Positions 1-64,000 of a stretch of DNA of 64,000 nucleotides are shown piece after piece (the first letter of the stretch is position 1; each line of letters opens with the position of its first letter). The position numbers and the translations under genes are program-made. This DNA is from Bryum argenteum (Eukaryota; Streptophyta; Bryopsida; Bryales; Bryaceae). The notes below the pieces were generated by a model that saw only the letters and a program-made list of their open reading frames with translations, had not been told where the DNA came from and made no database searches. The stretch lies in assembly GCA_037043015.1 (NCBI GenBank), contig CM073324.1, positions 11,491,013-11,555,012 of the forward strand. The letters run 5' to 3'.

Positions 1-1959
1 CCAGGAAGGTGAACGGGTAAACGACAAATACTATGACTCTTATTGTTAGTTTCAAAACCAAAAAGTCTCCAACATGCTTCTTGGGCAGCCACATAACGAC
101 CTTCCAAGAAATCTTTAATCTCATCTACAACTTCATCTGTTTCTACAATACCACGATCTGGACCTTTAAAAATATACTTGTGGAGGTATTTGATTGTTTT
201 TACCGAACTACAAATTTCCACATTAATGTGACAATTAAATCGACCTATCAAATATGGATTGTATGGTACAACCCATCGATTGTCTAAGCGAACGATTTGT
301 CCATGTACACGTTTCTCGACATATCGACCTTGGTTTCGACGACGGTATAAAACATGACCATCACCATCTACCTCAGTAGTATCTTGAACTTGCATAGGAT
401 AGTTTTTTGTACATCTACTATTGTCTTCCATGCATGGACAATTGGGATTGTCCAAACCACAAGGTCCATGCATCATATGTTTGACAACTGCGGCATACAA
501 TTGAGGTTGTCTATCTAAATCGGGAATCTCAAAGACATACTATTCTATCTATAAGGTGACAAATATTGACCTTGTCTTTTAACCAAAGAAGAATGTGTGC
601 ATGAGGAAGACCACGTTTTTGAAACTCAATAGTGTAACAAAAAGCAATTGTCTCTCCCATGACATTCTTCTTGGTAATCTCATCCATCAAAGTTTTTAAT
701 TTAAGTTCAAAAACACGTACAACAACATCCGGACGATCCGGGAGGACTTTGACCTGGTTCAAGCTCATTAAGAATCTCGGCCAGGTCGGATTACACGTCA
801 TTGTCACAAACAAATCGGGTTTTCCTAAAACTCTAACCAAAACCATACTATCATGAAAAAGTTTTTGCATGTATCGAGGGGAGCCAATAAATGTTGCGGG
901 TAAGACAATGCGACGCCCAATGCGTGCTCTATTGTCCTCCCGCAAAGCATCTACAATCCCCGATAGCATTCTCGCACGAAGTTCATTTTGATGTTGTCTA
1001 ATGAATAACAAATTTTCATGTTCTACACGTAAATATTGATCTACCACATATTGCTTGGAATAATCTACCACCCTATGTAGTAGTACATTAGATTCCGGCC
1101 GCTTTTGAAGCAAATATTGGACATATGACTTTAAAGTCACTCCGGTTTGCTTTAAAAGTCGGTGACCATCCACATTGTCCCTCGAAAAATAACAAAGGAT
1201 AGGATAAAGCATCGTCTGTTGGGTGAATTTCTTTTATTCGTAGTAAATTTCCACCGTGTTGGTGAAGAATAATATCTCTACCTAAATTCATGTCTTTGTT
1301 CGTCAAGAACAATAGCAAAGAACTTCGGAACTACTTGGCGATTATATCGACGGGGATGTTCTCGAAGGAACTTCACCGGAGATACGAAGTCCCATGTTTG
1401 ATCCCCTTTGAAGAACATCACGCGAAGACTTAAAACCTCGAACTAATGCATTTACGGATTCTAAAACTTCTTGAATGTTATTAAGAGTATCACGATGAAG
1501 ATCATCAAAAATCTCCATACGACGATTCGTTTGTAAACCATCATCCAAGAAATAAATTTGTGCAAATTTAGCACCTTGGTCTAAATCGGGTTGTAAATTT
1601 CCAATGTGGTGGCATAATTCTCCGTTTACACGAAAAGTATATACCCCTCTACCTTCAACTTGGCTAGATTGAAACTTACTTCTCATACTCGTAAATGCAA
1701 AAGCTTGATTATACTTTCGAATATATTTAATAAACTCTCGAGATTTAGGTGTAGTGCCCATATAAAGCTCATTGAGCATTGGATGGACAATTGGGTGATT
1801 AACATGTTCATTGGCAATTTTGCCATTGTAACAACAAATGGTATTTTTTTCTTTTTTAAAACGAAATGCCAAACATTTTGGACATTGGATGCACATTGAT
1901 CCAACACTATCAACATTGACATCTAGAAAATTATCAATGGTAGACAAAGCACGTGCCAT
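1..1959 (-). pseudogene. Helitron Rep/helicase, N-terminal part, frameshifted and running off the left edge
   Basis: Rolling-circle transposon protein of the Helitron_like_N family. It reads right to left from a Met at 1959 with a CxxC zinc-like start (MCIQCPKCLAF), then the typical 'EIHPTDDALSYPLLF' stretch near 1200. The HUH nuclease motif RGLPHAHILLWL lies near 590, KHMMHGPCG near 480, and the paired-tyrosine motif KYLHKYIFKG near 170. The frame changes at about 1330, 1180 and 530, so no single ORF spans it; the helicase half would lie left of the window. The motifs are seen directly and their assignment to Helitron Rep is established family knowledge. The multiple frameshifts indicate a dead copy. 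The element 5' end should lie to the right of 1959, but I could not fix a TC boundary. Confidence 0.9.
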
Positions 1960-1984
1960 TGTCTAAAAGACAATAAAAAAGTAG

Positions 1985-2180
1985 GATTTATGATAGGATG
2001 ATGAAGATCCTATCATAAATCATATAAAGTCTACAAAATTTCAACGAAGGTTATCAAAAATATAAGATTTAATATAGGATAACAAAGATCCTATTCTAAA
2101 CCCTCAGAAATCCAACAAAGATTTCAAAAATTATTATAAAGTAGGATTTAGTGTAGGAAAAAAATCCTACTATAAATCCT
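1985..2180. repeat. Three consecutive related hairpins upstream of the Helitron ORF
   Basis: Three stem-loops with similar arms follow each other. The first (1985-1998 / 2008-2021) is a perfect 14-bp stem, GATTTATGATAGGA with its complement, around a 9-nt loop. The second (2066-2079 / 2089-2102) has the same architecture with a few mismatches. The third (2143-2158 / 2165-2180) has 16-bp arms with two mismatches and a 6-nt A loop. Spacing is about 80 bp. They lie just upstream of the Rep start codon at 1959. Confidence 0.8.
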
Positions 2181-2250
2181 AATTTCAATCTTTTTAAAAT
2201 CACAAGAGTAAAGTCAATGATAATACCTTTTAGACTTGTGCTCCAAGAGA

Positions 2251-2335
2251 TTCCACTCCAAGAAGTTTACCACCACTTGTTCCACTCCAAGAAGTTTACC
2301 ACCACTTGCTCCACTCCAAGAAGTTTACCTCCAAT
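2251..2335. repeat. 29-bp tandem repeat, about three copies
   Basis: The unit TCCACTCCAAGAAGTTTACC plus CACCACTTG is repeated almost perfectly three times (from 2251, 2280 and 2309), the last copy truncated. It is followed by an A-rich low-complexity tract (about 2365-2475). No coding potential is seen. Confidence 0.85.
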
Positions 2336-2492
2336 GCACTGTGCTTCACGAATCATTCATTCCATAAAAATAAAAAATTTAGGTTAAAAAAAATTTTTTA
2401 AAAAAAATAAAAAAAATAAAAAATTTAAAAAAAAATAAAAAATAAAAAAACAAAAAACAAAAAACAAAAAACAGGAACATCAATCGGCACAA

Positions 2493-2685
2493 TTCTGCGT
2501 TTCACAGAACTGCGCCCGCGCGAACAAACCGTGCGCGCAACTGCGCGCAGTCGCGCGGTTCTGCGCGAACTGCGCAATTCACGCAGAACCACGCGACTGC
2601 GCGCAGTTGCGCGCGCGGTTCGTTCGCGCGGGCGCAATTTTGTGAAACGCAGAACTGCGCCAGCTGCTGTCTCGCGCAGCAGCTG
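2493..2685. repeat. GC-rich 73-bp inverted repeat (fold-back) plus a second hairpin
   Basis: The left arm 2493-2565 and right arm 2582-2654 are reverse complements over 73 bp with only about five mismatches, separated by 16 nt. The arms consist largely of GCGC/TGCGCG steps and contrast sharply with the A-rich DNA on the left. A second perfect 9-bp hairpin, CAGCTGCTG (2661-2669) with CAGCAGCTG (2677-2685), follows directly. ORFs across it are by-products of the repeat. It could be the end of a fold-back or Helitron-related element; function unknown. Confidence 0.85.
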
Positions 2686-2689
2686 AACT

Positions 2690-3245
2690 TCAATTTGTGA
2701 AATTTCAACTTCAAAACTTGCAATCTCACCTCAAAACTCGCAATTTCAACTTGAAAACTTGCAATTTCAATCTCCACAACTTGAACTTGCAATTTTGCAA
2801 CTCCAAGTTTGTAAATTCCAACTTCCAAGATCACAACCTCACAACTTCACAACTTCACAATTTCACAATTTGTCATAAATCTTCAAGTGTTGAACTCAAA
2901 TGTGTCAAAAAAGTTTGCAATGTGTTGTGTGTAAGCTCGAATTGCAACATACAAGTGCATTTTCACAAACCCACAAACTCAACGTTCAAAAACACTGTGG
3001 AAAAGTAAAAGTACAGTTAAGAAGTAAACATAGAAGTAAAAAGTAACATAAAATGTAAAAGGTAACAGTAATAGTAAAAGTAAAGTAAAAGTAAATCAAA
3101 ATATAAAGTAAATATAAAGTAAAAGGTAAAGTAAAAGGTAAAGTAAAAGGTAAAGTAAAAGGTAAAGTAAAAGGTAAAGTAAAAGGTAAAGTAAAAGATA
3201 AAGTAAAAGATAACGTAAAAGATAAAGTTAAAGTTAAAGTAAACG
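2690..3245. repeat. Simple-sequence tract: CAATTTCAACTT-like repeats, then a GTAAAAGGTAAA array
   Basis: 2690-2870 is made of degenerate copies of AACTTGCAATTTCAA-type words. 2870-3000 is unremarkable. 3000-3245 is built of GTAAAA words that become a regular 12-bp array, GTAAAAGGTAAA, at about 3117-3240 (roughly ten units, the last ones diverged). There are no genes. Confidence 0.8.
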
Positions 3246-3501
3246 TCCAGCTGGGTGTTATGATTTTAGTAGTATGATGATTGCACTTTGTACTTTTACA
3301 AAGTGTGACGAGGTTGGGTGAACAAGATGTGTAGTCATTATCAACTGTGAGTAAGACTATATACTATCTCCTGAAACACTAACACATCATTCTCTTAGAG
3401 GATGGACTTACAAACCACATTGATGTGCGTTGTATCCTAGTGACAATAACTATCAAACTCTTGTGGGAACTGATCCTTGTATACATGGTGATAATGATAA
3501 T

Positions 3502-3610
3502 GATAGAAACTCCGGTCCTTTTTCAGGGCCGGCGTGATTAGAGTGTCTATTCGTCAAGCCAGTGTCCTAATGCCCACCGGACAAGAGGACTCTGGTACAA
3601 GACTACTCAC
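3502..3610 (-). repeat. Partial copy (3' part) of the tRNA-derived SINE
   Basis: This stretch matches, in reverse orientation, the 3' half of the SINE at 10985-11262. Both share the tail motif GATAGAAACTCCGGTCC, then a GGCTGGCGTGA-like block, GTGTCYATTCGT and the ACAAG...TACTAC segment. The tRNA-like head is missing or too diverged to see. Confidence 0.6.
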
Positions 3611-3666
3611 CCCTCCTTGTATACATATTCAAAAATACTACGGATATCAAAGTCTTCAACCCTTGA

Positions 3667-3891
3667 CCCCTAAAGGTCTGAGCGTGCCATGGCGACCAGT
3701 GGAGTACGGTGTATTTTGGTTGTATTTGGAGTGAATGCACACCTTTAATGGGTTTGAGTTCAAAGAAGAAGTTGACATTTGAATTAATGCGGTTCTAGTG
3801 AGCTATTACGATTTCAGTTTAGAGTTTCTTGTTGGTAGCAAATCCTAATTATACGACAGCGTACATACTATCCCCAAGGGACTTTCAAGGG
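3667..3891. mobile_element. Candidate 225-bp piggyBac-type MITE
   Basis: The left end begins CCCCTAAAGGTCTGAG after TTGA (3663-3666). The right end reads GGGACTTTCAAGGG followed by TTAA (3892-3895). The terminal repeats are related to the CCCCTAAAGGTCC ends of the clean element at 50271-50530 but are diverged, and the flanking tetranucleotides differ by one base, so this is a weaker call. Confidence 0.45.
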
Positions 3892-3899
3892 TTAAATGA

Positions 3900-4270
3900 G
3901 CCAAAGCTTAAATTTTAAAAAGCCATAACTTTTCCATACATAGTCTGTTTGTGACAAAATCACTTGCCATAGGTCCCACATCAAGTATGGTTTGTGTGAT
4001 AGAAACTCCAAAACCATCTCACATAGTTTGTTTATATGACATGCATTTTAACGAAGGCGGCTCTAGTATCACAGTTTTTTAACATGGAACATATTTTTCT
4101 ATTGCAAATCAATTATGCAAAACTAAATTATTAATTTTTCATTAGTTTTTCTCACGATCCTTTGGATCAGATATCTCTTAGTAGTCTTGATCAAGAAGTC
4201 TATTACAACATTCTACGATGGGGATAAAAAATAGCTTACTTTCAATTTCATCTGCAAAATTAATTATTAA
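3900..4270. repeat. Dispersed repeat family B (about 300-bp unit), one copy
   Basis: This shares blocks with 13490-14045, 28205-29330 and, in reverse, about 63190-63540. The blocks are a CATAACTTTTCCAT-like start, 'GGTAGAAA' followed by a cold-spot, TGACATGCATTTTARYGAAGG, a TTTTNCCATTGCA stretch and a TTTTTCATNAC segment. No coding capacity. Confidence 0.6.
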
Positions 4271-6446
4271 AAATTTTATTTTTTCCAAAAACACCTGGAA
4301 CCCTTTTTCCGCGAACATCCTACTTGCTCAAAAAATCATGCATGAAGATTGAGAGCAGCACAATTGGGCATCAATGCTGGGTACATCACAACTGGATTGA
4401 TTGTGAGGGCAAACAAGATTGCATCCCAATCGTGGCCGCCCAGGTGTATTCCAACTCATGCAACGTGAGCCGTATCATGATTGGCCATACAATGCACCAT
4501 CCGTATACCCATCCATTTTATTGATATGACTTGTATGAGGGATTGATCAAGGAGAGTCTTTATACTACACAGCAATATTTTTAACTAGCAAAATAACTAA
4601 CCTCAAGATATTCGTAGGAAAGTTCTTACATTGTTAAATCACAATTGTATTTTGGAAAGTGGAGGTATGCTTAAAATGGTTGGACACCTCTGAAGCACAT
4701 AGAAGCCTAGGTTACTAGATCATACGGTATCAGTTCTCAAATAATGTCTTGAAATGAAAATATTCAGCTTGAATCTAAAAAGAGCCTGTTTTGTAGGCCT
4801 GTTTTGGAGTCAAACTGATCCTATCAATCGATTCTATATTAACTGGTAATCGGGCCTCAGTCTGCATTACGGGTTAACTGGGCATGTCTCTCCTTGCAAT
4901 CTATGGTACTTCCCGCACTTGATTTTGTTGATGCCAACCGTGACCAAGGGCTATGGAATCTAATACAGGAAATTACTCTGTAGAAAATCATTTCTTCAAG
5001 AACAAACCATACTTCTGTATCACAATATCGGAGATGACACTTCTGCCCGATGAACTGGTTCATTTAGCTTGTAAGAAGCGATTTGAACATTCAAAACTGG
5101 GAAACAAAAACAAGCAGACAGAGAGCGTGTGCAACTCACGGATTGTGTGTGCAGGGAGACAAAAAGATGTCAGTCAACCATGAGCTTTATTAGAAAGAGC
5201 ATCTGCTGTTGCGTGAGACAACGGTCGTCATCCACTATGTCCGCCTACAACCTAGTTACACCAACAAAGCTACGCTTTTGGTCTATTCAGAGACTCTGCC
5301 TTCTTCGTGATCTGCTGCAGCAAAGGTTTCACTGAAGCACAGTGCGACGACTTGTTCTCGCAACCGTCACAGCATTTCTGCAGATTCAGTATTGCTTGAA
5401 GACACCTGTGGATAAATCAGCAGCTTTTAGTAACTCGTCATGCAATACGCAACTACGTTGTGAAACAATTGGATACACACAACAGTATATGCCTTGATAA
5501 ACTTCATGTACAAGCTGTAATCGGTATGTGAAAACTCCTGCTACGATGACTCAAATCTATTAGTCGATCCACTTTACCGAATCATCGAATAGCTGATTCT
5601 GGATTACAAAGATGAAAAAACAAGACTCCAATACATTCAGGTGATTACATGGGGGCAAGCTCTGATAGAGAACTATATAAGACGTATGATTAAGACATTA
5701 CTAGGTTTTATATACTAACACCATGGCTTAAGGGTTAGTGTCCTACTTTTGGAAAAACCATAACATTCATGATTGGGGACTCATGCTGCACCGGGGACCA
5801 CCCCCTCGTGTGATCACACTCGAAGAGAATCATACGGTATGAACGGGAGGTGTTTCTTGTGCAACATTCTAGCCCATGATTGTAAGTAGAGTACCTTTCT
5901 AACATTCAGAAATTATACTGAACATTCTATATTGCTGAATGAAAAACTGTAATCCACAGGATGAGCATTCATGCATCGTTCGATTTCAGCTCAAGCGTCA
6001 CTGCTTTGCAACAAGCGTGTGAATTTACGTGGACAGTCGAGTGAAGGCTTAAAACAAAGCTACGACCCCGATTTTAGTATGAAGTTTCCTCAAGAAACCT
6101 GCCGTCCGCAGACCGAATTACCGAATTCCAGAAACCCCGAGCATCAGAGCGCAAACCGGTTGAGGAAAACTCTACGCCCTCATGAACTAAAAGAATTGAC
6201 TTCATAACGAAAACCACGCCATCTCTGAAATCCAAAAGACGCCCCAAACCCTAAAGCAACGAAGCAGGCGGATACCTTTCGGGATTGAACGCGTTCTTCG
6301 TCAAGCACGCCTGAATATCGCACGCCTGCTGCTTGCATGGTTCCTTGACGATAGGCATCGCCACCAGACCTAAAGTATCAAATAAACCTGTACGTAAAAA
6401 CTTCACCAAAGGTTCTTTTACAATCCTGCAGGAACTAAACTCCAAC
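4271..6446. other. Intergenic, no supported gene
   Basis: Short ORFs here are unrecognisable and interrupted, with no splice-consistent coding signal found. One isolated piggyBac-like terminus lies at 5734: reading leftward from a TTAG/CTAA it starts CCCTTAAGCCATGG. The right part (about 5950-6446) probably contains the 3' flank of the SMAP1-like gene. I see nothing else. Confidence 0.5.
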
Positions 6447-6638
6447 TTAAGCCAAATCGGTGTCGTCAAAGTCGTCCTCGAAGTCGTTGAAGAAATCGGC
6501 GTCCGAGGGCTTATGGTCGACCGCCGCGTCGCCTAGCAGCTCCAGCGCATCACCGTCCACGTCCACATCCATAGCCACGCCTGTCACTCCGTCATCCAGG
6601 TCCGGCAAGAACAGTCCTGCTCCGGGAAATGCCTTCAT
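6447..6638 (-). CDS. SMAP1: SMAP1-like small acidic protein
   Basis: A single-exon 63-residue acidic protein. Its last 17 residues, roughly DADFFNDFEDDFDDTDL, are the F/D-rich C-terminal signature of plant SMAP1/SMAP2, preceded by the characteristic MDVD stretch. Arabidopsis SMAP1 has a similar length. SMAP1 is known to act in auxin (2,4-D) responses and to associate with the COP9 signalosome; that role is transferred from the family. The protein has no signal peptide or membrane segment. The ORF on the opposite strand over the same bases is a shadow. The gene is intronless over its coding part. The start Met at 6638 gives the expected length. Confidence 0.85.
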   Translation of the reverse strand: MKAFPGAGLFLPDLDDGVTGVAMDVDVDGDALELLGDAAVDHKPSDADFFNDFEDDFDDTDLA

Positions 6639-7884
6639 GCTTGACGATGCCGTGGTCTATCGCTCCCGCACTCACAAGTGTCGAACCTCTCAGGCTCCTC
6701 GCACTCACACATAAAAATTCTATGAAACCCTAAAACCCACAATTCGGAATGCTAGCAATACTTCTGGTAATCATATACTGCGGCGCAGAACCCGCTCAGC
6801 CTCCTCGGAAAGACCGCAGAAGCAACCGATAACCGGTCGCTGGGCGCTGGCTATGGCGGCGAGGACCCCGAAAAGATTGGCTATGGCAGACCGATCGTCC
6901 TTCGACGTTGCTTATCGTTCGTCGATACTTTCCTCGTGAATGCAAATTTAACCTCTAAAGTTCTTTTTGATCTGAATCATGTTTTGTGGCTTTTGGGCAA
7001 CTTATTTAAAGCATTACTTAAATATTTTAATCTTTTACTTTAAGTAAACAACATGAGGGAATAGGAGGACATATAGTCAAAGTCTTCTGGTTGTAACATT
7101 TGTGTTTGGCTCAATCTGAAAATTTGGACTTTTAGACCAAACTTCGGTCACTTCAAGCAAGAGTGAGAGCCAATGACAAATTATATGTAAAGTGAAGAAT
7201 TTTAGAGAGTTTCCAAAAATATGAATTTTTTGAAGACAAAAAATAGACTGAAGTTAAAGATTTTTGTAAGATGTTGACACAAAGTACAAAGTCAAGCATT
7301 GTGGCTCAATGGTGGTAGTCACTTAAAACCTTTTAGAAAAAAAGTTACATATTTTGAACTATTATCACATAATCTATCATTCAAGGCATTCAAGGCAGGT
7401 AGTTTATTTGGTGAGGCACCGCATAAGGTGTCGTTGGACCATAAGTTGGACGCGAATTTTTAGGTAGGGTTGAAGGCAACAATCGGATCGCAATTCGAGG
7501 TAAACGATAAATGATAACGAGGGTAAGTCCAGTAACAACTAATGCTACAAGTATCAATTTGATAATTCAATTTGGAGAATTCTCCAAACCTGATAATCAA
7601 TTTCTACACGCCACTAACTCAACAAAGAGAGTCATGCAAAAGAAGAATGCAGGCAGCATATTGGTCCCTTCCATTACCGAATCAAACTCTCCGTAGCCAG
7701 AGCCAGTTGGTCCTGGCATGATTACAAGAAACTCAAGCAGTGCTGTCCTAAGCAAGCCGTCTTTGATAGAAAACAGACCTTAGCCTTCCACCATCTCGCA
7801 AATGCAATGGTAGTAGTAGTGCCACTTTCAATTGAAATAATCAATGACTATGCGGTGAGAAAATTGGAATCTATCACCCTCTCA
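6639..7884. other. Intergenic between SMAP1-like and mS41 genes
   Basis: This contains the presumed promoter of the SMAP1-like gene (upstream, from 6639) and the 3' flank of the mS41 gene. It is AT-rich from about 6950. No gene, RNA or complete repeat element recognised. Confidence 0.5.
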
Positions 7885-9233
7885 TTACTTGATACTCATT
7901 CTAGGCGTCCAGATACCTTGCCGATACTTCTCTGTGTATCGCAGTATCATCTTCCTCTGCAAACATCAACCTTGTGTCAGTGCCAGATCAAAAAGAATCC
8001 CAAAGCTCCATTCGTTGCGGTACTATGAGTCCCAGTTACAAAACTGATGTGGTCGTAGATTGCATAATGTTGGTCCTTCTTTGTACTTACTTAGCACTAA
8101 GAATTCTCGATATGAAGATGAGCAACCAAGTGCAGTGAACCAGCATACGATTGAAAAAGGAAGGACATACATAACATGTTCTTCAATTACCTCTGGATTC
8201 GTTTTCCAATGGTTCAGAATAGAAGGATAATCTCTAGGTTATAAACTGACGATGCTCAAGAACACCAAGTACGTGTAAAGAAAGATCATGACCTGTTTGC
8301 AGGGAACTCCCAACTTCTTCAACCTGCTACTCCTTGTTTGTAACAAAGAAGGCACCCCAACAATCGCTTGAGAGACTTTGTCAGCATGTGCCTCGACGCC
8401 CTTAATAGATTTGATAAACTCCTGAACTCCAATCTCACCTGTAGTAGTGAAACAAAAATAAAAAATGGGGTCAACAATCAATGTGGAGCAGCCGGATAAA
8501 CTAAAGAGACCCAGACCAAGACCAAGACCAGCTTGACTCACAACCTCATAGCAAAATAGGAAAAAAACAACACTGCACCACCACGCAGCTTGTCAACACA
8601 ACACTTGGTCAATACTTAATTATCAGTATGAATCAAAATGATTGACATCCAACTTTCAGTATATCTATGAAGCGTTTGTAACGTAGATTTACTCCTTATG
8701 TATTATAGAGCTTCACATTGCACAACCCTTAAACCCTAATTCAGATTGCAACCCCACCCCAAACCCCTGGCGATTCAAAAGCTTGCAACAGAACTGTTGC
8801 ACAAAACAACACTAGGTTCACATCAGTCAGCTCTCCACGTAAATCCTTAATTATCAGTATCAATCTAATTTATTAACGTCCAACTTAGAGGATTAACGTC
8901 CAATGTAGATTCACTTTTGGGTAAGATGGAGCTCCATATTGCAGAACGCCTAAGCCCTAATTCAGATTGCAACCCAACCCTAAACCACAGCAGAAGACCT
9001 CCATTGTAGCCCGAACCCCATCGCAAGCTTCACGAGCAAATGAGATTGCCAAAACTCGAAATCGGAATTTTCGAGAGAAATTGGCAGGGACGTGATGCGT
9101 GATGGGGTATACCAGAGGAGGCAGGCGCCGATGCAGCGGCGGAAGGGGTGGAGGAGGCAGCAGCGGTGGAGCTGTAGAGGCGGGAGAAGAGCGACGCGCC
9201 CAGCCTGCGCGAGGCCACGGTAGTCATGGCCAT
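7885..9233 (-). CDS. Mitochondrial small ribosomal subunit protein mS41 (IGR-motif protein)
   Basis: Three exons on the minus strand: 9113-9233, 8293-8438, 7885-7956. Phases close and give 112 residues. Exon 1 encodes an Arg/Ser/Ala-rich mitochondrial presequence (MAMTTVASRRLGASLFSRLY). Exons 2-3 encode the IGR motif domain: GEIGVQEFIKSIKGVEAHADK, then LLQTRSSRLKKLGVPCKQ, then RKMILRYTEKYRQGIW. The last matches the plant 'RKLILKYTHKYRLGLW' ending of IGR-motif proteins (mS41/FYV4 family), which bind mitoribosomal rRNA. The usual 'GIGRG' is SIKG here, a small deviation. The start was chosen at 9233 because the upstream frame gives no better Met and this one starts the presequence. Introns are 674 and 336 nt with GT-AG ends. 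Confidence 0.85.
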
Positions 9234-10244
9234 TGCGGCTGCGGTCCGATCCACGCCAATGCAGCAGCAGCTAGCAGTGCGATGGAGGCGTTGAAGATGG
9301 CGATGGCTGCAAAAGGAAGAAGCTCGACAGGCCTCCCTGTGCAAAACCTCGACGCCGGGGACGACGATGAGTGTAAGTTACTAGTGTGATAAAGCGATCA
9401 TCGATCAATCAGTCTGCCTTACTAAACATGCTTATTTGAGTGTTAGTGCGAGTTTACTGGGTTTAACTCGAGCTATAATCTCCAATTCTTTCTTCTTTTC
9501 CTCTTTCTTTCCTTGTTTTGTAATGGTCATATCATCGTATGTAAGGAATCAGGTTTTTCTTCAAACAATGTGAAGTTTTTATACATCTAGGTAGTTCAAT
9601 GTCGTTGAGTTAATGAACTTACCAAAATATAAGTCATGGTCATACTTTTTGTCATACATTTTAAGTCTTTGTGGAAAAAAATATATTTGAGGTTTCAAGC
9701 CGATTTCTCACAACGATGCTTGCTTTGTTGCCTCCTCTACTTTTTGAATTGACTAAAAACAACCTTTGTATCTAATTTGGGCAATATAATCATGCAAATG
9801 GAGTGACAAATTAGCTTAAGATTTGTAGCAGTCACGTACAAGATTATGTAGTTGATATTATAAAACAATAAAAAAGATTATACAGATTTTGATAACTTCA
9901 AGGTGTATTTTTTGACACTTTTGGACTTTCATGAGGTCAAAACAACGCGAAACATTAGGGATCGATGTAAACATGGCGGCCCTAATCAAGGGGCATGATA
10001 TTTGCTCTTATAGTCAATAGCCTTACAACATTACTCTCATTCAAATTGCAATATGTACTCATAAGAAATCCAAGAAGAGCTAACTATGTTGACCCCTTGA
10101 TATACCAAACTATAGTGTAAACATTAGATTTTTATATATTTGACAAAGAGATGCTCAATGAGACCGGTACAAAAGATATGATGTACAATATAACAGGCAA
10201 TATTTATTTTCGTCAAATAGTCACCAAAACATTTTTTAGAAGCA
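9234..10244. other. Intergenic, AT-rich
   Basis: The upstream region of the mS41 gene followed by unique AT-rich DNA. The GC-rich block at 9099-9390 belongs to mS41 exon 1 and its 5' leader. No further feature seen. Confidence 0.5.
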
Positions 10245-11480
10245 AGCGTGCCTTTCAAAGATGGCAGATGAAAGCCCCCACACCTCATCCCTTTCCAACC
10301 ATGGAAAGTGGATTGTGCTAGGAAGATCTCAAGCCGCAAGATCCTAAGAAATCTCCTAACCGTCAGATGGGCTGACCGAGGTGACAAGCAAACGTACTAG
10401 GATGAGGGTACTAGGATGAGGGTAACAAATAATGGATGGGCCGATTGAGGTGACAAGCAAATGTGCTAGGATGAAGGTAACAAATGATGGATGCTAACCT
10501 GGCACACAAGCTAGGGTCTGCTGCACCCGATTTTGGCACCATCTTGCCTAATGTTTATTTTACAATCTTCATGATATGATTCTTGTGATTTTTGCTATGG
10601 CCTTCTAAATTTATTCTAAATTTATTATGAGTTTATTTGCATAGAAGTCATACAAGCATGCATTGATGGGGATGTGTGATTTATTACAATTGGTTTGTTA
10701 CTAGCAATTCAAAGTGAAAGTAATGGAATTTTAAGATCTAATCTAAGTACTAACACACTACAATCCTCCAATTTGTATGACCTCTTGACATCACATTTGA
10801 TCCACATCCATTACAACAAACAATTACAAGATTGTACAATTAAGATTTAAAAATCATAAAAATCATATCACGGAGGCCGTAAAAATGTGGTTTACACAAG
10901 GCAAGATAGTGCCAAAATCGGGGTGCAGCAAGCCCTCGCTTGTATGCCGGGCTCGCATCCATCATTCGCCTGCCTCTATGAAGGCACCACAAGCCTTGGC
11001 TTGGTGGTTGGTGCTTAGGCCCCCAATGAGGAGGTCGTGGGTTCTATTCCCCATGCCGGCATTGTGCTCACCACTATAGTCCACCCAACTATTGTGGGGG
11101 GTCTTTGGACCTTGTTGTATGGGTACCTCAAAGCCCTTTGGGGAGGGAAGTAGTATTGTTCCAATTTTACCTTGTCTGGTGGCCATCGGGATATTAGCAT
11201 TACGAATGGACACTTCATTCACGCCAGCCCCTTAGAAAGGGACCGGAGTTTCTATCTATCTATCTCGCCGCGCTCATTCCAACACGTTCGCTTGTCACCT
11301 CGATCGGCACATCGATCGGCCCAGCCAAAGGTTAAGAGATTTTCTGAAATCCTACGGCTGAGAATTTCTAAGATCCTGCGGCTGCGATTTCCGAGCACAA
11401 CCCACTTTCCGAGGTGGCAAGGGAACGAGACTCCCCAAGCCTCATCAGGTCTGGAGCACCTGGGCAAGCTTCCTCAAGCC
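10245..11480. repeat. Fold-back (inverted-repeat) element, right arm split by a SINE
   Basis: 10245-10560 and 10880-11480 are diverged inverted copies. The outer blocks pair (GAGGTGACAAGC near 10380 with GCTTGTCACCTCG near 11290; AAAGTGGATTGTGCT near 10305 with AGCACAACCCACTTT near 11393). The inner blocks pair (CCCGATTTTGGCACCATCTT near 10530 with AAGATAGTGCCAAAATCGGG near 10904). The right arm is interrupted between about 10980 and 11265 by a SINE that the left arm lacks. The central about 320 bp is AT-rich and itself partly inverted. No transposase is present. Element class unknown. Confidence 0.7.
10985..11262 (+). mobile_element. tRNA-derived SINE, about 280 bp
   Basis: The head resembles a tRNA. 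An A-box-like TTGGCTTGGTGGTTGG (about 10997) is followed 35-40 bp later by a B-box-like GTGGGTTCTATTCCCC (about 11037-11052, consensus GGTTCRANNCC). The body continues CCGGCATTGTGCTCACCACT and ends ACCGGAGTTTCTATCTATCT, i.e. a TATC-repeat tail. A second head copy is at 62070-62175 and a reversed tail copy at 3502-3610. It interrupts the right arm of a fold-back element, which shows it moved. RNA polymerase III promotion is inferred from the boxes. Confidence 0.75.
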
Positions 11481-12080
11481 TGGACGATCCCAACCCTTGT
11501 CGGGCATGGACGTTTCGTTGTCGGTAAACCACATTTTTCATCGAGATCTGGAGAAATTTGCCGACTAAGGTTGCTTGACACTAAATCTAAGTACTCTTAG
11601 TCTGCAATCTATTCAAAACATTTGCTCATGTTAAGCGTGGTCCGCAAGTCGGAGCTCTCCATTGATTTGCATCTCCAGTCGCGGATATCGAAGCTTGTTA
11701 CAGGATTTCCTTGCACGATATCTTAGGGCGAGCTATATCACCGGTCCTCTCTTCCAAGGTCGGCAATCCCGCTCTATAGCAGGTTTTGCTTCATCAGTCG
11801 ACGTTTAACAGGTTAGCCTGCATGGTAACGTAATCCTCTGATGTTTGTCTTGATAGCAATTTTCTTCAGAGGTTACGAATCCTTCTTCAGAGGATAAGCA
11901 TCGCATCCTTCTAAGCAAGAGTTTAACCAATACTATCGGAGATCGGATTGTGTTGAGTAGTCACTTTGCGTGTAAGAGGTAGACGATCCTGATATCAAAG
12001 TTTATGAGTATCGCATTCCGTTCAAATTTCAGTGGTCACACAGATTTGTCGGACATCTCTCTCTAATTCAAGACTAAACC
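11481..12080. promoter_or_regulatory. Upstream region of the RNA cyclase gene
   Basis: 600 bp between the fold-back element and the RNA cyclase start codon. It is of mixed composition with no ORF of note. It should contain promoter and 5' leader; I did not find a convincing TATA box. Confidence 0.3.
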
Positions 12081-13118
12081 ATGATCGAGATTGATGGAAG
12101 CGTGTTAGAAGGCGGGGGTCAGGTGCTCCGAAACTGTGCGGCTTATGCAGCACTTTTTGGCAAGCCATTGCACATGGTGAAGATAAGAGCTAACAGATCC
12201 AGACCAGGTTTGCGGCCGCAAGCGTTGGTAGGACTGAAGCTTCTTGCGAGTCTTTCGCAGGGGACACTAGTGGGAGCAGTTGAGAATTCACAGGAGATTT
12301 CGCTCACTCCCGGCCAAACTCCAAACTCCCTGAGATCTTATGAGGCGGATGTCAAAACAGCTGGCTCCTGCTCTCTCATCCTCCAAGCCTCGTTGCCGGT
12401 ACTCCTGTTTGCTCCAGGTGACACCGAAGTTGTAATCAAAGGCGGAACTCATGTGACGAATTCCCCTCCCATAGACCACATGAAGCACGTGCTCCTCCCT
12501 CTCCTGGCGCATCATTTTGGAGTCGCCATGGAGATTGACGTGGTGAAGCGAGGGTTCATGCCAAGGGGTGGAGGTATCGTGAAAGTGAAGGTTAATTCTC
12601 AAGAGTTTCTGCCCCCTATCTCGATGCTCGAGCCAGGTGTTGTGGTGCAGCTATTTGGCTGTGGCGATCAAAGCTCCATTGACGCTGTGAAAGAAAGCGT
12701 GCAGACAAGATTTGGTGACATCAGCTTTGTGACTGAGATTACTGATTCAGCGTCATATGGATTGTTTCTGTGCGCCAGAACCTCCACAGGGTGCATCATT
12801 GGAGGAAGCGCTCTGGGGAGTGCTCGCACTGCACCCAAGGAACTGGCCTCACGAGCAGTGCAGGATCTGTTGGACCAGTTGGCTCTCGGAGGCTGCACTG
12901 ATGAGCACATTCAAGATCAGCTCATTATCTTCATGGCTTTGGCTGATGGTGTCTCGGAGATCATGACCGGCCCTATCACTCTCCACACCGAAACTGCCAT
13001 TCATTTTGCTCATCATATGACCGCGGCCAAGTTTACTGTTACACCTGTTGCCAACACTGCCAGAGTCGTGATTCGCTGTCAAGGTATTGGTTGGCATCGC
13101 AGCAACCTCAAACCTTGA
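12081..13118 (+). CDS. RTCA: RNA 3'-terminal phosphate cyclase (RtcA/RTCA type)
   Basis: A 345-residue intronless ORF of full family length. Enzymes of this family use ATP to convert an RNA 3'-phosphate to a 2',3'-cyclic phosphate. Visible signatures are DGSVLEGGGQVLRN (residues 5-18), the IRANRSRPGLRPQ motif (35-47), KTAGSCSLILQ (92-102), GGTHVTNSPPIDH (121-133), RGFMPRGGG (157-165) and the C-terminal LHTETAIHFAHHMTAAKF (301-318), which aligns with the human RTCA LHTQTAIHFAEQ segment around the adenylated histidine. It ends CQGIGWHRSNL, as in human RTCA. These residues favour a true cyclase over the inactive Rcl1 branch. Unlike its neighbours it has no introns, so it may be an old retrocopy or an ancestrally intronless gene. 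The start Met precedes the conserved strand directly. Confidence 0.92.
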   Translation: MIEIDGSVLEGGGQVLRNCAAYAALFGKPLHMVKIRANRSRPGLRPQALVGLKLLASLSQGTLVGAVENSQEISLTPGQTPNSLRSYEADVKTAGSCSLILQASLPVLLFAPGDTEVVIKGGTHVTNSPPIDHMKHVLLPLLAHHFGVAMEIDVVKRGFMPRGGGIVKVKVNSQEFLPPISMLEPGVVVQLFGCGDQSSIDAVKESVQTRFGDISFVTEITDSASYGLFLCARTSTGCIIGGSALGSARTAPKELASRAVQDLLDQLALGGCTDEHIQDQLIIFMALADGVSEIMTGPITLHTETAIHFAHHMTAAKFTVTPVANTARVVIRCQGIGWHRSNLKP

Positions 13119-15578
13119 ACTCCTCTTGTCTATTTCAATTGAATTAGCCCAGTTGCAAGGCAGAGTGAGTTGATTGAACTTCCCAGAGTCAAGTTTGTGT
13201 CGAAACACTCGGGTGACCCATATTTGAGGCAATATCAATCAGCTGCTTCTAAGGGCAAAACATAACAATTTTGAATGCCCCATTCCCCAGGCCGAAAACT
13301 CATTACTATTTATGCTTTACATTCCTAGATCAATATCCTGATAGTGCTTCACTAACGGATTTGATTGCTATAGCTATAGGGTCAGAGGTTGAAATAAGCA
13401 TATTAAGCCCTAAACGTGCCCAATGTCGAAAATTTCCTGATCTTCAACTTTGGGAGCCATTACTTTTTTAATTGGGTCCAAAAGTGAGTCTTGTTTGTGT
13501 GGTAGAAATTGCATACCCATTAAAGAACACATGAATTTATGGTATGTATTGTAGTAGAAGCAACTCTTGTCTTAAGGTTTTCAATCATGGGTTGTGTTTT
13601 ACCATTGCACATTAAATATGTGAAATCAATATGGTTTTTCATAATATTCCCTCACATGAGTAACTTTGTAGTTGGAAGATTTCTGATTGGATATTTTGGT
13701 GTTGTATATGCAATGTTGTTGCTATGATAAAAAAAACCAAATAAATGCATGGTTATGAGGAGTTTTTTCTCCTTCATCAATTGTGGGATTTGAACTTTGT
13801 TTTTTGGGTTCAATTCCAAGTTGAATCTTGTTTTTGTGGTAGAAATCTTAATTCCATTGAACATGTGATGGATACACAATGTGCATTTTAGTGCTAAGGG
13901 TCTAGTTTTAAACTTCTTTTCCTTTGTAATTTCAAGAATAATTTTCACCATTGCAAGACTATAACCTATTCTAGGGAAATTTTTGATGGTTTACTACAAG
14001 ATTGTAGGGTTGGGATTTGATAACTTACTTCCATTTCATCTATGATAATTCTTTCATTAATGTGTATTTTGGCTAAAAATGGATGGGAGGTCTAGGGGGT
14101 GAGGCGGACTTTAAAGTTCAAAACTAAAGTCATTTTCAATGTACTTGTAATGAACATTCTAGGGTGCCAATTCAAAAAAACCTACAAGTTAACCTTCAAA
14201 CCTTTATAACACAAATTGTAAATGTCCTGAATAAATAAGTCTACTTGGTCTAGTCTTTACTTCCTTTGTCTTGAGGTTACAATTAGCAATTCTTGTGTTT
14301 GAAATAGAGTCATTTCCTTACTTCTCCAACTAGATCGTATTTGAACCCACTGACCCCATTGGTTGATAATTATCGCAAAAAATCAAGGCCAAGTTTGTGA
14401 ACCTTGTCAATCTTTCACCTTACCTCACATTAAAAAGTGCAGTTTATGGTCAACACATTGGCTCGTCGAGTACATGATCAATGTTCTCAAATTAATTATT
14501 GATTATAAAAATTTTCACCAAACAAATAGATGGTATCTTTTCATAAAAGATTTTTATAAAAATTGACATTCAGGTTTATATTTATTCTTTTTGGAGGTTG
14601 ACTTGCATAGTGCATCGTGCGCAAGGTCAATGGAGTTAGTTAAAAAGTTCTTGCATAAGGTCGAGAAACCTACTAATACTTGTAAAGTTCTTGCACAAGG
14701 TGAAGAAACGGAATATAAAATTGACTCCTTAGCTTGGCATGATATTGTAGACAGTTTCAAATAGAGACTATTTACAATCATCACATCATTTTCCAGCTAC
14801 ATATTATGTGCGATTTACTAACTAAGTATTGTACTGCATTTCATGTATACCCGAGATAAAGTTACATGACTATTATTGTGAAGTAGAGAATGGTGACCCA
14901 TGTGAGGTAGGAAGCCAAGTATTTGATCTTTATTTGAACTAAAAATAAAATACCCATTTGATTGAAATGATTCATTAAATAAACCCAATATTGTTATATG
15001 TTAAGGAGTAGAGTTAATTCTTCCTCCTCGTGTAATTTCTGTTGACTATATTAAGAAATACCCAATTTGGATCCTCAGTTCTGAATCTAGATAAAATAAT
15101 GTCCGAAATTTTAACAATAAATTAAAAAGAATAAAGTTCAAGAACATCAAAATAACCTCAAAAAGGTAATTGCCAAATATTCCTAGAAACATTTTGAAAC
15201 TATTTGATCAAATTCCAAGACGTCCTCAGAGTATTAAATGATAATTGACAAAGTATCAAAAAGGTTTTTATTACCTGTTACCATAATTCCTTTGTCGAAA
15301 ATCCCATTACCACCTGGTTGTACCTTGATCTCAATTTTCATTCCAAGTGTAAAAATATGCAGTAGACCAGAAGTTGTTTGTTGAGGACTAGGGACGTGGG
15401 GTTCTGTTCACACGGAGTCCACGGGGTTCAACTGAAGTTCGTCTCTCTCGATGAAGGAGGTCCGGATTTAGGGTTCGGCGTTCCATTGGGGAATGAGAGT
15501 GGTGCTCCCGGGAGGACGAAGCTTGTGTCGCAGTGAGCAGAGAGAGAGGGAAGGAGGCTTTGGGAAGGAGCATCAGCG
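13119..15578. other. Intergenic with dispersed family-B repeats
   Basis: Starts with the RNA cyclase 3' flank. At 13403-13406 a TTAA is followed by GCCCTAAACGTGCCCAATG, a piggyBac-type left end whose partner I could not find. 13490-14045 holds two tandem units of dispersed family B. 14050-15500 is AT-rich with no recognised gene. The last 100 bp are the leader of the MPP-beta gene. Confidence 0.55.
13490..14045. repeat. Dispersed repeat family B, two tandem units
   Basis: Two diverged units of about 270-300 bp. Each contains 'gtggtagaaat', a 'tgaacacatg/tgaacatgtg' word, a GTGCATTTTAGTG or related block and a CCATTGCA stretch. The block ends with CTACAAGATTGTAGGGTTG, shared with about 29270 and, reversed, about 63280. 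Confidence 0.6.
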
Positions 15579-18500
15579 ATGGCGAGCCGTGTGATGACGA
15601 CGGTGGCACGGCGAGCCAGGCGGTCGCTGCTGCAGGCGCGCCACAGCCACGCGCTGGCGCTGCCGGACGAGCGCTTCCAGCGCTTCAACTCGCCCGTGCC
15701 CAAGGACGTGGACCACACCATGGTGCTCGGGACGCCCGAGACCAAGGTCACCACGCTCCCCAACGGCCTGCGCGTCGCCAGCGAGACTAACGCCAGCGCC
15801 GAGACCGCCACCGTGGGTGTGTGGATCGACGCCGGAAGCCGCTTCGAGTCCGCCGAGACCAACGGCACTGCGCACTTCTTGGAGCACATGTTCTTCAAGG
15901 GCACCGAGAATCGCAGCATCCGGCAGCTGGAGGAGGAGATCGAGAACATGGGAGGTCACTTGAATGCATACACGTCCCGTGAGCAGACCACTTATTACGC
16001 CAAAGTGATGAAAAAGAATGTCAACAACGCCGTGGATATTTTGTCCGACATTTTGCAAAATTCGACTTTCGATGAGCAGCGAATCGAGCGCGAGCGTGAT
16101 GTCATTCTGCGGGAGATGCAAGAGGTTCGTTTTTTCGGTCTCTGATAGCTTCGATGGGGTTCTTTGCTGCAATTCAGCAATCTGGTTTGTTTTTTGTCTA
16201 TGTCTTGTTGCGGCCACTTTGGACTAGGGTATGATGCCTTGGTAATCGAAGTCTCAAGTTTGATTTCCGAAGGACTTGGGTTTCATCGCCTCTAGAGCGG
16301 TCACACTGATCGGTAGTATTGCGAAAGGTTGAATTCGTCGGAGCTCAAAATTTTCCACCAAATTTTTCACCAAAATGCATGATTTGGTCAATATAGTGAT
16401 TGAGAAAAGTGAGACGCTTCTTCGGTCTTATGGTTCTTGAGGGGGTAAATTCCTAATATACATATAGCAGAAAGACTAGACACAATATTCTGGAATCGAC
16501 TTTGAGATTTGAGGGTCGTAGTTGCTACAGATATGTGAGGCGGAAGAGCAGAAGTTAAAAATGACTATCATTCCTATTGGTGTCTGATTCTGGAGGGTGT
16601 TCTCTAGTCCCAACAAGTAGACCAATAAGATTCTTGAATGTTACTTGTTGTAGCTTCAGTAGTCTCATAGTTGGAAAACGGATTTTCATTCTTCTGTTAG
16701 TCCACTTCAGATTGCATCTTTCTTTTGGGAATAGCTAGTTGTAAAATGGCCCCTTTTCTGGAACATAACAGGTATTCGAAGTGATTGCTATATGTCTTAG
16801 GATTTACTTCTCTAGCGTTGTATCGAGGGCTTTGTTAGATGAGTGCTCTTTCTGCTCTCGAAATTCGTGGAAGCTCATTGTCTGGACTTCAATGGTATCG
16901 ATTGCAGATCGAGGGAGTTGTTTCGGAAGTGATATTCGATCACTTGCATGCGACCGCATTCCAGTATACGCCTTTGGGGCGCACAATTTTGGGATCTGCG
17001 GACAATGTTCGCAGCATTAGCAAGGCCAACTTGAAGGACTATATCACCAAGCATTACACCGGACCAAGAATGGTTAGTTATTGCTCTCTTCAATTTCATG
17101 CAATGCCTCCTCCAATGATCCATTTTACATTCCTCGTTCTTCCTTGAAATCCTCGGATTTAGTGCCTGGGGCTCAGTAGCAGACACTACACTGGATTTTC
17201 GCGTTTCACGCAAGAAGGTTCATGTCCCGTATAATTGTACGGATGTTGTACGGATGTAGGTTGTCGCGGCTGCTGGAGCTGTGGATCACGACGAGCTCGT
17301 GAAAGAAGTGGAGAAGTCGTTCAAGAACCTTTCAACTGATCCTACATCTGCTGCGGAACTTGTCGAGCGACATCCTGCTATATTCACTGGGTCAGATGTG
17401 AGTGCTGCACTCACTGTTGCATATGGTTGGTCGACTGATATTGTCTTGCATCCTTTTCTTTTTGCCACCATATGGTGCATGTTGTGAGGTGAGGAACCTG
17501 GAGTTATCTACCATGTACATCAAGTAACCTGAGAGTTGCTGCTTACCTTTTTCTTCTCGCGAGAGCTTTTCCGTTTCTATTATCTTGTAACGGGCTGAAG
17601 ATAGAATCATTTGTGAGTGACAGGTTCGCATTCGAGATGACGATATGCCCTTGGCTCACTTCGCTTTCGCCGTGAAAGGTGCATCGTGGACAGACCCAGA
17701 CTCTATCGCTCTCATGGTCATGCAGACAATGTTAGGAGGGTGGAACAAGAATGCAGGCGCTGGCAAGCACATGGGGTACGCACTCATCTTCTCAAATAAA
17801 CATATTAGTGCTAGCATGATATTCTAACTGAAGGTAGTCTGCGATACTCCTTCGAATGGTTGAACTTGTAGGGATACATTTGACTGAATTGTTCTTTTAT
17901 TTCTTTCAGGTCGGAGTTGGCGCAGAAGGTTGGAGCGAATGGCTTGGCTGAAGACGTGATGGCCTTCAACACTAACTACAATGATGCTGGGCTCTTCGGT
18001 GTGTACGCAACATGCAAGGTCCGCACCTGGATGATGCTAGTTAAAGATTGTAGTTTGTTGCACAGTGTTAAAAGCCGAGCGTAACATATTGAGATTAGTA
18101 CCCGAACGATATATTACCAACTCGGGAGGAGCAGGTCTAATTTCTATCTGGTGTGAACGTGCAGCCAGATACCATTGACGACTTGTGCTATGTGATCATG
18201 CACGAGTTTGGGAGATTAATCTATCGAGTTGATCAAGATGATGTGGCACGTGCACGTAATCAGGTGTGTTTACCGTTTTTTTTTCATTAAACGACCTCAA
18301 CTTCCATGTACTCTAGCATCAGAACACCGTCTTTGCTTACTTGTTATCTTCTTCTGCCACAGCTACGTTTCGTAGTATAATATGAAGGTTGGATTGGTTC
18401 ATGCAGTTGAAGTCTTCGCTGCTGTTGCATCTGGATGGAACAAGCGCAATTGCTGAAGACATTGGCCGTCAGGTGAGGCACAACGTAGCTTTGTAGTACC

Positions 18501-19008
18501 GGGTATGCTTTACATGGCGAAGAGGTCATCAAGTATGCGATCTCTGGGTTGCTGTAGAAGAGACTACCAATACGGTTTGATTTTTCCATTTTTGCGAATT
18601 GATCATAACTTGTATCGTTGCACTCCAGCTATTGACATACGGAAGACGTTTGCCTCTTGCCGAGCTTTTCGCTCGTATTGACGCTGTGGATGCGGACACT
18701 GTGAAACGAGTTGCCAGTCGCTTTATTTACGATAAGGTCAGCCAACTTCCTACAGCCGCTTGCGTATTTGACGCTGAGTTTTACATTCGCTTTTAACTCA
18801 ATACACTCCTTTCGGGTATCTTGACGCGAAGCTCGGCAGTTTAGTTGGTGCGTTGGTTCTCTCAAACACCAATATGCTCATCACTGTTACGATTGCTCAT
18901 CCTGGTCTCGGTGCCTTTCAGGAGGTCGCTATCGCTGCCATGGGACCCATTCGAGATCTGCGAGACTACACTTGGTTCCGACGCAGGACTTACTGGCTTC
19001 GTTACTGA
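15579..19008 (+). CDS. MPPbeta: Mitochondrial processing peptidase beta subunit
   Basis: Nine exons: 15579-16124, 16908-17072, 17260-17397, 17624-17775, 17910-18018, 18165-18263, 18407-18472, 18629-18736, 18922-19008. Phases close to 489 residues. The M16 metallopeptidase removes mitochondrial presequences and in plants is a core subunit of the bc1 complex in the inner membrane. An Arg-rich presequence (residues 1-25) precedes the inverted zinc motif H99-F-L-E102-H103; the distal ligand is E179, 76 residues after H103 as in the family. Later landmarks are [43 protein letters not shown] and the C-terminal [17 protein letters not shown], all very close to plant MPP-beta. All catalytic residues are present. 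The first intron (783 nt) is the longest; the others are about 85-230 nt. Confidence 0.95.
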
Positions 19009-21719
19009 GTAAAATTCATCCCCTCACTTCAGAAGCGCTATTGCAAGCCACATTCTTCTACGGAAGGGCGGGTTATTATGCGGAATGCAGTCATTTGGCA
19101 GCTTATGTGCTTCAAGATTGAGCGATGGAAGCTCCTGATGTGGTTAGGTGCTTAGGATCGGGTCCATGATTTGGCGCATGCTATGTTCTAAGCATGCACA
19201 TTTTTGGTCGACCCCTAATAATTGTCGGACCTTCTGTGTCTTACTTGATGCAAAGAAATGTTTCGTAGTACTACCTCTTCCGTTCGAGTTTTTCCCTTTT
19301 ATGCTTTCTGCTCTTTTGCTTTCACTTTTTTTCCAAATGGTTTGTGCCACTGGCTCGAGCATATGAAGTAACCCAATGAGAGACTTCGTACTTTCCTTGT
19401 TTGAATGGCACAAATCCCAAGTATTTTGTCGGAGGGACGAACCTCATAAAAGGTACTTTTAGGGCTGATTCTTAATGAATGTACTCACTAAAAGCATACT
19501 GATTTACAACAAATACTAAGAGGGTTCAAAGATCTTGATTTTATCATCCCAAATCCACTTTTTACTTAATGGTCTAGTTACTTCATGCTTTAGCATGCTG
19601 AACAGGAACCATCATTGAATATCTTTCCTTATGCCATCATATTAGATGAAAATGTTCATGTTTTAATGATGAAATAGCATGTGCTTGTGTGATGCTGCAG
19701 CAATAGTGCAGTAGCATTGTATCATACCAAACATACCTGTTAAGTCTAAAATCATCTTTCACCTGGAAAGAACTAACGGATCTTTCTTGTTATATCAAGC
19801 AATCGTCTTCTCTTTATTTAATCTGGAGTATTTGAGGTCTCTTATTTGAGGTCCTCTTGTTTAAGGTTCGAGTCGTGTAGAGCTTCCACGAATAACGCCA
19901 CCCAATGCACATGCTAGAATTTCTTGTCTTGTCAGATTTCTTCCATTGGCAAGGACTTCTTCGCTCATGTTAAATTGCTCACGCTCACGATAATTGCTTT
20001 CACTATAACATAGAGTAAACCAACGGAGCGATGCAAAGTAGAGTTAACATAGGTAGGTTTCTGCTCTTGAAAATTAATTTCTAGGGTTATATGGTGGAGT
20101 TAATTTCTAGGGGAGTTAACATAGGTAGGTACCTGTTCTTGAAAGTTAATTTCTAGTGTTAAACGGCTGAGTTACTTTTTAGGGTTAAATGATGGAGTTA
20201 ATTTCTTGGAATAAATTGCTGTTGATTGGTGTGAGTGAACGGGGAATGCATTGAGCTGATTCTTGGATTCGAGCGATTAGATTAGCGGGAATCTTATTTT
20301 GGTGTAGGAATGTTTATATGAGAATGATTAAGCTCAGAAATGAAAAAAGTACAAGATGTTTCATAGAATGGAAAATACATTGGATCCAATGGAAGAGAAC
20401 ATGGATTTGATGGATATAGCCTACCTTTGTAGAAGGGGAAAATTAATTGAGTTGAAAGACAGTGGAACTCATCCCTTCTTGGGAAGCTAATATCTAATTT
20501 GGAGCAAGAGAAACAAGGTAGGAGGTTTATCGAAACAACTATTGCATAAATTCTTTCAAACTATTAGATTTCTTTTTATATCATAATATTTGGTAGCAAG
20601 TGAAGCAATAATAAAAGTTTGAAGAGTAAATTGTAAGTATTACTAAAAACTAGTGAAGCATAAAGTAGTGGGTTGTGCTCTCTAAAGAACTAACATGCAT
20701 AGTTGAATATCATGTATTTCTGATTTTTTCATGAATTATGAAGGTGACACGAATATATCAACATAGAAATTTGATATTGATAAAGACTTAAGGGAGAGGG
20801 CTCTAAAATGGAGCAGTACCAATAATAGAGCTCTAGGTTTCTTCACCCACATGTACATAATAGCTTCACAATCCAATAATGTATTTATAACAAAGATTAT
20901 GAGAAAACATTTGAGAAACACTCAGAAGTCCACATCTAAAGATTCATAGAAAACTGTAGAAACATCCACTGAGACTATCCTTCCACTTTCCCATGCACAA
21001 AAAGTACTCACTTAAACCGAGCACGAAGACGAAGTGCAAATGAGGCGCACCCATGCAAAATCCAATGCATTCGAGCATAAGGAAACTGGCCCTTTAAGAC
21101 CAGCGGCTCCACTCCCACCGTGTTCAAACTATACGGAACGTTTCCCTGTGCTACTTCAAGGAAACGCGCAGTAGCCAGGATAGCATCGGAATCGCTTCCC
21201 TGTCGAGGGCTGCAGACCCTCCAGAATCACCCGTACACAAAGTTCACACAAGACCGGATACTACCCTCTACAAGAATTTGTAGCCAAGAAGAGCAACCCG
21301 ATCGACGGACGCAAGCTCCTTCCTTCAACTTCTCCACAAACTCCTTCCTCGCCTTCTGGTCGTCATTGAGCATAGCGCATCTCCATCACCGTCTCGATCG
21401 TCTCGTTGTCCTTGACCTCAACCTCTCCCCCAGCTTCTGTTGGGCTTCAGGCTCAGCACATGTATAGATTCTATATGCATAAGCTTAATTTCTCACACTT
21501 CAAAATGAGGACTAGCAGTGCAAGCTACTTCACTGCAGAATCACACGAAGTGTCGGCTCACATTAATAACAACAAAGGTCCATCTTCAGATGCAGTGGAT
21601 CAAAATCCGTAGAAGTTGATGAGCAAGCCGAATGCTCCCCTCCCTTCTTACACAGTCAGGTTTAGCTTCAATATCGCATGTCCAAAAAGCCCCTTCGTGT
21701 GCATACCCCACCGGACAAT
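19009..21719. other. Intergenic between convergent MPP-beta and unknown gene
   Basis: MPP-beta 3' flank to about 19450, then AT-rich DNA. About 20040-20220 carries two to three diverged copies of a roughly 70-bp unit (GAGTTAACATAGGTAGGT ... AATTTCTAG). A copy of dispersed family A is at 20740-21005. Around 21300-21460 the minus strand has a short charged reading stretch (NDDQKARKEFVEKLKEGA) with frame breaks; it could be a decayed gene remnant, but I do not recognise it. Confidence 0.5.
20740..21005. repeat. Dispersed repeat family A, copy 1
   Basis: Shares with about 23485-23670, 53040-53240 and 54515-54775 the ordered blocks 'AAAATGGAGC', 'TACATAATAGCTTCA', a CAAACATCATAG-like word, 'TTTAGAAACACY', 'AAAATTCATAA...TGTA' and the ending 'CTATCTTTCCACTT...CCATGCACAAA'. 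No ORF. Termini not defined. Confidence 0.6.
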
Positions 21720-22994
21720 TTACGTCCTAACCCAGGCATCTATTACAACATTGCAGAACTTGACAGTGGAGGAAATTCCCACACCGAGAGTTGGAGTCAT
21801 GAGTAAGAAACCTGCCGTTCCCAATGTCGCTTCTGGTGCAATAAGAACTGCAGCAATGGTAAGCGGTGGACAAATTGTCGCCACCTTGCAAAGGACCCCG
21901 AAGGCCGCAGCAGTGCCAATAATACCACCGGCCACATCCCTCTTTTTCAGGATATCCTTTAGGTGTTTCGGAAGAGGAAGCCTCTTAAGGCCTTTGAACA
22001 CCCCATCCATCGCCTCCTTGCTCGAACACTGCATTGCAAAGTCTGTCCTCAACTTGCGGCAAATGGCATACACATATTCATAGCAATTATCTTTGCGTAC
22101 ATCGTAGAAACTAGGGTGATCAATTAAACGATCAATCACCCAGCCCATTCGAACTGCAGAAGGGTTGTGCCGATCATCCATTTGCATAAAAAAATCGGTG
22201 TCCACACGCTTAGGTTTATTCGGAGAGATAAAAACGTTGATCACTCCCCCCTCTTTATCACGGTCCAATTCTCCGGTAATCCAAAAACGATCACTTGAGA
22301 GCCATTCCCAGGCCGGGTTGGGGTTCCGATCTGAAAATTGTACTTTCAGCGCCAGAAATCGGTGTTTAAGCAAATAAATTTTGCGAAGCCGCACTGCATA
22401 TATAGATGCCTTCCAAATGTGGACACTCCGATCTAAAAGTTCTTCACCAGGTAGTAAATCATGTTGTATCACTACGTGGTAGCTCCGGGGATTTGGCATG
22501 CGCTGGAACATTTCATAAAATACCCTGAGCCCTTCTGCTTCGTTCACGACCAAGGAACTAGCCACCTCGCGAAGCTGAGGCTGGAAATCACCTATGATAT
22601 TCTTGTGACAATCGATGCGATCGATTATAACAGCAATCAACGAATTCATCGATAACTCACGGTGGTTCGAAACTGTGAAACATTTTGCATCTAATCCTAC
22701 ACCCACACAAGGTTCATTCGCGGTGATACGAAAATCGGTTACTACCCCCTTCTCATCAGGGTTCACTTTCTCCTTCCCCTCACGGTTCTCATATCCGGTG
22801 AGCCAAAGCTGTTCGGGGAGCCCTCCCACACCGCAAGATAATTTTAGCACCACACTTTTAATACGATGAAGTTTGTTGGCCTGGTCTGTGTCGAATCGTA
22901 TTTCATGAACGCGGAACCTCCAATCTGGACGGTTTACAGGCTCTGATAAATCATAACGAAATGATATCGTGTATCTCTTGGCCGTTTCCCCCAT
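21720..22994 (-). CDS. Unknown 424-residue protein with an internal duplication and hydrophobic C-terminus
   Basis: A clean single-exon ORF, not recognised. Two similar segments are visible: residues about 25-130 (RFRVHEIRFDT ... LWLTGYENREGK ... VTDFRITANEPC ... IIDRID) and about 215-300 (RFLALKVQFSD ... FWITGELDRDKE ... INVFISPNKPK ... VIDRLIDHPS). This suggests a duplicated beta-rich domain. A KDNCYEYVYAICRK motif follows at about 305-318; an Asn-Cys pair of this kind also occurs in LRAT/NlpC-type thiol enzymes, but I see no matching His motif, so this is only a thought. The last about 75 residues hold two long Gly/Ala/Ile-rich hydrophobic segments that could form a membrane hairpin. Codon use and length make it a credible gene. 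Start chosen at the first Met (22994). Confidence 0.65.
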   Translation of the reverse strand: MGETAKRYTISFRYDLSEPVNRPDWRFRVHEIRFDTDQANKLHRIKSVVLKLSCGVGGLPEQLWLTGYENREGKEKVNPDEKGVVTDFRITANEPCVGVGLDAKCFTVSNHRELSMNSLIAVIIDRIDCHKNIIGDFQPQLREVASSLVVNEAEGLRVFYEMFQRMPNPRSYHVVIQHDLLPGEELLDRSVHIWKASIYAVRLRKIYLLKHRFLALKVQFSDRNPNPAWEWLSSDRFWITGELDRDKEGGVINVFISPNKPKRVDTDFFMQMDDRHNPSAVRMGWVIDRLIDHPSFYDVRKDNCYEYVYAICRKLRTDFAMQCSSKEAMDGVFKGLKRLPLPKHLKDILKKRDVAGGIIGTAAAFGVLCKVATICPPLTIAAVLIAPEATLGTAGFLLMTPTLGVGISSTVKFCNVVIDAWVRT

Positions 22995-23377
22995 CGTTCG
23001 ATATCTAGTCGCCTGGGCCCATAAAAAGCTTCAACAGCAACATCAGAGAGGAGAAGATAACCTCAAAAAGCCGCGATCATTAACAAGACGACCGTATGTC
23101 GCTCAAGTGCATCCAGTTCTTCAAACACATCACACACCCTCCGATCAATAACTTGCAACGTCCTTCCACCATGGATTCCTGCCCCGAGTCGGCAATCTCG
23201 GTATAGAGTTAGATCTCAGAAGCGCAGAGAGTTAGATTTTGAGAATGGCAAGCGAGTGCAGAGAGAAACCCCATGTGATGTATACACCATGTCCGGCCCG
23301 GAGATGAAAGCGAAGCGGGAAGTCGAGCCTCGTGCGTGAGGTAAAGTTGACTGCTCGAAATGGACACAGTACGGCAA
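22995..23377. promoter_or_regulatory. Upstream region of the unknown gene
   Basis: Presumed promoter and 5' leader of the minus-strand gene starting at 22994. No clear motif recognised. It ends at a minisatellite. Confidence 0.3.
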
Positions 23378-23476
23378 GGCTCATGGATGGCTCATGGATG
23401 GCTCATGGATGGCTCATGGATGGCTCATGGATGGCTCATGGATGGCTCATGGATGGCTCATGGATGGCTCATGGAT
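23378..23476. repeat. 11-bp minisatellite, nine perfect copies
   Basis: GGCTCATGGAT is repeated head to tail nine times without a mismatch (units start at 23378, 23389, 23400, and so on to 23466). The perfect copies point to recent expansion. It is not CRISPR-like because there are no spacers. It lies about 385 bp upstream of the unknown gene's start. Confidence 0.95.
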
Positions 23477-23484
23477 GGATAATA

Positions 23485-23670
23485 CAGAGGTACATAATAG
23501 TTTTGATGTCCAATTCTCCATGTACCAGTCATGGTGATTTTGAGGTATCATTTTAGAAACCCTGAAGTTCAACTTCAAAAATTCATAACAAACTGTAAAA
23601 GAGTTCAAAATTAAAGATACCCACTTCGGCGACTACATGTAGTCGTTCACTTACTTTCCAAATGCACGAA
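23485..23670. repeat. Dispersed repeat family A, copy 2
   Basis: Shares TACATAATAG, TTTTAGAAACCC, AACTTCAAAAATTCATAA and TGTAAAAGAGTTCAAA with the other family-A copies. It begins immediately after the 11-bp minisatellite. Confidence 0.6.
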
Positions 23671-24236
23671 AATATACTTACACAGTTAAGTCCACCACAG
23701 ATTTGTCAATCTCAAAATAGTGGCAATATACTTTAACCCCTAACCGTAAGTAGCATGGCTTTTTCTTCATTGTGAGTATGCAATGGCGTTTTGGGAATAT
23801 TGCGAGAAGGAGCGCAAAAGCGTAAGGAAGACACTAGAGGATTCTTTCAAGCCCATTTTGGAAAACTCAATTACTGCACTCTTTTGATTTCAGTACCAAG
23901 GCAGGTAGGCAAATGTGGAAACAACTATCCAACGAGCCGCTGCACTGGCGAGGATTCATCCATTCCAAGAGAAGAAACCTTTTCCAAGTCAATGCTGCTG
24001 CTTTTTCATGAAAGATGAGCATCAGTAACGCAACATCTTCAAAAAGGATTCAGTTACAACTGTGTGGAGGTGTCGATCAAAACCCAGACCCAGCAACACG
24101 AGCTAAACTTACAGTGACCTTCGTGCCCAATGCCAAGAATATTACCTGTTGACACACATTATACCTCTCTACAGTCGGTATACTATTCACAATCTAGAGT
24201 ATGTATTCACAAAGGGCCGTGACAGCGAGGAATGAG
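23671..24236. other. Intergenic, ALDH 3' flank
   Basis: Holds one isolated piggyBac-like left end (TTAA at about 23733 followed by CCCCTAACCGTAAG) without a visible partner. Otherwise it is unremarkable, leading into the 3' flank of ALDH. Confidence 0.4.
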
Positions 24237-26973
24237 TTACAAGTCGGAGGGAGCAGCGATGGGCATGATCACCGACTTCACTTGTTGGTACATGGCCAGC
24301 GCATAAGCGCCGTTCTCCCTGCCGAACCCACTCTTCTTGTAGCCTCCGAACGGCGCCGACGGCACCAGCACTCCGTATGCGTTCACCCACACCGTGCCTG
24401 CTTGCAACCCGCGCGTGACCGTGTTGATAATGTCCACATTCTTCGTCATCACCGTCGCTCCTAGCCCGTACTCGCTGTCGTTTGACCGTTTTATCACTTC
24501 TTGCACCGTTCTGTGGATTGTCCGATTCAGCAACATGTTCGCTTCCATGGATCTCCAATCGGAATACTTTAGCAAAGGAGTTCAAGGAAGCGCACTTACT
24601 TGAATTTGATTACAGACATGACCGGTCCAAAGATCTCCTCTCGGCAGATTTTCATCTCGTCCTGCGCAAGCCAATTCATGAGCACGAAGAAATAACAGGC
24701 CACCAACCTGCCTATTGAGTGACTAGAGTATCAGTTTGACCTATCTTTGTATGTGATATAACAAGGCTACTGGTTTCCTTCAAGGTAAACACTATGAAAG
24801 TACTACTTTCTATCTGTGTGGCATGTCGTTCAAGAGAGTTGAGTAGACTATAGAGTTGAAGACAATTCATGAGCATTTAGACGTAGACGACGTCAAGCAG
24901 AATGAGTTATACGCGGAGGATTGTGTGTGTTTGGCTTACTTGAACATCTGCAAAAATGGTGGGTTGGATGTAGTAGCCCTTGTGGCCCACACGCTCGCCG
25001 CCTGTAACCAGGCGCGCACCCTCGTCCTTCCCAGATTGAATGTAGTTCATCACTCTATTGTATTGAGCTTTGTCTGCCTGCTCTCAGAAAACTCCGTTTA
25101 GTAAGGGAATCATAGAATCTTTAGCAAAGAAACAGGCGTATGTTGCATACCTGAGGGCCTTGCTCAACTCCTGTTTTAAAGGGATCTCCTACCACGCGCG
25201 TCTGAGCTCGAGCTTTAGCTCGCTCCAGATACTCGTCGTACACACTTTCGTGTACGAAAGTGCGTGACCCTGCAACGCACATTTGTCCCTGCAAGCGTGC
25301 AATTGATCACGATCCTGATCCAAGTGCAATTCAGTCGAAGTGAAAGATTGAGCTGGGACGCACCCCGTTGTAGAAGATAGCTTGGTGTGCTTGCTCTACA
25401 GCCGCGTCCATGTCGGCGTCTCCGAAGATGATGAAGGGTGACTTGCCCCCGAGCTCCAAATTCACGGGTTTCAGGTTGCTCAACGCTGCCGCTTGCATGA
25501 TTTGACGTCCCGCTTCCGTCGATCCCGTGAACGCCACCTGAACTCACGTCATTTAGCAAGAAAAATGTCGGATTCCATAACTCCGTAATTCCTTAAACAC
25601 GAGGAGTGATGCAGTACCTTATCGATATCCATGTGACTCGCAATGTGCATGCCGGTATCGCTGTAGCCATTGACTACATTCAAGACGCCCTCCGGCAACC
25701 CCGCCTGCAATTCAAACTTGTTAGAAATCCCACAGCTGAAACTAAAAAAACCCCAGCATCATAAATGTACCTCCAAGCCCATAACTAGACCATGGTCATA
25801 TTCCCGAAGTGTAAACATGCACTTTTGCATCGGTCTTAATATTGCAACATGCTTGAGAGTATGAATCAGCCTCGATTGAGAGTATCATGATTGGAGAGTG
25901 AGGAGCACCTGGGCGGCAAGCTTGGCGATGAGAAGAGCCGAGAGGGGGCTCTGATGGGCGGGTTTGAGGACGATGGTGTTCCCGCACGCGAGCGCCGGCG
26001 CCACCTTCATGGCCAGAAGATAAAAGGGCGCGTTCCAGGGCAGTATCGAGCCCACCACGCCGATGGGCTCGTGTAACGTGTAAGCGTGGAACGGGCCCTC
26101 CGCTGGCAGTATGGAGCCGATTATCTTGTCGCACCACCCTGCCAGCACCGGCGATTCAATGCAACTAAATTGATGATGGAATGGATAGTTCGAGCAATGC
26201 GTGATCTATCATACCTGCGTAGTATCGGAATAATCCGATGGCAAGCGGGGCCTCCGCTAGGCGTGCGAAGTCATAAACTTTGCCCATGCTGAGCGTGTCG
26301 AGCGCCGAAAGCTCGTCTTTATGCTCGTCCATCAAGTCTGCCATGCGGTTCAGTACCCGAGCCCGTTCCTGGCATGGATGGGTCATGTCTCCGTCAGTTT
26401 TTTTACTGATCATAATCGGGCATGACAGCAAACCCTAAAGGAAAGGAGCGTACATTGCCCGGCATGCGAGGCCAGGGCCCGTCTTCGAAAGCCTTGCGAG
26501 CAGCGCGCACGGCGCGGTCCACATCCTCCCGGTCTGCCTGCGTCACCTCCACCGCCACCTCTTCCGACCGTGGATCCACCGACGGAAATGTCTTCCCTGC
26601 AAGCAACAATCTCAGAACGCTGCATCCATCGCCCTTCTAGAAAAAGCAATTGAAAAGTTCAAGCTACCTGAAGCTGAGTCTACGAAGTCATTGTTGATGA
26701 ACAGCTGCGTGTGTTGCACTGAAAACGGCGACTTCAGAGGCGCCTCAACTGGCTCCGTTGTCAGCACGGCCCGAGAGTGCATGCTCTCTGTAGCACGAAT
26801 TTTAATGAGAACCACTTCCAGCGCGAAGATGGGCAGAATGCAAAACAGTAAGAAAGCAACTTACTCGCGCAACCGATCCACGACGAACGGCCTTGACGGC
26901 GTGTAAGGCCTGAGCAGTGCAGCGCGGACCCCAGCGCTGCCGCCCCTCGTTTCAACGCCATTGCCGCAGCCAT
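24237..26973 (-). CDS. ALDH2: Mitochondrial NAD-dependent aldehyde dehydrogenase (ALDH family 2)
   Basis: Eleven exons, minus strand: 26865-26973, 26668-26787, 26454-26596, 26215-26368, 25909-26138, 25618-25704, 25364-25537, 25151-25288, 24940-25077, 24600-24661, 24237-24510. All phases agree and give 542 residues, the size of plant mitochondrial ALDH2. Oxidises aldehydes such as acetaldehyde to acids with NAD+. Landmarks in order: Ala/Arg-rich presequence, [40 protein letters not shown], the cofactor motif FTGSTEAGR, the glutamate in LELGGKSP, the nucleophile cysteine in [22 protein letters not shown] and the ending [13 protein letters not shown]. Catalytic Cys, Glu and Asn are all present. 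The GQMC variant replaces the usual GQCC of ALDH2. Several exons are exactly 138 nt, and no frame disruption is seen. Confidence 0.94.
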
Positions 26974-28157
26974 GGCCTCTGCACCTGCTCAGATTGAGAA
27001 TCGTCACAAGATGTCCGAACAAGAGCTCGAATCAGTTCACTAGAGTACAAGGAATTAAAAAGATCAGCCAAATCCCTTCTGTTATCAAATTCTGTTACGA
27101 GCGGGGCAGTGATTCGAGAAACGACACAAGGAAAAGACGCCGATCAGTGGGTCCAGAGAGCTAGAATGCGTACTACTCGGCGCCGGAGAAAGTGACTGTC
27201 ACTTCGAGTTCGCATACAAGGAGGGTACTGGACAAATGGCGGTTGCTAGTTCCGCGGCAGCAGCCCACGCTTTTGATGATGCCTGTCCCTTTGATTCCGT
27301 GCAACCGAAAAGATGAAAATGGGAGCGAAGCAGAAGACGAAGAAGGGCGTCCGTGATCCTTCCGAGGAAATTCGTGAGTAAAGAGAGTGTTTGTAGCTTG
27401 GCTTGGGGACAAAAGCAGTGGAGTGAGAGATCCCCTCCCAACATTAAAAAAAACACTTCCAACACCCGCGCCTCCGGCCAGTGCGACACGGCCACGGGTT
27501 CTGGAAGACTGGAAGACCTTCCCGATTCCCGATTCCCAATTCCCCATGGGAGTGATTTTGCTCTAGAAGAGTGGGTGACTTAGCTTGCGAAGGTATCTCC
27601 GCTACGTGCGCCGTGCGAATGGGTTCGGTAACCGGTCGTTCCTTCACCTCCAGAAAGCACAAAACGAACTTCTGAAAGGCAATCATGTCATTCTCGTTCC
27701 GGAATGTGACGTTTTCCACCACACGTTTTGCTGACCTTGGCATCATTCTGTTGTGAGGAATGACTAGTTTCATCATGCAACTATCATTCTTGTTTAGGAC
27801 ATTGTCTTTCCGATGCACTTTTTTGTTGTTGACTTTGGTTGGTTCTACAACATTTAGTGTAGACCAATCCCCGGCGAGGAGGGGATTGCAAAACTATTTG
27901 CACTAAAGAAGTGGGCGAGAGCTCAACAAAGAGGTAAGAATATTTTGGTAGTTTTTGACGGAAAGTGGGTTTCCCTTATGTAAACTTCTCTCACAATTCA
28001 ACAAATCTCATTCACATGTAGATGATGAACCCTTAATTACTTGCTATGCAGTTTCCCCCTACTGGCTAGTAATTATGGGTAATAATCTTCTTCGGGAATC
28101 AAAGGCAATATTTGGGACAAGGATGGTTTACATGGGGAGACAAGTCGTTTATAAAGC
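26974..28157. other. Intergenic upstream of ALDH
   Basis: The first 500 bp are fairly GC-rich and probably hold the ALDH promoter and leader. No additional gene recognised; short ORFs on both strands overlap and lack family resemblance. Confidence 0.45.
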
Positions 28158-28161
28158 TTAA

Positions 28162-29370
28162 CCCTTGAACCCCCAAGATGTCTAAAAACAACATCTTGGA
28201 TGAAAGGCTAAAACTTTGAAGAACTGTAACTTCTCCATCTACTGTCTAACTTCTCCATTCAGAGTCAGTTCGAAACAAAAATACTTGGGTTGGGTTCTAA
28301 ATCAAGTTTAGTTTGTCTACTATAAATTGCGGACTTGTACAATGAAGTATGAATTAGTGACATGCATTTTAGTGAAGGCAGCTTCAATTTTTGGGCTTCC
28401 AAGCATTAGGCATGTTTTACCATTGCAAGCCGATTATGTGTAATCCAATATAGTTTTTCATGACTTTTTTTACATTATCATGATTTTAAGATGAAATCAA
28501 TAACTTTTTAGTTAGAGTTTTTTTATCTAAATACTTCTGGAATTGGATTTGCAATGATGTTTCTAAAATGGAAAAAAGTGAAAATTATGATTATTTTTGA
28601 GGAGCTATATCTTCTTTATCCACCATTGGATTTCAACTTCGTTTTTTGGGTGAGCTCTTGTTCAAGTCTAGTTTTAGTGGTAGAAACCTTGACCCAATTG
28701 AATGTGTTTTGAAGATAAGTCAAGAATTTGAGTGAAAGGGGTGTAACTTTTGACTACCTTTCCTTTGTTAGTAAATTTTTTGGTAGTTTTGACGATTCCA
28801 AGGCTATCAAGTAGACCCAAAAAATGCATTGTCTCAAAGGAGTTGTATCTCCTATATCCACCATATTACATATTCATTTCTTTCGTTGGAATCTAGTTCA
28901 ATTCTAATCTTGCAAAAAAAATCTTTATGTCATCCAATATATTTTAAAGACATGGTATGGATTTTAGTGCAAGAGGTTTATATTTGGATTGTTCTTCCTT
29001 CGTAAAATGCAAGGCAATATTCACCATTCCAAGGTATTATTTCAAGAAAGAAACTAGTTTTTTTTTAGATTCAAGAGTATTTCTGAGATGAAGGTGAACA
29101 ACTTTCTTGCTAGTGAAATTTTGATTGCAATTGCTTTCTTGATACTATATCCACTTCAAAGTGAAAAGGGTGAAATTCCATAAGTAACAAATACATTATG
29201 AACCCACAATCTATAAGGCCTCATGACTCCAAATTTGACCCACATGACATACACTAAGTATACTACAAGATTGTACTGTTGAAATCTGAATAACTAACTT
29301 TCATTCCCGTCTAGGAAGCTATCAGAAAACTATGTTCATTGACTCAAAAAATGGCAGAGACGTTAAGGGG
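28162..29370. mobile_element. Candidate piggyBac-type non-autonomous element with family-B repeat interior
   Basis: TTAA flanks both sides (28158-28161 and 29371-29374). The left end is CCCTTGAACCCCCAAG; the right end, read inward, is CCCCTTAACGTCTCTGCC. The ends are related to other CCCYTTAAACG termini here but diverged. A perfect 9-bp hairpin (28173-28181 / 28191-28199) sits 11 nt inside the left end. The interior consists of three to four diverged units of family B (28205-29330). No ORF. An alternative right end with the same type of terminus is at 30570, next to TTAA 30571-30574. Confidence 0.55.
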
Positions 29371-29374
29371 TTAA

Positions 29375-32162
29375 GATCGTGTCCTTGTGTTTTCATTCAA
29401 AAAGAATCTTCTATTCAAAACAAAATTGGAATGTTCCATAAATACACCACATCAAATTGTAAGGGTAAGCCTAAATAGCATGTGGTGAGGCACCCACAAT
29501 GAGGGTTGGGTTACTTCCCATGAAATCCCCATGAAATCTCCTACCCCTTGACATTTGATTGAAACATTAATTGGCTAAAGAGGAAAAGCTTGGCACTTTT
29601 CGGTGCACGAAAGCAATGTGTTGCAACAGTGTGAGGAATCTCGTGGAAGCTTCTCTTGCGGAGGTCAAAACCAAGTGGCATGGCAGTTTCTTATTATTAG
29701 CAAAACAAAAAGTCTGCCAATAACATTTTGCCACACAAAGTCTGTCGTTGACCATGTTCTCTAGCTCCACATCTATTTTCAGAAACATTATTTTCTTTCT
29801 TCATTTTTGTTATTTCATCCTTTCATCTAAAATAACTAGGTACTTCTAGTTTTTGGGACCACAAAAAACACTCTGAGGGTTCATAACACTATGGACCAAG
29901 AGCCATGACCTAGAAAATTATATTAATTTTCATGGTCATGGTTCTTGGTCAAAAGCCGTGACCATGATAAATCAAAAATTGATTTTTTAGTGACTTGGTC
30001 ACTCTTGTAATGTAAAGTGGATTTAGACTGTGACAAGCTTAAGTCTAATATAAAGTCTCATGATATTCTTTTGTACCCTCCCCTTGTTCCTCCATTCTTT
30101 TTAAAGAATTGAACTTCAGCCAATCAATGAATTTTGAGCCTCATGGTCGCCTTGATTGTAGTTGAGTCAGAGGCATTTCTTCGACTCAATTCTTCGACTC
30201 AATTATAATCTAGGAGACCATGAAAAATATTATCTACTATGTGTAATTTAGCATACTTTGAGGACCTCGAAATTAGTGATCATTCTCCTTTTCTCCAAGG
30301 TAGTGTAAAGCCAAGTGGGACTAATAGCACTCTACTCTCCAATCACACATTTTAGAAGGTCGTGGTCAATCTTCATGGTTCATTGCAAATGGCAAAGATC
30401 CAACGCTTGAAAATGGATATGCAACTACTGATACAAGTAAGGTTCAAGATCTTATGGTTGGAAGTTTGAAAATTTTGCAAAAAGATTATCTATACCGAGA
30501 GAGCCTCGAGGTGGTAGAAAGTCAAATTTTTGGGATTTGGAAGTCAAAAAACACCATGAGACTTTAGGGGTTAAAATGTGAATGCATGTACAGTGACTTT
30601 TAATCCTGAAGCAATTTGCTCAGTCTGCAACAGTACAACGATATCATCAACCGAATACTGACATTACATCGGACCATGGATATTGTGACAGAGTATTGAG
30701 TTCAATCACTTAGTAATTGTGTGTATGATTTGAAGCTTACATTAGGCAATGGGTTCGTTTTTTGACACAAGAGCATTCTTTTAGAGGTCTAAGCATACTT
30801 TTGCAGAATCACTGACACCTCTTATAGAACATGAAATCCATCCTCTATGTCAACAAATGATTGACTTCTCCGCAATCATACTGCTTCAACAGCCTTCCCA
30901 TCGAAATTGTACGACAAGATTCACGAATGGTTCATTACCAGGACCCAATAGGGTGTAGTGAACATAAGCTGAGAGCAGCTCTCCGATTCAAATGGAAGAA
31001 CGAGCTTGAAGATTGCACTGTATTCGATTTCTCCTGTAAGTGCGCTCCATGATTCATCCCTCACTGTTCCATGAACCAAGATGTGGTTCTATGTTGTTGC
31101 ATGCACTCATGCGACAAAGGAACTTTCGGGCCAATACTGAGGGAGTCTGAAGCTGAAGGATTATTTAAAATTCAAGCATCAGCAACTGAATAGTACCTTC
31201 TGTGAAAGTTCGCTAAAGTAAGCGGTTCTAGAGAAGGCTTTAGTGAGGATCAGTGATAAGGCTTTGGTAAGCATCGCTGAGAAGGCTTTAGCAATTATCA
31301 GTGATTCGCCTTCCTGTTCCTTACGACAGAATGGCAATACCTTAATCCAAATTACTCATAGACTGGAACCCTGTGTAACTCCAAAGCTGAGAGGTCACAT
31401 TTCAGCACCTTGGTTTGACCCTGATATCCAGAGAGCGAGCAATTCATTACCGGATTTGTAGGATATGGTCGAAAGTCTATGCATGCCAATGTAAGAGTTT
31501 CACAAGCATTACTGCAAGCATAATCGAGGGAAGACTGAACTCCTTCGCACGCAAGAAAAATGTTATAGCATGTACTTTCTGTGATTGCAACCTTGAAAGT
31601 CGAAAGTTTGAATGACAACAATAAATTTCATAATGTTGAACTAAAAGAAGAGCATCTTTACTTCAATGTCCTAATGCTCACATCCTTGACTTGGCTGAGC
31701 GATGCGGACCCGTCATGACGGGTTTGATCACCAAAGGCGGCCACTGCTCTTCACTCCCGCAATCACAGGAGCATTTCAATTGGGAACAAGCACCATGGAG
31801 TGGTAAGGCTTCAAAATAGACAACATGAATTCGGACACTTCATCTGTGCTTGTGGGGTATGGAAGCATGCGAGTGATCCCAATAGCTCTGGCAGCTTGAG
31901 GGAATTGGCACTATCAACGATCATGTTCTTATCCGGCAAAGAGGGTGGTGACCTTGATTCTAGCACGCTTGAGGGATCAAACGTCTCGTTTCAGATGGTA
32001 ATCAAACGGAAACAGCATCTCATAGTCTCAGATCCACGACGCCGCTGCATGCCATATTGAGCCCTTTCTATGAGCCGAAACATCCGACTCCTCAATTTCA
32101 ATTTAAATTGGATGCAATGTGTTATGCTTTACTTGGAACGCAAATACAACTAGCTGAGACAG
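29375..32162. other. Intergenic, repeats only
   Basis: Contains an imperfect inverted repeat at 29894-29950 (17-bp arms GACCAAGAGCCATGACC and GGTCATGGTTCTTGGTC, one mismatch) and a lone piggyBac-like terminus at 30570 beside TTAA. A 24-bp tandem repeat (GAGAAGGCTTTAG-like, three copies) lies at about 31231-31302. No gene recognised. Confidence 0.5.
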
Positions 32163-32423
32163 TTAACCCTTAAACGACGAAGCATACGAAGGGGGGCAGC
32201 GAACAGTATTCGAGGGCGGGCGGGCAGTAGGTAAACCGTATACGGGCAGGAGGATCGGATGCAGTTGGCGGGCGCATGCAGCGCCGAATCTTGCCCAGCG
32301 ACGCACTGTTCGCGAGGGAGGGAGGGTTCGGCAGTCTCGATCAGGGTCCCCGCCCACACTGGCCCGCATTAAAAGGGAACGGAGTCCTCACTTTTGCCGC
32401 AATTCCACGAAAGCTTTTCTGTA

Positions 32424-32525
32424 GCATGGATGACTGGCTAAGAAGAGATCGGTTCGTATTTGTAGGCTGGTCTGGTTTATTACTTTTTCCATGTGCCTAT
32501 TTTTCTTTAGGTGGATGGTTTACAG
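32424..32525 (+). other. Plastid-derived psbD fragment (NUPT) inside the piggyBac element
   Basis: From ATG at 32426 the frame reads [17 protein letters not shown], then [16 protein letters not shown], which is the N-terminal region of photosystem II D2 (PsbD, normally preceded by about 18 more residues). The match stops abruptly after GGWFT, where D2 continues GTTF; here it reads DKFF. About 100 bp of plastid DNA were therefore copied into nuclear DNA. It has kept an open frame and near-identical protein sequence (S for the usual A), so it is probably recent. It is not a functional gene. Confidence 0.9.
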
Positions 32526-33002
32526 ATAAATTTTTTCCTTGTTCGCTGATGAATCTACGAAGTAAATTTATATTTTTATAATCAGTAATTTCACCAGATC
32601 TAATTGGTGGTACCAGGTAGATGAAACAATGACTGGATGAGAAATTTTCTTCATCCGAAGTGAAAGCTGAGCCACAGTTCCTGCAAGGGGCTACAGTTTC
32701 TGCAAGGAGCCACAGTTCCTGTACTGGAGCTGCTTCTAGCATTGACTGATGATCAATAGCACAAGCTAGCATTGTGGAATGTGGGTGATGTATTAGTACG
32801 CGCCAGTGCCGTTTCGATGTAAGTTTTAGGGCTCGAAGTGGGCGATCATTGCCGTTGGCATTGAGCTTGATTGATACGGAATTGATATGGAGTTGTGAGA
32901 AAACAAGAACTTGAGATAGGTAAAATAAAGGGCATTTTATTATAAATGTATCAATTCAAAAACAAAATGAAAGAGATAGATAGAAAAAAAACGGAATGTA
33001 AT

Positions 33003-33131
33003 TCACGGGTTAGAATGGTGAATCACAAAACATTCACCCATGCATACGGACACGTTACAAGTAGGACAATACCACTGGCGCCTCTTTTTACAAACCACAC
33101 ATCGGCGTCGTAAACGAGCATCATGCCCCTT
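33003..33131 (-). pseudogene. C-terminal cysteine-rich domain of the piggyBac transposase, beyond an in-frame TAG
   Basis: Directly downstream of the TAG and in the same frame lie 42 sense codons and then TGA (33003-33005). They encode a CVVC ... YCPTC ... C ... C ... HH pattern, i.e. the zinc-binding cysteine-rich domain that piggyBac transposases need to recognise their ends. No frameshift separates it from the catalytic domain. Either a single recent nonsense change disabled the transposase, or the stop is read through or removed by splicing. Confidence 0.85.
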
Positions 33132-35771
33132 CTACGCCATGGTGTAGTGCAACTTCCCGGGATTCGGGACAACCGCCTCGGGCATGCATGTGGCTTTCTC
33201 TTCGGGCACCTCTGTCAACAAGTTAGCAATATCCACATAGAATTGCAAATTGGAGATAGGTTTAGAACCTCTACTCACCATTGCTTTCTTATACAAAATC
33301 CATGAGTTCAAAAATGATTGATCTAAGATATGGAAAAAAATTTTGTGCCACCACTTATGATCCCTTCTTTGCAAAGTATAATAACCCCTCAATTGGTCAT
33401 GCACATCAACGCCCCTCATGTGCTCTTGATAATGCAACAATACCGGGGACGCCGGAATTTCAATATTTCCACCTATATGCCAACGGGTTATAAACAACAA
33501 TTTAGAGCTATCTACCGGGCTACACGCCGTTGAAAGCAAGGAAACGGGTTTGTTATCGTACCATGTAACGGCGCACATCCTCCCGCTCGCATGGACACGG
33601 TACCAAAGTTGTCCCCGAGATCCCCCAGACGAAGAGTTCGTAAGCGCTTGCGGCCACCCAATGCGGTTTGTTCTACAAGTTCCTGTCGCAAATATCCCAC
33701 GCTCCAACAAAGTCCAAAACAAACTAGGAGAAGTAAAAAAATTGTCACATGTGACAATATGCCCCTTACCTTCTAAACCGGCCATGAGGTTTAGTACAAC
33801 CCGGCCACCGACGTTGCCTTCTTCGACCGAATCCGACGCCCCACAATATATCTCTATTCTTTGAACATATTTAGACTCACAATTTGCTAAACACCACATT
33901 TTTAGGCCATATTGTGTCGGCTTAGCCTTCATGTATTGTCGGATTGGAGCATATTTACCAGTGTATTTTATCATCATTTCATCGACACATACGTTTTGTT
34001 CCGAATCATAATACATAGAGCATAATTTATTATGTTCTTTTACTAACCACTCGGTTTTTGCTAGTTTGTTGTAATTTGGGTGAGATTTATCTGTAATTAC
34101 GTGGTTATTATCTACTAAGTGCAAACACCTCAACACATCTTCAAATCTATCTCTAGTCATGCACCTTCTAATTTTTTCGGTCAAAAATAAGTCATCCCAT
34201 GCGCCCGACCAATGTAATCTTACATTTGGTACCTTCTTTGTGGCCATTAGCATCAAAATACCAAAAAACCTTAGAAGTTCTTTTACCGTCAACGGGACCC
34301 ACTTTTCTCCACCACGTGTCTTACCTTCTCCGTTGTTTGATGCCGCATACAAATTGGACATTCTCACAATTTTTAATAACACATTGTTAGGCCAGAATAA
34401 CATAAAAAAATCAAGTGGATTACAACACATGGGCAAAGAATTTACCAAACCTTGATTACCTCCACTCCAAATTGGCACGGGGATATCTACACTTGGTGAA
34501 TTCCACATCCCGGGGGCAAACCGCTCACTTACCGGTAAGTTAGAGAATTCGATGAATGAAAGATCACAATCAAAGCCTAATTCATGTGTTACATTAGAAG
34601 AAATGATAAACCATTTTTTAGAGTTGGGTGTTAATTCCATGTTGTTTAATTTATCTATGTCATTGGAAATGAAGGAAGAACTTTCACCGGGAATATAAGT
34701 GCAATCACTAGAATCATTTTCAGAGGGACTTGGGGTCCTAAGGTTACAACCCCAAAGTTGAACCTCACTAATTCTTCCCATGTCCACATTTTCATCAATT
34801 AGTTTCACAACGGCTTCGGGAACATTGAATGTTCCCCATGGCCCAAACAACATAACTTCGAACATGTCAATTGCAAGAATGGGATCAAAGAACTCACCCA
34901 CAATAGCACCCCAAAACATTTCCAATGAATAAGCCTCACTATCTAAAGGAATCACCAAATCACACAACTCACACCTAGGCACAATACATGAACGTCCCAA
35001 GCATCCTAAATCATACAATGGTGTGAGCAAATTTTTGTGAATGTCACTTCGCAAGGTCACATTTCTAGTATTAGTAGGTGCACTAGAAGTAGCCCACAAT
35101 TGCTCAAAGTTGCTTGAAGCTTCTAAATCTAGGGCGCACATACTATCATCTCTAAGTGAATCTAATAAAAGATCCACCGGCGCTCTTTCATTTTCCTGTA
35201 CCGATCCCACAACACCGGCATTAGGATCCTCGAGTAAAGAATCCATAGCCACAGGAAATGAAGGCTGGGATAAAGGCATACCTGACAATGATGCAGTGTG
35301 CCGCTTCCGTGTAGGCTTCTTCTTTGTGGCAATTGATGGACTGGCGTCTTCATGTAGCTCCACCTCGCTAGTGCACTCCCTTGATACTGTTGGAGGTAAG
35401 AGTCCCTCCACGGACTGATGGAGCAAAACGGTGCCACTGACACCCAACTCTAGCCTTTGCCGCACCATTCGACCTGCAGGAAAATTGGATGATCGAACCA
35501 GTAGCTGTTGATCGAATGCAGTTTCCCCTCCAGAGGTGCTACCGCGATGAACACCCTGTGCACATTGCAAACAACACAATGGATTATCAAAACCGAATTG
35601 GGATTCAGGATATGGCTTCACAGCCAGCAGGCACTCACAACGGTGATCAACTCCGGCCAGTGTAAGTGGGAGGCTGCTCCGGCCAATCAATGATGGAACA
35701 AAGCTCCACAACACAACGATGACGACAAACAACCCAATGCTAGCACGAGAATGTGCACCCAAATGCAGCAC
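33132..35771 (-). CDS. piggyBac transposase (PGBD4-like), stopped just before its zinc-binding C-terminus
   Basis: An 879-codon ORF. The DDE_Tnp_1_7 catalytic domain spans about residues 440-830. The three catalytic aspartates are visible: D597 in VCVDEMM, D676 in VTCDNFF and D789 in GVDVHDQ, with the usual second Asp at 792. Conserved flanks include MKAKPTQYGLKMW and HKWWHKIFFHILD. The acidic N-terminal half (about 165-430) lacks recognisable domains. The first about 100 residues, with a hydrophobic stretch, may not be translated; Met102 or Met165 are alternative starts, and upstream exons are possible. A TAG at 33132-33134 ends the frame, yet the same frame continues for 42 codons encoding a Cys/His-rich domain (see 33003-33131). 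Apart from that stop the ORF is unbroken. Confidence 0.9.
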   Translation of the reverse strand: MLHLGAHSRASIGLFVVIVVLWSFVPSLIGRSSLPLTLAGVDHRCECLLAVKPYPESQFGFDNPLCCLQCAQGVHRGSTSGGETAFDQQLLVRSSNFPAGRMVRQRLELGVSGTVLLHQSVEGLLPPTVSRECTSEVELHEDASPSIATKKKPTRKRHTASLSGMPLSQPSFPVAMDSLLEDPNAGVVGSVQENERAPVDLLLDSLRDDSMCALDLEASSNFEQLWATSSAPTNTRNVTLRSDIHKNLLTPLYDLGCLGRSCIVPRCELCDLVIPLDSEAYSLEMFWGAIVGEFFDPILAIDMFEVMLFGPWGTFNVPEAVVKLIDENVDMGRISEVQLWGCNLRTPSPSENDSSDCTYIPGESSSFISNDIDKLNNMELTPNSKKWFIISSNVTHELGFDCDLSFIEFSNLPVSERFAPGMWNSPSVDIPVPIWSGGNQGLVNSLPMCCNPLDFFMLFWPNNVLLKIVRMSNLYAASNNGEGKTRGGEKWVPLTVKELLRFFGILMLMATKKVPNVRLHWSGAWDDLFLTEKIRRCMTRDRFEDVLRCLHLVDNNHVITDKSHPNYNKLAKTEWLVKEHNKLCSMYYDSEQNVCVDEMMIKYTGKYAPIRQYMKAKPTQYGLKMWCLANCESKYVQRIEIYCGASDSVEEGNVGGRVVLNLMAGLEGKGHIVTCDNFFTSPSLFWTLLERGIFATGTCRTNRIGWPQALTNSSSGGSRGQLWYRVHASGRMCAVTWYDNKPVSLLSTACSPVDSSKLLFITRWHIGGNIEIPASPVLLHYQEHMRGVDVHDQLRGYYTLQRRDHKWWHKIFFHILDQSFLNSWILYKKAMVSRGSKPISNLQFYVDIANLLTEVPEEKATCMPEAVVPNPGKLHYTMA

Positions 35772-35837
35772 GCAATTGCACCTCTACCTGTAAATTTGTT
35801 CAAAAAACGAAATCCACCACAACTAGGTTTCCAAATC

Positions 35838-36300
35838 CTAGACCATGCATGCATGGAAACCCTGTAAGTCAATCCTCATCAAAATCGGCCCATCGACCAC
35901 CAGGGTTCAAAAAACATGAAGAAAATTGGAAGATTTATTCCTGAATACAATATTCCTTCGACCTATCCTTGATGTTTACTCATATACAAACTCCAACCTC
36001 CTAATCCGGCGCCCTAGCCCGTGCCGCGTCTACCACAGTTCAAAAAAACACGAAGTAGAAATCCAAGATGTTCCTAAACTGGCCTCAACACAGTATTCAT
36101 TCGACCTAGATCCTTGATGTTCGCTCATACACAGACTCTCATGCATGACTGAAAACCCTGTAAGTATCGAATCCTTGTAGTAATCACCGCATCGACCATC
36201 AAAGTTCACAGAAAACACAGAGAAAAACTCCAAAATTGTTACTATGCTGGTCTGATTACTTAGTTTGCTTATACACAACTCGACAGCAAGCCAACGTGAA
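35838..36300. repeat. Three diverged tandem units of about 150 bp in the piggyBac 5' region
   Basis: Units at about 35838-35992, 36010-36142 and 36143-36300 share in order ATGCATG...AAACCCTGTAAGT, 'catcgaccaYcA', GTTCA(C/A)AAAAACA, 'GAAATCCAAGAT/GAAAACTCCAAAAT' and CTTGATGTTYRCTCATAYACA. They lie upstream of the transposase ORF, between it and the hAT insertion, and may be transposase promoter or binding repeats; function inferred only from position. Confidence 0.65.
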
Positions 36301-37836
36301 AAGAAAAGAAAATCATGACGAGCCATTGGGGTGCTGCGGTCAAGCAAAGCAGCAAACAAGGGATATGACAGGGATTCGAGGCGACCAAGTTCCATGAGGT
36401 TTTCATTTCACTATCCATCCAGGTCACAAGTTATTTGCCTCGCATTGTCCAACACAACTCCAGCAATTCGTAGTCTGAGCAAGGCTGCAAAAGGAGGCCC
36501 TGCAGAGATTTCGGTCACAGGTGTCTTGCTGGCCAGCACAAATTGAAAGCATCAAATCGAAAGGTCCCAGTAGGAGTGCTTATAAGTGGATCCAGCAATC
36601 CTGGAAAAGCTGGCCTGTAGATATATCCTCAACAGATACGTAAAACTTATTCAAGCGCAGCTGCTTAGAGTCGAGTCAGGTGCCTCTAGAATAATACAAT
36701 TTAATTTGCCGTAGTATTCATGCTTTTGATCCAATTTCCAGTATTAACATATGCTTCTTTACTGTGTACAAAGATGATAGACCTGGAGACCTAAATCCAA
36801 GAAACTCCATTGCAAACGAAAAACTCTTGCAAACTCCAGCGATAGTGAAACTCGACAGCAAACTCGACAGGAAACGAGAAAGTCTAATGCAAACTCCAAT
36901 AAACGAGAGACTCTGTTGCAAATTCAGCATTTGATAGCGTTAAATTTGATGCTTACACAAGAATCTCAGTGGAAAATCTGCAATTTGCATTGTGTGAGCG
37001 ATGAATCAACGGAAATCCTCACCGCAATTCGTCGATTCGCAGATTCTTGCGGTTGATGTTGTTGTATCCCCGCGCGCTGGCCCCGAGCTTCACCGTGCGC
37101 TGACGGATTGGGAGAGACGTCCTTCTCGACCGGAGCGTCACAACCCCCAAACTCCTCTGCGGTGTGTGCAGTCGCCGGCACGTCCACAGCCAGAGGAATA
37201 CCCTGTGGATTGGAAATCGCACTAGCAACCGCAACAATTTCAAGCATTTCGCACTCGTTTGGAAACCCTAATATTGGCATTTGCAAAGCTTGGTTCAAAA
37301 ACTCACCTTGCTTGCCGATTGCACTGCCTTGGGCGGTGTAGAGCCTCTGCCCCTTCATCTGGCCACCAAATCTCTCTCACAAACTTGTTCACTGAATCAC
37401 TGAAACCGTGGAATTCTCCTTCGTCACGTCTCTCAGTCCACCGTAAGAGAGATGCTACGTGCCGGCGAAACAAAAACCAGAAATTTCTAGGACCAGGCAC
37501 TGCAGGTAACACAACTCTGGGCGGAAGTGGCAACGAGAGTAGGTACGATTCGTCTAGCAAGAGAATACATGCATCAACCGTGGATTGCGTTTGCTTCTGT
37601 TCGTGAAGGAGCCAATCTGTAAGGCATACTCGGAACTCAGCACCGTGAGTCGCTCGCCTCTCTTCTACAGAGGGTGTAACCATCGCGAGGCTGTTACTCA
37701 ACCAACGACAAGCCAACGTACTCCTCCTAGGACAATCTAAATTTGGTAATGGCTAGCTCTGACAGAGAAAGCACCCTACACAACCGGCTCTCACAACGGC
37801 ACAGAGAAACGGCAAGCAAGAAAGCAACGACTTGGA
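36301..37836. other. piggyBac interior 5' of the transposase, no assigned gene
   Basis: Minus-strand ORFs (37303-37716, 137 aa, and 36966-37358, 130 aa) are open but unrecognised. They could be 5' exons of the transposase transcript or captured host sequence. About 36820-36920 has short repeats of the type CAAACTCCA/AACTCGACAG. Nothing firmer can be said. Confidence 0.35.
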
Positions 37837-38781
37837 GGCGGGCACAGTGTTTTTTTTTTTGGCGATTAATAGCCAGATTGCTACAAAAAAAAATGTCTGG
37901 CGATTGTCCTTTGAAAAAAATCAGTGCTTTTTTAATCGAAAATGCCAAAAAGAAACTAAGTCCAAGGTCAGTATGCCAAGTGGGCTCCAAGTAAAGAGAA
38001 CGTGATCTTTGACATCGCCAAACCCATTTTGAACTTTGATGCCTTTGATATTGTTGAGATCGCCTAATCATAACATACTCAAGGTGTTTACATTTAAGAG
38101 TAGCCAAATTGCATGCCTCCTTTACGGCCATGTCGCCGAATTTGATTATGACTTTAATGCTTCATAGCCAGATGGACTCCTCATTCCATTGCATTGAAGC
38201 CAATTTACTTTCTCTTGTACTCCCGTTATCGCCACAATTATGGCTTTGGTTGAGGGCTAGAAGCTATCCTTCAATTTTTCAATGTAACATTGCAACTAAG
38301 ACACCAAGTGGAATGGGAGGCAAAGTGGCAAAGTGATCACCATCGTCTACACAAGATTCATTTCTGGTTTACTCTTGGTCTTCCAGCTTGTTCACGCTCA
38401 AGGAGTCAAGGTTCGTATTGCTTTTGGCCTCTTTGCTGCTCACATCTTTTCTTAATTTGCTTAGAGTGATTATTTGCACAATGTGCTTTAGTTTATTCTC
38501 AATCACTTGCTTTTGTGTAAGCCTTGCTTCAATGGTGTACACCAGTGGAACAGAGAGAATGTCTAATCTTCTTCCAAAAAATTTATGTATTTGTTGCTTC
38601 TATTGCCATTTTGATATTGAAGCGACAATGGCTCGTAGTGCTCAAAACTCAATTGCATTCATTTTGCAATACCTTGTGACATGAACAGTCTGATGGCGCA
38701 TGTGGCCCCTACAAGTCCTTAATTGTTTTAGAAGTCTCAAGCAGAGGTTGACAACTTCACAAATATGGTGTTCGGGGTGCA

Positions 38782-41700
38782 ATGGAGGAGAATGGTCCTG
38801 CGCGCTTAGAAAAGGAAGAACGAGCAGCCAGTGAGGCGATTGCAAAGAAAGAAAGAGCACGCAAGAAGAAGGCAAGGTTGGAGGTGATGGCTGTAGCGGC
38901 AGCAAGAAAAGTCCTCCAAGATGCACGTGTAGGCGAGCAACATGGGAAGAAACGAGCTAGAGAGAAGAATGACATTCGATCCTTCTACAAAACACCTAGA
39001 AATCAAGCAAACACAGCGCCTCTTCGGGAGGGTGCCAATAGAGCCATTGTTGACGCTGTTGCAGCTGAGGAGTTGGCTACCTTGGATGCAATAAACCTCA
39101 GCAGCACTGTATCTATAGATACACCTTTGCATGAGGTGAGATTTGGAGGGATAGAGAGTAATACCGTGGAAGTTTTGGCTTCAACACCCGGGGTTGTGAC
39201 TTTTCCATCAAGTACTTCCAATCAAGGAAATAGCTCATTCGACGCTGAAGGAAGTGATACTTTTGTTGTGTTGTCGACTCCCGGAGTTGTGAATGTATCT
39301 AGCGATTCTTCCCGCTATGTATACAGTGAGGATGATCCAAACTTTGTGGAGTTTTCAAACGAAGGACCGTGGGATGATTTTGAGTATGGTAGTCTGAGCG
39401 ATGATGATATAGAGGAACTTGAACCAGTGTTGGGCTCTCAAGAGGGGATAGATAAACAAGCCGGAAAGAAGCCTTGGTCTTTCAAGAGAAGCTACGAGGC
39501 AACTAGGAAGTTTCAAACTGAATGGTCAGCTAAGTTGCCATGGGCAATGGGCAAGGTGGCTGATGATGGGATCATGCACCAAGTAAAGTGCATTCCTTGC
39601 TCAGAAACTGGAGGTAAAGATTGTCTTCTGAAGCCAAAGTGGCATGGCTTGAAGAAACATGATATGTCTGATAAACACAAGAAGAACATGCTTCTATTCG
39701 CAGCCAAACGCCCTACTACCATTCTCCAACAGCTCAACAATATCACTACTGTTGAGAGTAAGAGGAAGCGTGTACAACTTGCAACTTTGTTTCAGTTGTT
39801 GCGTGATGGACGTCCTATGGTTGAATTTGAGTCGAGATTTGCCTTATACAAGCTTTTAGAAGTTCCTACCTTGCCTACAATGCATTGGAGCGATGGATCC
39901 GGCTGGTTGATGGCCAGTCATATGTATGACTTTGTGAAAACTAGAATGAGGGAAATCATAGGTGCTGCAAGTTTTGTGGCTCTAACATGTGATGAGACTT
40001 CAGCCGTAGATAACACATCGTGGATGGCCATTCACATGTACGTCATGCAGAATTGGGCTAGAGTTCCCCTGCTTGTGCATTTACAGAAACTTGATACAAG
40101 TGGAGCTACAGCTGAAGCGCTTCTAGGAGTGATTTTGATAGCTTTGCAGAACAAAATGGGCTTAGATGCTAATGCAATTGCATCAAAGCTTGTATGTTTT
40201 GGGGCCGATGGCGTCAGCACATTCCATGGACGCAAGAACGGAGTAACAACAAAACTGGTCGACTCTTGGGCGCCATTTATGATCGGAGTGCATTGCTATG
40301 GGCATAAACTCAATCTGGCTATCCAAACATTGAGTGAGCTCATGATCATACACTTGATTGAGGAGTTACTCAGGAATTGTCACAACTATTTTGCCCAAAG
40401 TCCAAAGAAGTTTGCTGAATTTCATGCTCTTGCCATTTCAATGGACACAAAGGGCTTGAAGTTGCTCAAGAATGTGAAGACACGATGGTGCAGCATGATT
40501 GCTCCCCTTCACCGTGTGATAGCAGAGTATAAAAGCTTAATAGCAAAGATGGATGCAGACAAACATTGCAAGAAATGGGGTCCTCGAGCAAGAGTAAGTT
40601 CTAAATTTATGTTTATTTATTTTTCTTTTTACATTTGATTGGTATGCCTTTCATGTTTATATTGTTTCATTTTTTATCTAATTTTTTTCTTTCATTATTG
40701 ATATGCTTTCGTTTTGTTGTATATTGGTGTAGGCTTTGCTAGTCCAGTTGCTGGACCCTTACCTACTTATTGGTATGGCTGCCTTGCTACCACTCTTGGA
40801 GACTATGAATGTCTTGGTAAACGCAGCTCAAAAACGAGATATTTTTATCCAAGACTTCACGGCAAATGATGGAGTGCCAGGTGAAGTTGTACAAGTTGTT
40901 TGTGAATCCCGATACATCATTCTTTGGACCATCTTTCCTTGTGTTCAATCAACTTCGATTGTTTAACCACGAGAGTATCAAGATGAATTTTGAAATTGAT
41001 ATGAATGAGCTTGCACCAACTCTGGTATTCCTAGTGGGCGATAAGAGCTTGCCTGCTCGTCATGAGGGTGAAAAACTTACACGGCCAGATTTCACAGCAT
41101 TACTAGAGCGCATTAAACTTGATGTGAGGGGTGCGTCTTTCTTCCTTCTTACTTGATGTTTTTGATTTTGATTATTTACATCACATGTATAGTTTTGGTG
41201 CGTCTTTCTTCCTCCATACTTGATGTTTTTGATTTTGATTATTTACATCACATGTATAGTTTTGGTGCGTCTTTCTTCCTTCATACTTATGTTTTTGATT
41301 TTGATTATTTACATCACAAATATAGTTTTGGTGCGTCTTTCTCCCTTCATACTTGATGTTTTTGATTTTGTTTATTCTTATCACATGTATAGTTTTGGTG
41401 CGTCTTTCTCCATACTTGATGTTTTTTATTTTGTTTATTTACATCGCATATATAGTTTTGGGCTAGGAAATAGGAACTTCATATTTGTTGAAAAAATGCT
41501 TTCACTTGAATTGAATTTGAGACTAACATAACAATTAAGGACCTTTAAGCCTCTCCATACTATTGTCAAAAGTCAAGAGTATGCAAAATTCCATCAATCA
41601 CATTCTAATAAAGATTGCAAGAAAGTAGTTGGTTTGTAATGTGATTAATGGAATTCCATAAAACCTTTGGCCATAGTGTGAAGCACCCTTCATAGTTTAA

Positions 41701-42543
41701 ATGTGATTACTTAAAATCTTAGGTTTGAGGATATGAAGCGCCCTCAGAGAGTTAGAGGTGATCACTTAAAAACTTAGATGTGATCATTTACAATGCTTAT
41801 GCCTTATAGGTGATACATCTATGAGGCTTTGAAAAGTTTCAAACTAACATTGTTTAAAATACTTATATATTCATATCACTAATATTAGGTTCCTTGTTAT
41901 GCAGAAGCGGCTACTCAGATGCTTGATGAAGTCAAATCCCGCTTCCCCCCACAACTTGATGGACGCACTTGGAGTATTGTACCCACAATATTGGCGGCAA
42001 GAAGAGAACGTTGAGGTTCATTTCGGGAAGCACTTGACTATTCTAGAAGACTTCTATTGCATGCCGAAGTGGATTGGCAAGGAAGTCGTGGGGCAATCGG
42101 AGATTGATTTCCCCGCTCCTTGATCGCTCCAAGTTGGAAGAACAACAGATCATTTTCAAGTGTGCTATGATCCACAATTGCGATCATGCAATGGAGTTAG
42201 CCACCCCAGGTACTAGCAAAGCTCATGAGTTGGTAAACCCACTAACCAAGCTTTGGAGGTTGCTAGATGCAAATCCGCTTTGTCGAAGACCATGGATGAG
42301 TATGTCAAGTTAGCACAACTTGCAATGGTTCATGTCCTTGGATCAGTGGAGGATGAAAGATGTTTCTCTTCTCTCACTTTTCTCAAGGATAAAGTCCGAA
42401 ACAGGCTTGATGGTGACCATTTGTCCCTTGTAGTGAGCATGAAAGTCCAACAAGTATACACGTTGGAGAATTTCCCTTACGATGCTTGCTTCAAACAGTG
42501 GGTCCATTCGGCTGAGGCACATCGGTATGGCACTAATGCTTAG
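38782..42543 (+). pseudogene. hAT transposase (ZMYM/ZNF862-like, DUF4371 type), frameshifted
   Basis: Exon 1 (38782-40595) encodes a basic coiled N-terminus, an acidic middle, a TTF/BED-like zinc finger (CIPCSETGGKDC ... HGLKKHDMSDKH) and the RNase H-like core. Core landmarks are ALTCDETSAVDN, VCFGADGVSTF, GVHCYGHKLNLA and KTRWCSM. An intron (about 40596-40732, GTAAGT...TAG) leads to ALLVQLLDPYLL. The frame then breaks near 40870, at a C-run near 41960, near 42118 and near 42270. The fragments still show LMDALGVLYPQYW and the C-terminal dimerisation motif MVHVLGSVEDERCFS. A long intron (about 41130-41890) holds a minisatellite. Domains and order are clear; the frame breaks say it is inactive. 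Confidence 0.88.
41150..41462. repeat. About 66-bp minisatellite, about five copies, in the hAT intron
   Basis: The unit TGATGTTTTTGATTTTGATT continues with ATTTACATCACATGTATAGT and TTTGGTGCGTCTTTCTTCC. Copies start near 41154, 41220, 41287, 41353 and 41418 with small deletions and substitutions. The first unit overlaps the putative 5' splice region, so the array seems to have grown from exon-edge sequence (GGTGCGTC occurs at the exon end). Confidence 0.85.
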
Positions 42544-43350
42544 TTTAGTAAGGCCATTCCATATCTCAATCTTTGATTGCAGCCCGCATGATGCAATCTT
42601 GCTTAGGCCTTGAAGAGTGACTTGTAGTTTTTACAAAACAGTTCATGTAAATCATATTCAAGTCATTTCTGGTGATCATGTTTGTCATTTCAAAGTTTTA
42701 TTTTTCCATCTTTTCTTCCATTTGCATTACGCCATTGGGGTGTTGAAGTTTTTTGGTTGTGTTCCTTGTATGCATGAACATAGTGCCATATTACATACAG
42801 TGCTTGAAAGAGTGTTGCTAGTATGATGCCAGATATGTAGAAATTTAATTTACAACATGCCAAATCAATTTTTGCGTTTAGACGTTTGTAGCCAATTTTG
42901 TATACATCTTTGTTTACTAGTTGCCAGATCTTGAATGACAACATAAACATGTATCGCCACTTATTTCCTAATAATATTGTTGTTCACAAAAAAAAAGCCA
43001 AGAAAAAAAGAAGGAGAAAAATAAAAAAACAAAAAATAATAATGTAAATAGCCATATCGAACATCGAAAAGTCAATGAAGTAGCCATATAAGTGTTTGGC
43101 TTAAAACAAAAAAAAATCACTGGGCGGGCAGCTCTCTCGTAGCAGGCGTCGTAGCTCCGGAGAGCCAGGGATCCAAATCGCAAACGCGCTCAAGAAGAAT
43201 TGTTCACCCGCTCAACGGCACACGAATCAGTGTCTCGCCCCGAACAAAAAGATACCACTCCCTGTGGCTGACGTCACCCACTGGTGTGGCTACAGTGCCG
43301 ACTAGCAGCAGAACGGCCCCGAGGGGTCGCCCTCGTCGTTTAAGGGTTAA

Positions 43351-43796
43351 TTGCTTGATTTGAAAAGAGGGGATCGATTGCGGAGGCATATGTACCCAAG
43401 GGTAGTCGACCATCCTTGTCCTTTTCAAATTCGAGGATACTTTCGTTCAGAGTCGAGAGTACCTTCGATTCCACTGCAAAATGAAGTGGTCAAAGAAATG
43501 GACATACTCGGGACATCGAACTGTTGAGGAATGCATTAGATTCTTGCCATTATAAGGAAAAATTCTGCTGAATAAAGCCGATAGATTGCGAAGCGATGTA
43601 AATAGTAGATACAAATGTCTTGTGAGTACACAAGCAACAGAAATTTGGTCGTTACCTATGCATCAGATAAGGGCGGCATATTTACAGCCCAGGATGAAGA
43701 AATGGTAATTACATGACTACCTGGGAGCTCGATTGTACATTCAATTAAGGTCTTTACACTAAGCGGGAGTTATTTAACATTGTCGGCTCTGTTCCG
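43351..43796. other. Intergenic between piggyBac element and photolyase/hydrolase gene
   Basis: 446 bp of ordinary sequence holding the 3' flank of the minus-strand gene. The transposon ends about 450 bp from that gene's stop codon. No feature seen. Confidence 0.5.
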
Positions 43797-46700
43797 TCAA
43801 CGACTGAAATATGTGAACCAATCTGACTTGATCAGTCGAGAATCTCCTTTGACGATACCAGCGGCGTCCTCATGGGTGAGGAACTGTGACTCTAAGTTCG
43901 CTGTGTCCAATGTAGGGTTAGTGCTGGAGCATCTCAACCAGTCATGGATCAGAGCGTTCACTTCATCAGGAACCTCGTCATGCGGGCAGTGACCAGCGTT
44001 CAGAAATCGAGTTGTGATATTGGCCACACAGTTGGCCCGCAAGACAGCTGCTCGCTTCGTTGCATTGTGCAAAGGATCTCGTACACCCTGTACACACCGA
44101 ACCTCGTGTCAATGTATGCGCAGGAACGTAAATGATGGCAGTGTATCATAGACTAATATGACGGTAAAGCTTGAGATATGCCGTACCTGAATGACCAACA
44201 CCTCACCATTATATCGGTCAATGTAAAAGTTCATGGGCAATGGAGGATACAAGTGAAAGATGCTCTCAAGCACAGCGGTGGAGCCAGGATCGTAGGACTT
44301 TGCTTCGTCAAGGTATACTTATCTCTTCACATAAATGACTCCAAACAACGACAAGACTTACTTTTAGGATAAAGTTTACCTATACGAATACTCATTCACG
44401 CAGGTCAGCTACTCTTCAGAAGTGTACAGATCCTTCATGCTTGACTAAGAGCTGCATCAACCCTTCATGCAATTGGGCTTTCACAATAATGCTCAATCAT
44501 ATACAAAGGAACTATACTGAAAATGGAACAAATAAGAATTTTTGAGCAGGATACAGGTCGCATCACTTCAGATTGTAGCCAAGCATCCACCCTCGCTGTT
44601 CTCTGCAATCACCGATATCAACAATGTAGGATTAAGTACACTTACAGGCGAAACTGGACGGGTCTCATCGAAATGGTACCGCCCTGTAAGTGGGATTGGG
44701 ACAAACAACAACACATTGATCGACCAACCTGGAATATAATCGAAGAACACCCTCTGTATGTATTGTCTGGCACACAAACAGACTCAAAAGTAGCAAGGTA
44801 AGTCTAATTTCCAGAAGAGTTGGAACTTTACATTCGGATAACATCGTTGTAACAGCCGGTTGCTCAAGTGCCGCAAGTATACCAACAAAATTTGTGCTCC
44901 TCGTTTCGCAATGATGGACTTCTTCCTCGGCTACACAAGAAACAAAAACGTGAATTAAAACCGTATGGTAACCAGCTGTATGCACTGAGTACGGAACTCT
45001 TGAATCATGTCCCCTGTTTGAAGTTGTAAAGCGGCTGGGGTTTTACCTTTCGGTATTGGAGTGATGTATAATTGGGGACCACCTGTCCTGCTGAGTTTAG
45101 GAGAACCAACGACCTGACTAAAGATGGCCACAATCCCGCGACCACACATGTTGTATACCCTGCATGAAGACAAAGAAATAGCTTACAAATTGTTCGCTAG
45201 CAATATTGCCGTGCGGCACTATGATGCCAATACAGTAGGTTATCGCGAAATTATGTTGAACTTCAATCAAATGTTAAAAATATGACTCACCTCCAATAGA
45301 ATTGCCTGCGAGAGTAGCGGGCTCCTTTACGACCTCTATGATGAAGTCTCTCAAAAGCTCTGCTAGGAGAAGCTCAGTGTAAGCGATTGTGGGCTTCTCA
45401 GAGCGGCCAAAGCCCACCATTGTCAGACCCCATACACGATTGCCTTTCTCTGCAAGACCTCGGATATTGTCTCGGTAATGTTCCCAAAACGCGCCGAATC
45501 CGTGGATGAGCACCACCGCAGGACCTTCGTCTCCAAGTGTTGAATACTGTGGCATTTATGAACACCCATCAGGGACCGCAAAGATCAAAGTCTTCCTTGA
45601 CGTATCCTTGAACGCATGGAGCACATATATATGGAAAGACGTAGCTGGTTATCTATTAAGTTAAACAGCATCAACTCCTCAAGTTCGTTAAGGATGCTTC
45701 TTCCAACTAGCACGGACATACTAGCACGAACGAAGATTGCGAAACGAAAAGACACTGCGCACAATGAAAGAGAAGTAAGACCTGGATGAGATATCCACGC
45801 CATCGCCACGAACATACTTTGAGGCCATTCTCAGACCCCTCGTCTCGGCTCTTTCTTTGAATCATTTCATGCCACTGTTGTACATTTGAAGACACTATTT
45901 AGTTAGTATTCATGCATGATGTAAGAAACCCTAAAGCCACGCATACTGTGATGTTTCTTATGAAGATATCATACTCATATACCAAAGCTAAAGGAAGCTA
46001 TTAAGATGGATTCTCCCTTGTCTGCACGCATGTCTAGAGTTCCCATTGTACATCATTCTGAGATAAAGTTATCCTGCAACCATATTGATCTTACAGGTAT
46101 ATGTTTATGGCAATCACCTCTATTGACTTTACATCTTCAGCTGCAGTGGAATTTGAGAACTTAGAAAATCCCAAGAGTGAACCAGAGCTGCTCCTTCTAT
46201 TCCGTCCGTACTTCATCGCTTCGTAATACACCCTCCTACGCGAAATGATGCCAAGCTCCAAAGCTCGATCAAAAATCGCTGTGAAAGAAGATCCCGGTCT
46301 CTTCTCGAGTTCCTGAATGCGCTTGCACATACTGCCGCATATACTGCCAGGAGTCAGATCAGGCACCTTGCCAACATGGACTACTATACTGACATTGAGA
46401 AAATCCACTATCAAGAGATTTAATGGAAAGAACTGACCCTTCACGAGGATTGTGCGTTGATTCCATCGCCTTCATATACATATTTAGCATTTTCAGCGCT
46501 TCAGTGCCTCCTTTTACGGAACCGACGTCAGCTTTCTTCTCCACCTTCAAATCTTCGTGTTGCCTGTGTTCCCAGACAGAATTGAATGGCATCTTTTCTG
46601 CTTGCTTGCTCAACAGATTTATCCCTTTCCCTGAACCGTTACTCGTTGCATTCGTCATCTGTTGAAGGTTACCATTGATGATCTGTCGCTTACCCATGAG

Positions 46701-48535
46701 CAAGCTCTCAGCCGGTTGACCCTGCGCGGCCAATAGCACCTCACCAAACGGGGTTTCTTTGAATTTTGCCTTGCTAGTTGAAATAAATCCAACAACACTT
46801 GGTAGTTTCCCTGCCCCATGTTAAAAACATTCTCTTTAGAATGACTGCATCAAGCATCAGTTTCCGTACCAACTCATTGAAAGTCGTCGACCTTGACCGA
46901 AACTCCGATCTTATTCGGTGAATCGTTATTTCAGATACTAGTGAATGTGTTAACAATAGAAAGCAACGATTGTATTACAAACTGGTTATTCTACCAGAGA
47001 TGCTCGAACTATCGTTCATGTACCTGGCTCAATACTCGCTGGCAAAGGGGGTAGTGAGGTAGGAGCATCCAAGGGAGAGAGTATTCGCCGTCGCAATCGC
47101 GTGAACTCTTTGTAGTTGTCAGGCACATCCTGTACACCCTACATTGAAATTCAAGACCCAATCACTGTCATTGCCTGTGAACGTCATTGTTGAACATGCT
47201 ATGTACCAAGTTAACATACTCTAAAAAAGACAACTTAAATCAGTTCGTTTCATTTGCTGCAAGTGACTGACCATTGTAATCTGGTGAGGGGACACGTAAC
47301 ATACCTCGAGGTCGTACAAGGGAGCTCTCCATTGCTTGACTCCAGTTTTCTGACCAGATAAAGATTTCACAGATAGGGATGCGGAAACAGATCCAACAAG
47401 CTCATACCATACCTGCTCTGTTTCCTCTTCAGCAATTATCTCTGTTGCGCCAATCTATCAAGAACAACAACTAAAACCACCTCTTAGCAGGAGAATGCAG
47501 GGGCCTTCAGTCATTCTGGAAAGATTTGCAAAATGAGGTGGAAAAGATCCGACAAAACAAATTGATCATACGCAGTATTATCTCCCCACCTCTTGAGCGA
47601 GGGCGAGCAGCACGTCTTTACTGCGGCCTTTTCGGACCACTAGGGTTGATCCTATGCTTTCTAATGACAGCCTAAGATCTGTTACAGCATCAAACAAGTT
47701 CGAAAGTCGCTCCTCAGACCATCCTGCGTACATCCCCAGTTCTTCAGTTCTTGCATCGACAAGCTTGTCTGATGTGATTAAGTGGTGGCGTGAATGATTG
47801 AAGATGATCACCAGTCTTACATACATTGCATCCCCGATGACGCAGCCATACAGGAACAAGGCTATTAAGAATCCACTTTCGTGCTAATTTACAACGGGGA
47901 TATAGAGCTGTGACAGATCTGTTTTCTTTGCTTCAGTTGCTCTTCCTCAACTGCTACTTTGCAACTGGTTCATCAAGATGCGTACCAGCATAGAAGGACG
48001 AGTCGAAGATAAAGAGAGGTAGAACAAGGTCGTACTGCATTGCAGCAACAAGACCAACGTGATCGTCCATTCGCAAGTCGTGTTTGAACCAGACTATGGC
48101 GACTCTCTTCTCCAGCGTTGTCCCGTTTGAATCAAATCCAGGCGTCATGGCACGGACTGCACTATCTTCCGATGCAGTCACTCCTGTAGACGAAGTATCG
48201 GTAGTGACACCAGACATTTCTCCGCATGCTCTCACTCTCACCGTTTTTGAACTGCGAGTGTATATTTCACTGCTGAAACAAGAGCAAGGAGAGCGGCTTG
48301 TGGAGGCGAAATTCTCCGGCCAGCATTGGCAAGCCACCACACCCTCGGTATTCCTGATACGGATGCCTCTGCACCGGCTATCGAATTGCGAGCTTGATAA
48401 AGAAACATCGAGCAGCACCAGCTTCACGTGTGTGTAATACGTTGACCGCGCGGCCCTTAGGTTCGGCATCTCCGACGAGATAATCGAAGGGAGTGAAGTG
48501 TAAGGCGAGCGAAGGCTCAACGCCATCTTGTCCAA
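43797..48535 (-). CDS. Photolyase N-terminal domain fused to alpha/beta hydrolase, probably plastidic
   Basis: Thirteen exons, minus strand: 47966-48535, 47590-47763, 47305-47454, 47024-47129, 46438-46810, 46118-46388, 45782-45874, 45291-45546, 45047-45159, 44832-44930, 44555-44602, 44187-44297, 43797-44087. Phases close to 884 residues. Ser/Arg-rich plastid-type leader, then a DNA-photolyase alpha/beta domain (VAIVWFKHDLRMDDHVGLVAA; NLFDAVTDLRLSLESIGSTLVVRKG) without the FAD-binding half. Then a linker and an alpha/beta hydrolase: HGFGAFWEHYRDN, nucleophile Ser in GNSIGG, LVLLNSAG, acid in IQGVRDP, catalytic His in AGHCPHDEVPDEVN. This architecture equals Arabidopsis At4g25290. Substrate unknown. 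The linker (residues about 335-455) is longer than I expect for the family. The exon 1/2 junction is the least certain; all others are phase-checked. Confidence 0.9.
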
Positions 48536-50116
48536 ATCAGCAAGTCTAAACAGTAGTTCGATCTGAATACTTCAATCTTTCCTGCTACGGTTCCTCAACG
48601 GTCGGGTCAAGTTCGTGACCCTAACAGCTCCGATCAGCGAGGCAATGACGACCTGAAACCTTAACGACCAATTGCTTCCCTCAATCGCTTCGTATCTAAA
48701 CCCGTAAGCTTCATCAACACAACGATTGAAGCAATGTGCCCCGAGACTTCTCGCTATTCAAGTGGACCCGGGCAAGTTCTTCTTGAAGATGCCTAAGCAC
48801 AGCTCTCAAGCGACATTCCGTCTCAATGCTCTCTTTCTTCAGTGACTGACAGCTCTCTCAATGTACATTGAACCAATTGATTGTTTGCAGCTACCCTGCC
48901 AAATGTTCCTCACTATATTCCGCAAAGAGCATCTCCCTCGGGAACCTGAACGACAGCTTTTACACCGACCAATCCTCCACGAGGCAATGCAATTACCGGT
49001 CCACGTTCCGAGGGAGGGCAACCAGAACCTCTAAGAAAAGAACAGAATACGCTCGGAGGTAAAAAAAAACGAACTGACAGCGACGTGCGTGAATGTGAAA
49101 GACGGCTGTCAAGTAACAGAAATGGCGAAATGGCGATGCAATCATGGTCGCAGAGACGAAGATCGCGGTGCAAATGCCATGACATGCTCTGATTGCCTCG
49201 ATCGCGTCAGGCATGCAACGGCGGACGCTCTCAGCCCTTCATCGGCACGGAGTGGCATGCAGAGAGTGGAGGTCAGGGAAGGGCAGCCTCGGTCAAGCAG
49301 TGCGCGAGGGAGGGTACATCATGTGATGCGAATGCGTTGATGCCAACGACGGAAAGCATCCACGACTTTGAATCGTCCACCAACCCGCAGTGAAAGCAAC
49401 AAGAAACCCCGTGATTCATGTGAAAGCTTCCGGCCCCTTTCTAAGCCGCAGGATCCCTTCGCCATTCCCGCACTTCGATCCCCGATGCTGCCATCGCCGA
49501 AATCGACACGATTGCAGTAATTTCAGAACAAAGCCACAATCCCGGCCCTGCCGTTTTCTACAGCAAAATGCGGATAATGCTTGAGAGGGTTAGCAAAACC
49601 CATTATAGATTAAGAATTTGCCTCTTCTAAACGTAATCGATTCTTACCATCACAATTGTGTGCATGTGATCATATACAAGAAAGAATTATTCATGCTTTT
49701 GAAATCTCAATTATGTGTATGCTACAATTATGATGTAATAAAGAGTTATCTTGGTAATGCACTTGTTGTTGAGATATGATATGTCAGTTTGTATATATTA
49801 CGATGATGGTGCAACAACGAGTTATTTGACAATGCACTTATTGTGGAGATACATATCATGTTATAGGAAAGAGTTGTTATAATCATTCAATTATGACATT
49901 ACAATTGTGTGTGTGTGTCATGATGGTGATGATGATTCAAGGTACTCAATCATGATAATTACAAGATTCTTAAGAATGTATCTGTTGTTGAAAATGCAGT
50001 AAGGGTGAGAGCAGTTACTCAAGTGAAAAGAGGAAGATTGTCACCAACTCCATATATACTAGATGTAATAATTCGATTTCAAATCTCCATAAGTAAGGCA
50101 CCAAATAAAAATACTA
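48536..50116. other. Upstream of photolyase/hydrolase gene, then AT-rich tandem DNA
   Basis: 48536-49150 should hold promoter and leader. 49150-49560 is moderately GC-rich without a recognisable gene. 49620-49960 contains two to three diverged copies of a roughly 100-bp unit (GAGTTATYTTGRYAATGCACTT followed by GTTG(T)GAGATA). No gene. Confidence 0.45.
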
Positions 50117-50221
50117 CTCTCTTTGTCTTATTATAATTGTCCAATAGGTTCTTTCAAATCTACCTCAAATCAAGGTAGATTTGAGAGAACCTACTGGACA
50201 ATTCTAATGGGATAGTGGGAG
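50117..50221. mobile_element. Stowaway-type MITE, 105 bp, almost fully palindromic
   Basis: TA target duplication on both sides (50115-50116 and 50222-50223). The ends read CTCTCTTTGTC and, inverted, CTCCCACTATCC, the CTCCCTCC-like start of Stowaway (Tc1/mariner) MITEs. The arms pair over about 48 bp through TTGTCCARTAGGTTCTYTCA AATCTACCT, leaving only a few bases of loop. Confidence 0.85.
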
Positions 50222-50270
50222 TATTATATTTCAAGTACAAATCATTCTCAATGAATTCCATGTACTTTAA

Positions 50271-50530
50271 CCCCTAAAGGTCCAAGAAAGCGGAAATTGC
50301 TTTTCGGAATTTCCGAAGGGAGAAAATTCAGCCACCTTTGACCATTATAATCTCAAAATTGGAGAAAAATTAACAGTTCAAATTCGACATTCGAGAAAAG
50401 GGTCAAGTTAACTTCAAGATCCTACGGTTGGATCTTCTAATCAATGCTTAGATTGAGTTTCTTTGCACCTGAAGTAAAAGAAGGTTCTTTTTGATAATTT
50501 AAACAATTTTGTATCAAGGACCTTTAGGGG
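50271..50530. mobile_element. 260-bp piggyBac-type MITE
   Basis: TTAA on both sides (50267-50270 and 50531-50534). Perfect 13-bp inverted repeats CCCCTAAAGGTCC. A perfect 8-bp hairpin CGGAAATT/AATTTCCG (50291-50298 / 50308-50315) sits 20 nt inside the left end. No coding capacity. It would depend on a piggyBac transposase in trans. Confidence 0.88.
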
Positions 50531-50534
50531 TTAA

Positions 50535-53241
50535 ACTCAACTTATTCTCACAACCTACATGTGGCTTTCCAAAAAAACTTAGGAGTTTACTTTTGGGTTT
50601 GGAAGAGAAGGTACACTACTGCATATTCAAGTTACTATCCAAATTTCATATATTATCATTTGGCTCTTAGTATGATTGAGTACAATAGATCTGATCCTTG
50701 CACTGATTTTGGGACTTATATCTTTCAAATGAAAATCCTGTCTACTAAGTGTGAACAGGTATATCATTTGCGTAGGAACATGAAACTTCAAAAGAATTTG
50801 TTCCAGATCCAGTATCGCTATTTTTAGTGAATGGTGAATCCATACAATGCTCAGGTTTATGCTCTGCCTGGTTTTTGGTAGCTATAGGAATCAATATCTT
50901 GGGGTTAGTTAGACAATACTTTTGTATTTTGTGGCCATGTATCTCCATATACAGTTTCAAAGTAGGGGTTGCTATATCCTGTGGGCATATCATCAAGAGT
51001 ATGTCAAACAGGCATTTTATTGACACCAAGCCTACAAGGGTTTGGTGTTCTTATTTATTTATTTATTTATCAACTAGGAGGTGGATTGGACCATGGAACA
51101 CTGCAAAAAACAAACATGTTACGAGAGATACTTGTAAGAAAGAGTGCTCATTAATGGCTCAAATTTTTATCTTCTAATCTGTAGTGAAGTAAACATTCCC
51201 AATCTGTAGTAAAGTAAACACTGTAAGCAATTTTCGTGCATGAGGAAAGTAAATGGAAGGATAGTCAAAGTGGATTCATCATTTTTGGACTCTTTTACAA
51301 TTTGTTGTGAATCTTTGAGGGTAATTACATAGATGTTTCTAAATTGGTGCCCTAATTTTGCACCCTATAATGTTTGCTATGAGTACATGTTACGTGTTAC
51401 ATGCTATGCTCCATTGTTGGTACCCCTCCAATTTTGAAACTCTCTTATTTGATGAACAATTCAGCCCAAGTAAAATTTCTCAAATTCAAAATGATTTCAT
51501 TTGATTTGTTGAAAGAAAGACATGCCAACTATGATATTTCAATCCAACCTGTGGGAAACTTTTAGTGCCTACTTGCACATTACTCCTGTAGACATTGATT
51601 TAAAACTAATCTCTAGACTTTCCCATTGTTACACCTACCTGATATAAATTTCCATTCATGATTTGACCCAAAACCACCAGCTTTTTTATTGTTTTGATTG
51701 GTCAGTTTGAATTGAGTGTTCTGACAATGCTAGTTCAGGCTAGGTGCGGTTATGGGGAGACCTATAGGTTGATACTGGGGTGCTGGTGGTTTTAGGTACT
51801 TCTACCATATATCTTACGGGAAGAATACCCTAATGCACGGTTTCTGGTGCTGCTCAGAATATGAGCAGATTGTCGTAATGGCAGGAATTGTGGGAGAGTC
51901 CTTGTTAGGATACCTGCACAGAATAATGCACAACTGGCCGGATCAGGCCCTCCCTTGGCACACATAGAAGTAAGCACACCTGCATCTCTTGTAAGAATCT
52001 AAGGTACACCTTTTCTGCTTGTTTTTTTCCGATCCTGCCACAGTTGAACGAGGTCTCTCTAGTCTCAAAGAGCGACACCTCGACTTTGTCTCCTTGCTTG
52101 CACACTTGTCACACTAATGCTAACTTGTAAAACACTTGTCTCTCAATCATGGATCGTTCCTCATGCTTGTCAGAGAGGGAAAATTTACACTCTGGTCCCC
52201 GTGAATTCATACTTACGTGAACTTCTTTCCCAGTCTGCTGGGCTGGGTATCTTGAGAATATTTATTAGCTACTAAGAGCATCGCTACTGGCTCTTGGAAA
52301 CGGGGTAAGTTAGTCACGCACTGTGGCACTAAGAGCATGGTGCCAGAGAGTGGAGCCTTGTTTGGAGTGTGAGGAATCTGAACCCACACACTATCCATGT
52401 AACCTGGTCAAGAGGGTTGAGGTCTTCCGAATCCTAGGACACCATAATTCCAAGTTATCATGTGCTTTCATTCACATTTTAACGGTGTCATTAACCAATG
52501 GGAGAGTGCCATGTGGCAAAGACTTTATTGGTAAAAAACCATTTCTATTTTAATTGGCTTGTATGTTAGCAAATGTGATTGGTGAGCGGCTTTTTCCTCT
52601 GCCCCGTCTGCTGGTCTGGGGTGGGGTTGCGATGCCCGGCCGAGTAGTTCTTGCAAGCTTTTTGTGCAGCTGAGCACCTTGGCATGAAGAATAGGGCTGG
52701 GCATGCTCTAAGGGAGAGTGCTCTAAAATGGAGCGGTACCAATAATGGAGTTGTAATCTTCTTCACTCGCTCATATACAGCTCAAATTTCAGATATGCTT
52801 ATTGAGGGAGTTGTAGAGGGAATTACTTTTGAAAGATGTGCAAAGTTATTGGAGTCATTACTTTTAAATTGATATGAAAGTAGTTATGAATTTTGAAAAC
52901 GGAACTCGTAGGTATACCCAAAAACACTCAATCTAGAATGTACACTGTGATTACATGAAAATTTGAAGTTTAGGATTCTAATGCACCTCTTGCTTGGATA
53001 GGTCTAGTGAGTGGTTTGTCCTGCCGTGCACGTATTGAGCCACCTAGTATACATAATAGCTTGATGATTCAAGAGTATCATGTACTCATCACAAACATCA
53101 TAGGGTATCAAATTAGAGCACCATTTTAGAAACACCTACAAATTCACCTTCAAAAATTCATAAACAATTGTAAAAGAGTCAAAAAACAATGAATCCACAT
53201 GGACTATCTTTCCACTTACTATTCCCATGCACAAATATTGC
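50535..53241. other. Intergenic, repeat debris
   Basis: No complete gene. Around 51980-52105 the minus strand has a short frame CKQGDKVEVSLFETRETSF followed by a GT donor-like site; it could be a fragment of an Agenet/Tudor-like exon, but it stands alone. 52720-52790 and 53040-53240 are two parts of family-A repeat copy 3, separated by unrelated sequence. Confidence 0.45.
53040..53240. repeat. Dispersed repeat family A, copy 3 (right part)
   Basis: TACATAATAGCTTGATGA, ACAAACATCATAG, AGCACCATTTTAGAAACACC, ATTCATAAACAATTGTAAAA and the ending CTATCTTTCCACTTA...CCATGCACAAA match copies 1 and 4. It ends directly at the TTGA of the next MITE. Confidence 0.65.
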
Positions 53242-53245
53242 TTGA

Positions 53246-53672
53246 CCCTTAAGCGCCCACAATGTCGTTTTTTGACATTGTGGATGTGAGGCTCCGTCTT
53301 TGGTGCACAACCCCGCTTTCATCCTATCGATTTTTCATCCACCGTTTCTTTTGCTCAACTCCTCGGTGGGTTTACTCTACTCCCTCCTTGGATAAATAGT
53401 AAAAACCTTGATCCTCAATTTGTGAGAGTGGGCGAAAGAGATTTTTCATGAAAGTTTTGGTGGTGTGATCTTCACCCCTTTTTTGCATGGATCTTGAAAT
53501 CCATAGCTCCAAATGGCATGCAACTTGGCAGTCATACTAATTGCCATGCTCCAAAGAAGATCCTACGGTTGGATTTTTCATTTTCATCTTGTATTTGTTT
53601 TTACGCAGTTTTGAAAAAATCAGCATTATTACCAATTGTTAGGAGCTTTACCCCCCCTTGGGCGTTTAAGGG
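53246..53672. mobile_element. 427-bp piggyBac-type MITE with TTGA target duplication
   Basis: The ends are CCCTTAAGCGCCC and, inverted, CCCTTAAACGCCC (one mismatch in 13). The flanking tetranucleotide is TTGA on both sides (53242-53245 and 53673-53676) instead of TTAA. A perfect 10-bp hairpin CCACAATGTC/GACATTGTGG (53257-53266 / 53274-53283) with a 7-nt loop lies 11 nt inside the left end. Inserted at the end of a family-A repeat. No ORF. Confidence 0.82.
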
Positions 53673-53676
53673 TTGA

Positions 53677-54514
53677 AGCCTTAACTTCACTACAAATTTT
53701 TTGTTATGAATTTGAGCCATTATTGAGCACTCTCCCTCAGAGGCCTCCGCAAGCTCCAACAACCTCACTTATGTAATCTTAGCGTGCACAAAATTCATAC
53801 TCCCGCAAACCTTGTAAAACTTTTATTGGATGAGGTACTAGGAAGCATCAGATTTTGCACTGCTGATGAAGCAACATAAATGTCTATTCTAGATGAGGAA
53901 TTGCATTGTGGACATAGGTGGGTCACCGAAAGAGTGATGACAGAATAATGCACAAGAAATTAGAACCTAGCATAGAGAGTTCTATTGAAGGGTGGCCATG
54001 CTCTAAGCAAAGATTCACATGATATGGAGGCAACAATATGAAATTGCTTTCTCCTGTAGGGTAAACTCTAATGTACCATAACTAATGTACCATAAACTAT
54101 GATGTACTATCACCTCACTGGTGTACCCTGAACAAATTTACAACATCAAGGCTATGGTGTATATGATATCTTTCTATTGAAGTGTCTTAGAAACTGTCTC
54201 GTTTGGTGCCTAGACACCTATCAGGAGATATGCATAGCTTATAAGAAATAGTTTCAAAAAATAAGCATAAAAAATGCCATTGGAAATGGGCATATCTCCT
54301 TAAATGCGCAAAAATGGGTTTTTCTACCCTATAATGAGACTATCCATTTGTGTGGTTTGTAGAGGCAACCATCTACATCACTAGAAATCCTAATTTACAT
54401 GTGCAAAACAAACAGAATCGTAAAATTGCACTAGCCAAGCCATGCAAGACCTTGTTCTAGGTAACTGAGAAAAGTAACTACCGACCACCGTTGTCAAGAA
54501 TTATAGTATAACAT
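53677..54514. other. Intergenic, nothing recognised
   Basis: AT-rich DNA with short local duplications (for example 'AATGTACCATAACTAATGTACCATAA' type words near 54070). No gene or complete element seen. Confidence 0.45.
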
Positions 54515-54775
54515 CCAATAATGACCCAGTGCCAAAAATGGAGCTTTAGTAATCTTCACTCACACATACATAGTAGCATCATCATACAACAACAACATGT
54601 ACTCACTGCAAACATCATAGAGTGTCACATAGAATAGCCATGCAAGCACCATTTTAGGAACACCTACATTTCCAAGTTTCAAAATCCATAACTCATTGTA
54701 GAAGAGTTCAAAAATGATCATTCCACTTGCTATAGCTTTCTACTAATTTTCTCCATGCACAAAAATTGCAATAGT
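54515..54775. repeat. Dispersed repeat family A, copy 4
   Basis: The most complete copy. AAAATGGAGCTTTAGTAATC, TTCACTCACACATACATAGT, CAAACATCATAGAGTGTCA, AGCACCATTTTAGGAACACC and TCATTGTAGAAGAGTTCAAA occur in the same order as in copies 1 to 3. Confidence 0.65.
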
Positions 54776-54927
54776 AACATCCTGTAGGTTTTCCGCGCAG
54801 TATTGGCCATCGTTCATTGGGAAATGAAAGTGACATGTTTTTTTTAAGGCATGGTACACTACAGTACCGATGTCTTCTATGTAAGATGTCGGACAAGATC
54901 ACTTCATTTGAAACCAGCCTTTCACAG

Positions 54928-55206
54928 GGGAGTGTCTAAATATCCTCTACGAGCGTGGCTTGGATGCCAGGCTCGGGTGGGGGTGGGGAGGGTGGGGTAA
55001 AATCTGCCCCTATTTTTTAATTTGTTTAGGCCCCATTTGAACACGAAGGGGGCTTGTAAGGGTAATTTGGGGCCCCAGGCCCCAAATTTTGCAAAAAAAA
55101 ATTCAAAAAATGGCCCCAAATGGGGGAAACGGGAAGGGCCAGAAAATTGATCCCCACCGAGCCTGGCATCCGAGCCACGCTCGTAGGGGAGAAATAAAGA
55201 GACCCC
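54928..55206. mobile_element. 279-bp hAT-type MITE
   Basis: A perfect 8-bp target duplication TTTCACAG (54920-54927 and 55207-55214). The long terminal inverted repeats start GGGAGTGTCTAAATATCC / GGGGTCTCTTTATTTCTCC and become nearly identical in CTACGAGCGTGGCTYGGATG CCAGGCTCGG. The 8-bp duplication points to hAT, though the termini are not CAGTG, so it is unrelated in sequence to the nested hAT at 37845-43122. Confidence 0.85.
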
Positions 55207-55214
55207 TTTCACAG

Positions 55215-56112
55215 CCTTCCAACCAAGTACTATTTGTACCTTCGAGTGACCTGACATCAAAACCGGATGAAGGTCGATCCAATTTACACACAATTTTTAT
55301 TATCGAATCTTCCTATTTTATATAAAATGGTAATTTGTACATGTTTCGAATATTTTTCTTCCGTCACACAAGCTTTGAGTATCTTTCTTTGGAATCATAT
55401 GGCACATGCCACCAAACATTCAACAATTGGGATGGAGCACATGTATGTTGGATTTTAGGAGATGATGTCGAACATTGTCATGTATCGTCATGAAAGTAGC
55501 TCCATTGACGTGTATGTTGTTGAAAAGTCTAAAACATTTATTCTTCCCTTTGAAAAAAAATAATTATATTTCTATCCAACATACCTGAGGTGGTTGTAAT
55601 AGTATGCATGTGGAAGGTACTATTTCCAAAAAAAATAAAAAAATAAAAAAAATAATTGGCACAAAAGTGGATAGAGCTTCTTGAGGACCATGACAAATAT
55701 TGACAAAACATCATCATGCCAAATCAAACATCTCGCAATTACAAAGACTCTTTAGAGATTTGTTTTCACGATATATTCTTCACGACATACTACTTGTACT
55801 ATGATTTGCACTATTTCAAGGATGAACTCATGATATAGCTACTCATTTCCACTTTGTTGTGATGATTAGCAAACAATCATTTCGAAGGTATCATGTGAAC
55901 AAGAGTACATAATTAGCATCAGAAAGAGCAGGAGTACACTTGCCTCATCAAAACAAGTTGTTCATGATATGTTGTCATTACTTCGTTCCCCACAGAGTTC
56001 AATGCAAAAATTGTACTATGCAAGGCTATTTGATTTGTATGGCAGAATGGTGGGGTTTCATAGAAACCCAACGTCAACTTCAAAAGGATATTGCAGCTGT
56101 TTATAAAGACAA
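55215..56112. other. Intergenic, AT-rich
   Basis: No gene, repeat family or element ends recognised. A short A-rich tract lies at 55626-55660. Confidence 0.45.
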
Positions 56113-56114
56113 TA

Positions 56115-56501
56115 GAGAAATCCGCTAAGTAGTGCCCATTTTGGACCCCGGGTGGTTCCCAGTGTGTTGTTTTGTGTCTGGTTTTCGGTTATCGGCTAAT
56201 TTGAACAGACTGGGGATCAAATGCACCAAACTGGAGACCAGATGTAAAGTAGGGACATTCACACATAGATGAACAACAATCATGCTCCTTCGGTCTTCCG
56301 CACATCACGTTGCAGACTGGGCACCAAGTTGAACTGGGGACCAAACTCAGAAAACCATCAAAATCATGCATTTTTGAGTTTAGTCCCTAGTTTGATCTTA
56401 GAGTAAAAATTTGGTGCCCAGTTTGACGTTTGATTGCCAGTCGGACCAAATCTGGGTGTTCTTGTCCCTAGTCTGTCGTACTCGTACTTAGCAGATTTCT
56501 C
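56115..56501. mobile_element. 387-bp MITE with 17-bp inverted repeats and TA duplication
   Basis: The ends are GAGAAATCCGCTAAGTA and, inverted, GAGAAATCTGCTAAGTA (one mismatch in 17). TA flanks both sides (56113-56114 and 56502-56503). The interior is rich in short words of the type 'GGGACCAAACT' / 'AGTTTGGTCCC' on both strands. Probably a Tc1/mariner-class MITE; class assignment is tentative. Confidence 0.72.
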
Positions 56502-56503
56502 TA

Positions 56504-57364
56504 ATGAGAAAAAATATTTATGGTAATGAGGAGAATTAAAAAATGATTTTTTAGTTCCGGACCTTTCGATTATTGATCAAGGGATGACATTTGACCAGAT
56601 CGCACCATTTGTGTGGAAACCCGGCGTCTCGCTAATAGTTTCATTTGTAAGGTTTTGGTATCGTCCATTTTGTGTGATTTTAGCCGCCTTGTGTTCATTA
56701 TGATGTGTTGATGATCTCACTATGATGAACATCGTCCAAGCATGTTCTTCAGAAGTTTGAATTGCCTGCAGTTCAGTTGAAGTTCAGTTGAGACTATGAC
56801 TTTCTCAAGTGAGCCAAATCAACTCCTTAAGACCCAATCAATGGGTAGTAGAGGCCTAAATCATCTTCAAATGATATATACTTTCTGAAAATCGAAAATG
56901 CAAACATAATCTAACAAGAAACAAATCAAGCGCAATGTCGAATTTCTCATTTTTATACTTACATCGTTTTTTGGAACTAACATTTCTGATCAGGTAACCA
57001 AATTTCAATCTTTTTAAGTACATAGTAATGTTGTAGGGTAGAAAATGCCACTACGGTTCACTTTCATGAGCTAATGGCAGATTTCAAATGTCGTAAAAAG
57101 TGCACTCATTCCATTAACCTTTTATGAAACTTTCACAAGATTGTGCTCTAGAATCTGTAGTCTAAGGTGATTCTAACTATACATTATCTGCTTTTTGAAA
57201 AGGAAGAGAGGAAAAAAGAAATAAAGAAAAAAAGGAAAAAGGAAAAGAAGAAACATTGACAAACAAACAAGTCTTAGAATGTTGGGAATCTAGAGTAAGG
57301 GCATATGTCTTAGTCTAAATGATGTATTGTAATGTAGTGTAGTACCAAATACAGTCTACCTACA
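56504..57364. other. Intergenic, nothing recognised
   Basis: AT-rich, with a purine-rich run (AAGGAAAAAGGAAAAGAAGA) at about 57205-57252. No gene. Confidence 0.4.
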
Positions 57365-57745
57365 AGTATTCACTATGCACACATGTTATGTGCAACAAGA
57401 GAGGATGATGTTGTTGTGAGGCTTATTTGGAGTCCAAGGCTTATTTGGAGTCCAAGGCTTATTTGAAGTCCAAGGCTCTCGATGGCATTGAAGTTCGTGA
57501 AGTACAATCACTTTGTGCACACATGTTGTGTGGAATGAGAGAGGGTGATGTTGTTGTGAGGCTTATCTAAAGTGCAAGGCTATCAATTGCATTGAATATT
57601 CTGAAGTCCAATCACCTTGTGTACACATGTAATTTGAAAATTGAAAGGACGATGTTGTTGTGCATCTTTTAAGGCTCCCAATTGTGATGGACTTTGTGAA
57701 GTACAATCACTATTGTACATTGTCTTGTTATTTGAAACAAGAAAA
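57365..57745. repeat. Tandem array, about 100-bp unit, nearly four copies
   Basis: Units begin near 57365, 57500, 57604 and 57698 with AGTNCAATCAC and share ACACATGT, GATGTTGTTGTG and a GGCTNTC...ATTGNATTGAAG-like end. In the first unit an 18-bp piece, GCTTATTTGGAGTCCAAG, is itself triplicated (57421-57474). No coding. Confidence 0.8.
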
Positions 57746-58130
57746 GATTGTGTTGCCGTCATGTTTTGCATAAGGGCCCTTTTGCACGTAGACCAAGGAC
57801 CAAACTTTCTTGAACACCAAAGTATAGTAAGGGGCCAAACTTTGGAGTTAAGAAACAATGATAGAACATTAAATTGTAGAATTTGGGTTTTTGTAAACTA
57901 AAAGCCCCACATGCCAAGTTGAGAGCGTATGACCTCAACAATTCAACAAATACCATGTCAAATTTTACTTCTGGAGGCCTGCATTGCTCACTTAATACAA
58001 AACCACCTTCTTCCTCTAATGCTTGAGTGCCCAATTGACCATTCTATGATCAACACAAAACTTCAAAGAGTTTTCAAGGCTAAAGATAATATATTTTCAA
58101 AATTAAAAATTTCATTAAAAGTATGTTAAG
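57746..58130. other. Intergenic, nothing recognised
   Basis: AT-rich flank between the tandem array and the next MITE. No gene or repeat ends seen. Confidence 0.4.
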
Positions 58131-58134
58131 TTAA

Positions 58135-58369
58135 CCCTTAAACGTCAGACCCAGCCCGAGGGGTTGGGTTTTTTTTTTGAGAGAATCTTGCTCATAACTT
58201 ACACTCCATCATACCAAATGGAACTTTTAAAATTCCAAACTGAGCACCTTAAAGAGATCTATACTTTCTTAGAATAGAGCTCACGCAAATTAAAAATAGA
58301 ATAATGCTAAAAGTGGAGTTTAAAAGAGATTTCGGGTGTGGTATCAGGACAACATATGACGTTTAAGGG
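58135..58369. mobile_element. 235-bp piggyBac-type MITE
   Basis: TTAA on both sides (58131-58134 and 58370-58373). Perfect 13-bp inverted repeats CCCTTAAACGTCA, sharing their first 10 bases with the 14-bp ends of the transposase-bearing element (CCCTTAAACGACGA). A 10-bp hairpin with two G-T pairs (58148-58157 / 58161-58170) lies 13 nt inside the left end. No ORF. Confidence 0.9.
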
Positions 58370-58373
58370 TTAA

Positions 58374-58866
58374 GAGTCATATGCAATTCACAAGACTTCA
58401 TTTGGGTTTGATAACTTGAGTTGGATCAATACTAGTCACATAAAGGGTCCCTCCAAAAACCCTTTGTTTCAAACTTGCTGGAATCAATATTTTGCTTTCC
58501 ACTAGTTTTATAATGTGTTCAATTCATTCATTGCAAGCATTCCAAACGATTTCATAAATCTCGAATCATTCTATAACAAATAGAAGAATGGTAGGTAACT
58601 CTATTGTGCAATATATTTCATGAAAGAATTGTGATCTTGATTTCATATAGAGTTGTGAGGCTTGCTTGAAGTCAGTTGCCGAAAATCATCCCATGAGAGC
58701 TTCATGTGTGTCCCGCAACGATACCAGAGTACATCAGTTCAAAGAGAACAAAAAAAACAGATGTCTTTCTGAGAAAAAAAATTGAACTCTTGGCATGATA
58801 GAGTCTCGCCACAGTTGAAAATGAATGGTACTAGAATGCAATGTGCTGAATGCTATAATATAGAAC
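58374..58866. other. 3' flank of the methyltransferase gene
   Basis: Short AT-rich stretch without recognised features. The MITE lies about 500 bp from the methyltransferase stop codon. Confidence 0.4.
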
Positions 58867-61538
58867 TCAAAAGGGTAAGGATGATGCAGGTTTCCAGTCC
58901 ATGATACCATCTCGTAATGGTTCCGGAAGAGCATGAGCCCACGATTGTAAGTCTGGAGATGGTCCTGTGACGGCGATGGTGTTGAATCCCTTCCTGGCTA
59001 AGTAGCGTGTCGAAATCTCATCTCCGAACACTTCCCTCATGGCGTCTATGGTCTGCTCCATGAAAATCTGGCCCGCATTCTTGCTGTTGTCCTCTCCTTC
59101 TACCACTCGATCGCCCCCGCAATTCACTATAATGCGTCCTGCAACCTCAAATCATTCGATGCTGTGATCAGGAACTTACAAAAGAGGTGCATAAACTGCA
59201 GTGAACATTTACAGATTCAAAGTTTTCTTACATTATACGAATTCTGAGATTTAGGTGCAAACGTCGTGGAATTGCTAGAAAGAGACTCGGCACCTACTTC
59301 TAAGGATTGCAGGTTCATGGAATATGACCAACCGTGAAAAATAAGCCTCATGATAGAGAGAATGCACACATAATGAATATTTGATGGAGACAGTATCGGC
59401 GCTGTGAAGATGATCCTCACTCACTGACCGATTCCCCATACCAACCCCTATGATAGGCTATCTCACTTCAACTATCGATTCGATTTTGACAAAAACATGC
59501 ATTCCAATTATTGAGTTCTGTCTACATTTCAGTATTGGGAAGCGACAACTAATAACTTTAAAAAGGATATGTTTACTCACATGATACAATATTTCTTCCC
59601 ATCAGCAACATTATCTCTCTAGACTCATTTGCCTTTCCCGATGCCGGTAATAGGTCTGATCTAGAATTCCTACTATTGTTCTCAGCAGGTGGATGTTGAG
59701 GAATGAAGTGAAAGCACAACTTATGACTTGTTACATGCATTCAATCGATGATCCCTCACAAGTTTGAAGTGAGAGAAGTACCTCCAGGTTTCAATTTGGC
59801 TTTGAGTTGCTCCCAAGTGCTCGGCTCCTGGAGAAGAGAGATGATGCGCCCTTCAGCAAACAGATCAATAATCAAGCCGGCGAAGCCACCTTCGACACTC
59901 ACATCAGGACCAAGAGCGTCTCCAACATGCACAGTCAAAGCACTCGAAGGCTCCACCACTTGATCCACAAAGCCGCCACTGCTGCTACTACTACTACTAC
60001 TACTGCTGGTGACTCTTGGGCCTTCCAGTTTAGTCAAGTTGAAGAACTGGCGAGCAACAGCGACGATCTCCTCGTCGAGTTCCCAGCCGTGAGTTTCTAA
60101 AGTGGGGAAGAAGTGGTGCAGGACGTGCGAAGTGGCGCCAGCTCCGAGTCCCAGGATCCCTACTGGACCCTCCGGAAGCAGAGGCACCACTGTTGCTAAG
60201 GCATCGTAGTAGGAGTTTGTGAGTACGTTCTGCTCGTAGTATACTGTGTGTATGCATCCTGGATTGTCTAGGAGGAGTAGCCGCGCTCCTGCTAGCAGAT
60301 GATCCGCTTCTTCCGCTACCTCCATCACACTGATGTAGTTATAGCTGCAGCCATTAAAGCACCAGTTAAATCCTGTCACATTCTTCAGTTGTGATCCTCC
60401 TTTTCCAGAAGAATTTAATGCTGAAAAGCTTCACGTCACGATAAGATCATGCACATGGTGAAGCTAAAATCTTGACTCCAAAGTGACCCAACATTCTCTA
60501 ACTGTGAGGAGCTAGTTGTTTTCTTTTTTTCTAACAGGTATTGAAATTCCAATCATATATTCCAACAGTGAGCTACATTATGAACCTGTAACAAAGAAAA
60601 TTCACCATTGATATAGCATACACACTGCGAACCATGCAAGTTGAAAAAGCTAGTGGACACAAGGCCAATTTGGGGTTAACAGGCTTCGTGACAATGCAGA
60701 ACAATGCTTCGTGACTAACAGAATGAGAACAATTTACAAACCTCTTCGTACTTGTTTCATGGACTGCATTTGTGTCCATTGTAGTTAAGATTTCATTGTC
60801 TCTTTTTATCGATACCTTTGATACCTCATTCATACACGAGGAAATGTGAGACCTGAACGAATTCATTCAGTTCTTGCTATTACAACGATTATCAGTGCTC
60901 GGCAGCACACTAGATAAGCCAATTGACAATGCGAGAAGAATGAAGGCAGTAATGTCATACATTTCTGGGAACCACTGGAGGTACTCTGTGCATGGTACTT
61001 AAGAACCACTCCAGTCCACGACTTCGACAATCGAACAGTTGTTCGATAAGACTCAACTCAGGTGATTGAACTACGTCTACATCGATAGTAAGCTCATTTG
61101 GAGGCTTGCTAATTCAAACTTGCGCATTGAGCCCTAAACCCTAAACCATTTCCTGTGCACAGCTTCCACCATGCATACAAAAACACACAATTCTCCTCCA
61201 CCAGTGTTCAAAAGTTTGACCAAAGGAGCAAAAATGAAATAGTCTCACCTACTTCGAATGGCAGCAAGAACTTTAATGTCCGAGGGCTGCACTTGCTTCT
61301 CCAGATCCTCATCCGTGATCTCCTTCACAACATAGGCAGCTTTCTCCACGTTGCTAGCGCACCTGGTAATGCACGATTTCTTGCTTCTAATCACCCTACT
61401 ACTGCTCTCCTGCACAATAATACGCTGTTGTTTCCTACTAGAAAGAGCTCCAAATTTGAGGTTTCGAGAATTGGGGAGACAGTCATTGATGAGGGTTGCT
61501 CTTTGAGCAAGTGGCAATACAGCCACTTGGGTCGCCAT
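58867..61538 (-). CDS. Spermidine-synthase-like SAM-dependent methyltransferase, probably plastidic
   Basis: Three exons, minus strand: 61249-61538, 59782-60344, 58867-59138, closing to 374 residues. Residues 1-60 look like a plastid transit peptide (Ser/Arg/Gln-rich, SSRKQQRIIVQESSSRV). Exon 2 carries the Rossmann fold: LLLLDNPGCIHTVYYEQNV, the SAM motif VGILGLGAGATSHVLHHFF, the acidic end of strand 2 in THGWELDEEIVAVA, and GLIIDLFAEG. Exon 3 supplies GRIIVNCGGDRVV and the C-terminus. This is the polyamine aminopropyltransferase-like family found in plants. Whether it transfers methyl or aminopropyl groups cannot be read from the sequence. A run of ten serines, encoded by a trinucleotide repeat near 59980-60008, interrupts the domain between strands. 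Exon phases 2 and 1 match at both introns (904 and 643 nt). Confidence 0.87.
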
Positions 61539-62069
61539 TTCAGAGCGGACAAATGAAACTGAGCTGCGTTACTCTTGCATTTTCAGAAGTGCCGCAAAAA
61601 CACGCATTGATTGAAAGATAAGCACCAATTTGAGTATCGAATTGTTGCTGTGACGATTCGTGAAGATGATGTTGGGGTTGGAGAGTGATGAGAGCCAGGA
61701 CCCTTATCCATGTTCTGGAACTCTGACTGGCCCAAAGTTCCCAATTCTTAGGGTTTTGGGTTTAAGGTTTTTCCACACAAACATTACATTGAGTTACATT
61801 CTCTATGGAATGTTATTATTTGTTGATTTTTATCACTACGCGAAGGTACTTTGTATACATAATTATGTTTGATGAAGTTAAAAATTTGTGTGAAAAGCCG
61901 AAGTAGGAGGTTCAATGACCGCTCTAATTTCAAATTGGCAAGTTTTTTGCGGAGTGGCTAAGGGATCAAATTTTGATAAAATGTGTAAAGTATGCATGTA
62001 TCTCGATCATTTATGATGATAATTTTTGGATACATTTTGAATTAATTATGTACAAATCCGAGGCACTAG
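61539..62069. promoter_or_regulatory. Upstream region of the methyltransferase gene
   Basis: 530 bp of presumed promoter and leader. A 'CCCTAAACCCTAAACC' word lies inside intron 1 (about 61133), not here. No TATA box was confidently identified. Confidence 0.3.
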
Positions 62070-62175
62070 ACCCTTGGCCTGATAGTTAGGGCCCACAGCC
62101 CCCAATGTGGAGGTCGTGGGTTCTACTCCCCGTGTCGGCGTGGTGCCCACCAGCATAGTCCACCGAGTTATGTAA
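62070..62175 (+). mobile_element. SINE head, second copy
   Basis: CCTTGGCCTGATAGTTAGGGC (A-box-like region), CCCCCAATGTGGAGGTCGTG then GGTTCTACTCCCCGTG (B-box-like), followed by CGGCGTGGTGCCCACCA and ATAGTCCACCGAGTTATG. It matches the first about 105 bp of the SINE at 10985-11262 with substitutions. The 3' half is absent, so this copy is truncated. Confidence 0.7.
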
Positions 62176-64000
62176 CCAAACATGTGTTATCAATTTCAAT
62201 ATGTATTTGCATGGCTCCCCCATTGTTGCAATGCCACTATTCCTATCAATGTAAATAAGCTCATGTGTAAAGTCCCCAACAAGACATTGTACTATAGAAG
62301 GTAAGCTTCAATTGTTACCCAAATGATGCTTGCCCAAACTTTGCAAGTGGCCCTTGTACTTTACAAGCTCCAAGTTGTGGATTATGGGTCTTGCGTCAAA
62401 AGTGTTTGATCAACTTTAATTTCCTCAATCTGCAAGCTCGTCTTATACACCTTGCGAGGAGGACAATGACTACCTAGTAGTAATGTCTACTTGAAAGAGC
62501 CTCACAACCCCGGTTAGGAGATGATTGTTTGCAAACCCAATGTAAGTAGGATTTTGTATGACGGTCATATACAAATGCTTGGGTGTATATTCAGTGTTGT
62601 AATTTCTACTCACGGATTTGATTCAACATCCGAAGGAAGGTCATATTGGTGAATGAAATTTTTTCCTCTTCCAGAAGATGAGATAACTCTATGTCGGCAC
62701 AAATGCACCAACACTTTGTAAGTGTTGGCATTCTTATCCACCGTCATGTGAAATTTTGATTTAGAGTAGAAAGACCTTTCACTTTGAGGTTCTCCATTGT
62801 ATACTTGAAGTAAAATACCTTGGCGCGTGTGTTGGTCACCACCAAAAATGGGCAATTGTCAATGATACTGCCACATTTCTTACATTATGTGGTTGTGGCG
62901 GCCAAACAACATGTACTACATAGTGAATTCCATGACCGCCTCAATCAAGAGAAGTCCTCCTGGGCTCCCTAGTGAGACTTGACTTCCTAGTTGTCATACC
63001 CACAATTAAAAGCAATGATAACGCAGTGCATAGTCATGTCGAAGAATTTTGGTTTCATGACTCCTAAGAATTTCTAATGATTCCTATATTGTTGTGAGCG
63101 CTTCTTCATTCCAATAAGTGGTGGCATAGTTAGAAGCTTCATGTAAGACTTAGAAGTTTAAGTAGGATACTTAACCCCTACACGTCCTAGCCAAATTTTA
63201 GAAAAAAAAAACCTCTTTGAAATTATGTTATAAATAGAAATGAAGGTAAGTTATTTAGATTTTGGCTATACAATCTTGTTGTAGACTTATCGTATATCAT
63301 GTGGGTCGAATCCGGAGTCTTGAGGCCTCATATAGTGCGGGATCAAGATAGATTAGTATTCAAAAAATAATATAGAGTTCATCATTTTTCACTTTGAAGT
63401 AAAAAATCTATGAATAGATACATTGCAATGAAAAAAACTAATGACCAAAGAGATTTCCACCTACATCTTGATTACACCCTTGTATCAAAATTAACCATCA
63501 GAATAACTTCTTGGCTTAAACAATAGCCTTGCAATGGTGAAATCTGCTCCAAAATCTACTGGATAAAAGAACATACATCTTAGTTTCTATACCCTATACT
63601 TTTCTAGTTTAACCCCTAAAATTTTGTGTCAAAATTTGCTTAAATACAAGAATTAACTCTTGTAATTTTTGGCTTGAATAAATTTCGATCCATGGAATTT
63701 TTAAAATTTCAACCTTAAGATCTAAAATTGATCTAAAAGATCTAATCATTGTTTAATTTTCACTCTTTGAGTATTAGATAGATAATTAATAAAGAGGCTC
63801 TTTAAAACCCTCAAAAACCAGTTTGTATTTTACAAAACTTGAGGAGTTAATTTAAACTTGTTTACACCTACCAAAAGAGATTAGAAATTTTTAATATCCG
63901 AATGAATATTGTTGATAAGAGATACTTGAGGGAATAAAAATAAAAAGTGGTGTACAAAGTATATGAAGGGAATTAGAAATACATGTGTATCACCGTGTAT
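62176..64000. other. Intergenic with reversed family-B repeat and two piggyBac-like ends
   Basis: No gene. An unrecognised minus-strand ORF of 81 codons (62610-62855) has no family resemblance. TTAA 63171-63174 is followed by CCCCTACACGTCC, and TTAA 63609-63612 by CCCCTAAAATTTTG; the latter has a perfect 8-bp hairpin AAATTTTG/CAAAATTT 6 nt inside. About 63190-63540 holds a reversed family-B copy. Partners of these ends would lie beyond the window. Confidence 0.45.

Follow-up and report, generated by a model that had tools for sequence, protein, structure and literature searches.

PiggyBac is a main tool for footprint-free genome engineering. According to PMC12732532, the superfamily is best known from animals, and plants are listed among its hosts in general terms, as in other published papers. 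PMC10004981 counts PiggyBac among seven angiosperm MITE superfamilies, and another paper counts PiggyBac fragments in a fern. The use of piggyBac engineering in plants relied on an animal-derived element, according to PMC12732532 and PMC10794571. We found no study of piggyBac in a moss in the searchable literature, but subscription papers lie mostly outside it, and this is weak evidence of absence. The first-pass annotation of the locus described here had called such elements rarely reported in land plants. This is fair within the searchable literature, although the general listings, the angiosperm MITEs and the fern fragments, as far as these sources go, qualify it.

In the stretch of 64,000 nucleotides of Bryum argenteum that we analysed (the window), positions 32167-43346 hold a real piggyBac element. 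The TTAA duplications and 14-bp matching ends reported earlier were both recovered. Indeed, TTAA lies directly outside each end, at 32163-32166 on the left and at 43347-43350 on the right, and the terminal inverted repeat CCCTTAAACGACGA is exact at 32167-32180 (plus strand) and at 43333-43346 (minus strand). These perfect inverted ends start with CCC, a trait of the piggyBac superfamily. Allowing up to two mismatches, CCCTTAAACGACGA was found 3 times in the window as compared with a mean of 0.18 in shuffled sequences, and 0/100 shuffles reached 3. The two nearest copies of the left end, on contigs C1 and C6, were respectively 91% and 82% identical over the end region, each with one base difference in TTAA plus terminal repeat. 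Between the ends lies a transposase gene with a DDD triad. We estimate at about 94% the probability that the locus represents a decayed piggyBac transposon of the cut-and-paste type residing in the moss nuclear genome.

The transposase gene has its main open frame at 33135-35783 on the minus strand (33132-35783 with the stop), that is, 883 aa from stop to stop, the first methionine being residue 106. Its catalytic domain (33300-34421, minus strand), recognised by Pfam and PDB sequence matches, covers all of DDE_Tnp_1_7 (PF13843, profile positions 1-349 of 349, E=1.5e-77). Only two PDB matches were obtained up to E=0.001, namely 6x67 ('Transposase', 1.6e-29), which we take to be T. ni piggyBac, and 9c0f ('piggyBat transposase', 1e-26). 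The catalytic triad previously numbered D597/D676/D789 consists of the same three residues, which become D601/D680/D793 when counted from 35783, a shift of 4, and are joined by D796. All three were invariant in two alignments, one with 10 and one with 16 moss sequences. The transposase had been described as near-complete, but its frame lacks the cysteine-rich C-terminal zinc domain (CVVCKK..CPTC..C..C, 33003-33131, minus strand), which lies past the in-frame stop codon at 33132-33134 (minus strand). Because the frame stops ahead of the zinc domain, the window copy cannot make a full enzyme. The same position is open in L016/L063, and the zinc domain is in frame there, in L002 and in several other copies of the genome. 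The region 33018-33131 gave a weak zf-HIT match, below the cut-off (6.2e-4).

A separate 5' exon probably contributes to the coding sequence of the transposase. It would lie at 37307-37683 on the minus strand, start with MVTPSVEERR and end at a GTGAGT splice donor. Three other copies of the element retain this donor, and 50-58% of the mismatches between the putative exon and L063, L065 and L066 fell at third codon positions. There was no third-position excess against L064, in which the block is broken. Pfam searches up to E=1 returned no match for this exon, as read in L063, or for the N-terminal stretch of the window protein. Comparison with four other copies yielded dN/dS values of 0.07-0.08 for residues 441-883 and 0.16-0.32 for residues 106-440; in three of these comparisons, dS was close to saturation. 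By this codon-level measure, the transposase protein has been under purifying selection. Such strong selection on the core, together with the presumed intron, is also what one might expect of a host gene domesticated from piggyBac and no longer a transposon. However, a domesticated gene of the PGBD type would have lost its ends and occupy a single locus. Here, terminal repeats and TTAA are both retained, and there are many copies with different flanks, including broken ones; moreover, selection between families is also typical of active transposases. We consider domestication of this element very improbable and keep to the reading as a transposon.

Two further pieces of DNA reported inside the element, a nested hAT and a psbD insert, are both there. 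The hAT-like element (37845-43122, plus strand, 5.3 kb) sits in the 5' part of the piggyBac element, where it separates the 5' end from the first exon. It has ends of the CA(N)TG type, CAGTG and CACTG, and is flanked by the 8-bp duplication GGCGGGCA, present at 37837-37844 and again at 43123-43130. Two other piggyBac copies, L019 and L064 (the latter being the same copy as L014), show the empty site without the insert, at 94% and 88%, respectively. For three reading frames of the hAT-like element, a Pfam search up to E=0.1 returned nothing. The plastid piece, near the opposite end of the piggyBac element, is a 99-bp fragment of psbD (32426-32524, plus strand) encoding 33 aa of the photosystem II D2 protein (E=4.6e-18), and it had no match in any other locus retrieved. 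Rfam and tRNA scans of the window returned nothing.

The window also contains the related MITEs that had been noticed nearby. Two are flanked by TTAA, one at 50267-50534 (268 bp with duplications, ends CCCCTAAAGGTCC) and one at 58131-58373 (243 bp, ends CCCTTAAACGTCA), and a related one at 53242-53676, with ends CCCTTAA(G/A)CGCCCA, has TTGA on either side. The 243-bp MITE has 503 candidates in the genome, and the 40 scored were 97-98% identical, the window copy itself aside. Exact ends with TTAA on both sides were present in 19 of the 20 copies retrieved, and mean identity was 98.5% (19 retrieved copies).

A genome search for such ends at TTAA had been proposed earlier as a check. The sequence CCCTTAAACG occurs 6,752 times in the genome, and 5,945 of these occurrences (88%) come directly after TTAA, that is, as TTAACCCTTAAACG; the reversed-sequence controls gave 573 and 4, respectively. 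Transposase matches lie on each of C1-C11 of the 259-Mb assembly. Among the 116 scored out of 775 candidates, 93 had no stop within the domain, a scoring that is biased toward good copies. At least five deep transposase lineages coexist in the genome, four of which are 36-43% identical to the window protein in the catalytic core. Three full-length relatives, L063, L064 and L065, are each bounded by TTAA at either end, and their flanks differ over the 20 bases compared. An unbroken frame that includes the zinc domain is found in L063 (915 aa) and in L002 (897 aa). The moss identity of the host, the thousands of piggyBac-type ends, the truncation of the transposase and the probable 5' coding exon all go beyond what the first-pass annotation had described.

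Sequence divergence indicates that the window's own family is not young. Its nearest DNA match elsewhere covers part of the gene and is 96% identical. For L063, the genome offers no second match over the full length, and its relatives are 70-90% identical. Another family, L070, looks different: over 1.4 kb, the 40 copies scored (of 207 candidates, query included) were all 100% identical after rounding, and 39 of the 40 shared the same exact TTAA-flanked end, at 1,702-1,718 bp. In the copy examined, no opposite end was seen, and the zinc domain is not in the same frame as the catalytic part; such a copy would therefore depend on an intron, on a frame shift or on a protein supplied by another copy. 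Because copies are so alike, some families have probably moved recently, and the piggyBac population appears to have been recently active. The moss elements display TTAA specificity, a piggyBac structure, purifying selection, high copy number and near-identical copies.

The near identity of the 40 L070 copies could also point to a recent horizontal transfer from an animal, such as an insect, a nematode or another moss associate, followed by one burst, and piggyBac is thought to move between species (PMC12732532). Yet the coexistence of at least five lineages, four of them so distant from the window protein, fits poorly with this. In our tree, 28 moss rows stood apart from two animal transposases with 99/99 support, although these were the only two outgroups and had long branches. 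The tree has just two outside sequences because relatives were lacking in viral, bacterial and archaeal contigs. Indeed, part of the window protein as a query found none in viral contigs, where an alignment query gave 34 pattern matches and 0 confirmed, and bacterial and archaeal contigs gave 39 pattern matches and 0 confirmed. Given the lineages and the tree, a single recent entry is insufficient and hence unlikely, whereas an old entry or several entries can explain the data.

As the superfamily is best known from animals, one might suspect that animal, fungal or protist DNA had been misassembled into plant sequence. The window sits within C4, a contig of 28.7 Mb, and this location, together with the spread of matches over C1-C11, excludes contamination for practical purposes. 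In addition, the hAT-like element and the MITEs are interleaved with piggyBacs, and the same assembly carries a moss-type LEAFY gene, whose DNA-binding region shares 102 of 106 residues with PDB 4bhk. We regard contamination, against which the first-pass annotation had also argued, as vanishingly improbable; this is an established piggyBac population in a land plant.

In working relatives of the window copy, we propose that a spliced gene would give a transposase of ~1,000 aa, encoded by a 5' exon and then by an exon for an extended N-terminal region followed by the DDD catalytic and zinc domains. The enzyme would bind ends of the CCCTTAAACG type, excise the element at TTAA and integrate it into a different TTAA site, a chemistry we infer from T. 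ni piggyBac. The same enzymes would also mobilise short MITEs whose ends are of this type. Both the splicing and a recent or present activity are predicted from sequence. A broader possibility, to which we give about even odds, is that mosses have their own deep, still moving piggyBac branch, whose transposase of ~1,000 aa is encoded with an intron, whose MITEs number in the thousands, and which is concentrated in gene-bearing chromosomes and nearly absent from the largest, gene-poor one. This would be the first piggyBac population demonstrated to be active at present in any land plant. Where piggyBac has moved naturally in a plant lineage, and apparently not long ago, one can study how the plant controls it and how it affects genes, and a plant-adapted enzyme might be obtained. 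Whether plant piggyBac arose by descent or by transfer becomes testable.

As compared with known systems, the moss element adds a member to an established superfamily. It shares with T. ni piggyBac (PDB 6x67 and 6x68, chains that we assume to come from T. ni, as we do the details of that element) the TTAA target, ends starting with CCC, the DDD domain and a C-terminal zinc domain. The moss frames are longer, with 883-915 aa from stop to stop plus the putative 5' exon versus a chain of 594 aa in T. ni, and whole moss elements span 4.5-5.9 kb, the hAT-like insert excluded. PiggyBat (PDB 9c0f) likewise has the catalytic domain in common with the moss protein and is exceeded by the moss frames, and both it and T. 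ni piggyBac have long branches in the tree and fall outside the moss group. PGBD5 and other domesticated genes are piggyBac-derived, as is the moss gene, and PGBD5 has introns according to the title of a published paper; unlike them, the moss elements retain terminal repeats and TTAA and are multicopy. Finally, the moss MITEs resemble piggyBac-type MITEs elsewhere in having TTAA, CCC ends, short length and high copy number, but they differ in that their own genome also carries elements that encode transposase and have ends of the same type.

The first-pass annotation of a piggyBac transposon at 32167-43346 was borne out, with ends, TTAA and transposase domain all present. The 14-bp ends matched exactly in inverted orientation, TTAA lay directly outside both as had been proposed, and the element measured 11,188 bp including the duplications. 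The reverse-strand frame 33132-35783 covered 349 of the 349 positions of the Pfam profile DDE_Tnp_1_7, and its PDB matches up to E=0.001 were two piggyBac-type transposases and nothing else. The three aspartates of the DDD triad were present, but at residues 601, 680 and 793 counted from 35783 instead of D597, D676 and D789; they were invariant in alignments of 10 and of 16 moss sequences. Description of the transposase as near-complete holds for DDE_Tnp_1_7, which is entire, but not for the cysteine-rich domain, which is severed by a stop at 33132-33134. This domain carried on past the stop in the same frame, where a Pfam scan gave a weak zf-HIT match below cut-off, and in another copy (L016/L063) the frame was uninterrupted across it. 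The element is a member of the known piggyBac superfamily, and its earlier identification was correct.

The hAT said to be nested within it was recovered at 37845-43122: a hAT-like element, 5,278 bp long and bounded by an 8-bp duplication. Two other piggyBac copies, L019 and L064 (one and the same as L014), crossed the insertion junction uninterrupted, each with the 8 bp present once; identity was 94% without gaps for L019 and 88% for L064, whose single gap lies elsewhere. Since both keep the empty site, the hAT-like element was inserted after the piggyBac. Subtracting it and one duplication leaves 5,902 bp, as compared with 5,205 bp for L064 and 5,859 bp for the copy L065. The hAT-like element also contains a tandem repeat of five ~67-bp units (41089-41461). 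The psbD insert was likewise found inside the transposon, as 33 codons (99 bp, 32426-32524), and had no counterpart in any other fetched locus; it may be plastid DNA inserted after the window copy arose, or a piece acquired in repair. Given the stop-truncated frame, the hAT-like insert and the psbD piece, the window copy is most likely a non-autonomous remnant.

A genome search for ends of this type returned thousands preceded by TTAA. CCCTTAAACG occurred at 6,752 sites (573 for the reversed control) and TTAACCCTTAAACG at 5,945 (control, 4); from these counts and their controls, TTAA precedes 88% of all CCCTTAAACG sites and ~96% of the excess over control. The window's own 18-bp end, with at most one mismatch, was found at 164 places, versus 1 in the control, and exact ends at C1:23339974 and C1:23345172 flanked the transposase of locus L002. 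As a side observation, contig C1 (44.1 Mb, the longest among contigs of seen length) held 94 of the 5,945 exact TTAACCCTTAAACG sites, or 2.1 per Mb versus 27 per Mb elsewhere; 5 of the 116 scored transposase matches lay on it, and none of the 132 scored for protein kinases. C1 looks gene-poor and piggyBac-poor, and could be a sex chromosome or a heterochromatic one.

The window lies at C4:11491013-11555012 in an assembly of 258,844,377 bases and 25 contigs. A LEAFY-type gene on C5 had a DNA-binding region identical to PDB 4bhk ("Floricaula/leafy homolog 1") at 102/106 residues (E=3.7e-72), versus 2.7e-50 or worse for four other PDB LEAFY sequences. We take 4bhk to be the Physcomitrium protein, and KMRDYVH to be the moss form of LEAFY. 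The best matches of the MPP-beta gene in the window were likewise plant proteins. The host is a moss. The window also encodes, on the reverse strand, a Helitron-type protein (529-1962; Helitron_like_N, 4.3e-54 in 529-1233) and a 436-aa open frame (21720-23030) with no Pfam match up to E=0.001.

The case made against contamination was strengthened by transposase matches on every contig C1-C11 and by deep lineages. A PF13843 profile search, in which only the best of 775 candidates were scored, gave 116 matches spread over each of these contigs, 93 of them stop-free in the matched domain. The window transposase DNA matched 43 places at 72-100% identity. Among the eight loci first fetched, the catalytic regions of L001, L002 and L005 were ~80% identical to the window and those of L003, L004, L006, L007 and L008 36-43%. 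A tree was built from 28 of 39 moss copies, the other 11 being dropped, plus two animal rows. In it, all moss rows formed a single group apart from the animal rows (99/99 support), with only two, long outgroups and hence weak rooting. Its lineages were the window type, L006/L004/L070, L003, L007 and L008; the pairing of the last two may be false. No relatives outside moss were found in the viral, bacterial or archaeal contigs searched. That the matches are spread over C1-C11 and fall into deep lineages also argues against a single recent entry of piggyBac into the moss; the elements may have been inherited, or received once or several times.

Signs of recent movement came from a second family, L070/L071 (C4:13756800-13759900), known here from one end. 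Searching with a 1,401-bp piece (L070) gave 207 candidates, of which the best 40, the query among them, were scored, on eleven contigs; all 40 were 100% identical (rounded) over the full length (2491-2527 bits), and one non-query copy on C8 equaled the query's own score. The downstream stretch, L071, terminates in an apparent piggyBac end, with TTAACCCCTAAAGGCCCAAGCG exactly there (C4:13756797). With at most one mismatch, TTAACCCCTAAAGGCCCAAGCG occurred at 136 places (control, 0); an exact end of this type lay at 1,702-1,718 bp in 39 of the 40 scored copies, and 24 of 63 exact ends lay outside them. In the L070/L071 copy examined, the zinc domain is out of frame with the catalytic part, so that an intron, a frame shift or an enzyme supplied in trans is needed. 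The related MITEs claimed nearby include a 243-bp MITE with TTAA (58131-58373). The best 40 of its 503 candidates, the window copy itself apart, were 97-98% identical to it; 19 of 20 fetched had both exact ends and TTAA, with flanks differing in the 12 bases compared, and pairwise identity averaged 98.5% (minimum, 97.0%; 19 copies in one orientation). Another piggyBac-type MITE, at 53242-53676, has TTGA, not TTAA, on either side. The window's own family is older than the L070 family and the 243-bp MITE, since its transposase is 81-93% identical to four relatives, its nearest DNA match elsewhere (96%) covers part of the gene only, and L063 stands alone at full length, a DNA search of the genome giving no second such match.

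In the parts of the literature seen, two papers (PMC8086355, PMC10140906) name "fungi, plants" alongside animals as hosts of piggyBac-like elements, PiggyBac is a MITE superfamily in angiosperms (PMC10004981), and a Ceratopteris repeat table has 1,230 PiggyBac fragments (PMC6890710). The presence of piggyBac is broader than the first-pass annotation had it. Among the moss, bryophyte, Physcomitrium and streptophyte titles seen, none was devoted to moss piggyBac. What makes the finding of interest is its host, its scale and the signs that elements moved recently.

The gene itself appears longer than the catalytic frame. When the window copy was compared with L016, L029, L026 and L002, residues 441-883 gave dN/dS values of 0.07-0.08 and residues 106-440 gave 0.16-0.32; ahead of residue 106 two comparisons gave 0.31 and 0.62, the remaining ones not being computable. 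Except against L016, dS was close to saturation. By these regional values, the long N-terminal region is protein-coding from about residue 106. Further upstream, the block 37307-37683, common to the window, L063, L065 and L066, had an open frame with the same Met, and a GTGAGT donor closed it in all four copies. Mismatches to the window fell at third codon positions in 67/135, 69/120 and 42/76 cases (L063, L065 and L066, respectively), and in only 9/42 for L064, whose block is disrupted by stops and gaps. This points to a 5' exon followed by an intron, and to a protein of ~1,000 aa. Pfam had no family for either the 5' exon or the N-terminal region. At that predicted length, the moss transposase would differ from the animal piggyBac-type transposase of PDB 6x67, whose chain is 594 aa.
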